Source: Limnothrix sp. CACIAM 69d (lineage in GTDB: Bacteria; Cyanobacteriota; Cyanobacteriia; CACIAM-69d). From it: a stretch of DNA of 64,000 nt. The stretch covers positions 1-64,000 of the forward strand of contig MKGP02000076.1 of the NCBI GenBank assembly GCA_001913845.2, in the 5' to 3' direction. Position numbers and translations under genes: made by a program. The notes beneath the pieces are model-generated. The model had not been told where the DNA came from and searched no databases. It saw only the letters and a list, made by a program, of their open reading frames with translations. Shown in pieces: positions 1 to 64,000 of the stretch (the stretch's first letter is position 1; the number at the start of each line of letters is the position of its first letter).

Positions 1-155
<155 letters not shown>

Positions 156-253
156 GGGTTGAGCGAAGTCTGAATCCAAGTGATCGCGCGTTTTCTCATC
201 AAACCGTTGCGATCGCCTATTGCTCAAATTAACCAGAGACAGATCATGAACGA

Positions 254-286
254 AGGGTGCGATCGACGCGATCGCGCCCTTTTTTT
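254..286 (+). terminator. Intrinsic terminator after psbD
   Basis: Arms 254-264 and 270-280 pair over 11 bp with one G-U pair (AGGGTGCGATC against GATCGCGCCCT). The loop is 5 nt and a run of T follows at 280-286. This is a standard rho-independent terminator on the plus strand, about 100 bp after the psbD stop. Confidence 0.85.
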
Positions 287-291
287 GGCCT

Positions 292-327
292 CCTGCGGGA
301 CTTGCGGGACTTGTGGGACTTGTGGGC
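292..327. repeat. 9-bp tandem repeat, four copies
   Basis: Four consecutive 9-bp units of the type CTTGYGGGA (292-300, 301-309, 310-318, 319-327), directly after the psbD terminator. Units differ by C/T at one position, and the first and last are slightly diverged. No function is evident. Confidence 0.8.
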
Positions 328-395
328 ACGATGATCGGCCCGATCGGGGGCTGGGGTTTTTGGCCATTCCCAGAAAGTTGTGTTAGTCTATCCAT

Positions 396-414
396 AGTCA
401 TAATGATTATGACT
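396..414 (+). promoter_or_regulatory. PerR/Fur-type operator upstream of rubrerythrin
   Basis: AGTCATAATGATTATGACT is a perfect inverted repeat of 9 bp arms around one central base (405). It closely resembles the PerR/Fur box with the core ATAATNATTAT. It lies 100 bp upstream of the chosen rubrerythrin start, so a promoter overlapping it would be covered by a bound repressor. The palindrome is directly visible. Assignment to PerR (peroxide sensing) rather than Fur rests on the downstream peroxide-scavenging gene. Confidence 0.75.
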
Positions 415-514
415 TAGAGAAGAGTTCACGCCGCCGCCACCTCGCCAGCCTTCCGCACGGGGGCTGACCGGGATGGTGCAACCACAACTAACCCCACCCG
501 TTTTCTTGCGTCTT

Positions 515-1213
515 ATGGATCTTTCAAACTCCAACACCGCCAAAAACTTGGCCGATGCCTTCGCTGGCGAATCGATGGCGAATCGGAAATATCTGTTCTT
601 CTCGGAAGTGGTGAAAAAGCTGGGCCTGGGCGACTTGGCTAAGCTGTTTCGGGAAACGGCCAACCAAGAAACGGAACATGCGTTCGCCCACTTTCGGCTG
701 ATGCACCCGGAGTTGGTGGTGGACGATCCGGCCAGCCTCAGCGACGAACAAAAGAAGGCGATCGCGGCCCGCTGTTTGGAGCTGGCGATCGAGGGTGAAA
801 CCTACGAGTATCAGACCATGTACCCCAACTTTGCCGCCGAAGCCCGGGTCGATCGGGATGGGGGAGCGGAGCGGGAATTCCAAGAACAGGCTGATGAGTC
901 GCGGGAACATGCGGGAATTTTCCGCACGGCCGCCCGCAACTTTGGACTGCTGACCGCGATCGAGCATCACCACGCCGACCAATACAGCGAAGCCCTGCGC
1001 GGTTTGGATGGTGTGGCTCCGGCAAACAAGGCCGCGGGCAGCAAGTGGATTTGTCGCCAGTGCTCCATGATCTATGACCCTGCCGAGGGCGATCCCGACT
1101 CGGGCATTGCTCCGGGAACTCCCTTTGAAGCTATTCCTGATGATTGGGAATGCCCAATTTGCGGCGCGAAAAAGGCCCTGTTCGTACCCTATCAAGAGTC
1201 GATCGCTGCCTAG
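515..1213 (+). CDS. rbr: Rubrerythrin
   Basis: A 232-residue non-haem diiron peroxidase that reduces hydrogen peroxide with electrons passed through its own rubredoxin domain; cytoplasmic. The N-terminal ferritin-like four-helix domain carries E..H iron ligands (ETEHAF near residue 52 and REHAG near residue 128). The C-terminal rubredoxin domain has two CxxC knuckles (CRQC and CPIC). ATG 515 begins [16 protein letters not shown], which matches the usual rubrerythrin start; an in-frame upstream start at 473 would add 14 atypical residues. A perfect PerR-like palindrome upstream suggests induction by peroxide. It is a single-gene unit. Confidence 0.93.
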
Positions 1214-1532
1214 GCTGGGTCATTGGTCATTAATTTAGATCTGCTCAGATCTGCAATCAGCCCTGAAATCAACTCTGAAATTAGCTCTAGAAGACGAAAA
1301 AATAGCTGATTTTCAGTAATTGAATAGCGTAATCGAGTGCGTCATTCATCAACCTAGAATGGCGCATTTTTTGGTTTTTGTGAGAATTAAGTTGGATTCA
1401 ACTGAAAGCGATCGCGCGAAAATTTTGCTAAAAAAACAAGCCTAGTTGAGATGAATGGGCTATATGCTATCTGTATATTACAGTATTCCGATCGGGTAAC
1501 TGTAGTTAAAGAAAAGCTGGGAGTCACAAGAA
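1214..1532. other. Intergenic region before cysA, with a dyad
   Basis: No gene is seen. CTGTA-N3-TACAG at 1471-1483 is an inverted repeat 50 bp before cysA and could be an operator or part of its promoter. Near 1262-1317 a loose dyad (CTGAAATCA against TGATTTTCAG) may end the rubrerythrin transcript. I saw no convincing NtcA site (GTA-N8-TAC). Confidence 0.4.
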
Positions 1533-2561
1533 ATGGGAATCGCGGTTGAGCATGTCTCCAAGTCCTATGGCGATTTTCGGGCAGTTGATGATGTTTCGTT
1601 AGACATTCAATCGGGTTCTTTGGTTGCATTGTTGGGGCCATCCGGCTCAGGAAAGTCCACACTCCTCAGAATTATTGCGGGGCTGGAATCCACTGATGCG
1701 GGAACAATTTCACTGATTGGGCGGGACGCAACCTATCAAAGCGTCCAAGAGCGAAAAATTGGGTTTGTGTTTCAGCACTATGCGCTGTTTAAGCACATGA
1801 CCGTTCGGCAAAATATTGCTTTTCCGTTGGAGTTGCGCAAGACTCCGCCGGCTGAAATTCAAGAGCGCGTGAGTCGATTGTTGGACTTGATTCAACTGGC
1901 GGGCTATGGCAATCGCTATCCTGCACAGTTGTCCGGTGGGCAACGGCAGCGAGTGGCCTTGGCGCGGGCCCTGTCCGTGGAACCCCAAATTTTGCTGCTG
2001 GATGAACCGTTTGGCGCTTTGGATGCCAAGGTGCGCAAGGAATTGCGAACATGGCTGCATAACCTGCATCGCAATATGAATGTGACCACGGTTTTTGTGA
2101 CCCATGATCAAGAAGAGGCGATGGAAGTTGCCGATCGAATTGTGGTAATGAACCAAGGCAAAATTGAACAAGTCGGCACGCCTGCGGAAATTTATGACAA
2201 CCCTGCCTCGCCCTTTGTGATGAGTTTTGTGGGGCCTGTGAATGTGTTGTCTATTTTTCCGGGATCTGTGTCGCGCTGGGCGGGCGATCGGGTGTGGGAA
2301 GACAGCGACAATTGGCGACTCTTTTTGCGGCCCCATGATGTGGAAATTGTGACCGACCCTGTGGATGACAAGGCCTTACCCGCAACGGTCGATCGGATCA
2401 TGCATTTGGGATGGGAAGTGCAAGTGCATTTAAAACTGGAGGATGGCCCATCCTTGACGGCTTCTGTGAACCGAGATCACTACCATCGACTTCACATTGA
2501 GCGAGAGCAACAAGTCTATGCACGGCCCCGATCGGTGCGTGTTTTTCCCTTGGCAACCTAG
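1533..2561 (+). CDS. cysA: Sulfate/thiosulfate ABC transporter ATPase CysA
   Basis: A 342-residue ATP-binding subunit that powers sulfate/thiosulfate import with CysT/CysW permeases and a periplasmic binding protein. Walker A GPSGSGKS (residues 35-42), signature LSGGQ (133-137), Walker B LLLDEP (154-159) and the switch motif VTHDQEEA are all present. The C-terminal part (LRPHDVEI onward) fits the TOBE regulatory domain of the CysA type. The partner permease and binding-protein genes are not adjacent, so it is an orphan ATPase here. The neighbouring DUF1634-TauE/SafE pair on the opposite strand also concerns sulfur compounds. Other import ATPases of the same subfamily (molybdate, polyamine) are less likely given the start [13 protein letters not shown]. 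Confidence 0.9.
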
Positions 2562-2576
2562 AGCATATGTACTTAA

Positions 2577-2755
2577 GAGATGCCTGAGAAGTAGCTGTGG
2601 GTACTAGTAAAACTCTAGGAGTCGTGGAACTGGTAAAAAACGAATAATTGTGGAGGCAAGGGGCTTAAGCCCCTTGTCTTTGTTGATTGGTGCGTCTTTG
2701 TCGATTGGTGCGATCCGCAAGATCGCAGTTTTAGCTGTTTCGGTGAAGGCTGTAA
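2577..2755. mobile_element. Degenerate MITE-like element (copy 1)
   Basis: The perfect 20-bp palindrome CAAGGGGCTTAAGCCCCTTG lies at 2657-2676. The left end GAGATGCCTGAGAAG resembles the family terminus GAGGATGTCTGAAAAG and is preceded by TAA. The right end is badly decayed, so its boundary is approximate. It begins 15 bp after the cysA stop, and the core hairpin could terminate cysA transcription. Confidence 0.6.
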
Positions 2756-2813
2756 TTTAAGAATTTAAACTGATTGAAGATTGATTAGCAGTTGACAAAT
2801 CTGATCTTGGAAA

Positions 2814-3302
2814 CTACTGAAAGTAAGCGCCGGCAAAACTGTAAATTAGTCCGCCAAAAACAATCGAAGTGATTGCAAAATAGAGCCAATCTTGGCGACG
2901 CAAAAAAGTGAACCAAGACAGGGCAACACGAATAATGGGTGTTGCCACTAACAGCATAATGCCCACTTGAATCCAACCGCGACCGTGACCCGAGAGGGCA
3001 GATTTCGCAGCACCCCAAGGGGAGCAAAGTTCTCGGGGTTCTCCCACAAAAACACGGAAGCTGGCTGGCTCACCCCCATGACGAAAGATATAGATGCAGC
3101 CGCCTGCAAAGACGATCGAACTCGCAATGATCATTCCCCACCACAACACATGACTAACGGCTACTTCAAGGCTGTGATCGGTGCTTTTTCGAGTTTCTAA
3201 ATCAACTGGCGAAGATTCCAAGGGAGAAATGGGACTATTCGCTGCAGTCATGGCGATCGCCTGATCGGAAGACTTACCCTTCATCATTGATGCAATCTCC
3301 AT
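2814..3302 (-). CDS. DUF1634 membrane protein, TauE/SafE partner
   Basis: A 162-residue protein with a polar N-terminal 55 residues and three hydrophobic segments (near VLWWGMIIASSIVFAGG, IQVGIMLLVATPIIRVAL and YFAITSIVFGGLIYSF). DUF1634 proteins are usually encoded next to TauE/SafE-family permeases, as here, with both genes on the minus strand and 82 bp apart. The biochemical role is unknown; an accessory subunit of the exporter is the usual guess. The ATG at 3302 is preferred over a GTG two codons upstream. Confidence 0.8.
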   Translation of the reverse strand: MEIASMMKGKSSDQAIAMTAANSPISPLESSPVDLETRKSTDHSLEVAVSHVLWWGMIIASSIVFAGGCIYIFRHGGEPASFRVFVGEPRELCSPWGAAKSALSGHGRGWIQVGIMLLVATPIIRVALSWFTFLRRQDWLYFAITSIVFGGLIYSFAGAYFQ

Positions 3303-3384
3303 TGTCACTTGGGCTGCTGTGAATTACGAGCGTTAAAATTCTGTTTGATCTCAACTTTGAGATTGAGCAAAAAGTGCGTAATTT

Positions 3385-4221
3385 CTAGGTGATTAATCCG
3401 TTATAAATCATTTTGATTGCTAGGAGTACCAACACAATGGAAAAGAGCCAACGCAACCATTCTGGCTTGGCTCCAATCAGAACTCTCGCACCGACCATGG
3501 CTCCCATTAGAACGCCCAGCATTACGGGCATTGAGAGGCCGGGATCCACATAGCCTCGGGATAAATAAACGCCGGCCGACATGGCAGCGGTGACCCCGAT
3601 CGTGAAGTTGCTGGTGGTGGTGGAAACCTTAAACGGTAAGCCCATGACGCGATCCATCGCCAAGACTTTTAAGGAGCCAGAACCGATGCCGAGCAATCCT
3701 GAAAGCAGCCCGGCCACGGCCATTAAGCTAAAGCCAGTGGGAACCGAACGAACGGTATAGGCGATCGTTCCTTCTCCGTTGGGGGCGGGATAGCAGTTAT
3801 CAAGTTGCAATCGCTCAGCCAAGGAACCTGGCTCGGTTAATTCGGCTTCCTTGGGGGTGGATTGTTGAGCAAAAAAAGCGGAATAGAGCAGGACGGTTCC
3901 TAACACCACGGTCAGGGCTTTGACGGGAACAACGGTGGCTAAGGTGGCTCCGACGAAAGATCCAAGGGTCGTTGCCACTTCTAAAAACATTCCGAGGCGT
4001 AGGTTGGCAAATCCCGATCGAATGTAGGTTGCGGCGGAACCGGCGGAGGTGGCAATCACAGAAATTAAGGAAGCCCCGATCGCGTAGCGAATATCGACCC
4101 CAAAAACCGAGGTGAGCAGAGGCACAATCACCACGCCGCCCCCAAGACCGGTCAAGGCTCCTAAGAATCCGGCCGCGAATGAACCGGCCCAAACTAAGAA
4201 TGAAAACTCAAAAATATTCAC
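3385..4221 (-). CDS. TauE/SafE-family anion exporter
   Basis: A 278-residue inner-membrane permease with about eight hydrophobic helices in two homologous halves. The glycine-rich motifs GALTGLGGGVVIVPLL (first half) and GLLSGLLGIGSGSLKV (second half) mark the TauE/SafE/DUF81 family. Members export sulfite, sulfoacetate or related organic anions; the substrate here is not shown by sequence. It starts at GTG 4219-4221 with GGAG just upstream. It is transcribed towards the DUF1634 gene, so the two form a probable operon. Nearby cysA supports a sulfur role. Confidence 0.85.
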   Translation of the reverse strand: MNIFEFSFLVWAGSFAAGFLGALTGLGGGVVIVPLLTSVFGVDIRYAIGASLISVIATSAGSAATYIRSGFANLRLGMFLEVATTLGSFVGATLATVVPVKALTVVLGTVLLYSAFFAQQSTPKEAELTEPGSLAERLQLDNCYPAPNGEGTIAYTVRSVPTGFSLMAVAGLLSGLLGIGSGSLKVLAMDRVMGLPFKVSTTTSNFTIGVTAAMSAGVYLSRGYVDPGLSMPVMLGVLMGAMVGARVLIGAKPEWLRWLFSIVLVLLAIKMIYNGLIT

Positions 4222-4460
4222 CCCGCTCCATCCTGATGACTAGTAATTAAAGAAAATCCATAGGGAATGGCTGGAAAATGACTGGAGCAATTCGGCTCCT
4301 GGTGCTTGATCACACTCGGGAATCCAGCCACTGTGCTGGGTTGCCGAGTCGAGAAAGTTGGAAGCTAGAAACCAGGTTAATGATGGTGTCTGCGCGAGCA
4401 AATTTTCAGACTGCTGGTGAATTGTTCACAATCATTGTTCGCAGCCATTGTTCGCAGTCA

Positions 4461-4509
4461 ATGATCCAGAATGATGGATCGCTGTTGAGCATTCATCACT
4501 CTGGATCAT
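4461..4509 (-). terminator. Inverted repeat downstream of the PAP2 gene
   Basis: Arms 4461-4476 and 4494-4509 are complementary over 16 bp with one mismatch (outer 10 bp ATGATCCAGA/TCTGGATCAT perfect); the loop is 17 nt. It lies just beyond the minus-strand stop of the PAP2 gene. No T-tract follows, so it is a probable 3'-end hairpin rather than a proven intrinsic terminator. Confidence 0.55.
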
Positions 4510-4519
4510 GAATCACGAC

Positions 4520-5278
4520 TCAACGACGAGTAAGCAAGCTTGAAGGGGTTGATGGTCGCTGAACTGGATCCATGGGGCTGAGGATCAATCGATTGGCCAC
4601 TTGCGTGATTAGGTAAGCGATCGACCAACCGCCAATGATGTCGCTGGGGAAGTGAACCCCGAGATAGAGCCTTGTCCAGGCAATGATCAGCACAAAGCCA
4701 CCACCCAGCCCCGCGATCGACCAACGCCAGACCCGTCCATAGGGTCGATCGAGCAGTTGTTGGCTGGAATACAAAGCGCCAAGGGCTAAAACCAACGAGA
4801 GGCTAGCGGCCGCGTGGGTGCTGGGAAAAGCCCAATCAGCAGGGTAATGGTCTGGGGCCAGCAGCGAGGGCCAAAGGCTGGGCCTGGCTCGGTGCCAAAT
4901 CACCTTCAGCAGGGTTGCTATGACTGTTGTACCGCCAATCGCACTCATCCAGTAGAGCAACTTACGCCATTGCCGTTGGTTCGCTAGGGACAAAAGACCC
5001 ATGATGAACAGCGGAAACGTTCCCCAGCGGGTTCCCAGCGGTGTGAGCCAAAGGGCGAGGCGATCGAGCCAAGGGGTGGCCTGTTGATGCAATAGTTCTA
5101 AAAACTGCACATCCCAGGGCGCTGGTTGCTGGAGATGGCGGATTAGGTATAACGCACAGAGTCCTTGAATTGTGACCGCCCCACCGATTCCCAACAGGCT
5201 GGCTTGGGATGATGAATGCTTACCCAAAGTGCTGATCCCCGTGGTGTTTAGCCCATCAGTCATGCTTGGCCGGCTCAT
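4520..5278 (-). CDS. PAP2-family membrane phosphatase
   Basis: A 252-residue integral membrane acid phosphatase of the PAP2 superfamily, which removes phosphate from lipid phosphates (phosphatidate, undecaprenyl pyrophosphate and similar). All three catalytic motifs are visible: K125-x6-R132P133, P152-S-T-H155 and R203-x5-H209-x3-D213. Hydrophobic helices surround them and the active site would face the periplasm. The exact lipid substrate cannot be told. It is 11 bp from the upstream exported-protein gene on the same strand, so the two are likely co-transcribed. A second in-frame ATG at 5263 is possible. Confidence 0.88.
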   Translation of the reverse strand: MSRPSMTDGLNTTGISTLGKHSSSQASLLGIGGAVTIQGLCALYLIRHLQQPAPWDVQFLELLHQQATPWLDRLALWLTPLGTRWGTFPLFIMGLLSLANQRQWRKLLYWMSAIGGTTVIATLLKVIWHRARPSLWPSLLAPDHYPADWAFPSTHAAASLSLVLALGALYSSQQLLDRPYGRVWRWSIAGLGGGFVLIIAWTRLYLGVHFPSDIIGGWSIAYLITQVANRLILSPMDPVQRPSTPSSLLTRR

Positions 5279-5289
5279 CGGTCATTGGC

Positions 5290-6039
5290 TCAGTCATTGC
5301 TGGTCAGGGTTGGGGCATCCAAAGGACGCTGACTAATCACCTTTTGGGACAGGTTCGGGAGCGGCCATTTTGCTTTGCTGGCGTTAACTGCTGCCGTGGG
5401 TGCTGTGCTGAGGGTTAATTGGCCCTCGGGATCTTGGCTGATGGTGACGCGCGTGCCGTCAGCAACTTTGAGCGCGGCCAAACCGGTAAATTCCTGGTTG
5501 GTTCCGTCGGGAAGGGTGGCGATCGCCTTGGTTCCCTTGGGAATCAAAACCCCTTCGCAGTCCCACTCGATCGCGGTGGTTTCCCCATTGGCCAAAAAGT
5601 AAAGACCCGTGTTGTAGCGATAGTTGTCCGCATCATCCGGCTCTGGCCCGTAAACTCCAACCACCTGGCCGCTGGTGTTTTCGCATTGGCCCCAGGTCTC
5701 GCCGGACTCCAACGCAAAGGTTTGGGCTGTCAGTTGTTCAATTTGCGATTCCAAAGGCTCAGGAATAGCTTCCCCTGCCTTCTGTTTCTTTTCGCGTTCG
5801 GCTGTTAATTGGCTCAAGGCTTGGCTGGCTGCCAAATAATCAGAATTTTCACTCAAGGGGCGATCGGCTAAGGCCGGGGGAGCGCAAAGCAAATTAACCG
5901 TAAAAACCAACAGGCAACCCCCGATCGTCATCCAGCGGCTGAAGGATCCCAAAATCGCCGTTCTCAGTCCTTGCAAGCTTAGAAAATTCTGGACAATCCC
6001 TGGGACAAAACTCTTAGAGAAACCTTGGATAACGTTCAT
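5290..6039 (-). CDS. Exported protein of unknown function
   Basis: A 249-residue protein I do not recognise beyond a cyanobacterial exported-protein look. A hydrophobic segment near residues 37-55 ends in PPALA, a plausible signal-peptidase site before DRPLSENSD. If ATG 5931 (MTIGGCLLVF) is the true start, this becomes an ordinary N-terminal signal peptide. Next come a charged helical stretch (about 65-105) and a globular part with two cysteines (WGQCENTSG and WDCEGVL) that could form a disulfide. It precedes the PAP2 phosphatase in a probable two-gene unit. Confidence 0.7.
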   Translation of the reverse strand: MNVIQGFSKSFVPGIVQNFLSLQGLRTAILGSFSRWMTIGGCLLVFTVNLLCAPPALADRPLSENSDYLAASQALSQLTAEREKKQKAGEAIPEPLESQIEQLTAQTFALESGETWGQCENTSGQVVGVYGPEPDDADNYRYNTGLYFLANGETTAIEWDCEGVLIPKGTKAIATLPDGTNQEFTGLAALKVADGTRVTISQDPEGQLTLSTAPTAAVNASKAKWPLPNLSQKVISQRPLDAPTLTSND

Positions 6040-6605
6040 GCTCTTTCCTCTTGATGACTGATTGATGACTGAAAATCCTGCAAATTTCGCAATGCTCTAC
6101 GATTCAAACCAATCCCAACTATGGTGGATGGCTGAACATTAGTGCCTGTAAAAAACTGCCCATAATCCCTCGCTTTGGTTTCCCAATCTAAGAAAAATCA
6201 AACAACCTAGAAAGGTGTAAAGAATACAAAAATCACGAAATTGCTAACATTAGCCTTGATGATGAAGATTCTCGCTTGATGCCCAAAATTTGGTTTTGTT
6301 GCTACAAAATCTTGCAATCACTCAAACTGAATTGTCTGGTTTAGGATCACTGCATGGCAGTAGTTAACAATCCGCGTACCAATGTATTGGCTTTAATGTG
6401 TTCTCGAACGATGAAATGAAGTGAAGGTTTGAGAAGAGAATTGCTGACTTGAGTTGCTTCGACTGGGTTAATTCAAAAATGAGCGATTCTGCTTGTGGAA
6501 GCCTTGAAAAACTCGAACCGAAGCAACGGAATAAACGAGCTAGGCATAGCCTTTCGCGACTCAAAAAGTCTAACAAAGTCCCCCAATTTTGCCAAGATCT
6601 TGAGC
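6040..6605. other. AT-rich intergenic region, no gene seen
   Basis: 566 bp between the exported-protein gene and the first CadD-like gene. It is richer in A+T than its neighbours. A short minus-strand frame (6364-6576) lacks family features. I see no hairpin followed by a T-run and no mobile-element end. Confidence 0.5.
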
Positions 6606-7334
6606 TTAAGGAAGGATGAAGGAAAATAATATTTGCAGAAGGTTACTCTCCCAGAGAATTCCTATTCCCAGCGCAATGAAAATCCAAGGTACAAATTGAT
6701 GGCCAAATCGGCTAATCCATTGAGTGATTATGTGATAGCGACTGAACCGGCGCGTTAGCCAACAAAGCAATCCTACGCCTGCAAAGAAGACCCAGAGAAT
6801 AATGCTGAGTTCCAGCCAGTTGCAGGAAGCAAACAGAGGAATATAAATTCCAATGTTGTCAGCACCGCAGGCAAGCGTAATCATTGTCACTTGGATGACT
6901 TGAGGGGATAGCCAAGGCAGCCATTGACGTAGTTTCTTAACTCGATGTCGAAAGGCTAAATTGGTCGATCGCCCGTTGAACGCTTGATCCCCAGATCCGA
7001 AAGCTTCTAGTTGAGAATCGGGAGATTCTGACTCCTGAGATTGAGAAGCACGCAGTTGCGAAATGCCGATCCCGATCGGAAGAAAGCCCAGTAGCCCAAT
7101 GACCCAGGGAGGGAGCAGTAATCCTCCCCAAAACCCCACCAAACTGGCTAACACAATCAGGCCAAACCCGAGATAGCGTCCGATCAGGATTTGTCGATCG
7201 CGGAAGAGCCGATCGGGGCGACCAAACAACACCATCAGCACCACCACATCATCGATATTTGTGGCAATGAAGGAACTGGTTCCCGCCACAAAAGCACTAA
7301 TCGCTAGCTCAGCTAAGGGGCGCTGATCAATCAT
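6606..7334 (-). CDS. CadD-like cadmium-resistance family transporter (first copy)
   Basis: A 242-residue membrane protein with five to six hydrophobic segments. Family marks are ATNIDDVVVLMVLF near residue 24 and the second-half motif ADNIGIYIPLF. CadD-family proteins are linked to cadmium resistance or cation efflux, but many members have no known substrate. A polar loop of about 40 residues (from SQSQESESPDSQ) separates the two halves. It is the tandem partner of the similar gene at 7400-8116 (65 bp apart, same strand), pointing to an old duplication. Confidence 0.8.
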   Translation of the reverse strand: MIDQRPLAELAISAFVAGTSSFIATNIDDVVVLMVLFGRPDRLFRDRQILIGRYLGFGLIVLASLVGFWGGLLLPPWVIGLLGFLPIGIGISQLRASQSQESESPDSQLEAFGSGDQAFNGRSTNLAFRHRVKKLRQWLPWLSPQVIQVTMITLACGADNIGIYIPLFASCNWLELSIILWVFFAGVGLLCWLTRRFSRYHIITQWISRFGHQFVPWIFIALGIGILWESNLLQILFSFILP

Positions 7335-7399
7335 GGTGCTCAGACATGATGTTTAGGGCAAAAAGCATTGCAAAAGTTGTAAGAATCGCAGCGATCGTC

Positions 7400-8116
7400 T
7401 CAAGAATCACTCTTTTCGGGAACTTCACTCAGTTGCTGGGGTCGCCAAGTTAAGGCCACCAAACAAGTGCAGCTAGCAGCCAGCAAACCAGGACTCATGG
7501 CTCCACTATCAAGGATGATATAAATCCCGAGCGCGATGAGTACTAGAGGAACCATGGTTTGACCCCGATGGGCTAACCAATCTGCAATTTGGGCCTGATG
7601 GGTGAGTCGATGAGCAATGTAACACCAAACAGGAACCAAAACTAGGAAAACCAGAATGGTTAGAATTAGCTCTGGCACTGAGCTATGGGAAAACAAGGGC
7701 GTGTAAATGCCCACATTGTCGCTCCCGTTGGCGATCGTGATGGCTGCGACGCTGAGACTTTGGGGCCCCACTAAATTCATCCAATGGGGTGATGTTCCAT
7801 CGCCGTCAATGGCTAGGTTTAGCTCTTCATCGGTGGCATCTTCTCCCCGGTCAAACAACCGGCCCAGTCCCATGCCGATCGGGATTAGACCTAGCAAACC
7901 TAGCCAGTGGTGGGGCAAAACCATGCCCCCAAAGAAACCCAACAAGCTTGCGCCTACCAGGGCTGAAAACCCTAGATATTGCCCAGCGACCACATGGTAA
8001 TGACGAAAATTGGCATTGACCTGAGAAAAGAGCAACATCAGGATTGCAATATCGTCAATGTTTGTGGCTGCAAAGGCAGCAACACTCGTGGGGATTACGG
8101 TCAGTAAGTTGTCCAT
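7400..8116 (-). CDS. CadD-like cadmium-resistance family transporter (second copy)
   Basis: A 238-residue paralogue of the neighbouring 6606-7334 product. It shares the near-N-terminal ATNIDDIAILMLLF motif, the GQYLGFSALVGASLLGFFGG helix and the second-half motif SDNVGIYTPLF. The central loop (FDRGEDATDEELN) differs in length and charge, so the copies have diverged and may pair or differ in substrate. It lies downstream of the frameshifted APC permease on the same strand; all three could share a promoter in the LysR intergenic region. Confidence 0.8.
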   Translation of the reverse strand: MDNLLTVIPTSVAAFAATNIDDIAILMLLFSQVNANFRHYHVVAGQYLGFSALVGASLLGFFGGMVLPHHWLGLLGLIPIGMGLGRLFDRGEDATDEELNLAIDGDGTSPHWMNLVGPQSLSVAAITIANGSDNVGIYTPLFSHSSVPELILTILVFLVLVPVWCYIAHRLTHQAQIADWLAHRGQTMVPLVLIALGIYIILDSGAMSPGLLAASCTCLVALTWRPQQLSEVPEKSDS

Positions 8117-8184
8117 AGGAAAGGGTTGCAGAAGAAGGGACTAGAAGCGAAGTGGAGCCGATCAAAATTGAACCAAGCAATCGA

Positions 8185-9644
8185 TTAGCCGTCAGCATCT
8201 TCGGACTCTTCAAACCGGACATAGATCGCTTCGATCGAGTGCTGCATTCGCCGGATCATTTTGGGAGAGCGCGATCGCTGCCAGAAAAACCAGCCGCAAC
8301 CCAAACCTAGGTAAAGCAGAAAGAGTTTAGGAAATGTATCGTAAGGCGCTTCCGGTACGGGAAACCAAGCACTGCCAGGAATTCCGACCATGCCCAAGAT
8401 TGGCAACACCATGAAACCCGCGCCCAGCAGACCAATGATTCCATCGATGGGTTTAGTTTGCCAATTCGATAGAGATAAACCGGTGCGGCGATCGACACCA
8501 AAATGTAGGTCACCAAAAATCCATAGGTACACATCGTGCCCAAATAAGCCATGGATTCAAAAGCTTTGAGACCAAAAATGGTCATTGAAGCAGGCACTAA
8601 AAAGAGCAGAACGGAGATAAAAGAGACAGCAATATGGGGCGTGCTATTGGTGTCGTGGGCTTCACCAAAAGCTGAGTGAAAAAGACCATGCCGTGCCATG
8701 GTGAAAAAGATGCGAGCAGCAGGATTAATGCTGCCTAAAACACAAGCGAAAAAGCTAGCCAACGCACAAATCCCGATCGCTTGGCCCAGGAATCCAACAC
8801 CAGCCCAGGTGGCTAAGAAACTGAGAGGCTCTTCATGACCTGCCAAATTTCCTCCGGCATGATTGAACCCGACCACGCCGATATAGGCCATAACCAAGAA
8901 AAACAACCCCGAAAGCACTGTGCTGCCTAGGACAGCCTTGGGAATACTTGATAGGGGTTTTTGCGCCTCATCCCCAAGAGTCGTAGCACTTTCAAACCCA
9001 GAAAAACCAAAAACCACTAACACTAACCCCATGGCAACACCGCTGGGCGTTGCACCGGCTAAGGTCAACTGTTGGGGATCAAGGGCAAAGCCAGTTTTAG
9101 CCCAAACAATTCCTCCCAGGATCAAAATAAACAGGACAGAAATGCCTTCCAAAATCAGCAATGTTCTGGCTGATAATTCAATATCTCGGTAGGCAGCATA
9201 CCAAGCAACCACGGTTCCTAATGCAAGCAGGGTGAGTACGTGGGTGTGAATGCCCAAACTGCCTAAAAAGATTTGACCAAAATTAGCAAATCCACAAAGA
9301 ACGGCCATCCCCGTGAGCAAATAGCCCAGCAGGAGACCCCAACCACAGATGACACCGGCTGTGGGGCCAAGGCCTTTGGAAATGTAGGTGTAGAGTGATC
9401 CAGGGGAAGCGGAGCGGCGAGCAAATTGATTGATGTTGATGCTGACAAAAATCAGCCCGATCGTTCCCAACAAAAAGCTAAGACAAGTGCCATTCCCCGC
9501 CAGGGCAAAGACTAATCCTAAGTTGGCGGCAGGGGTTGTGATCGGAGCAATTACCGCGATGGATTGGCCAAGAACTTCACCAAAGGGTAAACATTCTGCC
9601 TTGAGACCGTGAACACTACGGTTCACTGCAAGTTCTGTAGTCAT
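8185..9644 (-). pseudogene. APC-family amino acid/polyamine permease, frameshifted
   Basis: A permease of the amino acid-polyamine-organocation family with about twelve hydrophobic helices. The N-terminal motif GEVLGQSIAVIAPITTPAA and the mid-protein FGFSGFESATTLGDEAQ are typical. The frame that starts at 9644 (MTTELAV; alternative start 9656) stays permease-like to VYLYRIGKL near 8455 and then turns to nonsense. The expected C-terminal helices (IIGLLGAGFMVLPILGMVG, then KLFLLYLGLG) continue in another minus-strand frame to 8185. A single missing base near 8448-8462 would explain it. Restored, the protein would be about 485 residues, normal for the family. It may be a true pseudogene or a sequencing error. 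It diverges from the LysR gene, a common regulator-target layout. Confidence 0.8.
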
Positions 9645-10021
9645 GCGATCCCTCAATGAGACCAGAATACTGAGTGATGAACTGATCTGAAGCCTGAAAG
9701 TTATCTGAAGTAAAAGGGATAACTCTCTATGATTGGTGACTAGGCATTCATGACCCGTTCAGTCTGTGAATTCTGTTGCTGTTCGTGTTGCATACCGATG
9801 TTGCTTTGACAAGTGTTTTGGAGCACATCGATCAAATTAACTACAGATTAAGGAGTTGGCTGAGTTTAAGCAAATACTGTTTTTTCTCAAAACCATCAAT
9901 AAAATTGATGAAAACCTCAACAAGCTCGAAATTTTGGTTGTTAGGAGCCAAAAATTCTCGCGATGAACGGAAATTTTGAAAATAGATCGAGATTTTAATT
10001 GAAATTTTTAAGTTTGGTGAA
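9645..10021. promoter_or_regulatory. Divergent promoter region with dyad 9928-9957
   Basis: This lies between the divergent permease and LysR genes. GAAATTTTGG (9928-9937) and CCAAAAATTC (9948-9957) form a dyad with one mismatch and a 10-bp spacer. LysR-type regulators usually bind interrupted AT-rich dyads upstream of their own gene. The dyad centre is about 80 bp before the lysR start. Binding is inference. Confidence 0.4.
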
Positions 10022-10945
10022 ATGTCTGGAATAACTCTTGATCGGTTGCAAATTTTCTTGGCGGTTGCGGAATATTTACACTTCACGCGAGCCGCAGAGT
10101 CCCTTTATCTAACGCAGCCTGCGGTGAGTGCTGCAATTCAGTCTTTAGAAGACAGTTATGGTTTGCGTCTGTTTCATCGCATTGGACGGCGCGTGGAACT
10201 GACGGATGCTGGGCGGTTGTTACAAGCGGAAGCCAGGGATATTCTCGATCGGGTGGCTTTAACAGAACGAGGCTTGCGCGAACTCAATGAAATGCAGCGA
10301 GGGGAATTGCATTTGGGGTCTAGCCTAACGATCGGGAATTATTGGCTACCGCGCAAAATTGGAGAATTTAAGCGTCGTCATCCGGGCATTGTGGTGAATT
10401 GCACCCTCGCTAATACTGAGGAAATTTGCACAGGAACGGCGACGGGCGCGTTTGATTTGGGATTAATTGAAGGAGAGGTGTTGCCCTCAACCCAACGGCA
10501 TTTAGAAAAGGCAATTGTTGGGGGCGATCGCCTAGTGATTGTGGTGGGCCCTTCGCACCCTTGGTTTGAGCTGCCATTTGTGGAAACCCATCAGTTGGCA
10601 GAAACGGCTTGGTTAATGCGCGAACCCGGATCAGGCACTCAACAGCGGTTTGAGGAAGCATTATTGAGTTGGCAGGTGGATCCTTCAATCTTGCCGATCG
10701 CCCTGGTGTTAACCACCGGAGAAATGGTGAAAGTTCTGGTGGAGGAAGGCGTGGGAGCGGCAGCCATTTCAGAACTGATCGTTGAAAAAGAGTTGCAGCT
10801 TCGGACAATGCGCGCGGTTCCGATCATTGATCCCGAGCAGTCATCGGTTTTGGAAATTCGCCGCCCCTTTTTGAAGTTGCGCCATCGACAGCGCTTTCAG
10901 ACCAAAATCTCTCGGGTTTTTGAGCAATTACTAGTCAGTTATTAG
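10022..10945 (+). CDS. LysR-type transcriptional regulator
   Basis: A 307-residue regulator. The N-terminal winged helix-turn-helix (about 6-65, with FTRAAESLYLTQPAVSAAIQ) is followed by a linker helix and a periplasmic-binding-like co-inducer domain (about 93-300). The effector-domain opening (LTIGNYWLPRKIGEF) and DLGLIEGEV resemble the CysL/YeiE group, whose members respond to sulfur or sulfite status. This is a family-level impression, not proof. It is divergent from the APC permease and CadD-like genes and lies in a block with cysA, TauE/SafE and an SLC13 permease, so a role in controlling anion or sulfur transport is plausible. Confidence 0.85.
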   Translation: MSGITLDRLQIFLAVAEYLHFTRAAESLYLTQPAVSAAIQSLEDSYGLRLFHRIGRRVELTDAGRLLQAEARDILDRVALTERGLRELNEMQRGELHLGSSLTIGNYWLPRKIGEFKRRHPGIVVNCTLANTEEICTGTATGAFDLGLIEGEVLPSTQRHLEKAIVGGDRLVIVVGPSHPWFELPFVETHQLAETAWLMREPGSGTQQRFEEALLSWQVDPSILPIALVLTTGEMVKVLVEEGVGAAAISELIVEKELQLRTMRAVPIIDPEQSSVLEIRRPFLKLRHRQRFQTKISRVFEQLLVSY

Positions 10946-11132
10946 TTAGGAATAGACCATTGATCAGCCAATGATGTGTCACTGCTGAGCCAGTCGTGCG
11001 CCAATGATGGGCGAGACCCGTTGGGCAATTTCTGAGTAAAGTACGGTTTTTTGATCGGAATATAGTATTTTAGGTCAAAAGCAACTGCAAAACGTCATTT
11101 GCAACTGCGCTAAACCTGGAATTGCTAACTCA

Positions 11133-12089
11133 ATGAGCGCTGTCAATCCCCAACTTCGCCCCCTAGAACTTAAAGAATTGTCCCAGGAATCTTCTGTGGT
11201 GCCTCTCCATAGCCAAGCTCAGTACCCCACGACCTTGGCCCTCAGCGACATACAGCTTCCAAGCAGTCAGCCAAGACGGTATTTTGACCCGATCGCCCTC
11301 CATAGCCTTGCTCAATCGATTGCCCAATATGGGATTTTGGAGCCGCTGTTAGTTCGTCCCCTTGATGAGCGGCGCTATGAATTAGTGGCTGGTGAGCGGC
11401 GATATCGCGCGGCCCAAAAGGTTGGCTTATCACAAGTACCCGTAATTATTCGGGCCCTGAGCGATCGAGAAGCCCTGCGAATCGCCCTTTTGGAGAATTT
11501 GCAGCGCGAGGATCTCAACCCGATCGAGGAAACCGAAAGTATTTTAAAATTGTTGTCCCTGGAGCTTCAACAGCCTGCTGAGTCGATTATTTTGCTGTTG
11601 CACCGCTTGCGAAATCAAGCCAAGGGCAAAAAAACTCATAACGTTATGGGTAACGCAGAACGAGAGGCGATTCGCACTATTTTCCAGTCGATCGGAACCA
11701 TGACTTGGGAGTCCTTTGCCAGCAATCGGCTGCCCCTGCTGAAGCTGCCAGAAGCTATCCTCAATGCGTTGCGCCAAGGTCAGTTGTCCTACACCAAAGC
11801 TTTGGCCATTTCCAGAGTTCGGCAACCCAATCAGCAAAATCATCTACTACAGGAAGCAATTTCACGAGATTTATCACTCTCCGAAATTCGTAAACAGGTG
11901 GCCAGCTTCAACACTCCTGAAGCGACTCCCAACTTACCCAGTTCTCTGCGAGATCGTTGGAGTTATACCTATCGTCGGTTGCAACAGTCGGGAGTTTTGA
12001 ATGATCCCCTAAAACGGCAAAGGGTAGAATCCTTGATGGCTGAATTAATCACCATTGCGGAGTTAGATGAATCTCAAGAGATTGAGTGA
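11133..12089 (+). CDS. ParB/Spo0J-family protein (orphan)
   Basis: A 318-residue ParB-like protein. The N-terminal nuclease/CTPase-like domain has the conserved run SQPRRYFDP, QYGILEPLLVRP, YELVAGERRYRAA and NLQREDLNPIEE (about residues 45-140). A central helix-turn-helix region (about 195-245) and a short C-terminal tail follow. ParB proteins bind parS sites and work with the ATPase ParA in chromosome or plasmid segregation. No parA lies next to it, so it may be the chromosomal ParB, or a former plasmid gene. A perfect 11-bp inverted repeat begins 7 bp after its stop. Confidence 0.85.
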   Translation: MSAVNPQLRPLELKELSQESSVVPLHSQAQYPTTLALSDIQLPSSQPRRYFDPIALHSLAQSIAQYGILEPLLVRPLDERRYELVAGERRYRAAQKVGLSQVPVIIRALSDREALRIALLENLQREDLNPIEETESILKLLSLELQQPAESIILLLHRLRNQAKGKKTHNVMGNAEREAIRTIFQSIGTMTWESFASNRLPLLKLPEAILNALRQGQLSYTKALAISRVRQPNQQNHLLQEAISRDLSLSEIRKQVASFNTPEATPNLPSSLRDRWSYTYRRLQQSGVLNDPLKRQRVESLMAELITIAELDESQEIE

Positions 12090-12095
12090 TAGTTT

Positions 12096-12138
12096 ACCGA
12101 CAAACCATTCTTTTGTCCATAAACTACGGTTTGTCGGT
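12096..12138. repeat. Perfect 11-bp inverted repeat after the ParB gene
   Basis: ACCGACAAACC (12096-12106) and GGTTTGTCGGT (12128-12138) are exact complements separated by 21 bp. It could be the 3' hairpin of the ParB transcript (no T-run follows) or a protein-binding site. Confidence 0.65.
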
Positions 12139-12376
12139 CGATTTAGTCAAGATTAATGAATGAACTATCTAAAGCCCTGCTTAAGGTGCTTTGATCTGAT
12201 CTCTGAATAATTTTCTGGGTGCAGTTAGGTGCTCTACTCAATGATTAGGTGCTTGAAAAAAAATCTGCCTTGTAATGATCATGGAATTTTAAGTTGTTGT
12301 TCTCAAGAACCATAGAAATTTCATGACAATTAAATCTCTTCGCTTCTAGCGGTTTTTCTTAAAACCGTAGCTAACC

Positions 12377-14158
12377 ATGTCTATTGCGCTTACTCTTGGT
12401 GTTTTGGCGATCACTTTCTTTCTATTCATTGTGGAATGGTTGCCTGTTGATATCACAGCAATTGGAATTGCTGTTTTGCTAATTCTTCTAGGACTCATTA
12501 CCCCCGAAGAGGGAATTGCTGGATTTAGTAACTCAGCAACGATCACGGTTATGGCAATGTTTGTGCTGAGTGCCGCGATCGAGCGTACCGGTGCGATTCA
12601 AGTGGTCAGTGAATTTCTGCAACAAAAAGGCGGCAAAAATCCAACTCGCCAAATTTTTGTACTGGGATCAATTGTGGGGCCGATCACGGCATTTCTGAAT
12701 AACACAGCCGTGGTGGCGGTGTTTATTCCAATTGTGGAAAATTGGTGCCGAAAACAGAATATTTCTACCTCGAAGCTATTAATTCCGCTGTCCTATGCCA
12801 CGGTGCTTGGTGGCACGATTACAGTCATTGGTACTTCAACTAATGTGGTGGCCAGTGGACTTTCTAAGCAACTGGGTTATGGAGAATTTGGCCTGTTTGA
12901 GTTTGCACCCATGGGCCTCATTGTCTTTGTAATTGGCCTGTGCTACTTGGCACTGGCGGCCCCCAATCTGCTGCCCGATCGACGAAAGCCCGGTGAAATT
13001 TCAACCGTTGAAAACTATGGGCTACGTGACTATTTCAGCGAAATCATTGTGACCCATCAGTCCTCTTTGATTGGGAAATCGCTGCCAGCCAGTGACTTTC
13101 ATCATCGATATGATCTTGATGTTTTGGAAGTGATTCGTGATGGCATTACCTATAGACCGACAAGCCATGACTGGTTGCTAATGGCAGGGGATATCTTACT
13201 GGTTCGCTGCAACCGCGATCGCCTGCTGACCCTGAAGGATGAACGGGGGCTAGAAATCCTACCCGATGCCAAATTTTCCCTGGAATCCAATGAGCGATCG
13301 ATTGCGGAAGCCTTAATTATTTCAAACTCTAGTCTCATCGGTTCCAGCTTACAAGAACTGCGATTTCGGCAACGATATAACTCCACGGTTTTAGCCATTC
13401 GTCGTGGCCAAGATTGCTTGTGCGAACGGTTGCGGGATGTTCGTTTGCGATTTGGTGATGTTCTATTGGTGCAAGGGCCGCATGACAGTTTACGCGGTCT
13501 GCAATCCAGCCCTGAATTATTAGTCGTGGAACCGCGAGAACTGGAACCCTTAAAGCGAGACAAGGCTGGTTTGGCCCTGACGATCGCCCTAGGAACCGTG
13601 CTGGCTGCTGCCACGGAAACAGTTCCCATTTTGGTTAGCGCTCTGGCCGGTGTTGTCTTGGTAATTGCCACGGGAATTTTGCGGCCCCGAGAAATTTACC
13701 GAGTTATTCGCTGGGATATTATCTTTCTCCTGGCGGGCCTGATGCCCCTAGGAACCGCTATGGAAAAATCAGGAGCTACCGACTGGTTAGCATCACAATT
13801 AACGCAAGTGGGAGGACATCTTTCGGGCTTTTGGCTGTTAGTTTTGTTCTATGGTGTGACAACCCTATTGACTGAAGCCCTGTCGAATAATGCGGCGGTT
13901 TTATTGATGCTGCCCATTGCAGTGAAGGTGGCAGAAACCCTTGAATTCTATACTTTACCGTTCATGCTGGTGGTGATGTTTGCGGCTTCAAATAGCTACC
14001 TAACCCCGATCGGCTACCAAACCAATACAATGGTTTATGGGCCAGGAGGCTATAAATTTCTAGATTTCACCAGGGTGGGAATTCCGTTGAACTTAATTCT
14101 GACCTTCCTTGTGCCGCTGATGTCAATTTGGTTTTATGGCCTAAACTTAAGTCATTAA
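12377..14158 (+). CDS. SLC13/DASS-family anion permease with RCK_C domains
   Basis: A 593-residue sodium-coupled anion permease. Two transmembrane blocks (about 1-195 and 395-593) flank a soluble insert of two TrkA-C/RCK_C-like domains (about 205-285 and 300-375; each begins with an IGxSL motif and ends in GDxLLV). Re-entrant hairpin motifs FLNNTAVVAVF and EALSNNAAVLLM, each followed by an S/T-rich stretch (TVIGTSTNVV; SNSYLTPIGYQTN), define the SLC13 fold. Close cyanobacterial and algal relatives are often called sulfate permeases (SAC1/SLT-like), though the substrate cannot be read from sequence. Position between cysA/TauE and prohibitin supports an anion transport block. Confidence 0.88.
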   Translation: MSIALTLGVLAITFFLFIVEWLPVDITAIGIAVLLILLGLITPEEGIAGFSNSATITVMAMFVLSAAIERTGAIQVVSEFLQQKGGKNPTRQIFVLGSIVGPITAFLNNTAVVAVFIPIVENWCRKQNISTSKLLIPLSYATVLGGTITVIGTSTNVVASGLSKQLGYGEFGLFEFAPMGLIVFVIGLCYLALAAPNLLPDRRKPGEISTVENYGLRDYFSEIIVTHQSSLIGKSLPASDFHHRYDLDVLEVIRDGITYRPTSHDWLLMAGDILLVRCNRDRLLTLKDERGLEILPDAKFSLESNERSIAEALIISNSSLIGSSLQELRFRQRYNSTVLAIRRGQDCLCERLRDVRLRFGDVLLVQGPHDSLRGLQSSPELLVVEPRELEPLKRDKAGLALTIALGTVLAAATETVPILVSALAGVVLVIATGILRPREIYRVIRWDIIFLLAGLMPLGTAMEKSGATDWLASQLTQVGGHLSGFWLLVLFYGVTTLLTEALSNNAAVLLMLPIAVKVAETLEFYTLPFMLVVMFAASNSYLTPIGYQTNTMVYGPGGYKFLDFTRVGIPLNLILTFLVPLMSIWFYGLNLSH

Positions 14159-14226
14159 AAAATGACCTTGATTCTTGCTGAAACAACGACTTTGGCTAAA
14201 TTGCCATCAAGCAAGGCCAAGTTATT

Positions 14227-14802
14227 GTGCTTCTCTACCGCAATCATTTGATCACAACTATGGAATCCATGACTTCCCAACCCTCATCCACCCATCCGTT
14301 GCCCATTGACGAATCCCTTGAAACAGCTATGAATACAGCAGACGCGACCAACAGGGCAACCAATCAAGATGCCCAATCGGTTGCTCAGCTCCAGCAAGAA
14401 ATCGAAGCGGTAGAATCCCAAATGTTGGGATTCAAACTCTTGAAAAAATTGAAGGGTGGGCTGCTGGTTGTTGTGGGCTATTTGCTCTCGCCACTGTGCT
14501 GGTGGAATGATTTAATTTTTAATCTGCCGATCGCCTACGCTTTTGGTGCGCTCTGCAACTGGTTAATTCCGCACAGCTTTTTCGGAGGAGCAATTGTGGG
14601 CTATTGGCTCTCGAATGTAGTGGGAATTCTGATGATGCAATTTGGGGCGACGGAAATGGTTCAAAAGGAGGATCAAAATCGAAGTTTCCGAAAAACTCTG
14701 GTCACAGGATTGCTGTCCTCTACGGCCTATACAATTTTGGTGGTGGCTTTGGTGCAGTTTGGAATCCTAACCTTGCCGGATGGTTTGAGCTTTCAAGAGT
14801 AG
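14227..14802 (+). CDS. Conserved membrane protein of unknown function
   Basis: A protein of up to 191 residues. The first 60 residues are polar and Ser/Thr/Gln-rich, a short helical segment follows, then three or four hydrophobic segments (near LLVVVGYLLSPLCWW, NLPIAYAFGALCNWLIP, AIVGYWLSNVVGILMM and STAYTILVVALVQFGIL). I do not recognise a named family. The start is unsure: ATG 14260 (MESMTSQP) would drop 11 residues. It lies 68 bp after the SLC13 permease on the same strand and may be its partner. Confidence 0.7.
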   Translation: MLLYRNHLITTMESMTSQPSSTHPLPIDESLETAMNTADATNRATNQDAQSVAQLQQEIEAVESQMLGFKLLKKLKGGLLVVVGYLLSPLCWWNDLIFNLPIAYAFGALCNWLIPHSFFGGAIVGYWLSNVVGILMMQFGATEMVQKEDQNRSFRKTLVTGLLSSTAYTILVVALVQFGILTLPDGLSFQE

Positions 14803-14813
14803 TAATCCATTTC

Positions 14814-15650
14814 TCAGCGATTCGTGGCGGAATTTGCGGTCTTGGGCGGAGATTCTAGGTTAAATAGCTTTAATCCTTCGCTACCAATGATGGTCGGTAA
14901 TTGACCATTCCACCGCTCGATCGCCTGACGTTGAATTAACTCTGGGGTCAGGTGTTCTTTGAGAAGTCGTTGCGCTTCGGCTTCACCCCTGGCCCAGTTA
15001 ACCCTTGCTTCGGCTTCTCGGGCGGCTTTCAGGGTCAAAAATTCTGCTCGCTTGGCTTCCTGTTCCGCAATTTGCTTGGCTTCAACGGCTTCGCTGAACC
15101 GATCGGAAAAATTGACATGAACCAGCGAAATATCATCAACAAAAATATGATATCCCCGTAGTCGATTGCTCAGCAGTTGGTCTACGGCTCCTTTCACTTC
15201 TTCCCGGCGAGTGATAATTTCTTCCGCCGTGTATTTAGCCATAACGGCTTTTAAAACTTCCTCAACGGCGGGATCAATGGCTCGATCGACCACAGCCAAT
15301 TCATCGCCCAATTCTTGAAAGGCTAAGTTCACTTCATCAGGAATAAGATGCCAATTCAAGACCACATCGGTTTCAATTTCTTGTAAATCTTTAGAGGAAG
15401 CTTCGGCTGAAATTTCGCGCTTTTGAACACGAACGGTTAATTTTTTAACGGCTTCTGCGATCGGGATGATCGGATGTAGACCTTCATTGAAAATTTGAGG
15501 TTGCACTTGACCAAAACGGAGCACCACGCCTCGCTCCCCGGCTGAGATAATGACTAATGGTTGTAAGATAATTAGGGTTAACAAAATAGCTGCTAACGGT
15601 CGAATAATTTTTAATTGAAAAATATGCTTTAGAGAACTAATGAAAATCAT
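14814..15650 (-). CDS. Prohibitin/SPFH-family membrane protein
   Basis: A 278-residue SPFH (band 7) protein. One N-terminal membrane anchor (about 15-35) is followed by the prohibitin domain opening SAGERGVVLRFGQVQPQ and the conserved LNWHLIPDEV. A long alanine/glutamate-rich helix (about 195-245, with AKRAEFLTLKAAREAEA) suits ring oligomerisation. Prohibitins form large membrane rings, in cyanobacteria thought to sit in thylakoid or plasma membrane microdomains and to influence proteases. It ends 12 bp from the convergent membrane protein gene, so both 3' ends are tightly packed. Confidence 0.9.
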   Translation of the reverse strand: MIFISSLKHIFQLKIIRPLAAILLTLIILQPLVIISAGERGVVLRFGQVQPQIFNEGLHPIIPIAEAVKKLTVRVQKREISAEASSKDLQEIETDVVLNWHLIPDEVNLAFQELGDELAVVDRAIDPAVEEVLKAVMAKYTAEEIITRREEVKGAVDQLLSNRLRGYHIFVDDISLVHVNFSDRFSEAVEAKQIAEQEAKRAEFLTLKAAREAEARVNWARGEAEAQRLLKEHLTPELIQRQAIERWNGQLPTIIGSEGLKLFNLESPPKTANSATNR

Positions 15651-15760
15651 TAATTGTGACTAAGATCGTGATTTGTCTGAGGTCTTTTTTATTTTAACCC
15701 TGATCTTGGAAGTTCCTGAATTTGAAAATCTATCTGAGTAACGACTTGCTTACCTAAGGG

Positions 15761-17491
15761 CTAAATACCATGGCTTTTACCAATGACCCAATGGCGACGG
15801 AAAAAACGTGCCAAACTCGATTCATCGAGGGGTAAATAAATCGGTCGCCCATGGGGACAGGTGCGAGGACTCTGGGTGCGTTGCCATCGATCGAGCAAAT
15901 CTTGCATTTCCACCAGCGTCAGGGGCGTGCCGTTGCGGATGGCGGTGCGGCAGGCGACGGCCACTTGGGCCGCTTCCAGGTTGTTGCTGTGGGCTAGCTC
16001 TCCCAAGGCGGCGGCCAAGTCAGAGCGATCGAGTAGGGGATCCGGGGCACTGCGCACAATCCAGCAGCGATCGCCAAAGGGTTCAATTTCAATGCCCAAG
16101 CTCACCAGCCCTTCCCGTTCCGCCTCGCTCAGTTCATTCAGGACGATCGGTTGTGTTAGGGCGGAAATTTGCCAACGATCGCGCAAATATTCAAACAAAA
16201 CCCGCTCATGGGCAATGTGCTGCTCCACCAGCCAGAGACCGCCGGGATGCTCCGCCACAATGTAGGTGTTGTGAACTTGGGCGATCGCCCGCAGTTGTCC
16301 TCCCAAGGGATCGTCAAGGGGTTCGGGCGATCGGGGCTGCCCCAGGGCTTGGGGATCATCGGGCGACGCGTTGGGATCAGCAGCAGTGCGCACACGATAG
16401 GTCGATCGCCCTTCGGCGGCCCGAATGAGCTTGGCCGTTCGCCCGATCGCGTAGGTATTCGTTTGGGGTTCGTCGATCGCCTCGCGAAAGGAAAGGGCCT
16501 GTTGGAGCGCCGCCTGTACCTGGGCTTGCCAATGGTCGATCGACTGGAGATAAAGCTTGTGTTTGTCGGGGGTGCGGTTCCAGTCAATGCATTGGGGCGG
16601 CAACTGGAGATGCACCAGGGCGATCGGGTGGCGGCCGCGCGGCAGGGTGCGCCCCAAAGTTGCAAAAATCGTAGTTTCCAGTTCCGGCACTTCCGCCATT
16701 CGCCCGTTCACCGCAATCCGCACCCAGTCAGGGCGGGCCCGATGGACGCGATCGGGCAGACCCAAGGTGACGGTGATTTGGGCGGCTCCTTCCTGGTCGG
16801 CGGGCAAGGGAGCAATCCACTGCACCTCCCGTAAATCTCCCGATCGCACCGGTTTCAAGATTTGGGGCAACAGGTGACGAGCCGAATCCCCCGGTGACAG
16901 GGCAAACCAGAGCCGATCGTTGCGATAGACCGTCCAGGCCATGGCGGGATGGCAAAGGGCTGCTTGTTGAATCACCTGCTGAATCGATCGCAACTGTTGA
17001 GCCAAAGACGGCAAACTATCCCGCCGCGACGGCCAAGCCTCAAACAAATCCTCCACCAAAACAATGGTTCCCGGCGCGATCGGGGCCGCTTCACAGCTCA
17101 CAGCCTGGCCCGTGGCATCATACACCGCTCGCCAACCCTCCCCGCCAACCGGCCGGCTGCTGAGGCTCAGGCGGCTCAGTTGGGCCAAGCTGTGCAGTGC
17201 TTCTCCCCGAAATCCCAGGCTGCGGATGTTGAACAAATCGGGACGATCATGAATTTTGCTGGTGCTGTGGGGAGCGGCAGCCCGCAATAGATCCGCTCGG
17301 CCCATGCCGCAGCCGTTGTCCGTGAGCCGAATTTGGCCCCGATCGAGCCAGAGGGACAGGGCCAGCCGCGTGGCTCCCGCATCGATCGCGTTGTCCACCA
17401 ACTCGCGCACCACCGCCGCCGGAGAGTCAATCACCTCCCCCGCCGCAATTAAATTCACCACCTCGATCGGCAGCGGTTGAATAGACTCCAT
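15761..17491 (-). CDS. mutL: DNA mismatch repair protein MutL
   Basis: A 576-residue mismatch-repair ATPase. The N-terminal GHKL ATPase has VVRELVDNAIDAGATR, the DNGCGM motif and FRGEALHSLAQLS. The transducer domain ends near residue 330 and a variable linker follows. The C-terminal dimerisation domain carries EQHIAHERVLFE, matching the MutL endonuclease motif DQHA-x2-E-x4-E except for D to E and A to I. ACRTAIRNG and CPHGRP, other metal-site motifs of nicking MutLs, are also present, so this is likely a nicking MutL that needs no MutH. It starts at ATG 17491; transcription is single-gene as far as visible. Confidence 0.95.
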   Translation of the reverse strand: MESIQPLPIEVVNLIAAGEVIDSPAAVVRELVDNAIDAGATRLALSLWLDRGQIRLTDNGCGMGRADLLRAAAPHSTSKIHDRPDLFNIRSLGFRGEALHSLAQLSRLSLSSRPVGGEGWRAVYDATGQAVSCEAAPIAPGTIVLVEDLFEAWPSRRDSLPSLAQQLRSIQQVIQQAALCHPAMAWTVYRNDRLWFALSPGDSARHLLPQILKPVRSGDLREVQWIAPLPADQEGAAQITVTLGLPDRVHRARPDWVRIAVNGRMAEVPELETTIFATLGRTLPRGRHPIALVHLQLPPQCIDWNRTPDKHKLYLQSIDHWQAQVQAALQQALSFREAIDEPQTNTYAIGRTAKLIRAAEGRSTYRVRTAADPNASPDDPQALGQPRSPEPLDDPLGGQLRAIAQVHNTYIVAEHPGGLWLVEQHIAHERVLFEYLRDRWQISALTQPIVLNELSEAEREGLVSLGIEIEPFGDRCWIVRSAPDPLLDRSDLAAALGELAHSNNLEAAQVAVACRTAIRNGTPLTLVEMQDLLDRWQRTQSPRTCPHGRPIYLPLDESSLARFFRRHWVIGKSHGI

Positions 17492-17584
17492 CCTTGCCTC
17501 AGTTGCCAGACGGCGGCGATGGTTCCTCTCGGAATCGAGGGACTGTGAAAAATGGGTTGAAAGCTAAAGCACTAGTGGTTGTGT

Positions 17585-17727
17585 GGGCAAGGGGCTGAGG
17601 GCCTGTCGTCAAATCGCCTGAAACCCTGATTCTGCCGCTAGCGGATCGTGGGGGGCAAGGGGCTTAGGGCCTGTCGTCAAATCGCCTGAAACCCTGATGC
17701 TGCCGCTAGTGGATCGTGGGGGGCAAG
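17585..17727. repeat. 68-bp tandem repeat, two copies plus partial
   Basis: The motif GGGCAAGGGGCT recurs at 17585, 17653 and 17721, exactly 68 bp apart. The two full units share the stretches GGGCCTGTCGTCAAATCGCC and CTGCCGCTAG and differ at a few bases. The third start merges into a palindromic MITE-like element. The repeat seems to have grown by duplication of the element's inner half and a flank. Confidence 0.85.
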
Positions 17728-17797
17728 GGGCTTAAGCCCCTTGTCTTTGTCGGTCGGTGAGGCCCGCAAGGTAGCCGTTTTGGCTGTTCAGGCATCC
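17721..17797. mobile_element. MITE-like element remnant (copy 2) at the potC 3' end
   Basis: The perfect palindrome CAAGGGGCTTAAGCCCCTTG is at 17724-17743, and the right end GCTGTTCAGGCATCC finishes near 17797. The potC stop codon (17799-17801) begins just beyond that end. No clear left terminus was found; the tandem repeat occupies that side. The hairpin probably acts at the 3' end of the pot transcript. Confidence 0.65.
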
Positions 17798-17798
17798 T

Positions 17799-18650
17799 TT
17801 AAGAAGGCTTTTTCTCGCTTTGGAACCGGAGCCACTCCGCCAAAAAGGCGATCGCCCCGGAACCCAACAGCAACAACACACTCAAGGCATTCACATCTGG
17901 CTTCACCCCCGTGCGAATCCGGCTAAAAATTTCCATGGGGAGTGTTGTTGCACCGCCACCGGCTGTGAAACTGGCAATCAAAAAGTCATCCAAGCTGAGC
18001 ACAAAGGCCAACAAACAGCCCGACATAATCCCCGGCACCAGTTGCGGCAACAGCACCTGAAAGAAAGACTGAACCGGCGTTGCGCCCAAATCCTGGGCCG
18101 CTTCTTCCAAATAGGGATTGAGATCCGCCAAGCGAGTGGAAACCGCCAGGGCAATATAGGCCAAGCAGAAGACAATATGAGCCGCCACGATCGTCCAAAA
18201 GCTGAGGGGAATCGTCAGAGCCGCCAAGAATACCAACGTGGCCACCGCGATCGCAATGTCCGGGACGATCAGGGGCAAATAGGACATGCCTAGATATAAC
18301 CCCTTGCCCCAAAATCGATAGCGGGCCAAGCCAACGGCCATCGTGGTTCCCAACACAGCCGACACCACCACAGCGCCCAGCCCTACTGCCAGGCTGGTCT
18401 GCAAGGCTCCCAAAATCCGCCCATCCCGCAGCAGCTTGGCATACCACTCCAGGGTGAACCCTGTCCAACCGGCGCTGTAGGGCGACTGATTGAAGCTATA
18501 GACCGTCAGTACCAGAATCGGCAGGTACATCAGGAAGAACATGACCGAGGTAAATGCGCCCTGCCAGGTCAGGCGAGGCTTACGCAATCGAGCCATAGCG
18601 TCTGCGAGGGCCTCCTGGGAATCCGTTGAAGCAGGATCGAGATCGAGCAT
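17799..18650 (-). CDS. potC: Spermidine/putrescine ABC transporter permease PotC
   Basis: An inner-membrane permease of about 283 residues with six hydrophobic helices and the binding-protein-dependent transport signature EEAAQDLGATPVQSFFQVLLPQLVPGI (described here by its EAA core). It is the last gene of the minus-strand order potA-potD-potB-potC. ATG 18650 (MLDLDPAST) is preferred; an in-frame TTG at 18674 would add eight residues. The C-terminus ends FQSEKKPS next to a MITE-like element, whose insertion may have set the stop. Confidence 0.9.
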   Translation of the reverse strand: MLDLDPASTDSQEALADAMARLRKPRLTWQGAFTSVMFFLMYLPILVLTVYSFNQSPYSAGWTGFTLEWYAKLLRDGRILGALQTSLAVGLGAVVVSAVLGTTMAVGLARYRFWGKGLYLGMSYLPLIVPDIAIAVATLVFLAALTIPLSFWTIVAAHIVFCLAYIALAVSTRLADLNPYLEEAAQDLGATPVQSFFQVLLPQLVPGIMSGCLLAFVLSLDDFLIASFTAGGGATTLPMEIFSRIRTGVKPDVNALSVLLLLGSGAIAFLAEWLRFQSEKKPS

Positions 18651-18729
18651 GGGGCGATCGGGAAGAGCAATCAAAGGGAATCAAGCAAAGACAAACGAAC
18701 CACTGCACCATCATGCATCCCCAAACATC

Positions 18730-19623
18730 CTAGGCAGCGGGGCGGCCATCACCGTAGCGAATGAGCAACGCAATCCCCAAACTGACAGCCAGGATCATCA
18801 GCATACTCAAAGCCGAACCAAAGCCCCAATTTTGGGTCGCACCCAGAAACTGGTTATAGATTAGCCGGGAAGCCGTCATGCTGGAGGCCCCGCCGAGCAA
18901 TTCCGGGTTCACAAAGTCGCCCAAACTGGTGATCAGCACCAACAACGAACCGGCGGCAATGCCCTGCAAGCTTTGGGGAACGGTCACTTTCCAGAAGGCC
19001 TCGATCGGGGTGGCCCCCAAATCCGCCGCCGCTTCCAACAATCGGCGATCGAGCTTTTCCAGAGAGGAGTACAGAATCAGCACCATATAGGGCAAAAAGC
19101 TGTAGGCCATCCCCAGGAGCACGGCGGGCGTTTGGTTCAAAATATCCAGACCCGGCAGCCCCACCAGTCCCAACAGGGAGTTCAACACGCCCGTGGGTCG
19201 CAAAATCGTAATCCAAGCGTAGGAGCGGAGCAGCGAAGAAGTCCACAGGGGCAGCGTAAAGGCCACCAACAGCAGGTTTTGCCACCGCTTGGGCGACATC
19301 AGCGCCAACCAGTAGGCCACCGGAAACCCCAGCAGCAAACAAACCACCGTTGTCCCGATCGCGTAGAACAGGGTGCGCCCAATCACTTGGAGATAGATGG
19401 GCTGAAACACCGTCAGGTAGTTGTCAATCCCTGAGGGGTTCACCAAATCACCGGGCTTGATGCCGGGAACCAGGCTGAGTTCAAAAATCACCAGCACCGG
19501 CAAAACCAACAGCAGCAATAGCCACAGGCCCGGCGGCCCCAACAGCGCCCAGGGGCCAACCCAACGGCGGGGTTTGGGGGCGGGAGCCTCAACGATCGGG
19601 TTAGCGGGGCTAGCGGGGGTCAT
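18730..19623 (-). CDS. potB: Spermidine/putrescine ABC transporter permease PotB
   Basis: A 297-residue permease. A proline-rich N-terminus precedes six hydrophobic helices and an EAA loop (LLEAAADLGATPIEAFW). It pairs with PotC to form the membrane channel for polyamine uptake driven by PotA. The start is ATG 19623. About 80-95 bp separate it from its neighbours, consistent with one operon. Confidence 0.93.
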   Translation of the reverse strand: MTPASPANPIVEAPAPKPRRWVGPWALLGPPGLWLLLLLVLPVLVIFELSLVPGIKPGDLVNPSGIDNYLTVFQPIYLQVIGRTLFYAIGTTVVCLLLGFPVAYWLALMSPKRWQNLLLVAFTLPLWTSSLLRSYAWITILRPTGVLNSLLGLVGLPGLDILNQTPAVLLGMAYSFLPYMVLILYSSLEKLDRRLLEAAADLGATPIEAFWKVTVPQSLQGIAAGSLLVLITSLGDFVNPELLGGASSMTASRLIYNQFLGATQNWGFGSALSMLMILAVSLGIALLIRYGDGRPAA

Positions 19624-19717
19624 AGGGCTTGTGAGGACTAATCAGCAAAGACAGTTCAAGGGGTTGGGCAGTTGGCGTGAACAGCTTAAATTAACAGTCA
19701 TTAAGGCTTGCTCGGCC

Positions 19718-20833
19718 CTAGCCGCTGGTTAGCTGAGTCCAGTAGCGATCGTAAAGGGAGGTGGCAGCGCCCACGGGAGCAATGCCCTCGCAGCGATCGA
19801 GCACCGATTGAGACGGGAACAGGCTGGGATTTTGCACCAAATCCGGTGGCAACTGCTCGATCGCCCGGCGGCTGGCGGTAGCAAACTTCAGGCGTTGGGT
19901 CATGCCTGCGGCCACCTCCGGCTGCAACGTGAAATTCATCCAAGCATAGGCCGCTTCCACATTGGGCGCACTGATCGGGATCGCCATCGTGTCCGTCCAG
20001 AGGGAAGAGCCGCTGGCGGGAATCACATAGCCCAACTGGTCGTTTTCCTCGATCGCCTCGATCGCATCGGAGGAAAACCCCATGGCGATCGTTAAATCCC
20101 CCGCCAAAATCCGGTCTTTCCAACCATCCGTGGTGAATTGGGCGATCGCCGGTCGCAGTTCCCGCAACGCTTCGTAGGCCTGGCGAATTTGATCGGGATC
20201 CTGGGAGTTGTAGGAATGGCCCAACCGGCGCAAGGCCAAGCCCATGGTTTCCCGCTGATCATTAAACAACGTCACCTGGCGCTGGAGGCGGGCCCGGTTG
20301 GCCCACAAAAATTCCCAATCCGTTGGCGGGCGATCGACCCGTTGCCGGTTGTAAATCAAGCCCGTTGTGCCCCAAGCGGCCGGGACGCTGTGGCCATTTT
20401 TGGGGTCATAGCTGGGATTTTGGTAGGTTTCCAGCAAATCCTGCAATCCAAGCAATCGATCGTGATCCAACTCCCGCAACAGATTGCGCTCTCGCATCTG
20501 CCGCACCATGTAATCAGAGGGATAGATGATGCTGTATTGACTGCCGCCGCCCGCTTGCAGCTTGGCCAACATCACCTCATTGGAATCAAAAATATCCACC
20601 ACCACCGACAGGCCCGTTTCCTTTTGGAACCGAGCGATCAGTAGCTCATCGGTGTAGCCAGCCCAGGTGTAGATATAAAGCTTGGAAGGATCCCCGACTG
20701 CGCCCGGCGATGGCCGCACCTGGGCCAAGCGCCAGCCACAGCCCGTCATGGCCAGGCCAGCGGCCGCCACCGAAGTGCGGCGCAAGAAGTCACGACGGGA
20801 AAGGGCACGACGAGAAGGGGCAACGGAAGCCAT
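19718..20833 (-). CDS. potD: Polyamine-binding lipoprotein PotD
   Basis: A 371-residue extracytoplasmic binding protein that delivers spermidine or putrescine to PotBC. The N-terminus has a twin-arginine motif (SRRDFLRR, residues 12-19), a hydrophobic stretch and a lipobox ending at C32 (AMTGC). It therefore appears to be Tat-exported and lipid-anchored. The mature part has the PotD/PotF fold marks LYIYTWAGYTDE and AYAWMNFTLQPEVAA. It sits between potA and potB in the operon. Confidence 0.93.
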   Translation of the reverse strand: MASVAPSRRALSRRDFLRRTSVAAAGLAMTGCGWRLAQVRPSPGAVGDPSKLYIYTWAGYTDELLIARFQKETGLSVVVDIFDSNEVMLAKLQAGGGSQYSIIYPSDYMVRQMRERNLLRELDHDRLLGLQDLLETYQNPSYDPKNGHSVPAAWGTTGLIYNRQRVDRPPTDWEFLWANRARLQRQVTLFNDQRETMGLALRRLGHSYNSQDPDQIRQAYEALRELRPAIAQFTTDGWKDRILAGDLTIAMGFSSDAIEAIEENDQLGYVIPASGSSLWTDTMAIPISAPNVEAAYAWMNFTLQPEVAAGMTQRLKFATASRRAIEQLPPDLVQNPSLFPSQSVLDRCEGIAPVGAATSLYDRYWTQLTSG

Positions 20834-20939
20834 GAATGATCAAAGCAAGGTTGGGTAGAGCGCTGGCTGGGCCATGCTTTGGGGAACCAGGACTGCGGGA
20901 GTGAGTCCCTGGGGAATGGTTGATTAGCCCCCCTTCGCC

Positions 20940-22103
20940 CTAGGCTGCGGGCATGGCCAGGGCATCGGCCGTTGACCAATAGGCATAAATGGGGGTTTTG
21001 AGGGCGGGCAATTCGCCGCCGGTATTCACCTGCATGACCGTTAACCGATCGCCCGATCGCAGTTCTACCACGTAATGCACATGGGTTCCCAGGTACATCA
21101 CGTTCTGCAACCAGCCCTCAAAGCAGTTCACCGCTAGATCGGGCGGGTAAAGACTAACTTGAATTTTTTCGGGGCGCACGCTCACGGCCGCCGCCTCGCC
21201 CGCGCTGCCGGCCCAATCGCCGCTGGGGGCCGCCACCAGCTTCAGGCCGCTGTCGGTCACGATCGCGCTGCCGGTGCGATCGAACTCCGCCACCCGGCCT
21301 CGAAACAGATTCGTATCCCCAATGAAGTCCGCCACAAACGGCGTGCGCGGCGACTCATAAATCTCGCTGGGACTGCCCACCTGTTCCACGCGCCCTTCAT
21401 TCATCACCGCGATTCGATCGGACAGGCTGAGAGCTTCCTCTTGGTCATGGGTCACCATCACAAAGGTCAACCCCAGTTCCCGATGCAGCGTGGATAGTTC
21501 CATCTGCATTTCCTTGCGCAGTTTCAAGTCCAACGCGCCCAAGGGTTCATCCAACAGCAGCACCGCCGGTCGGTTCACCAGGGCCCGCGCTAGGGCCACC
21601 CGCTGTTGCTGACCGCCCGATAGCTGGTTGGGATAGCGCCGGGCGAATTTCTCCATCTTCACCAGGGCCAAGGCCTCGTTTACCCGCTCCTCGGTTTCCG
21701 CCTTGCCACAGCGCTTGATCCGCAAACCAAAGGCCACATTGTCCCAAATGGTCATGTGTCCAAAGAGCGCATAGCTTTGAAACACGGTGTTGACGGGGCG
21801 CTGGTAAGGAGGCACATTCAGCATCGATTGCCCCCTAACCAGCACCTCGCCGGCCGAAGGTTGCTCAAAGCCAGCCACGAGGCGCAGGGTGGTGGTTTTG
21901 CCGCAACCGGAGGGACCCAAAATACTGAAAAACTCACCCCGCCCGATGTGGAGATCCACGCCGCGCACAGCGGTTTCGCCGTTATAGACTTTGAAGACTT
22001 TTCGTAACTCGACATCCAGTTGGGTATCGGTTTCGATCGCCTGGCTGGCTCGGATTGCGGTTTGGGACATGGCCGGTGATGCTGCCGGGGATTGAAAGAC
22101 CAT
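20940..22103 (-). CDS. potA: Polyamine ABC transporter ATPase PotA
   Basis: A 387-residue ATPase that powers polyamine import through PotBC. Walker A (GPSGCGKTT), signature (LSGGQQQR), Walker B (LLLDEP) and the H-loop VTHDQEEA are intact. The C-terminal TOBE-like domain (FRGRVAEFD to SVRPEKI) is present. It is first of four minus-strand pot genes. ATG 22103 gives a 33-residue polar leader before the ATPase domain; ATG 22070 (MSQTAIRAS) is an alternative. Confidence 0.93.
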   Translation of the reverse strand: MVFQSPAASPAMSQTAIRASQAIETDTQLDVELRKVFKVYNGETAVRGVDLHIGRGEFFSILGPSGCGKTTTLRLVAGFEQPSAGEVLVRGQSMLNVPPYQRPVNTVFQSYALFGHMTIWDNVAFGLRIKRCGKAETEERVNEALALVKMEKFARRYPNQLSGGQQQRVALARALVNRPAVLLLDEPLGALDLKLRKEMQMELSTLHRELGLTFVMVTHDQEEALSLSDRIAVMNEGRVEQVGSPSEIYESPRTPFVADFIGDTNLFRGRVAEFDRTGSAIVTDSGLKLVAAPSGDWAGSAGEAAAVSVRPEKIQVSLYPPDLAVNCFEGWLQNVMYLGTHVHYVVELRSGDRLTVMQVNTGGELPALKTPIYAYWSTADALAMPAA

Positions 22104-22192
22104 CGAGGCAATTGTTCCAGGGTAGTTGTTCTAGGGCAGTTGTTCAAACCTGGCGGTTCACGAGCGATCGAACCTCAGTTTTGAGCTTCGTC

Positions 22193-22255
22193 ACTGAACA
22201 ACGGGAACTGAACAACGGGAACTGAACAACGAGAACTGGACAACGGGAATTGAAC
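22193..22255. repeat. 14-bp tandem repeat between potA and the PBP2-like gene
   Basis: Four and a half copies of ACTGAACAACGGGA (22193, 22207, 22221, 22235, partial 22249), with single-base changes in later units. It lies in the divergent promoter region of potA and the PBP2-like gene. Confidence 0.85.
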
Positions 22256-22402
22256 AAATCTTGCCCTATTCTATGCCGACTATTTCGGGTTTTGCGACGA
22301 ACTCCATCGGCGGCGGTCTGCGGGAGCAGTCTGTGGCAAGCTGAATTAAATCGCCCTTGATTAGCCCTTTTCGCTGCGCCCGCGCTGGGCTGTTACCGTT
22401 CC

Positions 22403-24247
22403 ATGGTCGCATCGCCTCCTCCCAACTCGCCCAAATTGGATCAGCAGCCGGAACGGACGATCGGGCGGCGCTACCAGCCGTTGGGCTGCTTGATTGTGGC
22501 CGTGGTGTTGCTGGGGGGCATTGGTGGCCGGTTGGCCTATCTGCAACTGATTGAAGGACAGCGCTATCGACAATTGGCGGCGGCCAGCCGAATTCGGCTG
22601 ATGCCAACCCTGCCAACCCGGGCCGCCCTGCTGGATCGATCGGGGCGAGTGTTGGTGGATAATCGCCCCTCCATTTCGGCCATGGCTTGGCCCGTGGCCC
22701 AATCGCCGCAGGAATGGCGGGCCCTGTTGCCGGAGTTGGCCCGCGTGTTGGGGCGGCCGGAGTCGGAATTGCTGGCACGACTGGAGCAGGCCGGTTGGCG
22801 ATCGCCCGTACTGGTGCGCTTGGCCCGGGGGCTGCCCCCTTCGCAAATGACCACGGTGGCGGAGTTGGCCACTCAAGTGCGCGGCCTGGCGATCCAGCCC
22901 GAGGCGGAGCGCGACTATCCCCACGGACAGCTCGCCCAGACCATTTTGGGCAAGGTGGGGGAGGTGAATGCGGCGGAGGTCGATCGACTGGAACCGCTGC
23001 AAGATTACCGATCGGGCGATCTGATTGGGCGATCGGGCTTGGAAGCGGCCCTAGAGGCCCAACTGCGGGGCCAGTCCGGGGGCGAGCAAGTGGAACTCGA
23101 TCGCAACGGCCTGCCCGTGCGCGTGTTGGCCCGCAAACCCACGGAACCGCCCACACCGGTTCGCTTGACCTTAGATTTACCGCTGCAACAAACCCTGGAA
23201 GGGCTGATTAACGGAGTCAGCGGGGCCGCAGTCGCCCTGGATCCGGACAATGGCGCGGTGTTGGCCATGGCCGGCCAATGGCCCAACCCGGGTCAAGGGG
23301 GCAACCGGGCCCTGAAAGCCATTCGCCCGGGCGCATTGTTCAAATGGATTACCGCTGTGGCGGCGTTGGAGTCGGGGCAAATGGCCCTTCATCAGCGGTG
23401 GCGGATCGATCGTCGCAGTCGTCCCGGTGGGTTGCCCTGGGCGGAATTTACCAAGGTCACTTGGCCGAGCATTGTCACCCTTAACTTTCAAGAGGCCTTG
23501 GGCAAGTTAGACACCCAAGACAGTGATGCATTTTTTGAGCAGGTGGCGCTCCGGCTGGATAGCACCAACACGATCGCCTGGGCCCGTCGGTTTGGGTTTG
23601 GCCAGCGATCGGGCATTGAACTGGCCGAGGATGAGGATCCGGGCCCCAGCTTGGAAGCCCTTTGGAAACGGGAATCGGTGCAAGCCCGCTGGTATTTGGG
23701 CGAAGGGGTGAATCTGGCCCTGGGCCGGGGCGAAATGGCCGCCTCGCCCCTGCAAATTGCCGTGATGGCCGCCGTGGCGGTGAATGGGGGCTATCGGGTG
23801 CAACCCCATTTAGTCAAGGATCGATCGGCCCAGGTCAGCCGAGAATTTTTGGGATTGCAGCCCAGCACCTTGGAACTGTTGAGATCGGCCCTGCAACCGC
23901 GCACCAGCAGCCTCCCCGTTCCCGAGGCGAGCCAGCCTCCCGATCGCCCACCCCAACCCAACGCCGTGATCGGCTGGTTGGCCACCCACAGCCTGGTGCG
24001 GCAAAGCGACCAACCGATCGGCGCTTGGGCCGTGGCAGCGGGCCCCGCCAACGATCCCAAAATTGTCGTGGTCACCTTTGTGGAGCAGCCGAGCGATCGC
24101 CCCTTGGCCCCCGTCGATCCCGCCGTAACTCCATCCAACGGTGCAGCGAGCCAAGAACCCAGCGCTCCCGCCGCCCAAGCCGCCGAACAAATTGCCGGGG
24201 CAACGGTGGTCAACTATGTGCAATCGCTCGATCGCTGGCTGCCCTAG
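22403..24247 (+). CDS. PBP2-like protein without transpeptidase active-site motifs
   Basis: A 614-residue class B penicillin-binding protein homologue: one N-terminal membrane helix (about 27-47), a pedestal domain (about 60-245) and a transpeptidase fold (about 250-560). PBP2 (MrdA) normally cross-links peptidoglycan during elongation. The SxxK motif reads A311-L-F-K314 in PGALFK, so the nucleophilic Ser is Ala (codon GCA at 23333-23335). The SxN position reads QDSDAFF, and where KTG is expected (about 500-525) the sequence is Pro-rich with no KTG. The fold motif GRGEMAASPLQIA and the dimer-type pedestal remain. The gene is full-length and in frame, so it looks like a maintained pseudoenzyme or scaffold rather than decay. 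Confidence 0.85.
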   Translation: MVASPPPNSPKLDQQPERTIGRRYQPLGCLIVAVVLLGGIGGRLAYLQLIEGQRYRQLAAASRIRLMPTLPTRAALLDRSGRVLVDNRPSISAMAWPVAQSPQEWRALLPELARVLGRPESELLARLEQAGWRSPVLVRLARGLPPSQMTTVAELATQVRGLAIQPEAERDYPHGQLAQTILGKVGEVNAAEVDRLEPLQDYRSGDLIGRSGLEAALEAQLRGQSGGEQVELDRNGLPVRVLARKPTEPPTPVRLTLDLPLQQTLEGLINGVSGAAVALDPDNGAVLAMAGQWPNPGQGGNRALKAIRPGALFKWITAVAALESGQMALHQRWRIDRRSRPGGLPWAEFTKVTWPSIVTLNFQEALGKLDTQDSDAFFEQVALRLDSTNTIAWARRFGFGQRSGIELAEDEDPGPSLEALWKRESVQARWYLGEGVNLALGRGEMAASPLQIAVMAAVAVNGGYRVQPHLVKDRSAQVSREFLGLQPSTLELLRSALQPRTSSLPVPEASQPPDRPPQPNAVIGWLATHSLVRQSDQPIGAWAVAAGPANDPKIVVVTFVEQPSDRPLAPVDPAVTPSNGAASQEPSAPAAQAAEQIAGATVVNYVQSLDRWLP

Positions 24248-24630
24248 GGCGGACAGCTAATGCTCATCAGGTCTTCGCGGATCCAGGCCCGGCGATCAGG
24301 CGGCACGATCTCGCCCTGACCCGATCGGGACTTGGTGACCATGTGCCACTGATTGCCCTGGCCATCGGTGTGGGTCAGGGGATTGGGTCCCCACCGCTCA
24401 TTCGTGTCGTTGAGCAAAATCACCGTACTGCTGGGGTTGACCCGATCCACGATCGAGAATTGAGTGCCTGGGCCCGATCGCAAATTCACCGCTGAATTAC
24501 TGCGAATCGTGCCAAAACAATTGGTTCCAAGGAATTGCCCTGAACTAGGCGGGGCGATCGCAAGACTCAAAATTGTGGCAACGCCCATTGAGATCGGCGC
24601 AAAGGGAAGTGATTGAACAAGAAATTTCAT
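24244..24630 (-). CDS. Exported SH3-like domain protein
   Basis: A 128-residue protein with a signal peptide (about 1-31, cleavage after PPSSG or nearby) and one bacterial SH3-type domain. The domain opens with SAVNLRSGPGTQFSIVDRV, the usual VNLRxGPGxxY pattern of cell-wall-associated SH3 domains. Two cysteines (C38 in GTNCFGT and the C-terminal SCPP) may pair. Its stop overlaps the stop of the convergent PBP2-like gene by 4 bp. A link to cell-wall biology fits both, but direct interaction is inference. Confidence 0.82.
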   Translation of the reverse strand: MKFLVQSLPFAPISMGVATILSLAIAPPSSGQFLGTNCFGTIRSNSAVNLRSGPGTQFSIVDRVNPSSTVILLNDTNERWGPNPLTHTDGQGNQWHMVTKSRSGQGEIVPPDRRAWIREDLMSISCPP

Positions 24631-24685
24631 AACCTGATCTTGGACTGAATCTTTAATGTTTGAAGTTTCTAAAGGACTAATCTAA

Positions 24686-24816
24686 GAGGATGTCTGAAAA
24701 GTGTCTTTTGGCACGGGCAATGCACCAATAGTCGTGGGGGCAAGGGGCTTGAGCATCTTGTCTTCGTCGATCGATGAGGCGTGTAGAGTATCGATTTTGG
24801 CTTTTCAGACATCCTC
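24686..24816. mobile_element. Best-preserved MITE-like element, 131 bp (copy 3)
   Basis: The ends are perfect 16-bp inverted repeats, GAGGATGTCTGAAAAG and its complement. They are flanked on both sides by TAA (24683-24685 and 24817-24819; CTAA if one base of the end is counted). There is no coding capacity. The core palindrome is decayed (CAAGGGGCTTGAGCATCTTG). Short TA-containing target repeats suggest mobilisation by a transposase elsewhere in the genome. The right end supplies the last codons and stop of cutA. Confidence 0.85.
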
Positions 24817-25146
24817 TAAGGAGTCAGGCTCTGAGGAACCAGCAAAAGGCACAACGGAATTGAGCCAATTTTGGAATCCTGAATTCACCCCGTTGGGAAC
24901 CCATTCAGCAATGCAGTTAGTATACGTAATATGAGATTGAATCACGGATTCAATTTGCGATCGATAGCCCGCTTGAGTTTTTAAAATCAGAACAATTTCC
25001 GGCTCTTCATGCACTTCACCTTCCCAGACATAGGCACAGGTGATTGGGAACCAGTTGGCACAAACTGCTAATTTTTGGGCAAAGAGGTCTCGACTAATTT
25101 GGCGAGCTTCTTCAGCCGTGTTGAGCGTAATATAGTAGAAAACCAT
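24805..25146 (-). CDS. cutA: CutA1-family protein
   Basis: A 113-residue trimeric ferredoxin-like protein of the CutA1 family, named for divalent-cation tolerance; its real role is debated. The family motifs VCANWFPITCAYVWEGEVHEE and EIVLILKT are clear. ATG 25146 (MVFYYITLN) is preferred. The C-terminus is odd: the final residues L-E-D-V and stop come from the flanking repeat and inverted-repeat end of a MITE-like element. About 15 residues follow the last conserved region, so the original end was altered. Confidence 0.9.
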   Translation of the reverse strand: MVFYYITLNTAEEARQISRDLFAQKLAVCANWFPITCAYVWEGEVHEEPEIVLILKTQAGYRSQIESVIQSHITYTNCIAEWVPNGVNSGFQNWLNSVVPFAGSSEPDSLEDV

Positions 25147-25169
25147 TTTGAGAGAATATTTGAACAATC

Positions 25170-25232
25170 TTGCTAATTTGAAAATTTGCTAATTTGAAAA
25201 CTTGCCAATTTGAAAACTTGCCAATTTGAAAA
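25170..25232. repeat. 16-bp tandem repeat in the cutA leader
   Basis: Four units of TTGCTAATTTGAAAA or TTGCCAATTTGAAAA, each plus one spacer base, start at 25170, 25186, 25202 and 25218. They lie 25-90 bp upstream of the cutA start on the minus strand, where a promoter or leader is expected. Confidence 0.85.
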
Positions 25233-25278
25233 ATTTGAACAGTGCTTCCCAGTCTTGAGCTAAAAACCAGCAATCCTA

Positions 25279-25389
25279 GAGACAAGAAAATCAAGAATCG
25301 GCAATCTTCGGGACAAGGGGCTTAATCCCCTTGCCTTCGGCGATCTCGGCAGTTGGCAAAATATCAATGGGTGCTTTTCAGACATCCCC
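25279..25389. mobile_element. Degenerate MITE-like element (copy 4)
   Basis: The core CAAGGGGCTTAATCCCCTTG (25314-25333, one change from palindrome) and the right end CTTTTCAGACATCCC are well kept. The left end GAGACAAGAAAATC is decayed. Just beyond (25390-25490) lies a run of imperfect repeats of GGAATCTGAAAT type, a low-complexity microsatellite. Confidence 0.65.
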
Positions 25390-25479
25390 TGAAATTGAAT
25401 TTGGAGCCGGATTTGGAATCTGAAATTTGAGATTTGGAATCTGAAATCTGAAATCTGGAATTTGAGGTTAATTCTGAAA

Positions 25480-25935
25480 TTAATGGTGACTGGTCGGGAA
25501 AAAGTATCGCGTTTCTCCTTGCTGCCCAATTTGATATTCTGCCCCAAATTCAATCGACATGCGATCGAGATAGGCGCGGGCCCGATCGGCCTCCAAGCCC
25601 GATCGCATGGCAAATTCAAAGAGGGTGACCTGGCCTTGGCCTTCAGCCAACAATTCCATCAGGCATTGGCGTAGCTGTTCCTGTTGTTGGCGTTCTTGAT
25701 TTTTCTGTTGTGTTTGATGCTGTTTTTTAAGATCCCAAAGTAGCCATCCACCACCCGCCACAAAGGGCGCACCAAAGACAACACATCCCAAAATGGCGCT
25801 TTGGTTTTCGCGTTCCCGATCGGCAACGGTTTGCCCCGGTTCCAAGGGTGACAACGGAACCAAAAGGGCGACCAGCCAAAAGAAGCCGCCCAGGGTGAGA
25901 AAGCTGCCCGCCAGAATTTTCTTAATGACTTTCAT
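25480..25935 (-). CDS. Small membrane protein of unknown function
   Basis: A 151-residue protein. Two hydrophobic segments (about 7-30 and 50-75) are followed by a Gln/Lys-rich helix (QQKNQERQQQEQLRQ) and a soluble C-terminal part with a winged-helix-like feel (FEFAMRSGLEADRARAYLDRMS). I do not recognise the family. ATG 25935 (MKVIKKIL) lies inside the argD end: the genes overlap by 14 bp, so translation is probably coupled to argD. Confidence 0.72.
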   Translation of the reverse strand: MKVIKKILAGSFLTLGGFFWLVALLVPLSPLEPGQTVADRERENQSAILGCVVFGAPFVAGGGWLLWDLKKQHQTQQKNQERQQQEQLRQCLMELLAEGQGQVTLFEFAMRSGLEADRARAYLDRMSIEFGAEYQIGQQGETRYFFPTSHH

Positions 25936-27199
25936 GGGAATTTTTGCAAGATGCGATCGCTTGGGTGATGGCGGCGATCGCTTCGTCAATTTCGGCGGCA
26001 GTGACGATCAAGGGCGGCACAAATCGCACCACCTGCGGCCCGGCCGGCACCAGCAACAGACCGGCGGCCATGGCGGCCTTGACCAAATCGATCGAGCTGA
26101 GGCCCGCATCTTCCTTCAGCACCAGGCCGTTGATTAGACCCCAGCCGCGTACCTCAGCAATCAAGTTGGGATGTTGAACTGCCAGGGCCTTCAGACCCGC
26201 CCGCAGTTGCTCGCCCCGATCGCGCACATTGTCCAAAAAGCCCGGTGCGCCCACCGTTTGGCAAACGGCCATCGCCACCCCACAGGCGAATGGATTGCCG
26301 CCGTAGGTGCTGGCGTGGTCGCCCGGTTCAAACACATTGCACTTGGCCTTGCACAGCAGGGCCCCGATCGGGATGCCGCCGCCCAAGCCCTTAGCGGAGG
26401 TGAAAACATCCGGCTCAATGCCCAGGTTTTCGTAGCCCCACAGTTGCCCCGTGCGGCCAACGCCCACTTGCACTTCATCAAGCATTAGCAAAATGCCCCG
26501 ATCGTCGCAAATTTCCCGAACCCGTTGGAAATAAGCCCGATCGCCCGGTCGCACACCCCCTTCTCCCTGGAGCGCTTCCAGCATGATGGCAGCGACGCGG
26601 GGGCCGTTGGTTTCCAAGCGGGCGATCGTCGCTTCCAAGGCCGCAATGTCGTTGTAGGGAATATATTCAAACCCCGGAACCAGGGGGCTGAAGTTCTTTT
26701 GATATTTGGGCTGGCCGGTGGCGGTGATGGTGGCCAGGGTGCGCCCGTGGAAGCTGGCGTGGGCCGTGAGGATCACCGGTTCATCAATGCCCAACACCGT
26801 GTGGGCATATTTGCGGGCCAGTTTGATTGCGCCCTCGTTGGCTTCGGCTCCGGAGTTACAGAAAAAAGCCCGATCGGCGCAAGAATGTTCCACCAACCAG
26901 GCCGCCAACGCCCCTTGTTCAGGGATGTAGTAAAGATTGGAAACATGGTGCAGTTTTTGAATCTGCTGGCTCACGGCGCTGGCCATCACCGGGTGGGCAT
27001 GGCCCAGGGTACAGGTGGCAATGCCCGCCACAAAGTCCAGATAGCTGCGGCCCTCGGTGTCCCAAACGCGGCTACCTTCGCCACGCTCAAGGGCGATCGC
27101 GAAGCGGCCGTAGGTTTTCATGACGGCTGCGTCAAAGGCCTCGGTGGAGAAGGCAACTGGGGCGATCGAGGTGGGATCAGCGAGGGCTTGGGGACTCAC
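25922..27199 (-). CDS. argD: Acetylornithine aminotransferase ArgD
   Basis: A 425-residue class III PLP aminotransferase. It makes N-acetylornithine from N-acetylglutamate semialdehyde in arginine synthesis and may also serve lysine or ornithine routes. Visible features are NSGAEANEGAIKLARKY, the DEVQVGVGRTG region and the PLP lysine in SAKGLGGGIPIG. It starts at GTG 27197-27199 with AGGAG upstream. It is followed by an overlapping small membrane protein gene. Confidence 0.95.
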   Translation of the reverse strand: MSPQALADPTSIAPVAFSTEAFDAAVMKTYGRFAIALERGEGSRVWDTEGRSYLDFVAGIATCTLGHAHPVMASAVSQQIQKLHHVSNLYYIPEQGALAAWLVEHSCADRAFFCNSGAEANEGAIKLARKYAHTVLGIDEPVILTAHASFHGRTLATITATGQPKYQKNFSPLVPGFEYIPYNDIAALEATIARLETNGPRVAAIMLEALQGEGGVRPGDRAYFQRVREICDDRGILLMLDEVQVGVGRTGQLWGYENLGIEPDVFTSAKGLGGGIPIGALLCKAKCNVFEPGDHASTYGGNPFACGVAMAVCQTVGAPGFLDNVRDRGEQLRAGLKALAVQHPNLIAEVRGWGLINGLVLKEDAGLSSIDLVKAAMAAGLLLVPAGPQVVRFVPPLIVTAAEIDEAIAAITQAIASCKNSHESH

Positions 27200-27563
27200 G
27201 GTGGTTGCTCCTAAACAATGGCTTTAACGGCAAATCCGATGAAGGGGACGGTAGGGATCGTCGTTAAAGGTTGGGTTGATTGTAGAGGAGGAAACCAAGG
27301 GCTTGCTAGATCTGATTTGGATCCTGAGGGCCGATCGGTCTGGAAATCTTGACTTGGGCCCGGCAGCGGTTGACTAGGCGCGATCGACCCGCGATCGGCC
27401 AATTCCCACCCGGGCGGATAATGGAACTCCGTTGGTTGCCTTGGCCTCAGCCCGGTGGCCGCCAATGTTGCACCTTGTCGATGTTTGCCTCGCTGATGTT
27501 CGCCTTGCCGATGTTTGCTATGACCGCCGCTGCCATGAGTTCCGCGAGTTTTGCCCCTGAGCC

Positions 27564-27630
27564 TAGTCCCGTTGAGTCTGACCCTGTGGAGCCTGACCCT
27601 GTGGGGTCTGATCCTGTGGAGCTTGGCCCT
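27564..27630. repeat. 15-bp repeats before or within the rsmH 5' end
   Basis: Imperfect copies of a unit like GAGCCTGACCCTGTG encode alternating S/E-D/P-P-V residues if read as an N-terminal extension of RsmH. Composition and repeats make this an uncertain coding stretch. Confidence 0.6.
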
Positions 27631-27639
27631 GATGAATCA

Positions 27640-28548
27640 ATGCACGGGAGCCGATCGGGGGCGGAGGTGCTCCCCGCTGAGTCGATCGACTGGGGCCATT
27701 TGTCCGTGCTCCGAGACGAATGTATCGCGGGTCTGCAACCTCGATCGGGCGGCTGCTATCTGGATGCCACGCTGGGTGCTGGGGGCCACACGGCGGCTCT
27801 GCTGGCGGCCGATCCAGCGGTGCGGGTGGTGGGCCTCGATTGTGACGATCGCGCCTTAGCGATCGCGCGGGAACGGTTGGCCCCTTGGGGCGATCGCGTC
27901 ACCTTCGTGCGCAGCAACTTTGCGCAGTTCAACCCCAGCGATCAGCAATTTGACGGCATTTTGGCAGACTTGGGCGTTAGCTCCATGCAGTTTGACCAGC
28001 CCGATCGGGGTTTCAGCTTTCGCCACGACGGCCCCTTGGACATGCGCATGGACGATCGGCTCACGGAATCCGCCGCCGACGTGGTGAACCATTGGCAAGA
28101 AGTGCCCCTGGCCAACGCGATCTATACCTATGGTGAAGAACGATTATCTCGGCGGATTGCTCGGGCGATCGTGGAACAGCGGCAAACGCAGCCTTTCCAA
28201 ACCACCCTCGAGCTGGCCAACGCGATCGCCCGCTGCGTGCCCGGCAAATATCGCCATGGACGAATTCATCCCGCCACCCGCACCTTTCAGGCCCTGCGGA
28301 TTGTCGTGAACCAAGAGTTGGCGGTTTTGGAAACCCTGCTCGATCGGGCCCCCAATTGGCTCGCTCCCCAGGGCCGCCTTGCCGTCATCAGCTTCCACAG
28401 CCTTGAGGATCGAATTGTGAAGCACCGACTGCGAGAATCAACCCAACTCAAAGTGATCACCAAAAAGCCCATCTGCCCCAGCGATGCTGAAATGGGTCAA
28501 AACTCCCGATCGCGATCCGCAAAATTGCGAATTGCAGAAAGAATCTAG
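27640..28548 (+). CDS. rsmH: 16S rRNA m4C1402 methyltransferase RsmH
   Basis: About 302 residues from ATG 27640. It transfers a methyl group from SAM to N4 of C1402 in 16S rRNA. Motifs are HLSVLRDECI near the start, the SAM loop LDATLGAGGHTAALL, ILADLGVSSMQFDQPDRGFSF and the C-terminal ISFHSLEDRIVKHRLRE. The frame stays open upstream to 27349 with possible ATGs at 27481 and 27535. That extension is repeat-rich and unlike the family, so I chose the start closest to the conserved HLSVL. It is divergent from argD. No other dcw genes (ftsL, ftsI) are adjacent. Confidence 0.92.
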   Translation: MHGSRSGAEVLPAESIDWGHLSVLRDECIAGLQPRSGGCYLDATLGAGGHTAALLAADPAVRVVGLDCDDRALAIARERLAPWGDRVTFVRSNFAQFNPSDQQFDGILADLGVSSMQFDQPDRGFSFRHDGPLDMRMDDRLTESAADVVNHWQEVPLANAIYTYGEERLSRRIARAIVEQRQTQPFQTTLELANAIARCVPGKYRHGRIHPATRTFQALRIVVNQELAVLETLLDRAPNWLAPQGRLAVISFHSLEDRIVKHRLRESTQLKVITKKPICPSDAEMGQNSRSRSAKLRIAERI

Positions 28549-29164
28549 CTTAATCAATGCCAATGGGTTTCTTTTGAACCTTTCCTGTATTTTTCTTTGG
28601 GGTCTGCTGAAATTTCTCGGCCACTGAAGGATTGATGAACAGGATGATTCCAAACCCAGTGATTCCTCCAGCCCAATGATTCCTCCAGCCAAAACGGGGT
28701 AACAACTAGTCAGTCGCTCAACCGGTCGCTCAACCAGTCGCTCAGTCAGCGCACCTGGCCATGGGCTGGTCAACGGCCAGGGCATTGGCTGAATCAGTCG
28801 GTTTGTGTCTAGGATTTCACGCCCAGTGTTTCAGCACATCGGGTAGGCTAGGGTAGAACGTGGGAATTCCCCCTTGTCCCGAGTGAGCCTTGGCCCACTT
28901 GTATCGATCGCTACACCAGTCCCGAGGATCAATTCTCTTCCCAGCTTGGAAGGGGCCCATTCCTCACTCAGGGATGGCGCGATCAACCGGATCATGGTCG
29001 CCAGAATCGAAAAGGCTAAGTAATAAAAACTAGCCTCCTTTCTAGCCCCCTTTGTCGATCGGGTAACCTTGTTTGCAAAAACCCAACCCGATGCCCATCC
29101 CTATCCCTGGGGTCACCCCCACGACCCCCGCCAACCCTGTCCAGCAGTGCAAGTGGAGCACGCG
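28549..29164. other. Intergenic region with short repeats
   Basis: 616 bp without a convincing gene. It holds three imperfect copies of AGTCGCTCAACC near 28717-28750 and a weak hairpin (AGGCTA/TAGCCT, about 29010-29035) before the response-regulator phosphatase gene. I could not place a confident promoter. Confidence 0.5.
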
Positions 29165-30889
29165 ATGAGCTTAGTCGTCCAAACCACACCAAGAGCAGAA
29201 ACAAAACTCAAATTGATGGTGGTTGATGACGAACCGGATAACCTCGATTTGTTGTATCGAACCTTCCGTCGCGACTTCGCGGTTTATAAGGCTGACAGTG
29301 GTTTCAATGCCTTGGAAGTGCTCGATCGCGACGGGGAAATGGCCGTGATCGTCTCAGACCAGCGGATGCCGGGCATGAACGGCACTGAGTTTTTGAGCAA
29401 AACTGTCGATCGATTCCCCGACACGATCCGCATTATTCTGACCGGCTACACCGACGTAGAAGACCTCGTAGGAGCCATCAACTCCGGTAAAGTTTTCCGA
29501 TATCTTACAAAGCCCTGGAGTCCCGACGAACTCAAATCCGTCGTGAACCAAGCGGCCGAAACCTATCGTGTGGTTAAGCGCCGCACGAACGAGTTAAACC
29601 GGGCCCTGCGTCGCGAGTCCCTGTTTAACGCCATGATGAGCGCAATTCGGGAATCCCTGAATTACGACAGCATGTTGCCCACCATTGCCCAGACCATCAC
29701 CACCACCCTGAACGCCCATTGCGCCTTGTTGCAGCCCGTGGAAGGGGGGCAAGCCAAAGGGGAACCCCTGCGCTACCCACTCGATCGGGATGACTGGAGC
29801 CTGACCCACGAAGACGGGCAATTGCGGGATCCGGTGCAAGCGGCCCTGGAGCACTTGACCATTCAGCAAACCCAAGTCAACACCGATGGCAGCGACAGCC
29901 CAGGGGGAGCCATTGATGAGTTGCTCATCCCTTTGGTCTATCAACAGGAATGTTTGGCCCTGTTGTCCCTGGTGCGCCAAGGACAACCCGGCTGGCAAAC
30001 CGATGAAGTGGCGTTGATTTCGGAGCTAACAGAACAGGCGGCCTTGGCCCTTTCCCAAGCCCGTTTATATCAGCGCACCGAAGCCCAAACCCAGCAGTTC
30101 CGCATGGAATTGGAAGTGGCGCGGCAGGTGCAAGCGGACTTGTTGCGCCAACATTGGCCAGAAGTACTCGGGGTGCGTGTGCAGGCGGAATGTCAGCCCG
30201 CACGCGAGGTGGGGGGCGACTTTTTTGAAGTCTTTATCCATCCTCAGGGGGATGTGTGGTTAGCGGTTGGGGATGTGTCCGGAAAGGGGGTTCCGGCGGC
30301 CCTATTTATGGCTAGTTCGATTTCTGTTTTACGCCAAGAACTGGCTCGGGCGGAGTCTCCGGAGCCGGATGAAGCGATTCGGCGGCTGAATCGGGCCCTG
30401 TTTGAAAATTTGTTTAATAGCAATCGATTCATTACGATTGCCCTAGCACGCTACACTCCCAGCACGAGACGCTTGAGCTATGCCAACGCGGGTCACGTCT
30501 ACCCCGTGGTTTGGTCGCCCCAGGTGGTTCAGGAAAAAGTCCTGGCCGGTGGCGATCTCAAGGAAATTGAGCCAACCTATCTCAAGGCTCGGGGAGTGCC
30601 GCTGGGTATCTTGCCGGAGTGGAAAGGTACGGGGGGGGAACAGACTCTAGAGCCAGGGGAGGCTCTGCTGATGGCCAGTGACGGAATTACGGAAGCAACA
30701 GTGGCGAACATACAACTCCCGGGAACAAGTTTGGTGAACGGTTCAATGTTGCAACAGGAGGGCCTGTGGGAACTGTTGAAGCAACAAGGAAGCCCGTTTG
30801 ATCTCAAGCGCTTGTTGGCGACCTTGCAACAGGTTGCGCCCGACGAGCAAGAAGACGACCAGACCCTACTGCTGCTGGAGGTTCTGTAA
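29165..30889 (+). CDS. Response regulator with GAF and SpoIIE/PP2C phosphatase domains
   Basis: A 574-residue RsbU-like signalling protein. The receiver domain (about 15-130) has the phospho-acceptor D65 (VSDQRMPG) and K116 (YLTKPW). A GAF-like domain spans about 190-335. The SpoIIE-type PP2C phosphatase (about 370-573) has GGDFFEVF and GDVSGKGVPAALFMA. Such proteins dephosphorylate an anti-sigma-factor antagonist in partner-switching circuits. ATG 29165 (MSLVVQTT) is chosen because the receiver domain follows directly; an in-frame upstream start adds unrelated residues. The kinase-like partner begins 4 bp after the stop. Confidence 0.92.
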   Translation: MSLVVQTTPRAETKLKLMVVDDEPDNLDLLYRTFRRDFAVYKADSGFNALEVLDRDGEMAVIVSDQRMPGMNGTEFLSKTVDRFPDTIRIILTGYTDVEDLVGAINSGKVFRYLTKPWSPDELKSVVNQAAETYRVVKRRTNELNRALRRESLFNAMMSAIRESLNYDSMLPTIAQTITTTLNAHCALLQPVEGGQAKGEPLRYPLDRDDWSLTHEDGQLRDPVQAALEHLTIQQTQVNTDGSDSPGGAIDELLIPLVYQQECLALLSLVRQGQPGWQTDEVALISELTEQAALALSQARLYQRTEAQTQQFRMELEVARQVQADLLRQHWPEVLGVRVQAECQPAREVGGDFFEVFIHPQGDVWLAVGDVSGKGVPAALFMASSISVLRQELARAESPEPDEAIRRLNRALFENLFNSNRFITIALARYTPSTRRLSYANAGHVYPVVWSPQVVQEKVLAGGDLKEIEPTYLKARGVPLGILPEWKGTGGEQTLEPGEALLMASDGITEATVANIQLPGTSLVNGSMLQQEGLWELLKQQGSPFDLKRLLATLQQVAPDEQEDDQTLLLLEVL

Positions 30890-30893
30890 ACCG

Positions 30894-31334
30894 ATGAGAA
30901 CTGAAATCCAAGTCCCAAGCAACTTGAAGTTTCTAACCATTGTTGAGCAGTGGTTACTCGGTTCCCTGGAAATTGAGCTAGGCGATCGAGTGGATTGGGC
31001 CCGCCAGTCGAACCGTCTGCGGCTGGTGTTGGCGGAGGCCTATTCCAATGTGGTGCGCCATGCCCACAAGGATCGCCCCCACCTGCCGGTGGAGATGTCG
31101 GTGGAGGTGCAGGATCGGGAGCTGGCGATCGAAATTTGGGATCGCGGCCAGGGCTTCAGTTTGGATAATTACCTGCCGCCAGTGCCGGAAGCCAAGCAGG
31201 AAAATGGCTATGGCTGGTTGATTTTGAACCGGCTGATGGATCGGGTGGAATATCGGTTGCAGGTGGATGGCAAGAACTGCCTGGTGCTGTTGGCGACGTT
31301 GCCCCCTCGGGAAGAGTCCCAATCCAAAAACTAG
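30894..31334 (+). CDS. RsbW-like anti-sigma/serine kinase (HATPase)
   Basis: A 146-residue GHKL ATPase. The N-box EAYSNVVRHAH (about 46-56) and G1 box IWDRGQGFS (about 84-92) are present, followed by GYGWLILNRLMDRVEY. The RsbW/SpoIIAB family phosphorylates an anti-anti-sigma factor and binds a sigma factor or another target. It starts at ATG 30894, 4 bp after the RsbU-like phosphatase stop, so the pair is an operon. No STAS-domain antagonist gene is adjacent; it must be elsewhere if the switch is complete. Confidence 0.9.
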   Translation: MRTEIQVPSNLKFLTIVEQWLLGSLEIELGDRVDWARQSNRLRLVLAEAYSNVVRHAHKDRPHLPVEMSVEVQDRELAIEIWDRGQGFSLDNYLPPVPEAKQENGYGWLILNRLMDRVEYRLQVDGKNCLVLLATLPPREESQSKN

Positions 31335-31336
31335 GA

Positions 31337-31380
31337 CTACAGGCTATGGGGCTACAGGCTATGGGGCTACAGGCTAGTGG
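31337..31380. repeat. 15-bp tandem repeat after the RsbW-like gene
   Basis: Three units of CTACAGGCTATGGGG (31337-31351, 31352-31366 and a variant 31367-31380), starting right after the stop codon. Confidence 0.8.
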
Positions 31381-31492
31381 ACGATAGGCTAGTGAATTAA
31401 ACAGTCCGATCGGGTCAGCTATGGGGGCTAGTCTGGCTCCTGAGCGATCGCCCATGCTCGCCTGCGATCGGCCCCACCATCGGGGCGATCGC

Positions 31493-32275
31493 CTAAGCCA
31501 TCACTTCCGCCATCAGATCGTCGGTCATTTCAAAGTTGGTGGCGACACTTTGCACGTCGTCTAAGTCTTCGATCGTGTCCATCATTTTGATTAGGGCTTT
31601 GGCTTGATCGCGATCGGTCACGGCGACCGTGTTGGTGGGAAACCAGCGGGTTTCCGATTGCCACACCCAAAAGCCACGTGCCTTCAGCACCGATTCCAAA
31701 TTTTCCAAGTTATCTGGGGCTGTTTTGACTTCAAACCCCACGAGGTCAAATCCCTTTTGGTCTTGGCCAGAGAAGGGATCGTAGGATTCCCCTTCCCCCT
31801 CGATCGAGGCTTCCAGCAGCGCATCTTCCTCGATCGCCTCGCCCACAATGGTGACCACGCCCTTGTTTTCAAACATCCAACCCACGCAGCCGGTTTCCCC
31901 CAGGTTGCCACCGTTCTTGCTGAAAGCCACGCGCAGGTCAGCAGCGGTGCGGTTGCGATTGTCCGTGAGGGCTTCAATCAGCACGGCCACGCCACCGGGG
32001 CCATAGCCCTCATAGCGAATGGCTTCCAGTTCCGCCCCTTCCCCCGCCAGCCGACCGGCTCCCTTGGCGATCGCCCGATCAATGTTGGCATTGGGCACGC
32101 CGGCCGCTTTGGCCTTGTCGATCGCTGTCCGTAGTTGGAAGTTACCGGCAGGATCCGCACCGCTGCGCGCCGCCACAATAATTTCCCGCGACAGCTTGGT
32201 AAAGACACTGCCGCGCACCGCATCCACCCGGGCCTTTTGGCGCTTAATATTTGCCCATTTACTATGTCCGGCCAT
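31493..32275 (-). CDS. yebC: YebC/PmpR-family protein
   Basis: A 260-residue protein with the invariant start MAGHSKWANIKRQKARVD and family blocks GADPAGNFQLRTAIDKAK and YEGYGPGGVAVLIEALTDN. Family members were described as transcription regulators and more recently as factors that relieve ribosome stalling at proline-rich stretches; either may apply. It is convergent with the preceding RsbW-like gene and divergent from cobN. Confidence 0.95.
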   Translation of the reverse strand: MAGHSKWANIKRQKARVDAVRGSVFTKLSREIIVAARSGADPAGNFQLRTAIDKAKAAGVPNANIDRAIAKGAGRLAGEGAELEAIRYEGYGPGGVAVLIEALTDNRNRTAADLRVAFSKNGGNLGETGCVGWMFENKGVVTIVGEAIEEDALLEASIEGEGESYDPFSGQDQKGFDLVGFEVKTAPDNLENLESVLKARGFWVWQSETRWFPTNTVAVTDRDQAKALIKMMDTIEDLDDVQSVATNFEMTDDLMAEVMA

Positions 32276-32404
32276 GGCTCCAACTAAATTGATGAAAGAT
32301 TGAACGAACCTAGGACTAAGATCGGTCTTTGGCGAGACGAATCAAAGATCGCCTTGAAATTTTAAGGGCCGATGCGATCGAACGGGATTAAGTTGCCCAA
32401 TTTT

Positions 32405-32457
32405 CTAAACGCTCTTGTCTAAACGCTCTTGTCTAAACGCTCTTGTCTAAACGCTGC
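32405..32457. repeat. 14-bp tandem repeat upstream of cobN
   Basis: CTAAACGCTCTTGT is repeated at 32405, 32419 and 32433, with a partial fourth unit at 32447. It ends about 40 bp before the cobN start, within the divergent yebC-cobN promoter region. I saw no cobalamin riboswitch here. Confidence 0.85.
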
Positions 32458-32495
32458 TCATTGTTCCACTAGCGCTCACGACGATCAAAAGACCA

Positions 32496-35400
32496 ATGCA
32501 TAGGATTGCTGCGCTACCCGGTGGCTGGGAACCGAATACAGAAGGCGTTATTTTTGTTGAACAAACTCCGGCTCCGATCATTATTTTGACGGCCAAAGAT
32601 ACGGATATTCAAACGCTATCGATCGCCCGTCGATCGCTGCCGGAAAATTTCCCAGCTATCCGCGCCACTAACCTCTTACAACTTCAGCAGCAACTGACGA
32701 TCGATACCTACGCTGAGGAAGTTTTGTCGCAAGCGCAGGTGATTGTTTTGCGCTTATTGGGGGGCCGTGCCTATTGGAGCTATGGGCTAGAGGTGGTGCG
32801 AGATCTAGCCGAGCGATCGGGCATTGGACTGTTGGTTTTGCCCGGAGATGATCGCCCAGATCCTGACTTGGTTTCCCATTCAACGGCTCCCTTGAGTTTG
32901 TGTGACCAGATTTGGCGCTACTTGAATGAAGGAGGCGTGGAGAATGTTCAAAATGCGCTCTTGAAATTATCAGATACCTATTTTCAAACGCGATATCAGC
33001 CTCCCAGTCCTCAGCCGATCGAACGTTGGGGCTTTTATCAATATCTTCAAAATAATGCCCCTGAAAGTGCCCCAGTTTCTGAACCCATTGGAACCGTTGG
33101 GATTTTATTTTATCGAGCCTATTATCAAGCGGGAAACTTAGCGGCGATCGATCAACTATGCCATGCCCTGTTGGCGGTGAATTTGCAACCCGTGCCCATC
33201 TACGTGGCTTCGTTGCAAGATTTGGATATTCAGGAAGAGGTGGGTTTCGCTCTGAAATCTCAGGCGATCGACCTGTTATTGGCTTCAACGGGATTTGCAA
33301 TCACCAAGGCCCAATCGACCCTTGGCCAATCGCAACCCCACTCCCTGTGGCAGCGGTTAAATGTGCCTGTTTTGCAAATTATTTTGAGCAGTGGAACCCA
33401 AGATCAATGGCTCGCCAATCAGCAAGGGTTATCCCCTCGAGATATGGCCATGCAGGTGGCACTGCCGGAGGTGGATGGCCGGGTGGCAACTCGGCTGGTG
33501 GCTTGCAAATCGGTGCAACAGCGCGATCGGGACTTAGAAACAGAAACGATCGCGCTTGAACCCATTCCCGATCGCTTGGATTTTGTGGCAAAACTGGCGG
33601 CTAATTGGGTGCAGTTGCGGCGATCGGCTCCTGGCGATCGCCCGATCGCCATTGTGCTGGCCAATTATCCAAATCGGGATGGGCGCTTGGCCAATGGTGT
33701 TGGTTTAGATACGCCCCAAAGTTGTGTGGATTTTCTGTGGGCTTTGGCGCGATCGGGCTATGACTTGGGTGATTTAGAACAATTGCCAACCAACGGCGAT
33801 CAACTCATTCAGCAATTGACCCAAGGAATGACCAATGATCCTGAGGGCTGGACAGGGCGATCGATTCGTCAATGTCTATCATTTGCGAATTACCAAGCCT
33901 GGTTTGAAACCTTGCCGATCGAGGTGCAAAGGGCGATCAATCAGCGTTGGGGATCCCTGACCAACCCGAAACCGGATCATGAGCAATGGTTTCCCAAAAC
34001 TTTGATTGAAAAAGAGCCGGTGATTCCCATTTCAGGTTTGCAATGGGGCAAGGTTTTTGTGGGCATTCAACCGGCCCGGGGATACGATCGAGATCCTAGT
34101 TTGAACTATCACGCGCCGGACTTGGAACCAACCCATGAATATTTAGCCTTTTATGAGTGGTTACGATCGCAATTTGCTGCTCAAGCGATTATCCATTTTG
34201 GGAAGCATGGCAATTTAGAATGGTTGCCCGGAAAAGGCATGGCTCTCTCAGAGAATTGCTTCCCGGAAATTGCCCTTGGCCCGGTTCCTCATTTCTATCC
34301 ATTTATTGTGAATGATCCCGGTGAAGGCTCGCAGGCTAAACGACGGGCCCAAGCGGTGATTTTAGATCACCTAACTCCACCGCTAACTAGAGCAGAACTG
34401 TATGGTGACTTGAGTTTAATTGAGGGACTGATTGATGAATATTATGAAGCGCAAAGTCTCGATCCCAAGCGAACTCGGGTGATTGTTCCCAAGTTGCTGA
34501 AACTAATTGAAGATAACCAGCTTGATCGAGATTTAAAACTTAAGTTAAGAGTCGCTAACCAATCTCTGGCTCAGGGATCAAACTCAGCTCAGGTTGCTAT
34601 TGACAATCAATCGGCGGTTGAAGATCTGATCGCTGCCCTGGATGGCTATCTTTGCGAACTGAAGGAAGCCCAAATTCGGGATGGCTTGCATATTTTTGGG
34701 CATTGTCCCACGGGCGATCAATTGCGTGATTTAACCGTGGCGATCGCCCGTTCTGCCCAAGGCGGCCAAGGGGGCCTGACGCGGGCGATCGCCCAAGATT
34801 GGCAACTGAGCTTCGATCCCCTCACGGCCGATTGGGGCGATCCGTTGCCGGAGGTCGATCGCTGCCCCCACTTAGCCACCTGCCGCACCTTGGGAGACGC
34901 GATCGCCGCCTTGGAAACCCAGGCCAGCGAAGCCGTGGCGGCCCTGATTGCCGATCGCCCCTGGCCATCCGTGGGATCCCACACGGATCAGGCTTTGGCT
35001 TGGGTGCGCGATCGGCTCCTGCCCGCCCTGCGCCAAACGCCCCAGGAAATCGATCGGCTCTTGCAGGGACTCAATGGCGAATTTGTGCCGCCGGGGCCAT
35101 CGGGAGCCCCCAGCCGGGGCCGCGCGGACGTGTTGCCCACCGGCCGCAATTTCTACTCCGTGGATTTGCGATCCCTGCCCACGGAAAGTGCTTGGGAAGT
35201 GGGGCGCAAGGCCGCCGACACCCTGATCGAGCGCTATGTTCAGGAAAATGGCGACTATCCAACCACCCTCGGGCTGTCGGTTTGGGGCACTTCCACCATG
35301 CGCACCGGAGGCGATGACTTAGCGGAAGCGTTGGCGCTGCTGGGGGTGCGGCCCCGTTGGGATGGGGCGGCGCGGCGGGTGGTGGGGGTGGAGGTGTTGC

Positions 35401-36401
35401 CCCTGTCCGCGATCGGGCGACCCAGGGTGGATGTGACCCTGCGAATTTCTGGATTTTTTCGGGATGCCTTCCCCAACCTGATTGAACTGTTCGATCGGGC
35501 GGTTTACCTGGTTGCCGCTTTGGATGAAGCCGCCGCCGACAACCCGATCGCCCAGCGCGTGCGCCAGGAAACCGCCCAATGGCAAGCCAGCGGCCTGACC
35601 CAGGAGCAGGCTAGCACCCGCGCCCATTACCGAATCTTTGGTTCCAAGCCCGGAGCCTACGGCGCAGGTCTTCAGGGACTGATTGAGGCTCAAAACTGGC
35701 AAAGTGACCAGGACTTAGCCCGGGCCTATCTGAACTGGAGCAGCTATGCCTACAGTTGCGCGGGTCGTTCGGGCCCCGTTAGTGGCGATGCACCCAGCAA
35801 TGGCCTGGCGGCCCCAATCGGGCGATCGGCCCCGGAAGCCTTTGAGCAGCGATTACGGGAAATGCAAGTGGTTTTGCAGAACCAAGATAACCGCGAGCAT
35901 GACCTTTTAGATTCCGATGATTATTATCAATTTCAAGGGGGCTTAACAGCCGCCGTGCGCGTTATTTCCGGGCAACAACCCACCGTTTATTTTGGAGACA
36001 ATGCGCAGCCCGATCACCCCCGCACCCGATCGCTGACGGAAGAAATTGCCCGAGTCTATCGATCGCGCGTGGTGAACCCCAAATGGATCGCCTCCGCCAT
36101 GCGCCACGGCTACAAGGGAGCCTTTGAGATGGCTGCCACCCTCGATTATCTCTTTGCCTACGATGCCACGGCCCGCTGTGTCGAAGACTTCATGTATGAC
36201 GGTGTAGCAGAGGCCTATCTGCTTGATCGCACCGTTCAGGATTTTGTGCGCCAAAAAAATCCCTGGGCCCTGCGGGATATGGCAGAGCGTTTGCTAGAAG
36301 CCCATCAGCGCGGTTTATGGATCCCTGCCGATCCCCAGCGGTTGGATCAACTGCAAGCGATTGCCCTGGAAGCGGAAGCCGACCTAGAAGCTCGCTCATA
36401 G
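32496..36401 (+). CDS. cobN: Cobaltochelatase subunit CobN
   Basis: A 1301-residue large chelatase subunit that inserts cobalt into hydrogenobyrinate a,c-diamide in the aerobic vitamin B12 route, with an AAA+ ATPase complex (CobST, or ChlID in cyanobacteria) encoded elsewhere. The CobN/BchH fold signatures HFGKHGNLEWLPGK, the nearby PHFYPFIVNDPGEG and ADTLIERYVQENGDYP are present. The opening MHRIAALPGGWEPNTEG and the shorter N-terminus fit CobN rather than the magnesium chelatase ChlH. Codon use looks more AT-rich before about residue 770 than after. The start is ATG 32496. Confidence 0.92.
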   Translation: MHRIAALPGGWEPNTEGVIFVEQTPAPIIILTAKDTDIQTLSIARRSLPENFPAIRATNLLQLQQQLTIDTYAEEVLSQAQVIVLRLLGGRAYWSYGLEVVRDLAERSGIGLLVLPGDDRPDPDLVSHSTAPLSLCDQIWRYLNEGGVENVQNALLKLSDTYFQTRYQPPSPQPIERWGFYQYLQNNAPESAPVSEPIGTVGILFYRAYYQAGNLAAIDQLCHALLAVNLQPVPIYVASLQDLDIQEEVGFALKSQAIDLLLASTGFAITKAQSTLGQSQPHSLWQRLNVPVLQIILSSGTQDQWLANQQGLSPRDMAMQVALPEVDGRVATRLVACKSVQQRDRDLETETIALEPIPDRLDFVAKLAANWVQLRRSAPGDRPIAIVLANYPNRDGRLANGVGLDTPQSCVDFLWALARSGYDLGDLEQLPTNGDQLIQQLTQGMTNDPEGWTGRSIRQCLSFANYQAWFETLPIEVQRAINQRWGSLTNPKPDHEQWFPKTLIEKEPVIPISGLQWGKVFVGIQPARGYDRDPSLNYHAPDLEPTHEYLAFYEWLRSQFAAQAIIHFGKHGNLEWLPGKGMALSENCFPEIALGPVPHFYPFIVNDPGEGSQAKRRAQAVILDHLTPPLTRAELYGDLSLIEGLIDEYYEAQSLDPKRTRVIVPKLLKLIEDNQLDRDLKLKLRVANQSLAQGSNSAQVAIDNQSAVEDLIAALDGYLCELKEAQIRDGLHIFGHCPTGDQLRDLTVAIARSAQGGQGGLTRAIAQDWQLSFDPLTADWGDPLPEVDRCPHLATCRTLGDAIAALETQASEAVAALIADRPWPSVGSHTDQALAWVRDRLLPALRQTPQEIDRLLQGLNGEFVPPGPSGAPSRGRADVLPTGRNFYSVDLRSLPTESAWEVGRKAADTLIERYVQENGDYPTTLGLSVWGTSTMRTGGDDLAEALALLGVRPRWDGAARRVVGVEVLPLSAIGRPRVDVTLRISGFFRDAFPNLIELFDRAVYLVAALDEAAADNPIAQRVRQETAQWQASGLTQEQASTRAHYRIFGSKPGAYGAGLQGLIEAQNWQSDQDLARAYLNWSSYAYSCAGRSGPVSGDAPSNGLAAPIGRSAPEAFEQRLREMQVVLQNQDNREHDLLDSDDYYQFQGGLTAAVRVISGQQPTVYFGDNAQPDHPRTRSLTEEIARVYRSRVVNPKWIASAMRHGYKGAFEMAATLDYLFAYDATARCVEDFMYDGVAEAYLLDRTVQDFVRQKNPWALRDMAERLLEAHQRGLWIPADPQRLDQLQAIALEAEADLEARS

Positions 36402-36468
36402 AACTGGGGTGATCGGCTATTTCACAGCTCAAAAATTTCCATCATTCCTACTGATCCCTACTGTTTTA

Positions 36469-36612
36469 GAGAATGTCTGAAAATCCAAAATTGCTACTCT
36501 GTCCGCTTCAGTGACCGACTTCAGTGATCGACGTAGACAAGGGGCTTAAGCCCCTTGCCCCCACAACTATTGGTGCTTGGCACGGGCCGAAAGATACTTT
36601 CCAAACATCCTC
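36469..36612. mobile_element. MITE-like element, 144 bp (copy 5)
   Basis: The left end GAGAATGTCTGAAAA and right end (complement reads GAGGATGTTTGGAAA) match at 12 of 15 positions. The core CAAGGGGCTTAAGCCCCTTG is perfect at 36538-36557. TTA flanks both sides (36466-36468, 36613-36615). It starts 68 bp after cobN and could end its transcript. Confidence 0.85.
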
Positions 36613-37108
36613 TTAGAAATTTCTAATCGCCATCAATCTTCATGGGAGACCGTGTTTTTTCTTGAATCGGACATTCAATGGGGTCAGAAACTCTCGCCAA
36701 ACTGTATTCTTGTAGAAAATGCTGATTTGAATATAAATATAAATGTTGATTCAACAATAGCCAAAGTAAAAATAAAATGCATCCCATTAACCCAAAAATA
36801 AGTAATAACGCAAATAATGAAATGATTGGCAAATTTAATCGACTACAAAATAATAGAACCTTCTGCTCATGAAATTATCAACAAATATGGCAACTTCTAG
36901 ACATTGAATTGAGAATCAGAGACACTAGAGATGGTTTCTAATTCAGCCTGAAACTTAACAAGCACTTAACTATTTTTTGGTATGACTAAATTCGGCGATC
37001 GCTGATCATTCTGGGACGGCCCCGGTTTTGATTTTCAGCGATCCCTCGTTAACTCTGGCTGACGCGGCCCGCTTTTTTGATCCCAGCCAGCCTTCAAGGA
37101 GCCTAGCC
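36613..37108. other. AT-rich intergenic region before the UspA gene
   Basis: About 500 bp, markedly AT-rich between 36690 and 36990. A minus-strand frame (36623-36832) would encode a hydrophobic 69-residue peptide but needs a TTG start and has no clear ribosome site. I do not call it a gene. Confidence 0.4.
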
Positions 37109-37630
37109 ATGTACCACAAAATTTTGATTGCCATTGAAGATCCTTCCGTTGACCATGCTCCTTTTCGTCAGGGGATTGACCTGGCTGAAAAACTAGGCGC
37201 ATCGGTCATGTTGCTGCATGTGCTGTTTCCCGGCGAAGGTAATGCCCCCATGCCCCCCGGCGACGATTTATTTTTTGTGCCGGCTTTTCTGCCCGATGAT
37301 GCTTTGCTGCAGCGCTATCACGAGGCTTGGCAGTCCTATATTGACGAAAACCTGAAACAGCTCAAAGTTTTGGCCGATGTGGCCGCAGAACGCCAAATTC
37401 CTGCCGAGTGGTCGCAAAATCACGGTTCGCCCGGTAAGGTCATTTGTCAGCTTGCCCACACCTGGGACGCGGATTTGGTGGTGGTGGGGCATCGTCGTCA
37501 ATCAACACTGAGTGAGCTATTTATGGGCAGTGTCAGTAACTATGTGCTGCACCATTGTCCCTGTGCGGTTTTGGTGACCCAGGAGGTGTCGGAGGAAGCG
37601 AATCCCAGCGAACCGGTGGCCAATCCGTAG
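37109..37630 (+). CDS. Universal stress protein (UspA family)
   Basis: A 173-residue cytoplasmic Usp-domain protein. It opens MYHKILIAIEDPS, has the central alpha/beta core with VMLLHVLFPGEG, and ends with VVVGHRRQSTLSELFMGSVS before CPCAVLV. The ATP-binding pattern G-x2-G-x9-G-S is only partly kept (GHRR lacks the second Gly), so nucleotide binding is uncertain. The start at 37109 is supported by AAGGA eight bases upstream. A 30-residue insertion follows the first strand (GNAPMPPGDDLFFVPAFLP), common in cyanobacterial Usps. Confidence 0.9.
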   Translation: MYHKILIAIEDPSVDHAPFRQGIDLAEKLGASVMLLHVLFPGEGNAPMPPGDDLFFVPAFLPDDALLQRYHEAWQSYIDENLKQLKVLADVAAERQIPAEWSQNHGSPGKVICQLAHTWDADLVVVGHRRQSTLSELFMGSVSNYVLHHCPCAVLVTQEVSEEANPSEPVANP

Positions 37631-38204
37631 GCTGTGGCAGCGCCAGGGAAGCACGGAACCAGCGCCCGATCGGAACGTTAGGGTTTAGTTGTCTCAGGGA
37701 CTTGAGTTTTCGACTCCTGCGATCGCGCCAATTTTGGGTTGAAGGTTAGGGTGGGATGGCCAAAATCTGAGCCTTGGTGCAAACATGCGCTAGATTTTGG
37801 CCGGCTCCCGATAATTTGCACGGAACAGCGCGATCGGGAATGGAACTAGGTAGTTAGTGCCCATCCTCGCGGTCTATGCTAGGCTCAACAGGAGGTGTTC
37901 TGGGGCCATAAGTTTGCCTCATAGCATCGGGCAATTTGCGTTAAGCATTCTCAGCAAACCCTCAATCCGCACGATCAGTCACGATCAGCTCAGTGATCAA
38001 CTTAGTGTTAGTGATCAACTGATCAACTCAGATCCGCAGCGATTAGGCTTTTCAACCGATCGCGCAGCTCGATAACCCTGGCTAGAGAATACTCAGTTGC
38101 TCGATTGGGTCAGTGCCTCGGTGCTGCACTCACTAAGAGAATTGCGATCACCTAGCCCGTCCAATCCGGATCTGCTTGCTCCGGTCTTGTTTGATGTAGG
38201 CAAT
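37631..38204. other. Intergenic region with a perfect 11-bp inverted repeat
   Basis: GGCCAAAATCT (37758-37768) and AGATTTTGGCC (37792-37802) are exact complements with a 23-nt loop, placed 130 bp after the Usp gene. No T-run follows, so it is a probable 3'-end hairpin. Further on, TGATCAACT-type short repeats occur near 37980-38030. I see no gene. Confidence 0.6.
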
Positions 38205-39059
38205 ATGGAGATTGCGCTTTCACCCGATTTTCTAGTCCGTTTCTGGGGCGTGCGAGGCAGCATTCCTGCACCGGGCAAGTCCACCGTGCGGTATGGCGGC
38301 AACACGTCCTGCGTGGAGTTGTGTGTTGGCGGGCGGCGCTTAATTTTTGATGGCGGTACGGGCCTGCGGTCTTTAGCTGAGTCAATGGCTCCTGGCGAAA
38401 CGCTGGATGCTTTTCTGTTTTTCACGCATTACCACTGGGATCATATTCAGGGTGTGCCGTTTTTCGCGCCCCTGTTCGCACCGGGCAATCGGCTGACGGT
38501 GTATGGGTGTCAAACGAATACGGGCGAGCCGCTGAAACATCATTTTTGCGATCGAATTCTGAATCCCCATTCCCCCATTCCCGTGGGACAAATCAAGGCG
38601 GAGGTCGATTTCTATGACCTAACGGCTGGGGATCAGTTTGTGGTGGATGGGGATATTGAAATTGAGACGGGGTTGCTCAACCATCCCAATGGAGCCATGG
38701 GCTATCGGATTACCTGGAATGGAAAAACGGTGGTCTATGCCACGGATACGGAGCATTTGCCCGATCGAATGGATGAGCACGTGGTGCAACTGTCTCGTGA
38801 GGCAGACGTGCTGATTTACGATGCCATGTACACCGATGAGGAATACAACAACCCCCGATCGTCCAAGGTGGGTTGGGGTCACTCCACTTGGCAAGAGGGA
38901 GTCAAGTTGGCGGAAGTGGCGGGCGTAAAGCATCTGGCGGTCTTTCACCACGAGCCAAACCACAGCGATGATTTTCTGGATGAAGTGGAACGGCAACTGA
39001 AGGAGCGATCGCCCGATTCTTTCCTGGCTCGCGAAGGCATGGAATTCAAAATTCCCTAA
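38205..39059 (+). CDS. MBL-fold metal-dependent hydrolase
   Basis: A 284-residue metallo-beta-lactamase-fold protein. The metal motif HxHxDH is FTHYHWDH (H75, H77, D79, H80). The opening VRFWGVRGSIPAPG and YGGNTSCVEL are typical of the Lactamase_B_2/PhnP-like group, which includes cyclic-nucleotide and other phosphodiesterases. Further ligands lie in YATDTEH and VFHHEPNHSDD. The substrate is unknown. ATG 38205 is preferred; the frame is open to a TTG at 38097 but the added residues do not look like part of the fold. Confidence 0.88.
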   Translation: MEIALSPDFLVRFWGVRGSIPAPGKSTVRYGGNTSCVELCVGGRRLIFDGGTGLRSLAESMAPGETLDAFLFFTHYHWDHIQGVPFFAPLFAPGNRLTVYGCQTNTGEPLKHHFCDRILNPHSPIPVGQIKAEVDFYDLTAGDQFVVDGDIEIETGLLNHPNGAMGYRITWNGKTVVYATDTEHLPDRMDEHVVQLSREADVLIYDAMYTDEEYNNPRSSKVGWGHSTWQEGVKLAEVAGVKHLAVFHHEPNHSDDFLDEVERQLKERSPDSFLAREGMEFKIP

Positions 39060-39118
39060 CTCGAAGCAGACCAAGAATTTCAGAAGTCTCAAAGATCCCA
39101 ATAGCATCCCAATAGCAA

Positions 39119-39253
39119 GGGTGTCTGGAAAGCCAAAGGCGCTACCTTGTAGGTCTCATCAACCCGTGAAGACAAGGGGCTTCAGCCCCTTGCCCCGACG
39201 ACGATTGACGATTCGTGCATAGCAAGTACCCTAGGTTACTTGTCAGGCATCCC
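39119..39253. mobile_element. MITE-like element, about 135 bp (copy 6)
   Basis: The left end GGGTGTCTGGAAAG and right end (complement GGGATGCCTGACAAG) are diverged family termini. The core CAAGGGGCTTCAGCCCCTTG (39173-39192) is near-perfect. No clear flanking duplication remains. It begins 60 bp after the MBL hydrolase gene. Just upstream, ATCCCAATAGCA is present twice. Confidence 0.75.
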
Positions 39254-39335
39254 ATAAGCCATTCGCATCAATACTGCGCCTGATCCAACATGGCCGAATC
39301 AGACGCGATCCAACTTGGAAATTACAACTGGACAA

Positions 39336-40172
39336 TTAACCGCCGCTGACCGGTGGGATTAACACCAGTTCATCCCCATCCCGCAGCAGGGTGCTATCGG
39401 GCACAAACTGAAAGTTAATGCCGAAGCGGGTCATATTGCGCCAATGGCCCAGGTTGGGATGTTTTTGGATCATCAGATCACAAACTTCACCGGCCGTGAT
39501 GCCGGCGGGCAATTCCCAAATCAGCTCTGATTTGCCGAAGGTTTCTTGATAAACGGCAAAGAGTTTGATCGTGATCCGAATTTGGGTGGGGCCGTGGGAT
39601 TGGGGATGAATCACCTGGCTTTCGGTGCAAAAGGCTTCAAATTGACGATCCCAAGGATCCGTGGGTAGCGCGTCTAATAGGGCAAAGTCGAAACATACGC
39701 CGATCGTGTGGGTATTGGAGCGCACCTCTGCCAACAGCCGATCGTAGTATCCTCCCCCGTAGCCTAGCCGATAGCCCAGGCGATCGGCCCCAACGCAGGG
39801 GGCCAACACTAAATCCGCCGCCGTTGGCTCCATCACAGGCGCATCGCTAGCGGGTTCCTGAACCCCATAGGCCCCCGGTTCCAGCGGCTCGCCCGGTTGC
39901 CAGCGATGCCAAATCAACAATTCCCCTTGGCAACGGGGCAACACCCAAATTTTGTTGCGTCCCAACTCCGTTTGCGCCAAGGGCAAAATATCCGGCTCCA
40001 AACGATGGCTCACATAGGCAAAAATCACCTGTGCCGTTTGCCACTCTGGGAGGGACTGGATCCGATCGCGCAGGGCCGTGCTGAGGTTGTGCCATTTGTT
40101 TTGCGGCATAACCTGGCGTTGCAGTAACAGCGCTCTACGTAGCGGCTTTTTTTCTGGATTGGGACGATACAT
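39336..40172 (-). CDS. 5-formyltetrahydrofolate cyclo-ligase fused to a MoaD domain
   Basis: A 278-residue two-domain protein. Residues 1-188 form a 5-formyltetrahydrofolate cyclo-ligase (ATP-dependent conversion of 5-formyl-THF to 5,10-methenyl-THF), with the signature RLGYGGGYYDR near 135-145. Residues 197-278 form a MoaD-type ubiquitin-like sulfur carrier (ITIKLFAVYQETFG to VLIPPVSGG) ending in the required Gly-Gly. MoaD is adenylated and thiocarboxylated at this end to supply sulfur for molybdopterin. The domains are joined in frame by about eight residues. A GTG at residue 187 could start a free MoaD, but no good ribosome site is seen. ATG 40172 is chosen; 40193 would add seven residues. 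Confidence 0.88.
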   Translation of the reverse strand: MYRPNPEKKPLRRALLLQRQVMPQNKWHNLSTALRDRIQSLPEWQTAQVIFAYVSHRLEPDILPLAQTELGRNKIWVLPRCQGELLIWHRWQPGEPLEPGAYGVQEPASDAPVMEPTAADLVLAPCVGADRLGYRLGYGGGYYDRLLAEVRSNTHTIGVCFDFALLDALPTDPWDRQFEAFCTESQVIHPQSHGPTQIRITIKLFAVYQETFGKSELIWELPAGITAGEVCDLMIQKHPNLGHWRNMTRFGINFQFVPDSTLLRDGDELVLIPPVSGG

Positions 40173-40383
40173 GGCAGAGCGGACCCAATGCAAGCGCGGG
40201 TCTTCGATGGTAACCCAATTACCGGGCCCGAATCATGGGAATCCGTGGGTAATTCAGGAAGATTAATGGAGATGGCTAGAAGCTGTCGTTGATTACCCCT
40301 GGTCAATTTGGAGGGGTTAATCAAGGGCTGGAGTTGGCGGCCTATCCTGGAAAAAACGAGCGGTAAAGGGTGGCGCGTTGGCC

Positions 40384-41856
40384 ATGAGGCGCGATCGATT
40401 CTTGCGGTTAATGCTGGGTGGTGTGGCCGGTGCTGGTTTGGTGGGTTGCGGTCAGGGATGGGGGCTGAATGCTCGACAATCGCTATCCAAACAAGTCCCA
40501 TCAACCCAATCCCCATCAACCCAATCCCCATCAATGACAGGGCCAACGCAGGCTGACTCGTCCCGCCGGGTCTTGATTATTGGGGCGGGAATTGCCGGGT
40601 TGGCCGCTGCCCGTCAGTTGCGATCGCGCGGGTGGGATCCGGTGGTGCTGGAGGGGCGCGATCGGGTTGGGGGGCGTTTGTGGTCTTTGCGACCCTCGGC
40701 CCTGAAGGGGGTGGCGCTGGACTTGGGAGCCAGTTGGATCCATGGCATCCAGGGCAACCCGATCGCCGCCTTGGCTCAGCAGTGGCAAATTCCCACCGTG
40801 GCCACGGATGCCGAAAATCAGTGGCTTTATGACTGGGATGGTCGGTTAGTTGATGATGCCCGACACGATCGCCTAGAGCAGGCGTTAGGGCAGGTGTTGG
40901 CTCAACAGAACCGGCTGCGGGAAAAGCGTTCGACCGATCGCCCACTGCTAGCGGACTTGCAAGCCTTGGTTCAGCGGGCTAACCTCACGGCCGACGATGA
41001 GCGGGCGGTTTGGGTGTTGCTGAAGGGATCGATCGAGCATGAATATGCCGGCTCGATGACGGAACTATCGGCTAATGAGTGGGACGCGGGTGATGGCTTT
41101 GATGGAGCAGATGTATTGTTTCCCACCGGCTACGACTCGATCGCCCGTCGTTTGGCCAGTGGGTTGACGTTGCAGCTCAACCAGGTGGTGCGCCGAATTG
41201 AGCATGGTCAACAGGGAGTCAAAATCACCACCGATCGCGGTGAATGGGTTGGGATCGCGGCCGTGGTGACCTTGCCGATCGGGGTGTTGCAGTCGGGTCA
41301 AGTGACCTTTACCCCGGCCCTGCCCGAGACCCACCAAAGCGCCATCAACCGATTGGGAATGGGCATTCTGAACAAAATCTATTTAGAATTTCCTCGCTCC
41401 TTTTGGCCCTCAGAACCAGATTGGATCGGGTTTGTTTCCGATCCGCCGGGTCTGTGGAATGAGTGGGTGAATTTCCAGCGGGTCAGCGATCGCCCCATTT
41501 TGTTGGGGTTTAATGCGGCTCAACAGGGTCGCGAGCTGGAAGCCCTCAGCGATGGGCAACAGGCCGCCAGTGCCCTCAAGGCCCTGCGACGGATGTTTGG
41601 CTCCAAAATTCCTGACCCCACGGCGGTTTGGGTGACCCGTTGGGGGCGTGATCCCTTTGCGGGCGGCTCCTATTCCTTCCTGCGAGTCGGGGCCACCCTG
41701 AGCGATCGCGGTCAACTGACCCAACCCGTGGCCGATCGCCTGTTTTTTGCCGGGGAAGCCACCTCCCGCAATCACGCAGCCACGGTTCACGGAGCCTATC
41801 GATCGGGTCAGCGGGCTGCGGATCAGATCATGGCAATTCATGACGGTTCTGCCTAG
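40384..41856 (+). CDS. FAD-dependent amine oxidase, exported
   Basis: A 490-residue flavin-containing amine oxidase. The N-terminal signal ends in a lipobox (LVGC, C22), so it is probably a lipoprotein, and is followed by a short repeat linker (STQSPSTQSPS). The FAD dinucleotide motif VLIIGAGIAGLAAARQL and GRDRVGGRLWS are canonical, and the C-terminal FFAGEATSRNHAATVHGAY closes the flavin site. It resembles polyamine or monoamine oxidases; the amine is unknown. A polyamine uptake operon occurs 18 kb upstream, but no direct link is shown. It starts at ATG 40384; the TTG two codons upstream is less likely. Confidence 0.9.
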   Translation: MRRDRFLRLMLGGVAGAGLVGCGQGWGLNARQSLSKQVPSTQSPSTQSPSMTGPTQADSSRRVLIIGAGIAGLAAARQLRSRGWDPVVLEGRDRVGGRLWSLRPSALKGVALDLGASWIHGIQGNPIAALAQQWQIPTVATDAENQWLYDWDGRLVDDARHDRLEQALGQVLAQQNRLREKRSTDRPLLADLQALVQRANLTADDERAVWVLLKGSIEHEYAGSMTELSANEWDAGDGFDGADVLFPTGYDSIARRLASGLTLQLNQVVRRIEHGQQGVKITTDRGEWVGIAAVVTLPIGVLQSGQVTFTPALPETHQSAINRLGMGILNKIYLEFPRSFWPSEPDWIGFVSDPPGLWNEWVNFQRVSDRPILLGFNAAQQGRELEALSDGQQAASALKALRRMFGSKIPDPTAVWVTRWGRDPFAGGSYSFLRVGATLSDRGQLTQPVADRLFFAGEATSRNHAATVHGAYRSGQRAADQIMAIHDGSA

Positions 41857-41964
41857 GTTCCGCCTTGGCTGCAATATCTTCAAAATCAGAAACCATAAAA
41901 CTCCAGAATTCCAAGATCTCAGAATTTCAGAATCACAAAACTTGCACAATCAACCCTGACTTTC

Positions 41965-42327
41965 ATGGCTACTTCAGACAAAACTTGTTCGATCGCGCCT
42001 TACTTCCAAGTTCCCTCGGAAAACCTGACTGCTTTCAAATCCATCTGTGAACAGTTGGTGGCCAAGTCGAAAACGGAAGAAAAGTGCCTTTATTACGGCT
42101 TTAGTTTCCATGAAAATATGGCCCACTGCCGTGAGGCCTATGTGGATGGAGAAGGGTTGCTGGCCCACTTGGATAACGTTGGAGATCTGTTGACAGAGGC
42201 TCTAAAGTTGACAGAATTGGTCAAACTGGAAATTCACGGCCCCGAATCTGAATTGGCTAAATTGCGAGAGCCTTTGGCTGGTTTTAATCCCGATTTCTTT
42301 GTGCTTGAGTATGGCTTTCGGAATTAA
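41965..42327 (+). CDS. Antibiotic-biosynthesis-monooxygenase-like (ABM) protein
   Basis: A 120-residue protein with the size and pattern of a dimeric alpha-beta barrel (ABM family). It starts MATSDKTCSIAPYFQVP and has YYGFSFHENMAHCREAYVDGEGLLAHLDNV, where ABM proteins carry E-x-Y-x-S..H..HL. Function in such proteins ranges from quinol oxidation to haem handling; here it is unknown. It follows the amine oxidase by about 110 bp and precedes DUF423. Confidence 0.75.
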   Translation: MATSDKTCSIAPYFQVPSENLTAFKSICEQLVAKSKTEEKCLYYGFSFHENMAHCREAYVDGEGLLAHLDNVGDLLTEALKLTELVKLEIHGPESELAKLREPLAGFNPDFFVLEYGFRN

Positions 42328-42394
42328 GGGAAGGCCAAATTCATTAAAATTCGGTATCAAAAAATCTGGTGTCAATAATTCTGGTGTGAATCCA

Positions 42395-42781
42395 ATGGAA
42401 CGCTGGTTTTTAGGTGGAGCTGGATTTTTAGGAGCAATGGCGGTGGCGGCTGGGGCCTTCGGCAGCCATGTGTTAGCGGAAAAACTGAGCGATCGCGCCT
42501 TGGCGATTTTTGAAACGGCCGCTCGCTATCAACTCATCCATGCGCTGCTGTTGGGGCTGGTTGCGGTGGCCATGGGCGCGATGCCCAAACCCGTGGCCCC
42601 GAGCCTCTCGATCTCCGGAGTGTCTGCCCTGCTGGGGATGCTGCTGTTCAGTGGCAGCCTTTACGCCCTCAGTTTCGGTGCGCCCAAAATGTTGGGTGTC
42701 ATTACCCCGATCGGGGGCATGGGTCTCATTGTCAGTTGGCTAGCGTTCGGTCTAGCGGCCTTTCAGGGCGCAAAACCGTAG
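42395..42781 (+). CDS. DUF423 membrane protein
   Basis: A 128-residue protein with four predicted membrane helices. It opens MERWFLGGAGFLGAMAVAAGAFGSH, the DUF423 (YgdD-like) signature, then FETAARYQLIHALLL and a C-terminal TPIGGMGLIVSWLAF. Function is unknown. ATG 42395 is the natural start; 32 upstream in-frame residues look non-coding. Confidence 0.88.
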   Translation: MERWFLGGAGFLGAMAVAAGAFGSHVLAEKLSDRALAIFETAARYQLIHALLLGLVAVAMGAMPKPVAPSLSISGVSALLGMLLFSGSLYALSFGAPKMLGVITPIGGMGLIVSWLAFGLAAFQGAKP

Positions 42782-43058
42782 GCAAGAGTAGGGAAATTTC
42801 GCCCCGATCGCCCGTATGCCCTTGCCCGATCGCCCGCCAATCGCGATAGAATACAGAGGCATTCAACGATGGCTATCTACTCCCATAGCAGCCAGCTCAA
42901 GAGCGCCTAAGAATCAATTAATTGGGAATGCACTGATTAATGTATTGATTCCTAAAAGCTCAACTTAGTCTGCTGTTGCCTTACTGGAATGGCTGTTGCC
43001 AAACCTAGCTCGGGGCGATCGCAACCCTAAGAACGCTGGAAAACACTGCTAACACCAC

Positions 43059-43454
43059 GGGGCTGTCACGGTTTCGACGTGCTGGGAACAGGTACTGAGT
43101 GATGCAGGCCGAGAGCGGGCTAACTCTCGTAAATCAATGGCTCAAAAAAGTAGATGCGAACAACATCGTTCCTTTCGCTCGCAAGACTGTGGCTGTTGCC
43201 TAAGTTTTGTAACACCTCTAACTAGACGGTTGAGCACTCGCTGTCCGACTCCGTTAAGGTCACCGAGTTTAACCCCAACGGATGCGCTGTCCGGTCTTCT
43301 TCGGTTGGCCTGCTAGCAAAGACTTTAATCGAGGCATCCTACCGCTAGGGATTAAGTAGCGGTTCCCGTCTCAAGGGTCAGCGAGACTAAGCCTGTGAAT
43401 GAACAAGGTATAACTACTTGGTGCGGACGATGGGTTCGACTCCCTCCAGCTCCA
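43059..43454 (+). ncRNA. ssrA: tmRNA (ssrA), one-piece
   Basis: The 5' end GGGGCTGTCACGGTTTCGAC and 3' end with T-arm GGGTTCGACTCCC and acceptor strand CAGCTCC pair as the tRNA-like acceptor stem (7 bp with one G-U). The CCA is not encoded. The tag reading frame at 43156-43203 gives ANNIVPFARKTVAVA and TAA; ANNIV is the usual cyanobacterial opening. The RNA rescues stalled ribosomes with SmpB and marks the nascent chain for proteolysis. It is a contiguous, not permuted, tmRNA of about 396 nt. Confidence 0.95.
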
Positions 43455-43529
43455 CTCCGTTGCGGTTAATCACTGATTGCTAACCAAAAGCTAGTTATCT
43501 GATTAGCAAGCCAACGAACTAACTAACTC

Positions 43530-43570
43530 AAAACCCGATCTGGCATTGCGCTAAATCGGGTTTTGCTTTT
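43530..43570 (+). terminator. Terminator after tmRNA
   Basis: AAAACCCGAT (43530-43539) pairs perfectly with ATCGGGTTTT (43555-43564), loop 15 nt, followed by GCTTTTGTTTG. It is 75 bp after the tmRNA 3' end. Confidence 0.85.
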
Positions 43571-43607
43571 GTTTGCCCCAATCGTTTAGGTCGATGCTCT
43601 GAGCCTA

Positions 43608-43746
43608 GAGGGTGTCGTCATTATTTTTCGAGGTAATGCTGAAACGGTTGATCTTCTGTACCCTAATCGTCGTAACAAGGGGCTTAAGCCCCTTGTCCCC
43701 CACGATCCCGGCAGATCTAGGGTTGCGGGCTAAACGATGACAGATC
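43608..43746. mobile_element. MITE-like element, about 139 bp (copy 7)
   Basis: The left end GAGGGTGTCGTCA and the right end ending CAGATC are diverged inverted ends. The flanks CTAG (43605-43608 and 43747-43750) look like a target duplication. The core CAAGGGGCTTAAGCCCCTTG is perfect at 43676-43695. The stop codon of the minus-strand membrane-protein gene (43747-43749) lies in the right flanking repeat. Confidence 0.75.
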
Positions 43747-44832
43747 CTAGTTGCCGTCGTCATCATGACCGCCATCGCTGGGGCTGTCACTATCGCTGAC
43801 CATATCGCCCCAATCATCATCATCGGCGGCTTGGTCTGGTGTGTCGGGATTGCTGGTCGCTTCGGTGGGTGCTGGTTCGGTGGAGCCTGGTTCCGTAGAC
43901 TCGATCGACTCAGGCTCCGTAGACTCGATCGGCTCATGCTCAGTAGACTCGATCGCCTCAGACTCATTAGGGGCGCTTGCGATCGGCTCAGGCTCAGTAG
44001 ACTCGATCGACTCAGGAGACTCACTCTCCTCAACAACCGCCGAATTCGTCACTAATTCAGGGGTATCCAGTGGTTCAGCCGTGCTCACCGGCTTGGGGGC
44101 ATCCAGCGGCTCGAGATCACCAGGAATCGGGAGATGCTCTGGGGCGATCGCGGCGGCCTCTTCCTGGGGGGCATTGGTGGTTTCTGGGGCGGGCGGGGGG
44201 GTTGCTGACTCTGGCTCAGGAACCTTGGTGGGTGCGGCCACTGGGGCATTTTCCAAATCCGGTAAGACTTTGGTGAGTCGGACACTGAGGCGCAGGAAAC
44301 TGCTGGGAACGTTGCCAACGGGAAACGGCTCGATCGCGCTGAAGGCGGTCGGCGGAGTGAGCAACACCCACAGGGAAACAAGGGCAACGGTGAGCAGCAG
44401 GCTGCCCAAAAGCGCTCCCAACCACACCACCAACAGCCCGATCGCCCGTTGATCCAGGGGGGCAATTTCCGCCGCCAAGGGGGAGAGTTGATCCAGCCGT
44501 TGCAAAGCCCAAAGCACCAAAAGGGACGCAACCAGCGCGATCGCCTTGGTTTCCCAGCCGGCCCAGCGTTGCAAAATTCGTTGCTGAGTTTCATTGAGGC
44601 GATCGGCCCGCAGGCTCACCAACAAAACCGAAAAGGGATAAAACGGACGCAACCACTGCATGGTCACAATCGGAGCAGTTCCCAACAGCCCCACCAACAG
44701 CCAGTCCCAGCCACCCGGCAGCAACGGATCTCCCGCCGCCAACCCCAGCAAACACAACTCCGCACAGAGGGGCAGCGCTGCCAACCCCGCCAAATGCACC
44801 CAAAGATACGGATCGCGTTTTGGCCCCTGCAC
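43747..44832 (-). CDS. Membrane protein with acidic low-complexity tail
   Basis: A 361-residue protein. Four hydrophobic segments fill the first 175 residues (for example LLVGLLGTAPIVTMQWL, IALVASLLVLWAL and LLLTVALVSLWVLL). The rest is a Pro/Glu/Ser/Thr/Asp-rich tail with many copies of a SIESTEPEP-like unit, ending DDGGHDDDGN-like. Proteins of this design occur in cyanobacteria, but their role is unknown. The DNA of the tail is an internal near-18-bp repeat (GACTCGATCGACTCAGGC type) and could vary in length. The stop codon abuts a MITE-like element. Confidence 0.8.
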   Translation of the reverse strand: MQGPKRDPYLWVHLAGLAALPLCAELCLLGLAAGDPLLPGGWDWLLVGLLGTAPIVTMQWLRPFYPFSVLLVSLRADRLNETQQRILQRWAGWETKAIALVASLLVLWALQRLDQLSPLAAEIAPLDQRAIGLLVVWLGALLGSLLLTVALVSLWVLLTPPTAFSAIEPFPVGNVPSSFLRLSVRLTKVLPDLENAPVAAPTKVPEPESATPPPAPETTNAPQEEAAAIAPEHLPIPGDLEPLDAPKPVSTAEPLDTPELVTNSAVVEESESPESIESTEPEPIASAPNESEAIESTEHEPIESTEPESIESTEPGSTEPAPTEATSNPDTPDQAADDDDWGDMVSDSDSPSDGGHDDDGN

Positions 44833-45012
44833 GATCGACCTCCTTCCCTCTCTGTTTGGTTCGTTCTGTGTGTTAGTTGCTCAGCCGGTTGAATGAAAGC
44901 CAGTTAGATCAAGGCCGGTTTCATCAAGACCGGTTTCATCAAAGCTAGTCCAGACCAAACTTGTTGGACTACGGCCAGTTGAATGACGGCTTGTTTGATC
45001 AAAATTCATTCA

Positions 45013-45840
45013 TCAAAGTTCATTCATGGACAACCCGATCGGCCCTGCTTCTTCGGCTAAGGCACTATCCAACGGCTGGGCAAGCTTCGTAACCAGCATA
45101 GACGCTTTCTGCTCGGTCTCTCGGTCGGCAAAAAAACGTGCTGACATGCGCTGGTAATGGTCGCAGAGGTTGGTTTTTTGGCGGGCAAAGTCCACGATCG
45201 GGCTGGCATAGGGTGGCTCAATGAAATTCCCGATGTGACCGTAGGCTGTGGCATCCAGCGTAGTTGGGTGATCGCCCATGAAAAAAGGCTTATCCGCCAG
45301 AAAATCCGAAAGGGCTTGCAAATCTGCCGTAATGAGTTGATATAAATCTGCGTCACTCAGTCGGCCCAGTCCCTGTTGCGTCATCTGTTGCAGAATACTT
45401 TGGCGAAATTTCTCCGCAAAGGCCACGCTCTGGGCCTTGTTCCAGTGACTGGGAACCAGGGTCAAGACTAAGTTTTGATAGTCTTGCCAGTTTTCTTCAT
45501 CGCGGTAGCGAATTGCAATCCCGCCCCAGTAGAGATGTTCCTTAATCAGGCGACGGAAAGCCAGGGCGATCGCACGGTCGCCCTGGCTCAAACCGGATTC
45601 CAAGTCAACACCTTGAGTTTGGCGAAAGCGCTCAATAATTAACGCTGTGTCGCCCCATTTTTGCCCTGCTTCTTCAATAAAAGGAATTTTGCCATAGGGG
45701 GCCTGAGCCAGATCCTGAGCGGTGGCTAAGGCTGCTTGGTAGGGCAACTCGGCAATGCGCAACCAAGTTTCCAATTCCATGCAAGCCGGACTGACGCTAG
45801 CCAGCCCCCAACGGGACGGAGCAGTGTAGAGCGTAATCAT
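45013..45840 (-). CDS. Glutathione S-transferase-like protein (metaxin/FAXC type)
   Basis: A 275-residue soluble protein with a thioredoxin-like N-terminal domain (MITLYTAPSRW, then YGKIPFIEEAG, the cis-Pro region) and an all-helical C-terminal domain with DKPFFMGDHPTTLDATAYGHIGN. This layout is typical of the metaxin/FAXC branch of the GST superfamily. Its enzymatic role is unknown. It lies alone between infB and the low-complexity membrane protein; short GGTTTCATCAA-like repeats occur downstream at 44920-44945. Confidence 0.85.
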   Translation of the reverse strand: MITLYTAPSRWGLASVSPACMELETWLRIAELPYQAALATAQDLAQAPYGKIPFIEEAGQKWGDTALIIERFRQTQGVDLESGLSQGDRAIALAFRRLIKEHLYWGGIAIRYRDEENWQDYQNLVLTLVPSHWNKAQSVAFAEKFRQSILQQMTQQGLGRLSDADLYQLITADLQALSDFLADKPFFMGDHPTTLDATAYGHIGNFIEPPYASPIVDFARQKTNLCDHYQRMSARFFADRETEQKASMLVTKLAQPLDSALAEEAGPIGLSMNEL

Positions 45841-45990
45841 TCAAAGCAATCAAAAACAGCAAAAATAATCAGCAGGCTCAGAATGGCTCAATGGCGATCC
45901 AGAGCCACCTTGGGTTTCGGTTTCCCCACTGGACTATTCCGTCAGTTTTAACAGACCCGATGCGATCGGGCTGTGATGCCAGACAAAAGA

Positions 45991-46034
45991 ATCAGCCCCG
46001 ATTAGCACCGGGTTGGTGACTAGTCGGGGCTGAT
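45991..46034 (-). terminator. Terminator-like hairpin after infB
   Basis: ATCAGCCCCGA (45991-46001) and TCGGGGCTGAT (46024-46034) are perfect complements with a 22-nt loop. Read on the minus strand, TTCTTTTGTC follows, a weak T-run. It lies 114 bp beyond the infB stop and probably ends the rimP-nusA-ylxR-infB transcript. Confidence 0.7.
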
Positions 46035-46147
46035 AGGAACCCAGATTAAGGGTGATGGGCGATCGGATCGGGATTGATCGGGCTGCGAGGGCGATCGCCC
46101 TCAGCGAAGCAGTTGACTGATTCGCTGATTAACCTTCTGAAAACGTC

Positions 46148-49100
46148 CTAAAGGGACAGGGTGCGACGCTTGGCCACCAGGCGGTAAGCCTCGATGATGT
46201 CGCCCATTTGCCAGTCGTTGAAACCCGAGGAGTTCACACCGCACTCGTAGCCGCTGTTCACTTCCTTGGTGTCTTCCTTGAACCGCTTCAGTGAATCCAT
46301 GCGACCTTGGAACACCAGTTCCTTGCCTCGGCGCACCCGCAGCAGACAATCGCGAATCAGCTTGCCCGACTGCACATAGCAACCGGCCACCGTGCCGCGA
46401 CCCACCGGGAACACACCCCGAACTTCCGCTTGACCCAGGGGTTCTTCCACCTCTTCCGGATCGAGCATCCCTTCCATGGCGGCTTGGATGTCGTCCAGCA
46501 GTTTGTAGATCACGCTGTATTCGCGGACATCAATGCCCGCTTCGTCGGCGGAGCGACGAGCACCGGGCGCGAGGGTGGTGTTGAAGCCCACAACCACGGC
46601 GCTACTGGCGGCAGCCAGGTCAATATCCGTTTCGGAGATTTCGCCTGGTGCAGCCAACAGCACGCGCACTTGCACTTCGTTTTGGGGCAGTTGTTGCAAA
46701 GATCCCAGAATGGCTTCCAGGGAGCCTTGCACATCGGCCTTGAGCACGAGGTTCAGTTCCTTCAGCTCGCCCTCCTGTGCCTGGCCAGAAATGCTGGTGA
46801 GGCTGACGCGACGGGAAGCCATGGCCTGTTGCAGACGGCTTTGGCGCTGTTGGTCGCTCCGTTGAGAGGCGATCGCCCGGGCATCTTTTTCATTGGAGAA
46901 GACCTCAAATTCTTCCCCAGCGGCCGGAACTTCGCTCAGACCCAACACCTCAACGGCGAAGGAAGGGGTGGCGGCATCCACGCGGTTACCGCGATCATCA
47001 ATCATCGCCCGCACCTTACCCAGGGCTGGGCCAGCGAGGAGGATGTCGCCAACTCGCAGGGTTCCGTTTTGCACCAGCAGGGTGGCCACCGGACCACGGG
47101 CCCGATCAAGGTGGGCTTCAATGACCGTCCCGCGCGCCAGGCGATCAGGATTGGCCATCAAGTCTTCCACTTCTGCCACCAACAGCAGGTTCTCCAGCAG
47201 GTCATCCAAATAGAGACCCTTGAGAGCGCTCACGGGAACCATAATCGTGTCCCCGCCCCACTCTTCCGCCACTAGGCCGCGCTCGGCCAGTTCCTGCTTC
47301 ACCCGATCGGGGTTTGCACCTTCCTTGTCAATCTTGTTAATGGCCACCACGATCGGCACTTCCGCCGCGCGGGCATGGCTGAGCGCCTCGATCGTTTGGG
47401 GTTGTACCCCGTCATCGGCTGCCACCACCAAAATGGCAATGTCCGTGACCCGCGCTCCCCGAGCACGCATGGCCGTGAAGGCTTCGTGACCCGGCGTATC
47501 CAAGAAGACCACCTTCTTGCTGCCGCCCTCTTGGTCTACCTCCACGTGGTAAGCCCCAATGTGCTGGGTAATGCCACCGGCTTCCCCTTGGGCCACCTTG
47601 GTTTTGCGGATCGAGTCGAGCAGGGTGGTTTTCCCGTGGTCCACGTGACCCATGATCGTGACAACCGGCGGGCGACGCTGGAGGCTTTCCAGGTCGGCCA
47701 CATCGAGCATTTCGGTTACCTTGCGGGCTTCCGATTCTTTCTCGGCGGTTTCCACCATTACCCCCAACTCTTCGGCCACCATGGTGGCCGTCGGCACATC
47801 GAGGGTTTGGGTAATGCTGACGGCCATCCCTTTCAGGAACAGGCGCTTCACCACTTCCGTTTCTGGAACCGCCAGTTTTTCGGCCAACTCGGCCACCGTC
47901 AGTCCCTCCGTGAGGGTAATCAGCTCCGGCCGTTCCTTCTTGACCTGTTGTTCCCGACGTTCCCGTTGAGGCGGGCGCGAGGCCCCTTTCTTGGTAACCG
48001 GCTTGGGCTGTGGAGCTGGCTTCGGCGGGGTAACACCCTTGGGTTTTGGCGGCCGGGCGATCGAGAGGCTGACCTGGAAGGGAGCCGGTTGACCGTCCAC
48101 CCCTTCCATCATCAGTTCATCATCTTCTTCGAAGTCGTCTTCGTCTTCGAATTCCACCTGGTTACGGCGCTTGTTCTTGCCAGCCTTGTCCTTGGCAATT
48201 CTGGCCCGCTCTTCCTCTTCCGCTTCCCAATCTTTGCCCTTCTTGGTGGGGCGATTCAGGGTCGGCCGATTCAGCTTGTTTTCATAATCTTCGCCGCTGC
48301 TGGCCGGACGTGTGGGTTTTTCCAGCAGTTTGGCCGCAGGGGCTGCGGCCGTGCCATCAGCGCTACCGTCGGCTGCGGCTTCGGTGGGGCGCACGGGTTT
48401 CGGCCGGCGCAACTCCACGATGGTTGGCGGGGCCCCTTTGCTAGGGCCACCGGCTGCGGGGCCTTTGGCCTCGCCGGGCCGGGTGGGACGAGATGGGCGA
48501 CTGGGCGCACCTGCGCGGGGTTCAGCGGGCTTACTTTCAGCGGGCTTTGCCGGCCGCGATGGCGGCCCCACCAACTCGGGCTTCTTGACCGGGCGCGGCG
48601 TGGCGGCAGTGCCGGGACGGGGCGGGGTTTTCAGTTCAGCTTTCTTTTCGGCAATGGGTTCCGGTGTTGCCGAGGCGGCGGGGCGATCGCCCGAGGCGGC
48701 GGGGCGGCGGGGGGCGCTGGGTTCAGCCGGGGCCAGGTCAACCGGGGCCGCGGGGGGCGCTGCGGGCGGATCGGACGGCTGGGCGGGGACATTCACAGGA
48801 GCAACGGTTTCGGGCTGGGCCGCCTCAGGCTTGGTCGCTTCGGGGCGAGCGGGTTCGGCCCGCTTGGGCGAAACGAGTTTCGGGGGGGCAGGACGGCTGA
48901 CGGGGGGCGTGGCTTCGGGGGCTGCTCCTTCGGTGTTGGGGCGTAGCTTTGGTTTGCGAATCTCGAGAATTTGCTGCTTTTTTTGCATAGCCGGTGCTGA
49001 ATCGCGCCCTTCTGTGGGCGTATCGGAGGGGGACAAATCAGGAGGGTTGGAGGAGGCTGGATTCACCGAGGGTGCAGAGGATTGGCCAGGACTGGAGGGC

Positions 49101-49282
49101 GCAGGACGATTCGCAAACTGTTGACGAGCGGCTGCGCGGATTTGAGCGGCTTCAGATTCGGTGATGGTGCTGCTGTGGCTTTTGAAGGGAATGTTTAGTT
49201 GCTCGCAGATCACCAAGATCTCGCGATTTTCCAGATGTAGTTCTCTCGCTAAATCGTAAATTCTCACGCGGCCTGTGCTCAT
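46148..49282 (-). CDS. infB: Translation initiation factor IF-2
   Basis: A 1044-residue GTPase that places fMet-tRNA on the 30S subunit and promotes subunit joining. An IF2 N-terminal domain ([18 protein letters not shown]) is followed by about 370 residues of Pro/Ala/Lys-rich low complexity, then a second IF2_N-like segment, the G domain ([27 protein letters not shown]) and domains II-IV. The long N-terminal linker is characteristic of cyanobacterial IF-2. It is the last gene of the rimP-nusA-ylxR-infB group. Large open frames on the opposite strand here are mirror artefacts of the biased composition. Confidence 0.97.
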
Positions 49283-49391
49283 CCAGTTTCCTCGAATCCT
49301 ATTGCGTCACGACATCATAGCCCACCGTCATTTGAAACATTTCGATCGAGCCGTCTAGTCCCTTCCTATTATGACGTGCGATGGGGGCGGT

Positions 49392-49685
49392 TCACTCTGG
49401 TGGGGTTGGATTTCCCAGAGAGTCCGGGTTGGGAGCCGGGGCGGTTAGCCGTTGCCAAAGCAGGTCATAAAAGGGGTCGGGAACAGGGGCTTTGAGCGAT
49501 CGCCCGATTCGATCCTTGCGCTGGGCTGCTCGTAGGCAGTCCGCACAGGGGCAAAGATAGGCCGATCGCCCCATGCCTTGGTCGAGTTGCACCGAACCGG
49601 AGTGGGCCACCCGCACGATGCGCCAAAACTCCGATCGATGGGCCACCCGACGACAAATCAAACAACGGCGATAGTTGGGCGGCAA
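49392..49685 (-). CDS. ylxR: YlxR-family RNA-binding protein (DUF448)
   Basis: A 97-residue protein opening PPNYRRCLICRRVAHRSEF, the YlxR zinc-less RNA-binding fold, with GRSAYLCPCADCLRAAQRK in the middle. YlxR sits between nusA and infB in many bacteria; some members modulate RNase P. It probably starts at TTG 49683-49685, four bases after the nusA stop, with AGGAGG 13 bases upstream, so translation is likely coupled. Confidence 0.9.
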   Translation of the reverse strand: MPPNYRRCLICRRVAHRSEFWRIVRVAHSGSVQLDQGMGRSAYLCPCADCLRAAQRKDRIGRSLKAPVPDPFYDLLWQRLTAPAPNPDSLGNPTPPE

Positions 49686-49689
49686 GGGA

Positions 49690-51219
49690 TCAATTGGCCT
49701 CCTGATCCAGCGCCTCGCGATCCGGATCGTCGCCGTCGAAGTCCTCGTCTGCGGAGTCGTTCTCGGTTAGATCATCAGGGTCTGAATCATCGCTGTCTTG
49801 ATCGTCTTCCTCTTGATCATCATCGTCAGCGTCCGCCGCCGAGTCCAGGGAAGCCTGCTCTTGATCGTCCTCAAGATCATCGCCATCAAACTCATCCTCT
49901 GTTTCATCGTCTGTGGCTGCCGATGGGTCAATCTCCCCAGGGCTGAACTCAGCGTCCTCGTCTGCAAAGTCGTCGGTTTCCGGTTCCTCGTCTGCAAAGT
50001 CGTCGGCCGCTTCGGCCGCTGCCAGGGCGAGGGCTGCCTCCCGTTCCGCCAGATAGCTGGCCATCTTGGCATCTTCTTCGTCGCGATCGTACTTAGCCAC
50101 ATCGCGAATATCGATTTTCCAGCCCGTGAGTCGGGCGGCTAGGCGCACATTTTGCCCCTCTTTCCCGATCGCCAAACTGAGCTGATCATCACCCACTAGC
50201 ACATGGGCTTGGCGCTCCTCAGGATTCATCAGACGCACTTCCACCACCCGGGCCGGGCTGAGGGCGTTGGCGATGTAGGTGGCCGGATCCGGTGACCAGC
50301 GAATCACATCGATTTTTTCGCCCCGCAGTTCGTTCACAACCACCTGAATTCGCGACCCCCGGGCCCCAATGCAAGCCCCCACGGGATCCACGTCTCGCTC
50401 CACCGTGTCAACGGCAATCTTGGTGCGCGGGCCCACATGGCGCGAGGGCGGGTTGGCTTCCCGAGCTACGGCCACAATTCGCACAATGTCATCTTCAATT
50501 TCCGGCACTTCGTTGGCGAACAGATAAACCACCAACCCCGCATCGGCCCGGGAAACCAAGAGTTGCGGCCCCCGCTGGGATCCTTCGCAAACTTTCTTGA
50601 GGTAGACCTTGATGGTTCCGTTGGCGCGGTAAGTGTCGTTGGGCAACTGCTCCCGTTTGGGCAGTTCCGCTTCCACTTCCGGTTGGCTGTAGCCGCTGGT
50701 GACGGCCACAATGACCGATTGGCGCTCGAACCGCAGGATGCGCCCTTGGAGCACCGTGCTTTCTAGCTCTTGGAATTCCTCCTGGATCAGCTTGCGCTGC
50801 TGGTCGCGCAGCTTTTGGGCCAGCACTTGCTTGGTTTGGATGGCGGCCATGCGCCCAAAGTCATCCCGATCGGGGGTGACATCCAAAATCACCGTGTCGC
50901 CCAGTTGCGCTTCGGCGGCCACTTCTTGCACATCGCTGAGGGCAATTTCGTGGTCTGGGTCAGCCACTTCTTCCACAATGCTCTTGGTGGCCAAAACCCG
51001 GAAGCCTTCTTCTTCCGTGTCCAATTCCACGTCGAAGTTGTCGAAGTAGGTTTCGTCAAAGATGTTGCGCACATCCAAACTTTGGGTGCGGCGATAACGC
51101 TCATAGCCCTTGAGCAGGGCCTCACGCAGGGCGGCTTCAACGGCGGTTTTTGGCAAGTTGCGTTCGCGGCTGATGCCGTCGATCATTTCTTGCAGGCCGG
51201 TTAGGCGAACCATGGACAT
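49690..51219 (-). CDS. nusA: Transcription termination/antitermination factor NusA
   Basis: A 509-residue protein. The N-terminal RNA-polymerase-binding domain (MSMVRLTGLQEMIDGISRER), S1 domain (about 130-205) and two KH domains (ending near LRLAARLTGWKIDIRDVAKY, about residue 375) are present. NusA controls pausing, termination and antitermination. A tail of about 110 residues is extremely acidic (Asp/Glu-rich with repeated DDFADE units). The start ATG 51219 is chosen by homology; an upstream extension in the same frame looks non-coding. Second gene of the operon. Confidence 0.95.
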   Translation of the reverse strand: MSMVRLTGLQEMIDGISRERNLPKTAVEAALREALLKGYERYRRTQSLDVRNIFDETYFDNFDVELDTEEEGFRVLATKSIVEEVADPDHEIALSDVQEVAAEAQLGDTVILDVTPDRDDFGRMAAIQTKQVLAQKLRDQQRKLIQEEFQELESTVLQGRILRFERQSVIVAVTSGYSQPEVEAELPKREQLPNDTYRANGTIKVYLKKVCEGSQRGPQLLVSRADAGLVVYLFANEVPEIEDDIVRIVAVAREANPPSRHVGPRTKIAVDTVERDVDPVGACIGARGSRIQVVVNELRGEKIDVIRWSPDPATYIANALSPARVVEVRLMNPEERQAHVLVGDDQLSLAIGKEGQNVRLAARLTGWKIDIRDVAKYDRDEEDAKMASYLAEREAALALAAAEAADDFADEEPETDDFADEDAEFSPGEIDPSAATDDETEDEFDGDDLEDDQEQASLDSAADADDDDQEEDDQDSDDSDPDDLTENDSADEDFDGDDPDREALDQEAN

Positions 51220-51335
51220 GGGTGTGGGGTTCCTAAAAATTCGTAAAGGTGAATGGGGAGTGGTGAAGCATTCGGCGCGATCGCGGGTGTGAGGATGGGC
51301 AGTGGGGTGATCGCGCAGGACGGCCGGCCGCTGAG

Positions 51336-51800
51336 CTACTCGGCTCCGTCGGCCAGGCGCACCCGTTCCACCAAATCGCGCGGAATGCTGATCACTCGGC
51401 CTTTTTGGTTGATGCGCAGGGTTTCCGCGTCGCGATCGAGCAAGCTGCCCTGCCAAAGGGATTTGCCCTTGTGTGGCTCGCGGGTGGTGACGGTGACTTC
51501 AAACCCCTTGAAGGAGGTGAACTCCCGATCGGTCTCCAAAAACTCCGACAGGCCAGGGCTAGACACTTCCAGCACGTAGGCTCCGGGGATGGCATCCGCC
51601 TCATCGAGCGCTGGCTCCAAGGCCCGGCTCAACCGTTCGCAGTCATCCAGACTGGTATCGGCGATCGGGTTGCGGAGTTCGAGGCGCAAAACAGGGGGGC
51701 TTTCGTTGGTGTGGAAGGTTGCCCCCACGATCTCCAGTCCCAAATCGGTGGCGATCGGGGTGGCAAGTTCCAAAATGCGGGGAATTGCGGGATGAGCCAT
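51336..51800 (-). CDS. rimP: Ribosome maturation factor RimP
   Basis: A 154-residue factor for 30S subunit maturation. Motifs are LGLEIVGATFH, SLDDCERLSRALEPALDE and YVLEVSSPGLSEFLETDREF, characteristic of RimP, followed by an SH3-like C-terminal half. ATG 51800 (MAHPAIPRI) is chosen over an upstream start at 51824. It is first of the operon; the long upstream region holds a probable separate RNA gene. Confidence 0.93.
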   Translation of the reverse strand: MAHPAIPRILELATPIATDLGLEIVGATFHTNESPPVLRLELRNPIADTSLDDCERLSRALEPALDEADAIPGAYVLEVSSPGLSEFLETDREFTSFKGFEVTVTTREPHKGKSLWQGSLLDRDAETLRINQKGRVISIPRDLVERVRLADGAE

Positions 51801-52079
51801 GAAACCAAACGATAGAGCGGGCAATGGCTCCCAACCGCGTGATCAGTGATCCGGCCCGAAGGGAAACGGGGCCGATCGCGCTTGCGGATCTGTCCCCAGA
51901 ATCGTGCCTAAGTATCGTGCCTAAGTAACGACGCTCTGAGATGAATCCGGCAAGATCACCGTTGGGGAAATTGCCCTTGAGTGAGGGCATGGGGCGTGGT
52001 CAGACAGAGCACCAAGCAATCAAAGTGCAGAGCCATGCTGATCACAACCCATGGAGGGAGCTGATCCCCATTGGGCCAT
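51801..52079. other. Region between the candidate RNA and rimP
   Basis: ATCGTGCCTAAGT is directly repeated at 51901-51913 and 51914-51926, about 100 bp before rimP. A promoter for rimP is expected here, but none is convincing by eye. If no promoter exists, the RNA upstream would be an operon leader with an attenuator. Confidence 0.45.
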
Positions 52080-52107
52080 AAAAAAAGCCGGTTCACTGTA
52101 CCGACTT
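52080..52107 (-). terminator. Intrinsic terminator of the candidate RNA
   Basis: On the minus strand AAGTCGGT pairs with ACCGGCTT (8 bp, one G-U), loop ACAGTGA, followed by a run of T down to 52080. Textbook rho-independent form. Confidence 0.85.
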
Positions 52108-52343
52108 GCAACGCGCCAATTGACCTTTCCTTGCCGCTGGCCGGGAAAGGCTGGTGGGCAAAGGCTGGAGGCGATGGGTCTAGACACCCGCACAGCAGCC
52201 GCAACCGAACGCAAGGGAGGTTGAGATGCTGCTGTGGTGGGGCCTGGGGCCCAAGCGTTTGCGGTTGCCGCACTGTTACCCAAAGTCCGAAGCGGGAAGC
52301 CAAGGCTCAAAGCCGGGAACTTGGGGAATAGCTAGGCAGCGCT
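52080..52343 (-). ncRNA. Candidate structured RNA upstream of rimP
   Basis: About 264 nt bounded by a promoter-like sequence and a strong intrinsic terminator, with no plausible protein. Several hairpins are visible on the minus strand: AGGCA/TGCCT; CCAAG/CTTGG around GGCT/AGCC; TGCGG/CCGCA; a long one with CACAGCAGC/GCTGCTGTG (52228-52236 with 52191-52199) and inner CAACC/GGTTG; and CCTTTCC/GGAAAGG (52144-52150 with 52124-52130, approximate). I do not recognise the family. It could be an independent small RNA, for example a 6S-like RNA, or the attenuated leader of the rimP-nusA-infB operon. Confidence 0.6.
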
Positions 52344-52349
52344 TGCCTC

Positions 52350-52377
52350 AGTCTATCACGGAAGAATTTGGGTCTAA
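52350..52377 (-). promoter_or_regulatory. Sigma-70-like promoter of the candidate RNA
   Basis: TTAGAC (52372-52377) and TAGACT (52350-52355) on the minus strand are separated by 16 bp and resemble the -35 TTGACA and -10 TATAAT boxes. Transcription would begin near 52343. Confidence 0.5.
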
Positions 52378-52501
52378 AACTCTGCCCTGTTGGGGCGTGC
52401 TAAATTTGCCCAACGGGATTGGCTGAACGGGATTGGCTGAACTGGGCTAGCTGAACTGGATTTGGAACTAAACCCAGTGAGCCTGCATGATTTAGCCTGC
52501 A

Positions 52502-54076
52502 TTAATTTGAGTAATTGGGCTGATTGGGATCAGAAAACGGTAACGGCTCGGCCCGGCCAGCCCCATCTACCCCCAACACCCGTCGCAGGGCTGCCAATTG
52601 GGCATGGGCCTTCGAGAGCGATTCCCACCACTCCCGATCGGGGTCGGAGTCAGCCACAATCCCCGCGCCCACCTGGCCCCAAGCCAGTCGATCACCCAAT
52701 GGCGAATCTCCCGATCGTTCCGTGCGGGGAATCAACAGCGTCCGAATCAGAATATTCAGATCCAAATTACCGCGCACATCCAGGTAACCACAGGAGCCAT
52801 AGAACAAACTACGGCGCACCGGCTCCAGGGCTTCAATGATTTCCATGCAGCGCACCTTCGGACAACCGGTGATTGTGCCGCCGGGGAAAGTCGCCCGAAT
52901 CAGGTCGATCGCCGTGCGATCGGGCGCAAGTTGTCCCACCACGTTGCTCACCAAGTGCATCACGTGGCTGTAGCGCTCCACGGTCAAGAACTCATCTACC
53001 TGTACAGTGCCCCAATCGCAAACCCGCCCCAGATCATTGCGCTCCAAATCCACCAACATGGCATGTTCAGCCCGTTCCTTGGGGTGGTTCAGTAATTCCA
53101 CCTCGTTGGCCAAATCAGCGGGGCGATCGATCCCTCGGGGGCGGGTTCCCGCGATCGGGCGAGTGCTGGCCTGACGATCGCGCAATTGCACCAACCGCTC
53201 CGGTGAACAGCTCACCACCTCACCCCAAGGGGTTTGCCAATAGCTGGCGAAGGGAGAGGGATTAATTTGGCGCAGGGCCTGATAAAGCGTCCAACCGCTG
53301 GCGGGGCAAGGAACCGAAAACCGCAGGGACAAATTAGCCTGGAAAATATCCCCCGCACGGATGTGCTCTTGGGCTTGGCGAACGGCGGCGGTATAGGCGG
53401 CTTGGTCGCTGGTGAATTGGGGGGTGAGGGTGCTGGTTGGTTCGATCGCCCCCGACGATTCCGCCAGCGGGGGTGTTGCGGCAGCTTTGTCTAGTTGGGC
53501 CACGAGCCGATCGAGATCCGCCGCCACCGTCGCCGCCAGCCACAGCCGATCGCCCTCGTGATCCAACACCGCAAAGCAATCTGGCTCATACCAAAAGGCC
53601 ACGGGAAACGGCAACTCATCCGATCGCAATTGGGGCAACTGCTCCACCTCCCAAGCCAGGTCATAGCCCAGCCAACCCAGCCAACCTCCCCGAAACGGCA
53701 ACGCTGGCCCCGGTTCATCCGGAGAAGCATTCAGCCGCTCCGCTGCCCCGCCTTCCGCCAGTCGATCGCCCAACATGGGCAAAATGTCCCCCACTGCCGG
53801 AGTCCAAACCCGCCCCGATCGGGGACGACCCGCACAAATCGAATAGCGAGCTAACTCCTGGGCCGCCGCACACCACCGCTCCGGCGCAGGGGGACTTTCC
53901 AACAAAACTGCAATTTCCCCCCGGGCCAGCTCTTCCGCAAACAAGGCCGCAAACACCGCCGACCCCGAGCGATCGGCCAGCGGGAGCGATCGCCAGTGCC
54001 AGGGAGCCAACGGCCGGGCCGTTAATTTCGCCAAGCCAGAATTCACCGTTGCGATCACTGAAGCCGCCGAATTCAT
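52502..54076 (-). CDS. Anthranilate/aminodeoxychorismate synthase component I
   Basis: A 524-residue chorismate-utilising enzyme (TrpE/PabB family). The catalytic domain has SLRFSVPCP, SCSPERLVQL, PIAGTRPRG, DLERNDLGRVC and GGTITGCPKVRCMEIIEALEP. PIAGT is the TrpE-type form of the motif where many PabB enzymes have a lysine (PIKGT), while TGCPK and the protein's overall build resemble PabB. It could therefore make anthranilate or 4-amino-4-deoxychorismate; sequence alone does not settle this. A partner glutamine amidotransferase is not adjacent. Confidence 0.88.
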   Translation of the reverse strand: MNSAASVIATVNSGLAKLTARPLAPWHWRSLPLADRSGSAVFAALFAEELARGEIAVLLESPPAPERWCAAAQELARYSICAGRPRSGRVWTPAVGDILPMLGDRLAEGGAAERLNASPDEPGPALPFRGGWLGWLGYDLAWEVEQLPQLRSDELPFPVAFWYEPDCFAVLDHEGDRLWLAATVAADLDRLVAQLDKAAATPPLAESSGAIEPTSTLTPQFTSDQAAYTAAVRQAQEHIRAGDIFQANLSLRFSVPCPASGWTLYQALRQINPSPFASYWQTPWGEVVSCSPERLVQLRDRQASTRPIAGTRPRGIDRPADLANEVELLNHPKERAEHAMLVDLERNDLGRVCDWGTVQVDEFLTVERYSHVMHLVSNVVGQLAPDRTAIDLIRATFPGGTITGCPKVRCMEIIEALEPVRRSLFYGSCGYLDVRGNLDLNILIRTLLIPRTERSGDSPLGDRLAWGQVGAGIVADSDPDREWWESLSKAHAQLAALRRVLGVDGAGRAEPLPFSDPNQPNYSN

Positions 54077-54233
54077 TCAGTTGATACCTGTCGATTTTTG
54101 TGGAATCGCTCTATTTTGAAAGACTTTACCGATACTTTTTGGCAATTTTTCGGCTCGCCATTTCCCAGTTTCTGAAATTCTCGGCCCCGATCGCCCCAGA
54201 ATCTGCCCCGATCGGCACTCTCCTGGCCCAAGC

Positions 54234-54270
54234 AAAAACGGAGGATTCCTCCAGGGAAACCCTCCGCTTT
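54234..54270 (-). terminator. Intrinsic terminator for the PEP-CTERM gene
   Basis: On the minus strand AAAGCGGAGG pairs through GCGGAGG/CCTCCG with the downstream strand and is followed by TTTTTGC. It lies 110 bp after the stop of the 54381-55289 gene. The remaining 54077-54380 stretch shows no gene. Confidence 0.8.
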
Positions 54271-54380
54271 GAGTTGGTTAAGCTCACTGAATCAACTCAG
54301 CTAAAACTTCCAAACATGACTCAGCCCAGTCAGCGGGCAAAATTTAGCTATGGATCCGCGATCAACCGTTGAACCGTTCT

Positions 54381-55289
54381 TTAGCCGACTTTCACCGTAG
54401 CCCGTTGCCGACGGGTGGCCACCGCAGCGCCCACAGCCGCCAAACCCAACAGGGAAATCGGTTCCGGCGTGGATGCTTCCTTCTTCGGAGCCAAGTTGCC
54501 GCGCACAGCCATCCCATCGTTCAGGCATTCGGCGAAAACGTGGGCCACAAAATCACCCACCATCCCTTCGCCCCGGGTGAACTTAAAGCCAAATGTCTGG
54601 CGAGTTGCGCCACCCGCATCGCTTTGGACCGGCGTTGCACCACCCAGCGCACCATTCAGGTTGAAGCCCAAAGCCGACAAAGCCGCGCTATCAAGCGCTT
54701 CAAACACTGACCCCACCACCTGTTGTCCTTGGGTAATCACACCCAAGGAAGCGTCTTTGAAGTAGGTCTTGGCTTCCGCATCGGTCAGCTCACCCGCACT
54801 GGGCAAACCACCGCGATCGCTCACATGCTTCGACTGCTCGGCGTAGGAACCGAACCCTTGGTTGCTCTTACCCACGTTTTTGCCTGAAACGGCACTGTAC
54901 AGACCCAAAGGCTTCACCGATGAATCATTGTTGCTGGCAAAGCGCACACCGAACAGACTGCCCTGAGCGTTCAGCAGCGGGTTACCGGTGAAGTTAAAGA
55001 ACAGGTCTCCCCAGGCGATCGAACCGTTGGTGACTCCGCCGGTTGCCATCCCCATCAGCGGCAGGCGGGCATCAATTCCCACATAGATGGTCTCGCCATC
55101 TTGCTTGATCCCCAAACCGTACATCTCAAACAGGCCGCCGACGTTGCCGTTGCTCACGCCATCTTTAAAGGAGTCAATCCCATAATTCCAGCCGTTATAG
55201 ACCGTGCCTGCGTTGGCTGCTTGTAGTCCCATTCCGAAAGTGCAGAGGGTGGCAGTGGCAACACCGGCAAAGATTTGCTGAATTTTCAT
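54381..55289 (-). CDS. PEP-CTERM surface protein (first of a tandem pair)
   Basis: A 302-residue exported protein. A signal peptide (about 1-27, ending AANA) precedes a mature part opening GTVYNGWNYGIDSFKDG. The C-terminus has the PEP-CTERM sorting signal: TPEP, a hydrophobic stretch (ISLLGLAAVGAAVA) and basic TRRQR. Exosortase would cut near PEP and anchor the protein at the surface, often with exopolysaccharide. The body has a pattern shared by cyanobacterial exosortase-dependent families; function is unknown. ATG 55289 (MKIQQIF) is chosen. The next gene encodes a close paralogue. Confidence 0.88.
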   Translation of the reverse strand: MKIQQIFAGVATATLCTFGMGLQAANAGTVYNGWNYGIDSFKDGVSNGNVGGLFEMYGLGIKQDGETIYVGIDARLPLMGMATGGVTNGSIAWGDLFFNFTGNPLLNAQGSLFGVRFASNNDSSVKPLGLYSAVSGKNVGKSNQGFGSYAEQSKHVSDRGGLPSAGELTDAEAKTYFKDASLGVITQGQQVVGSVFEALDSAALSALGFNLNGALGGATPVQSDAGGATRQTFGFKFTRGEGMVGDFVAHVFAECLNDGMAVRGNLAPKKEASTPEPISLLGLAAVGAAVATRRQRATVKVG

Positions 55290-55732
55290 GGTCTTTAACG
55301 CTCCCAAAAGACGTTGTAGTGGAGTGAAATACGGTTAATCATCCTGCTCAATCGAATTTTGAGCCTGCTTTTTCTGGTTGGATGGTCAACATCGGATGTG
55401 CTTGTTACGTTCATTAAAGTCATAACTTCCGGAAAAGATTTTAAAGATTCTGTGAATTCAACTTTTACTTAATGAAGCTGTGATGAAAAGTTCCGTTTAG
55501 CGATCGGACAGTTCCTCAATTCCTTGCGAGATCAAAATTTTAATGATTTTTCAAGAACGCCAAATTCTCAGCTCAAAGCAACTGGGGCGATGAGCTGGCT
55601 TCTGGGAAACTGCCGCTCGATCGCCCCGGGTTGATGGATTGCTGAATTTCGTCGGGTGTGGCTCAGGCGAAAACTAAGCCAAGGTTGCCAAGATCAGCCC
55701 ATTAGATTAGCCCTTTCGACCAGTCAGTTCAA
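55290..55732. other. Intergenic region between PEP-CTERM paralogues
   Basis: 443 bp holding the promoter of the 54381-55289 gene and the 3' end of its paralogue. No hairpin with a T-run is evident after the 55733 stop. The half near 55300-55560 is AT-rich. Confidence 0.45.
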
Positions 55733-56632
55733 TTAACCAACCTTAGCCGCACGGTAGCGACGAGTGGCCACCGCAGCACCCACAGCCGCCAGGCCCAACA
55801 GGGAAACGGGTTCCGGCGTGGGTTCCGGCTTCGGAGCCAAGTTGCCCCGCACAGCCATCCCATCGTTCAAACATTCTGCGAAGACGTGGGCCACAAAGTC
55901 ACCCACCATCCCTTCGCCCCGGGTGAACTTAAAGCCAAAAGTTTGCCGTGTTGCACCGTTGGCATTGCTTTCCGGGGGCTTGGCACCATTCAATGCGCCA
56001 TTCAGGTTAAAGCCCAAGGCCGACAGGGTGGCGCTGTCGAGGGATTCAAACACCGATTCCACCACCTGTTGTCCTTTGTTGATCACGTTCAGCGATGCAT
56101 CTTTGAAATAAACCTTGGCTTCCGCGTCGGTCAGTTCGCCCATGCCAGCGATGCCCTTGGCACCGGTCACATATTTCGACTGATCGGCATAGGATGCAAA
56201 CCCACGGTTTTGGCTGGCAACGTTCTTGCCGCTGACTTGGCTATAGAGGCCCAAGGGTTTCACGGCTGAATCATTGGTGCTGGCGAAGCGAACGCCGAAC
56301 AAATTTCCTTGGGCGTTCAGGAGCGGGTTGCCACTGAAGTTAAAGAACATGTCGCCCCAGGTGATGGACTTGTTGAGCGCACCATTATCGAGCTGACCGG
56401 TAATCGGTAACCGTGCATCGATGCCGACGTAGATGGTTTCGCCGTCTTGCTTAATCCCGAAGCCATACATTTCAAACATCCCACCCAGAGAGCCGCTCAC
56501 GCCGTCTTTGAAGGAATCAATGCCGTAATTCCAGCCGTTGTAAACCGTGCCTGCGTTGGCTGCTTGCAAACCAACGCCCAGGGTGCAGAGGGTGGCGGTT
56601 GCGATGCTGGCTAAAAGTTGTTGAGGTTTCAT
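55733..56632 (-). CDS. PEP-CTERM surface protein (second of a tandem pair)
   Basis: A 299-residue paralogue of the 54381-55289 product, very similar throughout: signal peptide, GTVYNGWNYGIDSFKDG opening, EMYGFGIKQDGETIYVGIDAR, TFGFKFTRGEGMVGDFVAHVF, and a PEPVSLLGLAAVGAAVATRR-type sorting end. The differences lie mainly in the middle and in the linker before PEP (KPEPT here, KKEAST in the other). The pair arose by tandem duplication. Confidence 0.88.
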   Translation of the reverse strand: MKPQQLLASIATATLCTLGVGLQAANAGTVYNGWNYGIDSFKDGVSGSLGGMFEMYGFGIKQDGETIYVGIDARLPITGQLDNGALNKSITWGDMFFNFSGNPLLNAQGNLFGVRFASTNDSAVKPLGLYSQVSGKNVASQNRGFASYADQSKYVTGAKGIAGMGELTDAEAKVYFKDASLNVINKGQQVVESVFESLDSATLSALGFNLNGALNGAKPPESNANGATRQTFGFKFTRGEGMVGDFVAHVFAECLNDGMAVRGNLAPKPEPTPEPVSLLGLAAVGAAVATRRYRAAKVG

Positions 56633-57326
56633 GGGGTCTCACTCCTAAGAAGCGGTTGATGAAACGGTATCGATTTATTGAGATTGCACCCTGGTTACTG
56701 GCTGGGTAACTTTTTCATCAATCTAGTTTTATTAAAGAGGTAATCCCTTGGTTTGACGTTGAAGATTAAATGAATTGCGGCTGTCCTTGATGAAGCTGCG
56801 ATAAAAACTTGCAAACCCTTAAAGAACAAGAGGTTGGGCAATGTTACGCCAAGTTATTAAAGATTTGAAGAAGCAATGTAAAAAATGCGACCTCTTCTGA
56901 AGAAGCTAAGGTTGAGATGACCCTGGAATGATTCGTTTAATGGTGATGGATAGACGTTAAAGGGTCTTGTTGCAATAAATTACTGATATGGAATTAATGA
57001 AACTACTGTGATAAATGATGAAAATTAGTCTGAGAATTAGTCAATAACTAAGATTATTACGCTAGCGAAGATTATTGCTCTAAATTGCAATGATCTTCCT
57101 AGGATAATTTTAAGCTTTTAAAGGAAATTATTCTTGGAGTGACTCAAAATTCCTATTGCATCATTCTTGCAAGTTGCTGAATGGAAAAATCGACTAGATT
57201 TCATTAAATTTCATTAAATTTAAATAGCTTTTGCCGGATGTGGAGACTGGAGATAGAAAAATCGTGGTTTTGTCTTGACGCTGGGGACTGGAATCTCGGT
57301 ATTTTAAGCTCGACGCGATCGAAGGG
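56633..57326. other. AT-rich intergenic region before csaB
   Basis: 694 bp, AT-rich, between divergent genes. TTTCATTAAA is repeated near 57198-57222. No gene, mobile-element end or clear operator was seen. Confidence 0.45.
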
Positions 57327-58445
57327 ATGGGGTCTGTGCAGCGAGTTGTTTTATGTGGCTATTACGGTCAAGGGAATGGGGGCGATGAGGCCTTGTTGGC
57401 GACGCTGTTGCAATTGCTGCCGATCGGGGTGGAGCCGCTGGTGCTGTCGGGGAACCCTGCGGAAACCCGCGATCGCTATGGGGTGATGGCAGTGGATCGG
57501 ATGGATCGATCGGCCCTTTGGGGTGCGTTGCGATCGAGTCGGGCGCTGGTTTGGGGCGGTGGCAGCCTGATGCAAGATGCCACCAGTTGGGCTAGCCCGC
57601 TCTATTACGCAGGGTTGATGGGGGCGGCGCGTCAGTGGGGCCTGCGGCGGGTGGCTTGGGCCCAGGGAATTGGCCCGTTGCGGCGCGGGTGGGTGCGGGG
57701 AATTGCGCGATCGACCTTTCGGGCCTGCGATGGGGTGACGGTGCGCGATCGGGAGTCGGCCCAGTTGCTCAAAACCTGGCAAGTCAAGGGATTTGAATTA
57801 GCCCCGGATCCGGTTTGGGCCTTGGCCGGGGTGCCGGTGTCGGAGGTTGCGCCGGGCCCCAAGGTGGCGGTGGCCCTGCGATCTCACCCCAGCCTCACGC
57901 CCGATCGCTTGGAAAAATTAGCCATGGCGCTCGATCGCTTCCAAAGCCAAACCGGTGCTCTGATTGTGTTTGTGCCCTTCCAGCCGATCGCCGATGGCGC
58001 AATTGCCCAGCGCCTGGCCCAACATCTCGGGCCCGATCGATCGCGCATTGTTAGCTACAGCGATCCCCGACAACTGAAGGGCCTATTTCGGCAAATGACC
58101 CTCACGATCGGGATGCGGCTCCATGCCCTGATCATGGCGGCGGCGGAGGGGTCTCGCTGTTGGGGTCTCAGCTATGACCCCAAGGTACGGGTGTTGCTGG
58201 AGTCGGTGGGTGCGCCGGGGTGGACGCTCTGCAACGAATCGATCGATGGCATTGAAGTGAACACGAAAGTTGGCGCAACACTGCCAGCGCCCCTTGCATC
58301 CTTGCCGACGAATCCCGAAGCGATCGCCGCTGCTTGGCTGACGGCCTATGAACAACCCAACCCGATCGCCCCGGCCCAGGTGGCTCAGTTGTGCGATCGG
58401 GCCCAACTGCACGGGCTAATGTTGGCCCGTGTTCTACGCGATTAG
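57327..58445 (+). CDS. csaB: Polysaccharide pyruvyl transferase CsaB
   Basis: A 372-residue cytoplasmic enzyme that adds pyruvate ketals to cell-wall polysaccharide, the modification recognised by SLH-domain surface proteins. Motifs: VLCGYYGQGNGGDEALLATLL near the start, ALVWGGGSLMQD, WAQGIGPLRRG, VRDRESAQLL and TIGMRLHALIMAA. It starts at ATG 57327. Its place beside the PEP-CTERM surface proteins fits a shared cell-surface theme, but there is no direct evidence that they work together. Confidence 0.92.
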   Translation: MGSVQRVVLCGYYGQGNGGDEALLATLLQLLPIGVEPLVLSGNPAETRDRYGVMAVDRMDRSALWGALRSSRALVWGGGSLMQDATSWASPLYYAGLMGAARQWGLRRVAWAQGIGPLRRGWVRGIARSTFRACDGVTVRDRESAQLLKTWQVKGFELAPDPVWALAGVPVSEVAPGPKVAVALRSHPSLTPDRLEKLAMALDRFQSQTGALIVFVPFQPIADGAIAQRLAQHLGPDRSRIVSYSDPRQLKGLFRQMTLTIGMRLHALIMAAAEGSRCWGLSYDPKVRVLLESVGAPGWTLCNESIDGIEVNTKVGATLPAPLASLPTNPEAIAAAWLTAYEQPNPIAPAQVAQLCDRAQLHGLMLARVLRD

Positions 58446-58666
58446 TTAATGTCTGAAATGACATTGGCTCATCACAACGGTGGGTTGAGGAAGGCAGGAT
58501 TGGAAAATTGCCGCAAGATGCGGGGAGAACTCAGCAGGGCCAAGCAGCTCCCTGAGTTCAAACAAACTCTCGAAAACCGAATGAAACGCCGAAAAAAACC
58601 GAGAGAACCCTGTCTGTCTGGAAAGCTCAATCTGAAAGGCCCAACCTAACCTCATTGAGGCCCGCT

Positions 58667-59032
58667 TCAGGATTCAGGTTCCAGGCCCAAGATGCCAAAG
58701 AGGCTGTGCAAGCCGCTGGAGGCGATCGCCAGGACGATCGAACCAATCAGGGCGGGAATGAAGCCCTCGATCGCAAAACCAGTGGGGCTGAAATAGGCCA
58801 CCAGCATCAGGCAAAAGGCATTAATCACCAAGGAAAAGAGGCCCAAGGACAGAATGTTCAGCGGCAAGGTGAACAAGAACAGAATGGGGCGCACCGTAGC
58901 GTTAATTAGCCCAAAAATCAGAGCGGCGATCGCGGCGGTGGTCCAGCCTGCCAAATGAATGCCGGGGACGAGTTGCGCCGTCAGGGCCAGGGCCAGGGCC
59001 GAAATGATCCAAGTGATGATGAAGCGTTGCAT
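58667..59032 (-). CDS. Phage-holin-family (DUF360-like) membrane protein
   Basis: A 121-residue protein of four membrane helices. It opens MQRFIITWIISALALALTAQ and has the motif FGLINATVRPILFLFTLPLNILSLGLF, shared by the holin superfamily IV / YvlD-like group found in many bacteria without prophages. The function in cyanobacteria is unknown and there is no phage context here. Confidence 0.88.
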   Translation of the reverse strand: MQRFIITWIISALALALTAQLVPGIHLAGWTTAAIAALIFGLINATVRPILFLFTLPLNILSLGLFSLVINAFCLMLVAYFSPTGFAIEGFIPALIGSIVLAIASSGLHSLFGILGLEPES

Positions 59033-59226
59033 GATGTGAGTTCTAACTCCTCTGCGGTCTCCGGGGCGACCCTGAGCGAGGCCATGGCAGCACTGGCGGG
59101 GCGATCGGGGCCGGCCGTTTGTGCTTCCATCCTAGTGGCTTGGTTGGGGTTGGCGAGCGTTGGGATTGGTCGCAAAGACCGCTAATCTGATAGGGAGAAT
59201 CCCGCCATAGGCAGGGCCTGGAAGCC

Positions 59227-59871
59227 ATGATTGTTCAGAATAAATTTTCGATCGGCCAGTCGATCGCCCGGTTGGTTCCCGTTGGGCTGCGTGCCAAAAT
59301 CGGCAATGCCTCAGGTTCCCCAGCGGCGACCCAACCGGCAGGTCGGGGGCAATTGGGCGGGCGGGGTCTGGGCCTGTGGGCGATGGTATTACTGATCGGG
59401 ACTTGGGTGATAGGCTTAGCGATCGCCCCGTCCGCGGCCTGGGCCCAGTTCAAGGAATATGCGCCGCCCGTGTCCTACAGCAATGCGGAATTGTCTGGGC
59501 AAGATTTTTCCAATCAACGGTTGCAATCGGCGGAATTTTCCAACGCCAACCTAACGGATGTGACCTTTGAAAATACGGAAATGCCCGGCGCATCCTTTAG
59601 TGGATCCTTCCTCAAAGACACAAATCTGCATGGAGCCGATTTAACCAATGCATTCATGGACTCCGTGAAGTTCATTGGCACCGATCTGAGCGATGCCATT
59701 TTGGTTGAGGCCATTTTGTTGGGATCCAGCTTTCAGGATGTGAACATTCAGGGGGCCGATTTTGAGCTAGCCCTTTTGGATGGGGCCCAGGTCAAACAGC
59801 TCTGTGCGATCGCCCGGGGGACGAATCCGCGCACGGGCATCGACACCAAAGAATCGCTCGGCTGTCCTTAA
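59227..59871 (+). CDS. Exported pentapeptide-repeat protein
   Basis: A 214-residue protein. A long N-terminal region includes a hydrophobic segment (MVLLIGTWVIGLAIAP) ending SAAWA, a likely signal-peptidase site before QFKEYAPPVSY. The mature part (about 80-185) is a run of pentapeptide repeats, A(D/N)LxX type, e.g. SNANLTDVTF, HGADLTNAFM, QGADFELALL, forming a right-handed beta helix. The C-terminus has two cysteines (LCAIARG and LGCP). Similar small repeat proteins occur in the thylakoid lumen. Function is unknown. Confidence 0.87.
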   Translation: MIVQNKFSIGQSIARLVPVGLRAKIGNASGSPAATQPAGRGQLGGRGLGLWAMVLLIGTWVIGLAIAPSAAWAQFKEYAPPVSYSNAELSGQDFSNQRLQSAEFSNANLTDVTFENTEMPGASFSGSFLKDTNLHGADLTNAFMDSVKFIGTDLSDAILVEAILLGSSFQDVNIQGADFELALLDGAQVKQLCAIARGTNPRTGIDTKESLGCP

Positions 59872-59920
59872 GGGATTGCTGAAGCGCCGATTGAGATATG
59901 TTCCTTTGGGAGTAAGAAAA

Positions 59921-61126
59921 ATGACCCTCGTAGAGGTTGCAGCGGCGGCGGAACCCATCCAGCGGCCGGTGCGGACAATTGGTGTGATTGGCGGTGGCCA
60001 ATTGGCTTGGATGATGGCGGAGGCGGCCCCAAAGTTGGGTTTGTCGCTGGTGGTGCAAACTCCAAAATTGGATGACCCGGCGGTGGCGCGGGTGGGATCG
60101 GCGGCGGTGGTGCAAGGGGCGGTGGGAGATGCGGCCGTGACGCGCCAATTGCTCGATCGGGTGGATTTGGTCACCTTTGAAAATGAGTTTGTGGATTTGG
60201 CGGCGTTGGGGGAATTAGCCCGATCGGGAGCCTGTTTTCGCCCCAGCCTCAAAAGCTTGGAACCCTTGCTGGATAAGTATGATCAGCGCTGTTTTTTGCA
60301 GCAAATTGGCTTGCCGGTTCCGGCCTTTGCGGCCATTACCGATCGGGCGCAGGCGATGCAGATTGATCGTTGGGAAAACGGTCAGCCCTTAACCTTTCCG
60401 GCCGTGCTGAAAACCCGTCGCCATGGTTATGACGGCCAAGGCACTCGGGTGGTGGCCGATCGGGCAGAACTGCTGGCGGTTGGGGATCAGTGGCGATGGC
60501 AGCCGTTGATTTTGGAGGCCTTTGTGCCCTTTGAGCGAGAATTGGCGGCCGTTGCGGCCCGATCGGTCACGGGTGAGGTGGCCATTTACCCGATCGTGGA
60601 AACCCAGCAGGTGAACCAGGTTTGTCGGCGGGTAATTGCGCCGGCCCCCATTCCGCCAACCGTGGTCACCCACTGCCAAGACATTGCCCAGCGCCTGTTG
60701 TCGCAAATTGGGGCGATCGGGATTTTTGGAATTGAGCTGTTTGTGACCGCCGAGGGTCAGGTGTCGGTGAATGAAGTGGCTCCCCGCACGCACAATTCCG
60801 GCCACTTCTCGATCGATGCCTGTCACACCTCCCAATTCGAGCAGCATTTGCGGGCCGTGGCAGGGTTGCCCCTTGGGCCGGTGGATTTGCACTGTGCCTG
60901 TGCGGCGATGGTGAATTTGTTGGGCTTTGAGGTGGCCACCAGTGACTATCAGGAGCAGCGCGATCGCTTGGCCGCGGTTCCTCGCAGCCGAGTGCATTGG
61001 TATGGCAAAACCAGCGCCACCCCGGGCCGCAAGCTTGGCCATGTGACCGTGTTGGCGGATAACTTCGCGGAATTGCAACGGGCGATCGATCGCCTGGAAT
61101 CGATTTGGTATGGATTAGACCCTTAA
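59921..61126 (+). CDS. purK: N5-carboxyaminoimidazole ribonucleotide synthase PurK
   Basis: A 401-residue ATP-grasp enzyme of purine synthesis that makes N5-CAIR from AIR, ATP and bicarbonate. Motifs: IGVIGGGQLAWMMAEAA at the N-terminus, DKYDQRCFLQQIGLPVP, VLKTRRHGYDGQGT and the ATP-grasp end NEVAPRTHNSGHFSIDACHTSQFEQHLRA (described by its NEVAPRTHNSGH core). ATG 59921 is chosen; the frame runs further upstream inside the preceding gene but without homology. It lies 49 bp after the pentapeptide gene. Confidence 0.95.
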   Translation: MTLVEVAAAAEPIQRPVRTIGVIGGGQLAWMMAEAAPKLGLSLVVQTPKLDDPAVARVGSAAVVQGAVGDAAVTRQLLDRVDLVTFENEFVDLAALGELARSGACFRPSLKSLEPLLDKYDQRCFLQQIGLPVPAFAAITDRAQAMQIDRWENGQPLTFPAVLKTRRHGYDGQGTRVVADRAELLAVGDQWRWQPLILEAFVPFERELAAVAARSVTGEVAIYPIVETQQVNQVCRRVIAPAPIPPTVVTHCQDIAQRLLSQIGAIGIFGIELFVTAEGQVSVNEVAPRTHNSGHFSIDACHTSQFEQHLRAVAGLPLGPVDLHCACAAMVNLLGFEVATSDYQEQRDRLAAVPRSRVHWYGKTSATPGRKLGHVTVLADNFAELQRAIDRLESIWYGLDP

Positions 61127-61135
61127 GCAGCTCGC

Positions 61136-63139
61136 TTAATGCCGTTGTCCCAACAGTCGATCGCGCAAATGCTTGATTCGATCGCGATATTTGGCGGCCT
61201 CTTCAAACTCCAAATTCTTGGCCGCCTCCTTCATTTGGGCCTCCAATTTTTCAATCAACATCGGCACATCATCCAAGGACAAATCCGCCGAATGTTCGTA
61301 GGCTTGCTCCAAATCTTTGGCACTGAGCCGCCGGGACAAATCCAAAAATTCCAGAATTGAATTACCGGATTTTTTGATGATCGGTTGGGGCGTAATGCCG
61401 TGTTTTTGGTTGTAGGCAATTTGGATTTTGCGTCGCCGCTCCGTTTCGGAAATCGCCTTGTCCATGCTGTCCGTCAGCCGATCGGCATAGAGAATTGCTT
61501 GGCCTCGCACATGACGCGCCGCCCGGCCAATGGTTTGAATTAGCGATCGCTCGGCCCGCAAAAACCCTTCCTTGTCCGCATCCAAAATGGCGACTAGGGA
61601 AACTTCCGGCAAGTCCAACCCTTCCCGCAACAAATTCACCCCAATCAACACATCAAACTTGCCCGCTCGCAAAGCTTGCAAAATTTCAATGCGCTCGATC
61701 GACTGAATTTCCGAATGGAGATATTGCACCCGTACCCCGCGCTCTTGAAAATATTCCGCCAAATCCTCGGCCATGCGCTTGGTTAAAGTGGTGATCAGGG
61801 TGCGTTCTTGGCGATCGACCCGCTGGACAATTTCCGCCAACAAATCATCCACCTGCCCTTCCGTCGGCCGCACAAAAATTTCCGGATCAATCACGCCCGT
61901 GGGTCGAATGACTTGCTCCACAATTTGCCCTTGGGAAATTTCCAATTCCCAATCTCCCGGCGTGGCAGAAACAAAGATACATTGATTCACCTTGTTCCAA
62001 AATTCTTCGGCCTTGAGAGGGCGATTGTCGGCCGCACTGGGCAAGCGAAACCCATGATCAATGAGCACTTTTTTACGAGCCTGATCACCGTTATACATTC
62101 CCCTGAGTTGGGGAACGGTGACATGGGACTCATCAATAATCAGCAACCAATCTTCAGGGAAATAATCAATTAAGCATTCAGGCGGTTCGCCCGCTTGCCG
62201 CCCGGCCAAATGGCGTGAATAGTTTTCTACGCCGTTGCAGTAGCCCACCTGCGCCAGCATTTCCAAATCGTATCGAGTGCGTTGGTCAATCCGTTGGGCT
62301 TCCAGGAGTTTTCCTTCGGCTTCTAGGGCAACTTTTTGCTCAGCCAATTCCCGCGCGATGGCTTGAATTGCCTCCTCCAAGCGATCTTCTGGGGTCACAA
62401 AGTGGCGAGCGGGGTAAAGATTCACCGCTTCTAGGCTTTGTAAAATTTCCCCGGTCAAGGGATCAACATAGCGAATCGCTTCCACTTCATCGCCAAAGAA
62501 CTCAATCCGAATAATTCGATCTTCATAGGCGGGGCCAATTTCCAACACATCGCCCTTGACGCGGAATTTTCCTCGACCAATTTCCACATCATTTCGCTCA
62601 TATTGCACCGAGGCCAGATCGCGCAATGTTTGTCGCAAATTTAATTCATGACCCACCCGAAAGGGAATCGCCGCATTTAAATATTCCGTGGGAATTCCCA
62701 ATCCGTAAATGCAGCTAATGGAGGCAACCACAATCACGTCCCGTCGTTCAAAGAGCGATCGAGTAGCCGAATGCCGCAACATGTCAATTTCTTCGTTAAT
62801 GGAAGCGGTTTTTTGAATGTAAGTATCGGTGACGGGAATATAGGCTTCCGGTTGGTAATAGTCGTAGTAGGAAATGAAATATTCAACGGCATTGTTTGGG
62901 AAAAATTCCCGCAATTCGTTGCACAACTGGGCTGCGAGGGTTTTGTTGTGGGCCAAAACCAGGGCCGGGCGATCGAGCTGGGCAATGGTGCTGGCGATGG
63001 TGAAGGTTTTGCCGGTGCCGGTGGCCCCCAGCAGGGTTTGGTATCGCTGACCCGATCGCGCGGTTTCCACCAAACGGGCGATCGCCTTCGGTTGGTCACC
63101 CGTGGGTTCAAACGGTGCTTGCAGTTCAAAGGCAGTCAT
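61136..63139 (-). CDS. uvrB: Excinuclease ABC subunit B (UvrB)
   Basis: A 667-residue helicase-like damage-verification subunit of nucleotide excision repair, acting with UvrA and UvrC. The start [20 protein letters not shown], Walker [13 protein letters not shown], the beta-hairpin region [12 protein letters not shown], and helicase motifs ([27 protein letters not shown]) are complete. The C-terminal UVR domain ([21 protein letters not shown]) binds UvrC. ATG 63139 is preferred over a start 16 codons upstream. Convergent with purK, with stops 10 bp apart. Confidence 0.97.
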
Positions 63140-63774
63140 GGTTTGTTCTTCGCTAACAGCAGATCGGGAGCTGGTTTTGGAAGCCAATGGGGAGATTCGG
63201 GAGCATTTGGGCCAATTGCGCCGCGTGAACGGTGTTCAATCGTTCCCAAGTCTTGATGCCAGCGTCTTTCATGATTGCGATCAAATCGTTTCGGTGCAAG
63301 GCAAAGGCCAACAAACCTTGAAACCGCCCGTACCGATCGAGGGGCGATCGCCCTGGGCCTTGGGCAGATGAAGCGCACCCAGTTCCTCGGGTTTCATAGA
63401 ATGGCCATGGTTTTGCAGGGAGGGGCTGTGATGTGGCTTTGCTTTAAAGCTGCTTATAAGATCAATGATTTTTTTAATAATCTTTTTATAGCTCCGCTAA
63501 AATATAACTGTAGAGACAACGCAATCTACCCGCCCGAACGCGCTCGAATTGGCAGCGCGGCATTTTTGCATTGGGCCAGTTCGCGCCGTCCGTTCGCCAG
63601 TCCTGTCTCCCTTGCTCGATCGCCCCTGTCGATCGAAGCCACCGCGATCCACTCGCATTTGATAGGATGACCTGGGTTTGACAGTTCAATTTATAAAACT
63701 GGTTATCAAACTGGGCTTCGGCTCCTATCAGCCCCTTCCAACGGCACTAGTATCGGCATCTGAGGTACGTTTTC
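63140..63774. other. Intergenic region before the last gene
   Basis: 635 bp. An AT-rich stretch at 63470-63520 contains possible promoter boxes (TTTTTA, then TAAAAT) for the downstream gene. No gene is convincing. GAGG at 63762-63765 is the ribosome site of the next gene. Confidence 0.45.
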
Positions 63775-64000
63775 ATGAGCAACCGCAACGTCACCGACAC
63801 CAACAACCGCGCCCGCGACGATCGCGATGAAGTGCGCCTCGACGATCGCGACGATCGCGAGCAACGGGCCCTGCCTGCGGTTGTCCGCAAGCGCCCCCTC
63901 GCCCCCACCTATGGCAACCGTCCCGTCGGCGAAGATACCGTTAAGTTCATCGAAAGCGACCTGCCCAACAATCGCCCCGTTGAAGTTAGCCACCTGTCCT
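63775..64000 (+). CDS. Asp/Arg-rich protein of unknown function, 5' part
   Basis: The start is ATG 63775 with GAGG nine bases upstream; the gene runs off the window, leaving 75 codons. Residues 12-32 are a run of Asp/Arg/Glu (RARDDRDEV then RLDDRDDRE) encoded by repeats of the HIP1-like string GACGATCGC. Then come RKRPLAPTYGNRPVGEDTV and ESDLPNNRPVEVSHLS, suggesting an NRPV-centred repeat of about 20 residues in the part seen. I do not recognise it. Confidence 0.75.
   Translation, partial: MSNRNVTDTNNRARDDRDEVRLDDRDDREQRALPAVVRKRPLAPTYGNRPVGEDTVKFIESDLPNNRPVEVSHLS

Follow-up and report, generated by a model that had tools for sequence, protein, structure and literature searches.

The gene at 22403..24247 on the forward strand of the window (the whole stretch of 64,000 nucleotides analysed here) raises the question of what a PBP2-type protein does once the residues of its chemistry are gone. 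The earlier note had described the product as a full-length PBP2-like protein lacking all three transpeptidase motifs, and had suggested a conserved pseudoenzyme, perhaps a scaffold or regulator of cell-wall elongation. Gene and protein, a PBP2-type pseudo-transpeptidase of 614 aa, are called PSI throughout.

Architecture and active site of PSI

The reading frame is uninterrupted over 614 codons plus a stop. Both PBP_dimer (PF03717; residues 71-240, 124.3 bits, E 9.9e-36, Pfam cut-off 24.4) and Transpeptidase (PF00905; from residue 274, 81.9 bits, E 6.2e-23, cut-off 22.1) exceed their cut-offs in this one protein, which assigns it to the class B PBPs. Among NCBIfam models, MrdA/PBP2 (TIGR03423) scores best, at 293.6 bits and thus under the equivalog cut-off of 455. 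PSI is about 40% identical over its full length to the main cyanobacterial PBP2, and the solved structures closest to it in sequence are MrdA proteins. An AlphaFold2 model (mean pLDDT 82, pTM 0.79) matched solved PBP2s and PBP3s with Z about 33 and rmsd 2.6-3.7 Å, among them A. baumannii PBP2 8zpc_B (Z 33.1, 458 residues, rmsd 2.6 Å), and the best PBP2 found by Foldseek had E 1.6e-35; this predicted fold is partly borrowed from canonical PBP2s, because the alignment behind the model included 42 canonical homologues.

From the N-terminus, PSI comprises a predicted helix with a membrane anchor (residues 25-63; 22475..22591, forward strand), delimited from the model and the count of conserved columns; the pedestal, or PBP_dimer, domain (residues 71-240; 22613..23122, forward strand); and a transpeptidase-fold domain without catalytic motifs (residues 259-566; 23177..24100, forward strand), placed by Pfam, conserved columns and the model. 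Six residues of the N-terminal helix (R43, L44, L47, Q48, G52 and R63) are invariant across all six orthologues described below.

The active-site positions were read against a canonical reference of 42 PBP2 rows, in which 126 columns reach a conservation of 95% or more. At the SxxK site, PGALFK (residues 309-314; 23327..23344, forward strand), the serine is replaced by Ala311 and the lysine is retained as K314. The SxN site is D373-S374-D375 (23519..23527, forward strand), with Asp373 in place of serine and a 4-residue insertion ahead; the Asp in the third position also occurs in many intact orthologues (SSD). The KTG site reads T528-H529-S530 (23984..23992, forward strand). The alignment thus bears out each of the three losses that had been read from the letters. 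A true SxxK and KTG elsewhere in the protein would, according to the earlier note, have refuted its reading: a pattern scan of the whole window protein found no S..K anywhere and no KTG or KSG, only RSG strings away from the motif site.

The six orthologues have lost the site in different ways. The SxxK site reads ALFK, ALFK, PLFQ, PWMR, SLFE and SLFE, so that position 311 is A, A, P, P, S and S, position 314 is K, K, Q, R, E and E, and serine and lysine never occur together (0/6). The two proteins that retain the serine, those of G003 and G005, have Glu where the SxxK lysine is expected. The SxN serine is gone from all six (D, D, D, A, L, L), as is the KTG lysine (T, T, I, I, R, R), and the 4-residue insertion ahead of SxN is common to all. 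The loop ahead of SxxK is shortened in the window's genus; in G003 and G005 (L042, L044) this loop, at the mouth of the dead site, is extended by a long, repeat-like acidic insert whose length differs between the two. Displaced motifs were ruled out in the orthologues as well: K[ST]G occurs in none of the six reading frames and S..K only in that of G005, at two places, one upstream of the presumed start and one in an insert ahead of the KTG site. An active D,D-transpeptidase has an SxxK with nucleophilic serine and lysine, together with SxN and KTG; PSI has no such SxxK, and SxN and KTG are missing in 6/6 orthologues. Judging from these sequences, the transpeptidase of PSI is almost certainly catalytically dead.

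Distribution, locus and ancestry

An orthologue of PSI with an intact frame was present in each of the six genomes examined of the window's cyanobacterial family (G000 to G005, three genera), and its occurrence in six separate genomes ruled out an assembly error or a lone pseudogene. Identity is 71-98% inside the window's genus and about 40% (43-46%) between genera of the family; outside the family it is at most 45% to the window protein among the rows listed (388 class genomes). Because the cross-genus identity within the family is only 43-46%, identity alone does not mark the PSI clade; the tree does. Searches with the window protein covered 39 genomes of relatives, the six family genomes and the 388 class genomes, and a six-row PSI profile was run against 386 genomes of the phylum, where the three family members drawn scored 932-1073 bits and the rest at most 602. 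In these searches, proteins resembling PSI came from family members only.

Outside the family, motifs were read residue by residue in 90 PBP2-type proteins, other PBP2s being judged by profile score alone, and were intact in all 90 (25/25, 22/22 and 43/43). This set is not random, because the set of 22 came from the proteins that matched the window protein best and the set of 43, from 40 loci, was picked by hand for spread over families. One of the 43, a canonical PBP2 (L157, G353), reads SLFK instead of STFK, which is still SxxK, and its remaining motifs are intact; in another cyanobacterial family (f32), three loci (L133, L136 and L137, in G595, G282 and G622) hold adjacent pairs of intact PBP2 genes on the same strand. 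According to the earlier note, orthologues with intact motifs would point to recent decay. Such positional orthologues do exist outside the family, but the reading as recent decay did not hold: being common to three genera, the motif loss in PSI is, on the sequence comparison, old and family-wide.

The divergent neighbour of PSI in the window is a gene for an ABC ATPase (20940..22103, reverse strand), which we take to be potG-like, of the spermidine/putrescine type. The same divergent arrangement occurs in four of the six family genomes, from two genera (G000, G001, G002 and G004). For canonical PBP2 outside the family, a divergent potG lies within 1.5 kb at 13 of 25 loci, the other 12 having no potG within that distance, and potG was inside the 1.5-kb flank at 22/22 further canonical loci. 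Since potG adjoins both PSI and many canonical PBP2s, PSI looks like the occupant of the ancestral PBP2 locus, of which potG is the marker.

The phylogenetic analyses placed PSI in a single clade (support 100/100). In a 62-row tree, this clade lay inside the potG-linked canonical PBP2s, at forks supported by 97/97 and 92/94, and apart from the paralogue B described below; the branches are long and the bootstrap was not fully settled. A first tree of 48 rows had PSI in a basal position, with a long-branch warning, and separated FtsI from the PBP2 group including PSI at 100/100. In an AU test, PSI and B as one clade were not rejected (p 0.365), and an RpoB tree, for which 28 of 38 genomes gave a match, was mostly unresolved. 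Paralogue B may have arisen by duplication or by transfer. Descent of PSI from the principal cyanobacterial PBP2, the one linked to potG, is part of the explanation preferred below and shares the moderate probability that we give to that explanation as a whole, docking included.

PSI does not stand alone in its genomes. Eight loci in the window's genome encode a transpeptidase domain, and two PBP2 paralogues, A and B, are each motif-intact in 6/6 family genomes. FtsI is motif-intact in the five genomes where it was retrieved, and the search used gave no match in G001. The canonical, motif-intact PBP2s that the earlier note proposed to look for in the same genome are thus present. In the window's genus, about 1 kb separates A from B (L002/L003, G000:C80), and in the other two genera they are on separate contigs; the gene 3' of B in the window's genus is presumably lipA-like. 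Loci of the RodA/FtsW type (SEDS) number two per genome in G000-G004, with one found in the fragmented G005, and MreC is encoded in all six. No extra SEDS partner dedicated to PSI was found in the six family genomes; without a SEDS protein of its own, PSI would share RodA.

On its other side, the PSI gene end is overlapped by four bases by an SH3-like gene (24244-24630, reverse strand), whose product scores 24.9 bits for SH3_3, under the Pfam cut-off of 27, and has an apparent signal peptide by eye. The exported SH3-like neighbour of the earlier note does adjoin PSI in the window, but the link is not conserved: such a gene lies beside PSI only in G000 and G002 (2/6 family genomes), which rules it out as a conserved partner, and it is probably unrelated to PSI.

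Selection on the two halves of the protein

Whole-gene dN/dS for PSI was 0.084 (G000-G002), 0.229 (G000-G001, with synonymous sites near saturation) and 0.118 (G003-G005), within an overall range of 0.08-0.25. Estimates by part were obtained with 1000 codon bootstraps for two independent genome pairs, G000-G001 and G003-G005. In the transpeptidase half, dN/dS was 0.236 (95% interval 0.140-0.337) and 0.135 (0.091-0.191), respectively, against 0.03-0.07 for paralogues A and B; in the pedestal it was 0.136 (0.080-0.223) and 0.066 (0.034-0.116), against 0.05-0.10 for the paralogues. Compared with A or B, PSI had a larger surplus of amino-acid change in its transpeptidase half relative to its pedestal (p 3e-5, 0.0013, 0.0041 and 0.0077). 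The C-terminal tail is under weak constraint in the window's genus (0.48-0.70). The same gradient was seen in the canonical conserved cells kept by PSI, which amount to 94% in the N-terminal and membrane part, 85% in the pedestal, 53% in the transpeptidase domain and 4% in the tail. By these estimates, the membrane and pedestal half of PSI is constrained about like that of the active paralogues, and the transpeptidase half is relaxed, although not free. The regional dN/dS and the conserved cells together indicate that the half which in known systems docks on RodA has been held.

Constraint has also been gained. Twenty-two residues are invariant in the PSI proteins and rare in the canonical rows, 13 of them in the transpeptidase fold, seven in the pedestal and two at the N-terminus; these indicate a new constraint on PSI and more than decay. 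A cluster of seven (L417, E418, L420, Q427, R429, G435 and R442), found by comparing the six PSI proteins with the 42 canonical rows, falls in residues 417-442 (23651..23728, forward strand), and all seven are invariant in the six and occur in 0/42 canonical rows. PSI shares with PBP2/MrdA one membrane helix, the pedestal and the transpeptidase fold in the same order, and in 4/6 genomes it is the positional orthologue by potG, but it differs in the missing three motifs, the shortened pre-SxxK loop of the window's genus, the pre-SxN insertion and the 13 new invariant residues of the transpeptidase fold. PSI very probably has a selected function, and the conserved pseudoenzyme that had been suspected from one sequence is supported by the motif loss in six genomes and by the low dN/dS.

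Possible functions of PSI

In earlier studies, changes in the pedestal of E. coli PBP2 are described as activating polymerisation by RodA (PMC6207328), and PBP2 as activating RodA through interface I and restraining it through interface II, with MreC as a likely regulator (PMC10257715); this activation is separate from crosslinking (PMC6207328, PMC10257715). In a further study, S. aureus PBP1 appears as a division factor with a role apart from catalysis (PMC9426605). Both proteins thus act on partners independently of crosslinking, as is proposed here for PSI; both retain their active sites, whereas the PSI lineage has dropped the chemistry altogether. PSI would also resemble, in a general way, the pseudoenzymes that regulate an active paralogue, being a dead copy beside the motif-intact A and B. 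A literature search, whose coverage left out most subscription journals, found no described PBP pseudoenzyme, and this absence is weak evidence of the novelty of PSI. The cyanobacterial PBPs of Leganes 2005 are listed in PMC7766704.

The explanation that we prefer, with moderate confidence, is that PSI is a dead PBP2 that docks on RodA and MreC and acts as a non-crosslinking regulator of elongation. As the pedestal of known PBP2 activates RodA and PSI keeps its membrane and pedestal half, PSI could still associate with RodA and control how active or how occupied it is. It would dock on RodA (and MreC) through the membrane helix and pedestal and would activate, hold or compete there, adding no crosslinks, while these would be supplied by paralogue A and/or B. 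The transpeptidase-fold domain, freed from catalysis, may have taken on a new shape around residues 417-442, as a conserved surface that binds or acts as a lever. For the docking step taken by itself, by analogy with these PBP2s, our inclination is slight, and the role of scaffold or regulator of elongation that the earlier note had suggested would fit the better-preserved half. A fuller version is tentative and, on balance, doubtful: the ancestral elongation PBP2 may have become a dedicated regulator of RodA that activates or restrains polymerisation without crosslinking, with the two other PBP2s crosslinking and the transpeptidase domain serving as a binding lever. The hinge residue K240, described as tethered in E. 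coli PBP2 (PMC10257715), corresponds to A243 in PSI; this says nothing specific about PSI, because Gly is the usual residue at this position in canonical PBP2s of cyanobacteria. Against the preferred explanation count the position of PSI in two of the six genomes, where it does not adjoin potG and lies upstream of fraC, and the failure to find an additional SEDS protein dedicated to PSI in the family genomes.

With 13 of the 22 PSI-specific residues in the transpeptidase fold, the new function may lie outside the pedestal. It is conceivable, if rather unlikely, that the function sits in this fold, which would act as a sensor or scaffold by binding either peptidoglycan stems or a partner protein, RodA docking being incidental. 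The 13 residues, rare or absent in canonical PBP2s and with seven clustered at 417-442, agree with such a role, as do purifying selection on the domain (upper bounds of dN/dS 0.34 and 0.19) and its predicted PBP2-like fold (Z and rmsd as above); yet in both genome pairs this domain changes more rapidly than either the pedestal of PSI or its counterparts in A and B, and the predicted fold was drawn towards PBP2 by the 42 canonical rows in the alignment. The locus in the two genomes without adjoining potG suggests another role, which we consider improbable, namely that PSI serves the filament septum and shapes the septal wall or its junctions with FraC/FraD. In G003 (L042:5958-9654) and G005 (L044:2769-5603), a FraC gene (PF24301) in the same orientation lies immediately downstream of PSI, across a gap of about 130-280 bases, a DUF5357 gene follows fraC in G003, and FraC is found in all six family genomes. 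However, FraC does not adjoin PSI in the other four, and in the 20 fraC-bearing genomes outside the family no PBP2 was found in the 1.5 kb on either side of fraC. A pattern scan in G005 for a shared PSI-fraC transcript saw neither a promoter nor a terminator.

Two further readings seem to us scarcely credible. A slowly decaying gene without function would account for motif losses that vary by genus, for the weakly constrained tail and for the relaxed transpeptidase half, but not for a frame that is intact in 6/6 genomes of three genera, or for dN/dS far under 1, bounds included, in both halves. Equally, the presence of some polar residues close to the site (in the window's genome, K314 and D375) could be taken to suggest an altered, non-classical catalytic activity; the six orthologues, however, share no single residue at the SxxK site that could serve as nucleophile or base, and the window protein offers no alternative SxxK.

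Engineered and selected mutants have already shown that PBP2 activates RodA allosterically, in a role distinct from its chemistry. In PSI, the chemistry seems to have been lost in evolution and the docking half retained throughout a family, which makes a non-catalytic role directly testable; if this is true, PSI would amount to a natural experiment in which the two tasks of PBP2 are uncoupled. It is also a warning that a gene annotated as a PBP need not encode an enzyme that makes crosslinks or a protein that beta-lactams target.

Follow-up and report, generated by a model that had tools for sequence, protein, structure and literature searches.

A probable rimP-leader type attenuator upstream of rimP-nusA-infB in Limnothrix, with an altered terminator core pair and an unusually long leader

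The region upstream of rimP-nusA-infB in Limnothrix sp. CACIAM 69d very probably forms a 5' leader with a premature intrinsic terminator, that is, a transcription attenuator of the rimP-leader type. The region was analysed as part of a 64,000-nucleotide stretch of contig MKGP02000076.1 (the window), in which the operon is located on the minus strand and comprises rimP as its first gene (51336–51800, with the start at 51800), nusA (49690–51219; the start, at an internal ATG, is approximate) and infB (46148–49282, recognized by eye from the translation). The gap upstream of rimP, also on the minus strand, is ~700 bp long and the terminator lies ~280 bp (279 nt) before the gene; both distances, given previously in a sequence-only reading, were confirmed on the window sequence. 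That reading had left the choice between an independent small RNA and an attenuated leader by which NusA could regulate its own operon. The attenuator is well supported by the order promoter-terminator-rimP, which is conserved across cyanobacteria, and by the precedents of the rimP-leader and of Bacillus subtilis. Comparison of sequences shows a conserved promoter box, a conserved terminator, a fixed order and direction of these elements before rimP, and a core pair whose two sides have changed together.

The terminator (52107–52080, minus strand) consists of AAGTCGGT-ACAGTGA-ACCGGCTT followed by a T run, with the core pair of the stem flipped to C-G. A single terminator-like match was found in 821 bp of window sequence versus 1.4 in shuffles, a count that is within chance for one sequence; the terminator is taken to be real because it is conserved at the same place in relatives. 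All 52 bases of the terminator region are unchanged between the genome of the window (G000) and that of G002. A terminator precedes rimP in all four family members in which rimP is assembled (G000/G002, G001, G003 and G004), and the gap shares little between them beyond the -10 region and this terminator. The description of the site as a textbook intrinsic terminator was thus borne out.

The conservation extends well outside the family. We fetched 83 cyanobacterial loci via RimP or NusA (three of them twice, leaving 80 distinct), and on close examination all 83 had a terminator upstream of rimP. The terminator was at most 450 nt from the gene in 81 loci (compared with 0 antisense and a mean of 0.7 in shuffles) and at 478 and 528 nt in the remaining two; its usual form is GAAGTGGGTnnnnGCCCACTTTTTTT. 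A class survey covered 107 sampled genomes, of which 102 do not belong to the window's family, and used RGTGGGN(3-11)CCCRCTTTTT as the pattern for the canonical terminator. The pattern occurred 12–471 nt before rimP in at least 69 of these 102 genomes, and 69 of its 100 genome-wide matches sit at rimP. A further 20 rimP regions that lack an exact match were read, and several carry divergent hairpins (GGTGGGCAATGTCCCGCC, GTGGGAGCTTTAAAAGAGCCCGC and GAGTGGGTGGTACCCACTTCTTTG). No terminator was found before rimP in the small-genome family f2 and in family f17 (L143, L155, L156, L157, L158, L160 and L161), which suggests loss of leader control in these lineages. A separate conserved terminator, AGTCGGTGACAATCACCGGCTTTTT, was observed in 13 genomes of a single Nostoc-like family (f13, L105–L117), where it is not located at rimP.

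The second conserved element is the -10 box TAGACT (52350–52355, minus strand). The bases around it are identical in 30 of 30 positions between G000 and G002, and the box is retained in three of the four family lineages, with TAATCT instead in G004. In the other cyanobacteria, 59 of 77 loci carry GnTAnACT where it is expected, versus 1.1 in shuffles, positioned 50–90 nt (median 69 nt) before the terminator. The -35 element is weak whichever hexamer is chosen. TTTAGA (52373–52378, minus strand), 17 nt before the -10 box, agrees with TTGACA at 4 of 6 positions, and TTAGAC, implied by the -35/-10 pair with 16-bp spacing proposed earlier, at only 2 of 6; a consensus promoter scan of the region (821 bp) called no promoter. 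Judged from the -10 box, transcription would start near 52343. Just upstream of the leader promoter a hairpin element was observed, GCCCnnnnnGGGC followed by RGRGTTTTAGACC (52364–52403, minus strand). A second copy is present in the genome (G000:C100:44555-44571), and related elements occur in G002 and in G025, a member of another family; it is a dispersed repeat that resembles a terminator or the end of a mobile element.

The terminators of the window's family differ from the canonical form in the core of the stem, where G000, G002, G001, G003 and G004 have a C-G instead of a G-C pair. The change is from GUGGG/CCCAC to GUCGG/CCGGC, accompanied by a neighbouring T-A to T-G; in DNA letters, the family has GTCGGT/ACCGGC where the canonical terminator has GTGGGT/GCCCAC. 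When 27 distinct terminators are aligned, this pair (6-21) is G-C in 23, C-G in 4 and never unpaired, and the hairpin pairs are kept in 95.9% of the alignment cells, whereas slid controls reached 65.4% at most. Double changes were no more numerous than in shuffles. As the four related species inherited the flip from a single event, it supports the hairpin but gives no tally of independent changes. The variant pattern AGTCGGTN(2-10)ACCGGCTTTTT is present as one copy in each of the five family genomes, always at rimP; 15 other genomes among 390 contain a match, away from rimP. A profile of the canonical terminator gave the window site a score of 12.5 bits (E 2.1), the best match in the window but not significant, and the site is absent among the genome-wide matches listed for this profile; a covariance model of the canonical terminator is too short, and depends too strongly on sequence, to detect the variant. 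The evidence for homology to the canonical terminator is thus its position, the pattern of its stem and the flanking TTTTTTTATTGG, which is common to the terminator of the window's family and, for instance, L020 and Nostoc loci.

As described by Naville and Gautheret (2010, PMC2965389), the rimP-leader is an intrinsic terminator before rimP-nusA-infB, which in its general form has no visible antiterminator, has a conserved GGGc...gCCC stem core and is reported 4–130 nt before the gene. The element in the window is similar in that an intrinsic terminator lies upstream of, and co-directional with, the same operon, again with no visible antiterminator, and cyanobacteria outside the window's family also keep the GGG...CCC core. 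It differs in the core of the family (CGGU...ACCG; E 2.1 with the canonical profile), in the distance of 279 nt to rimP, which is outside the reported range, and in the longer leader of the genus. The corresponding Rfam family, RF01770 (rimP), likewise describes a terminator upstream of rimP, but gave no match in the window's genome even at E 10, and none at its 47-bit covariance cut-off, a score that was reached in only 1 of 14 control genomes. Since position and working are those of the rimP-leader, whereas the sequence core differs and RF01770 does not match, we call the element a diverged variant of the rimP-leader rather than a new class. No other Rfam family matched the region at its gathering score, and a relaxed threshold gave only matches at chance level; the covariance search proposed in the sequence-only reading thus returned no significant family, including RF01770 and 6S RNA. 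The 6S RNA (RF00013), which the leader resembles in size range only, was rejected: it has no match in the region, and the true 6S RNA is found at G000:C5:31890-32095 (79.7 bits). A tmRNA gene was observed elsewhere in the window (43059–43457, plus strand, tag ANNIVPFARKTVAVA).

In the proposed mechanism, RNA polymerase would start near 52343 behind TAGACT and make a leader RNA of ~264 nt (52080–52343, minus strand), delimited by the conserved -10 box and the conserved terminator. Part of the transcripts would stop at the U run around 52080 and the rest would continue into rimP, nusA and infB. NusA would most likely promote termination at the hairpin and thereby hold its operon in check, with no RNA antiterminator involved. 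Partial termination at this site is expected by analogy. In B. subtilis, NusA stimulates termination in its own 5' leader, an autoregulation demonstrated by experiment (reviewed in PMC12288461). In both systems the 5' leader of the operon with nusA carries an intrinsic terminator, but the stimulation by NusA is experimental in B. subtilis and presumed in the window. In Escherichia coli, rimP is preceded by terminators and its operon is under the control of NusA (PMC6511841); the metY-rimP-nusA-infB leader carries the metY tRNA and several promoters, whereas the leader in the window has no tRNA. The cyanobacterial rimP leaders showed no antiterminator signal (mean z of −0.42; 7% of the loci at p≤0.1), and antiterminator pairing was not above chance either inside or outside the family. 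Pairing with the 5' arm of the terminator appears plausible by eye in some genera (for example, CATTTC-N4-GAAGTG), but overall it did not exceed shuffles and was rejected. Together with the precedents, this points to protein-dependent attenuation, most likely by NusA, the regulator suggested by other bacteria.

It is unlikely that the same attenuator responds to another sensor (RimP, IF2 or a ribosome or RNA factor) or works through an alternative fold of its enlarged leader. The leader of the genus has indeed been enlarged and contains a long hairpin, and the flip suggests no strict requirement for the GGG/CCC sequence; such a flip would be unexpected if NusA read this sequence itself, and NusA does not visibly covary with the flip, as only conservative family-specific substitutions were seen. 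Another sensor is disfavoured by the lack of antiterminator pairing above chance and by NusA being the only sensor known to have experimental support for this kind of leader (PMC12288461). The window leader contains no ATG, so that a leader peptide is unlikely as well, and this candidate was rejected. Quite unlikely, too, is an attenuator that has been rewired in the family, such that recognition would be independent of the GGG/CCC core or the extra 160–180 nt would read a further signal.

These extra nucleotides are poorly conserved sequence by which the leader of the genus has grown. The distance from the -10 box to the terminator is 247 nt in G000 and G002, 228 nt in G001, 99 nt in G003 and 67 nt in G004, versus ~69 nt in most cyanobacteria; the enlarged leader is known from one genus, in three genomes. 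Distances of 203–225 nt also occur at loci of Laspinema, Oscillatoria and Tychonema; length alone is thus not unique to the window's genus. Other filamentous lineages (L041, L047, L049, L050, L059, L060, L068 and L072) have leaders of ~203–225 nt or terminator-rimP spacers of ~230–500 nt, and both lengths have thus changed several times. In the genus, the added sequence may be enclosed by a proposed stem (GCAAACGC with GCGTTGC), which directly adjoins the terminator and is weakly suggested by few sequences; its putative 5' arm, GCAAACGCTTGG (52251–52262, minus strand), is a block conserved in G001, and its putative 3' arm is CAATTGGCGCGTTGC (52108–52122, minus strand). AACGC pairs with GCGTT in the predicted leader fold, and a GCGTT-like block precedes the terminator in all family members, with a partner whose position varies. 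The predicted fold has a minimum free energy of −104.1 compared with −96.3±5.1 for shuffles (z −1.53), and 13 of 200 shuffles were as good; the region, described earlier as dense in hairpins, is not so beyond its composition. Of three paired substitutions one breaks a pair (P 0.26), and a conserved fold of the leader interior was rejected, as neither value is significant. Leader identity between G000 and G002 is 95.5% in the first part and 99.1% in the middle third, but the interior is not conserved in G001, G003 or G004. What is left of the unannotated structured RNA suggested earlier is thus the conserved terminator hairpin.

The state of the interior also bears on the independent small RNA, in which the ~264-nt transcript would act in trans, the terminator would be no more than its 3' end and rimP would have its own promoter in the spacer. 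This reading is decidedly improbable. It could draw on a conserved promoter box and terminator of its own, the near-identical middle third of the leader in G000 and G002 and the long spacer in the window's genus, and a leader that ends at the terminator may likewise be stable; but a transcript whose middle is neither conserved nor significantly folded does not favour it, and the terminator is always tied to rimP, with one variant copy per family genome. Moreover, in many relatives the terminator ends only 10–20 nt before rimP, so that the leader promoter can express the gene by read-through only. Over the other loci this distance is 10–503 nt. The 279-nt spacer of the window (51801–52079, minus strand) is 95.7% identical between G000 and G002, a value not above that for the part of the gap that lies upstream of the promoter (96.3%). 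At this length, rimP could be transcribed from another promoter inside the spacer, in which case the terminator would have no bearing on its expression.

The gene upstream of the leader (52502–54076, minus strand), which looks like anthranilate/aminodeoxychorismate synthase component I when judged by eye, is co-directional with rimP, as is the upstream gene in 58 of 73 loci (ORF heuristic). That the site is merely the ordinary terminator of this upstream operon, unlinked to rimP, would agree with that orientation and with the chance-level count for a single sequence, but is very improbable and was rejected, since the neighbour varies and is divergent in eight loci (by eye, rplT in three, tldD, a DUF389-like protein, an alpha/beta hydrolase, an amino-acid permease and an oxygenase) where the terminator, which thus cannot be that gene's, still precedes rimP, and since a conserved -10 box separates the upstream gene from the terminator. 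Beyond this gene, a tandem pair of secreted proteins that closely resemble each other and have a PEP-CTERM-like C-terminus was seen by eye (54381–55307 and 55733–56632, minus strand).

NusA is a general transcription factor, and early termination in its operon is thought to be the most widespread bacterial attenuator. No description of the rimP-leader in cyanobacteria was found in the literature searched, and the main text of PMC2965389 does not mention cyanobacteria. The comparison presented here shows a rimP-leader element across cyanobacteria, and the element in the window is the cyanobacterial form of this known switch, with an altered core pair in a small family and an unusually long leader in the genus. 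Overall, the flip that one family carries in an otherwise nearly invariant core constitutes a natural experiment, which makes it possible to ask whether NusA recognizes the hairpin by its sequence or by shape alone.
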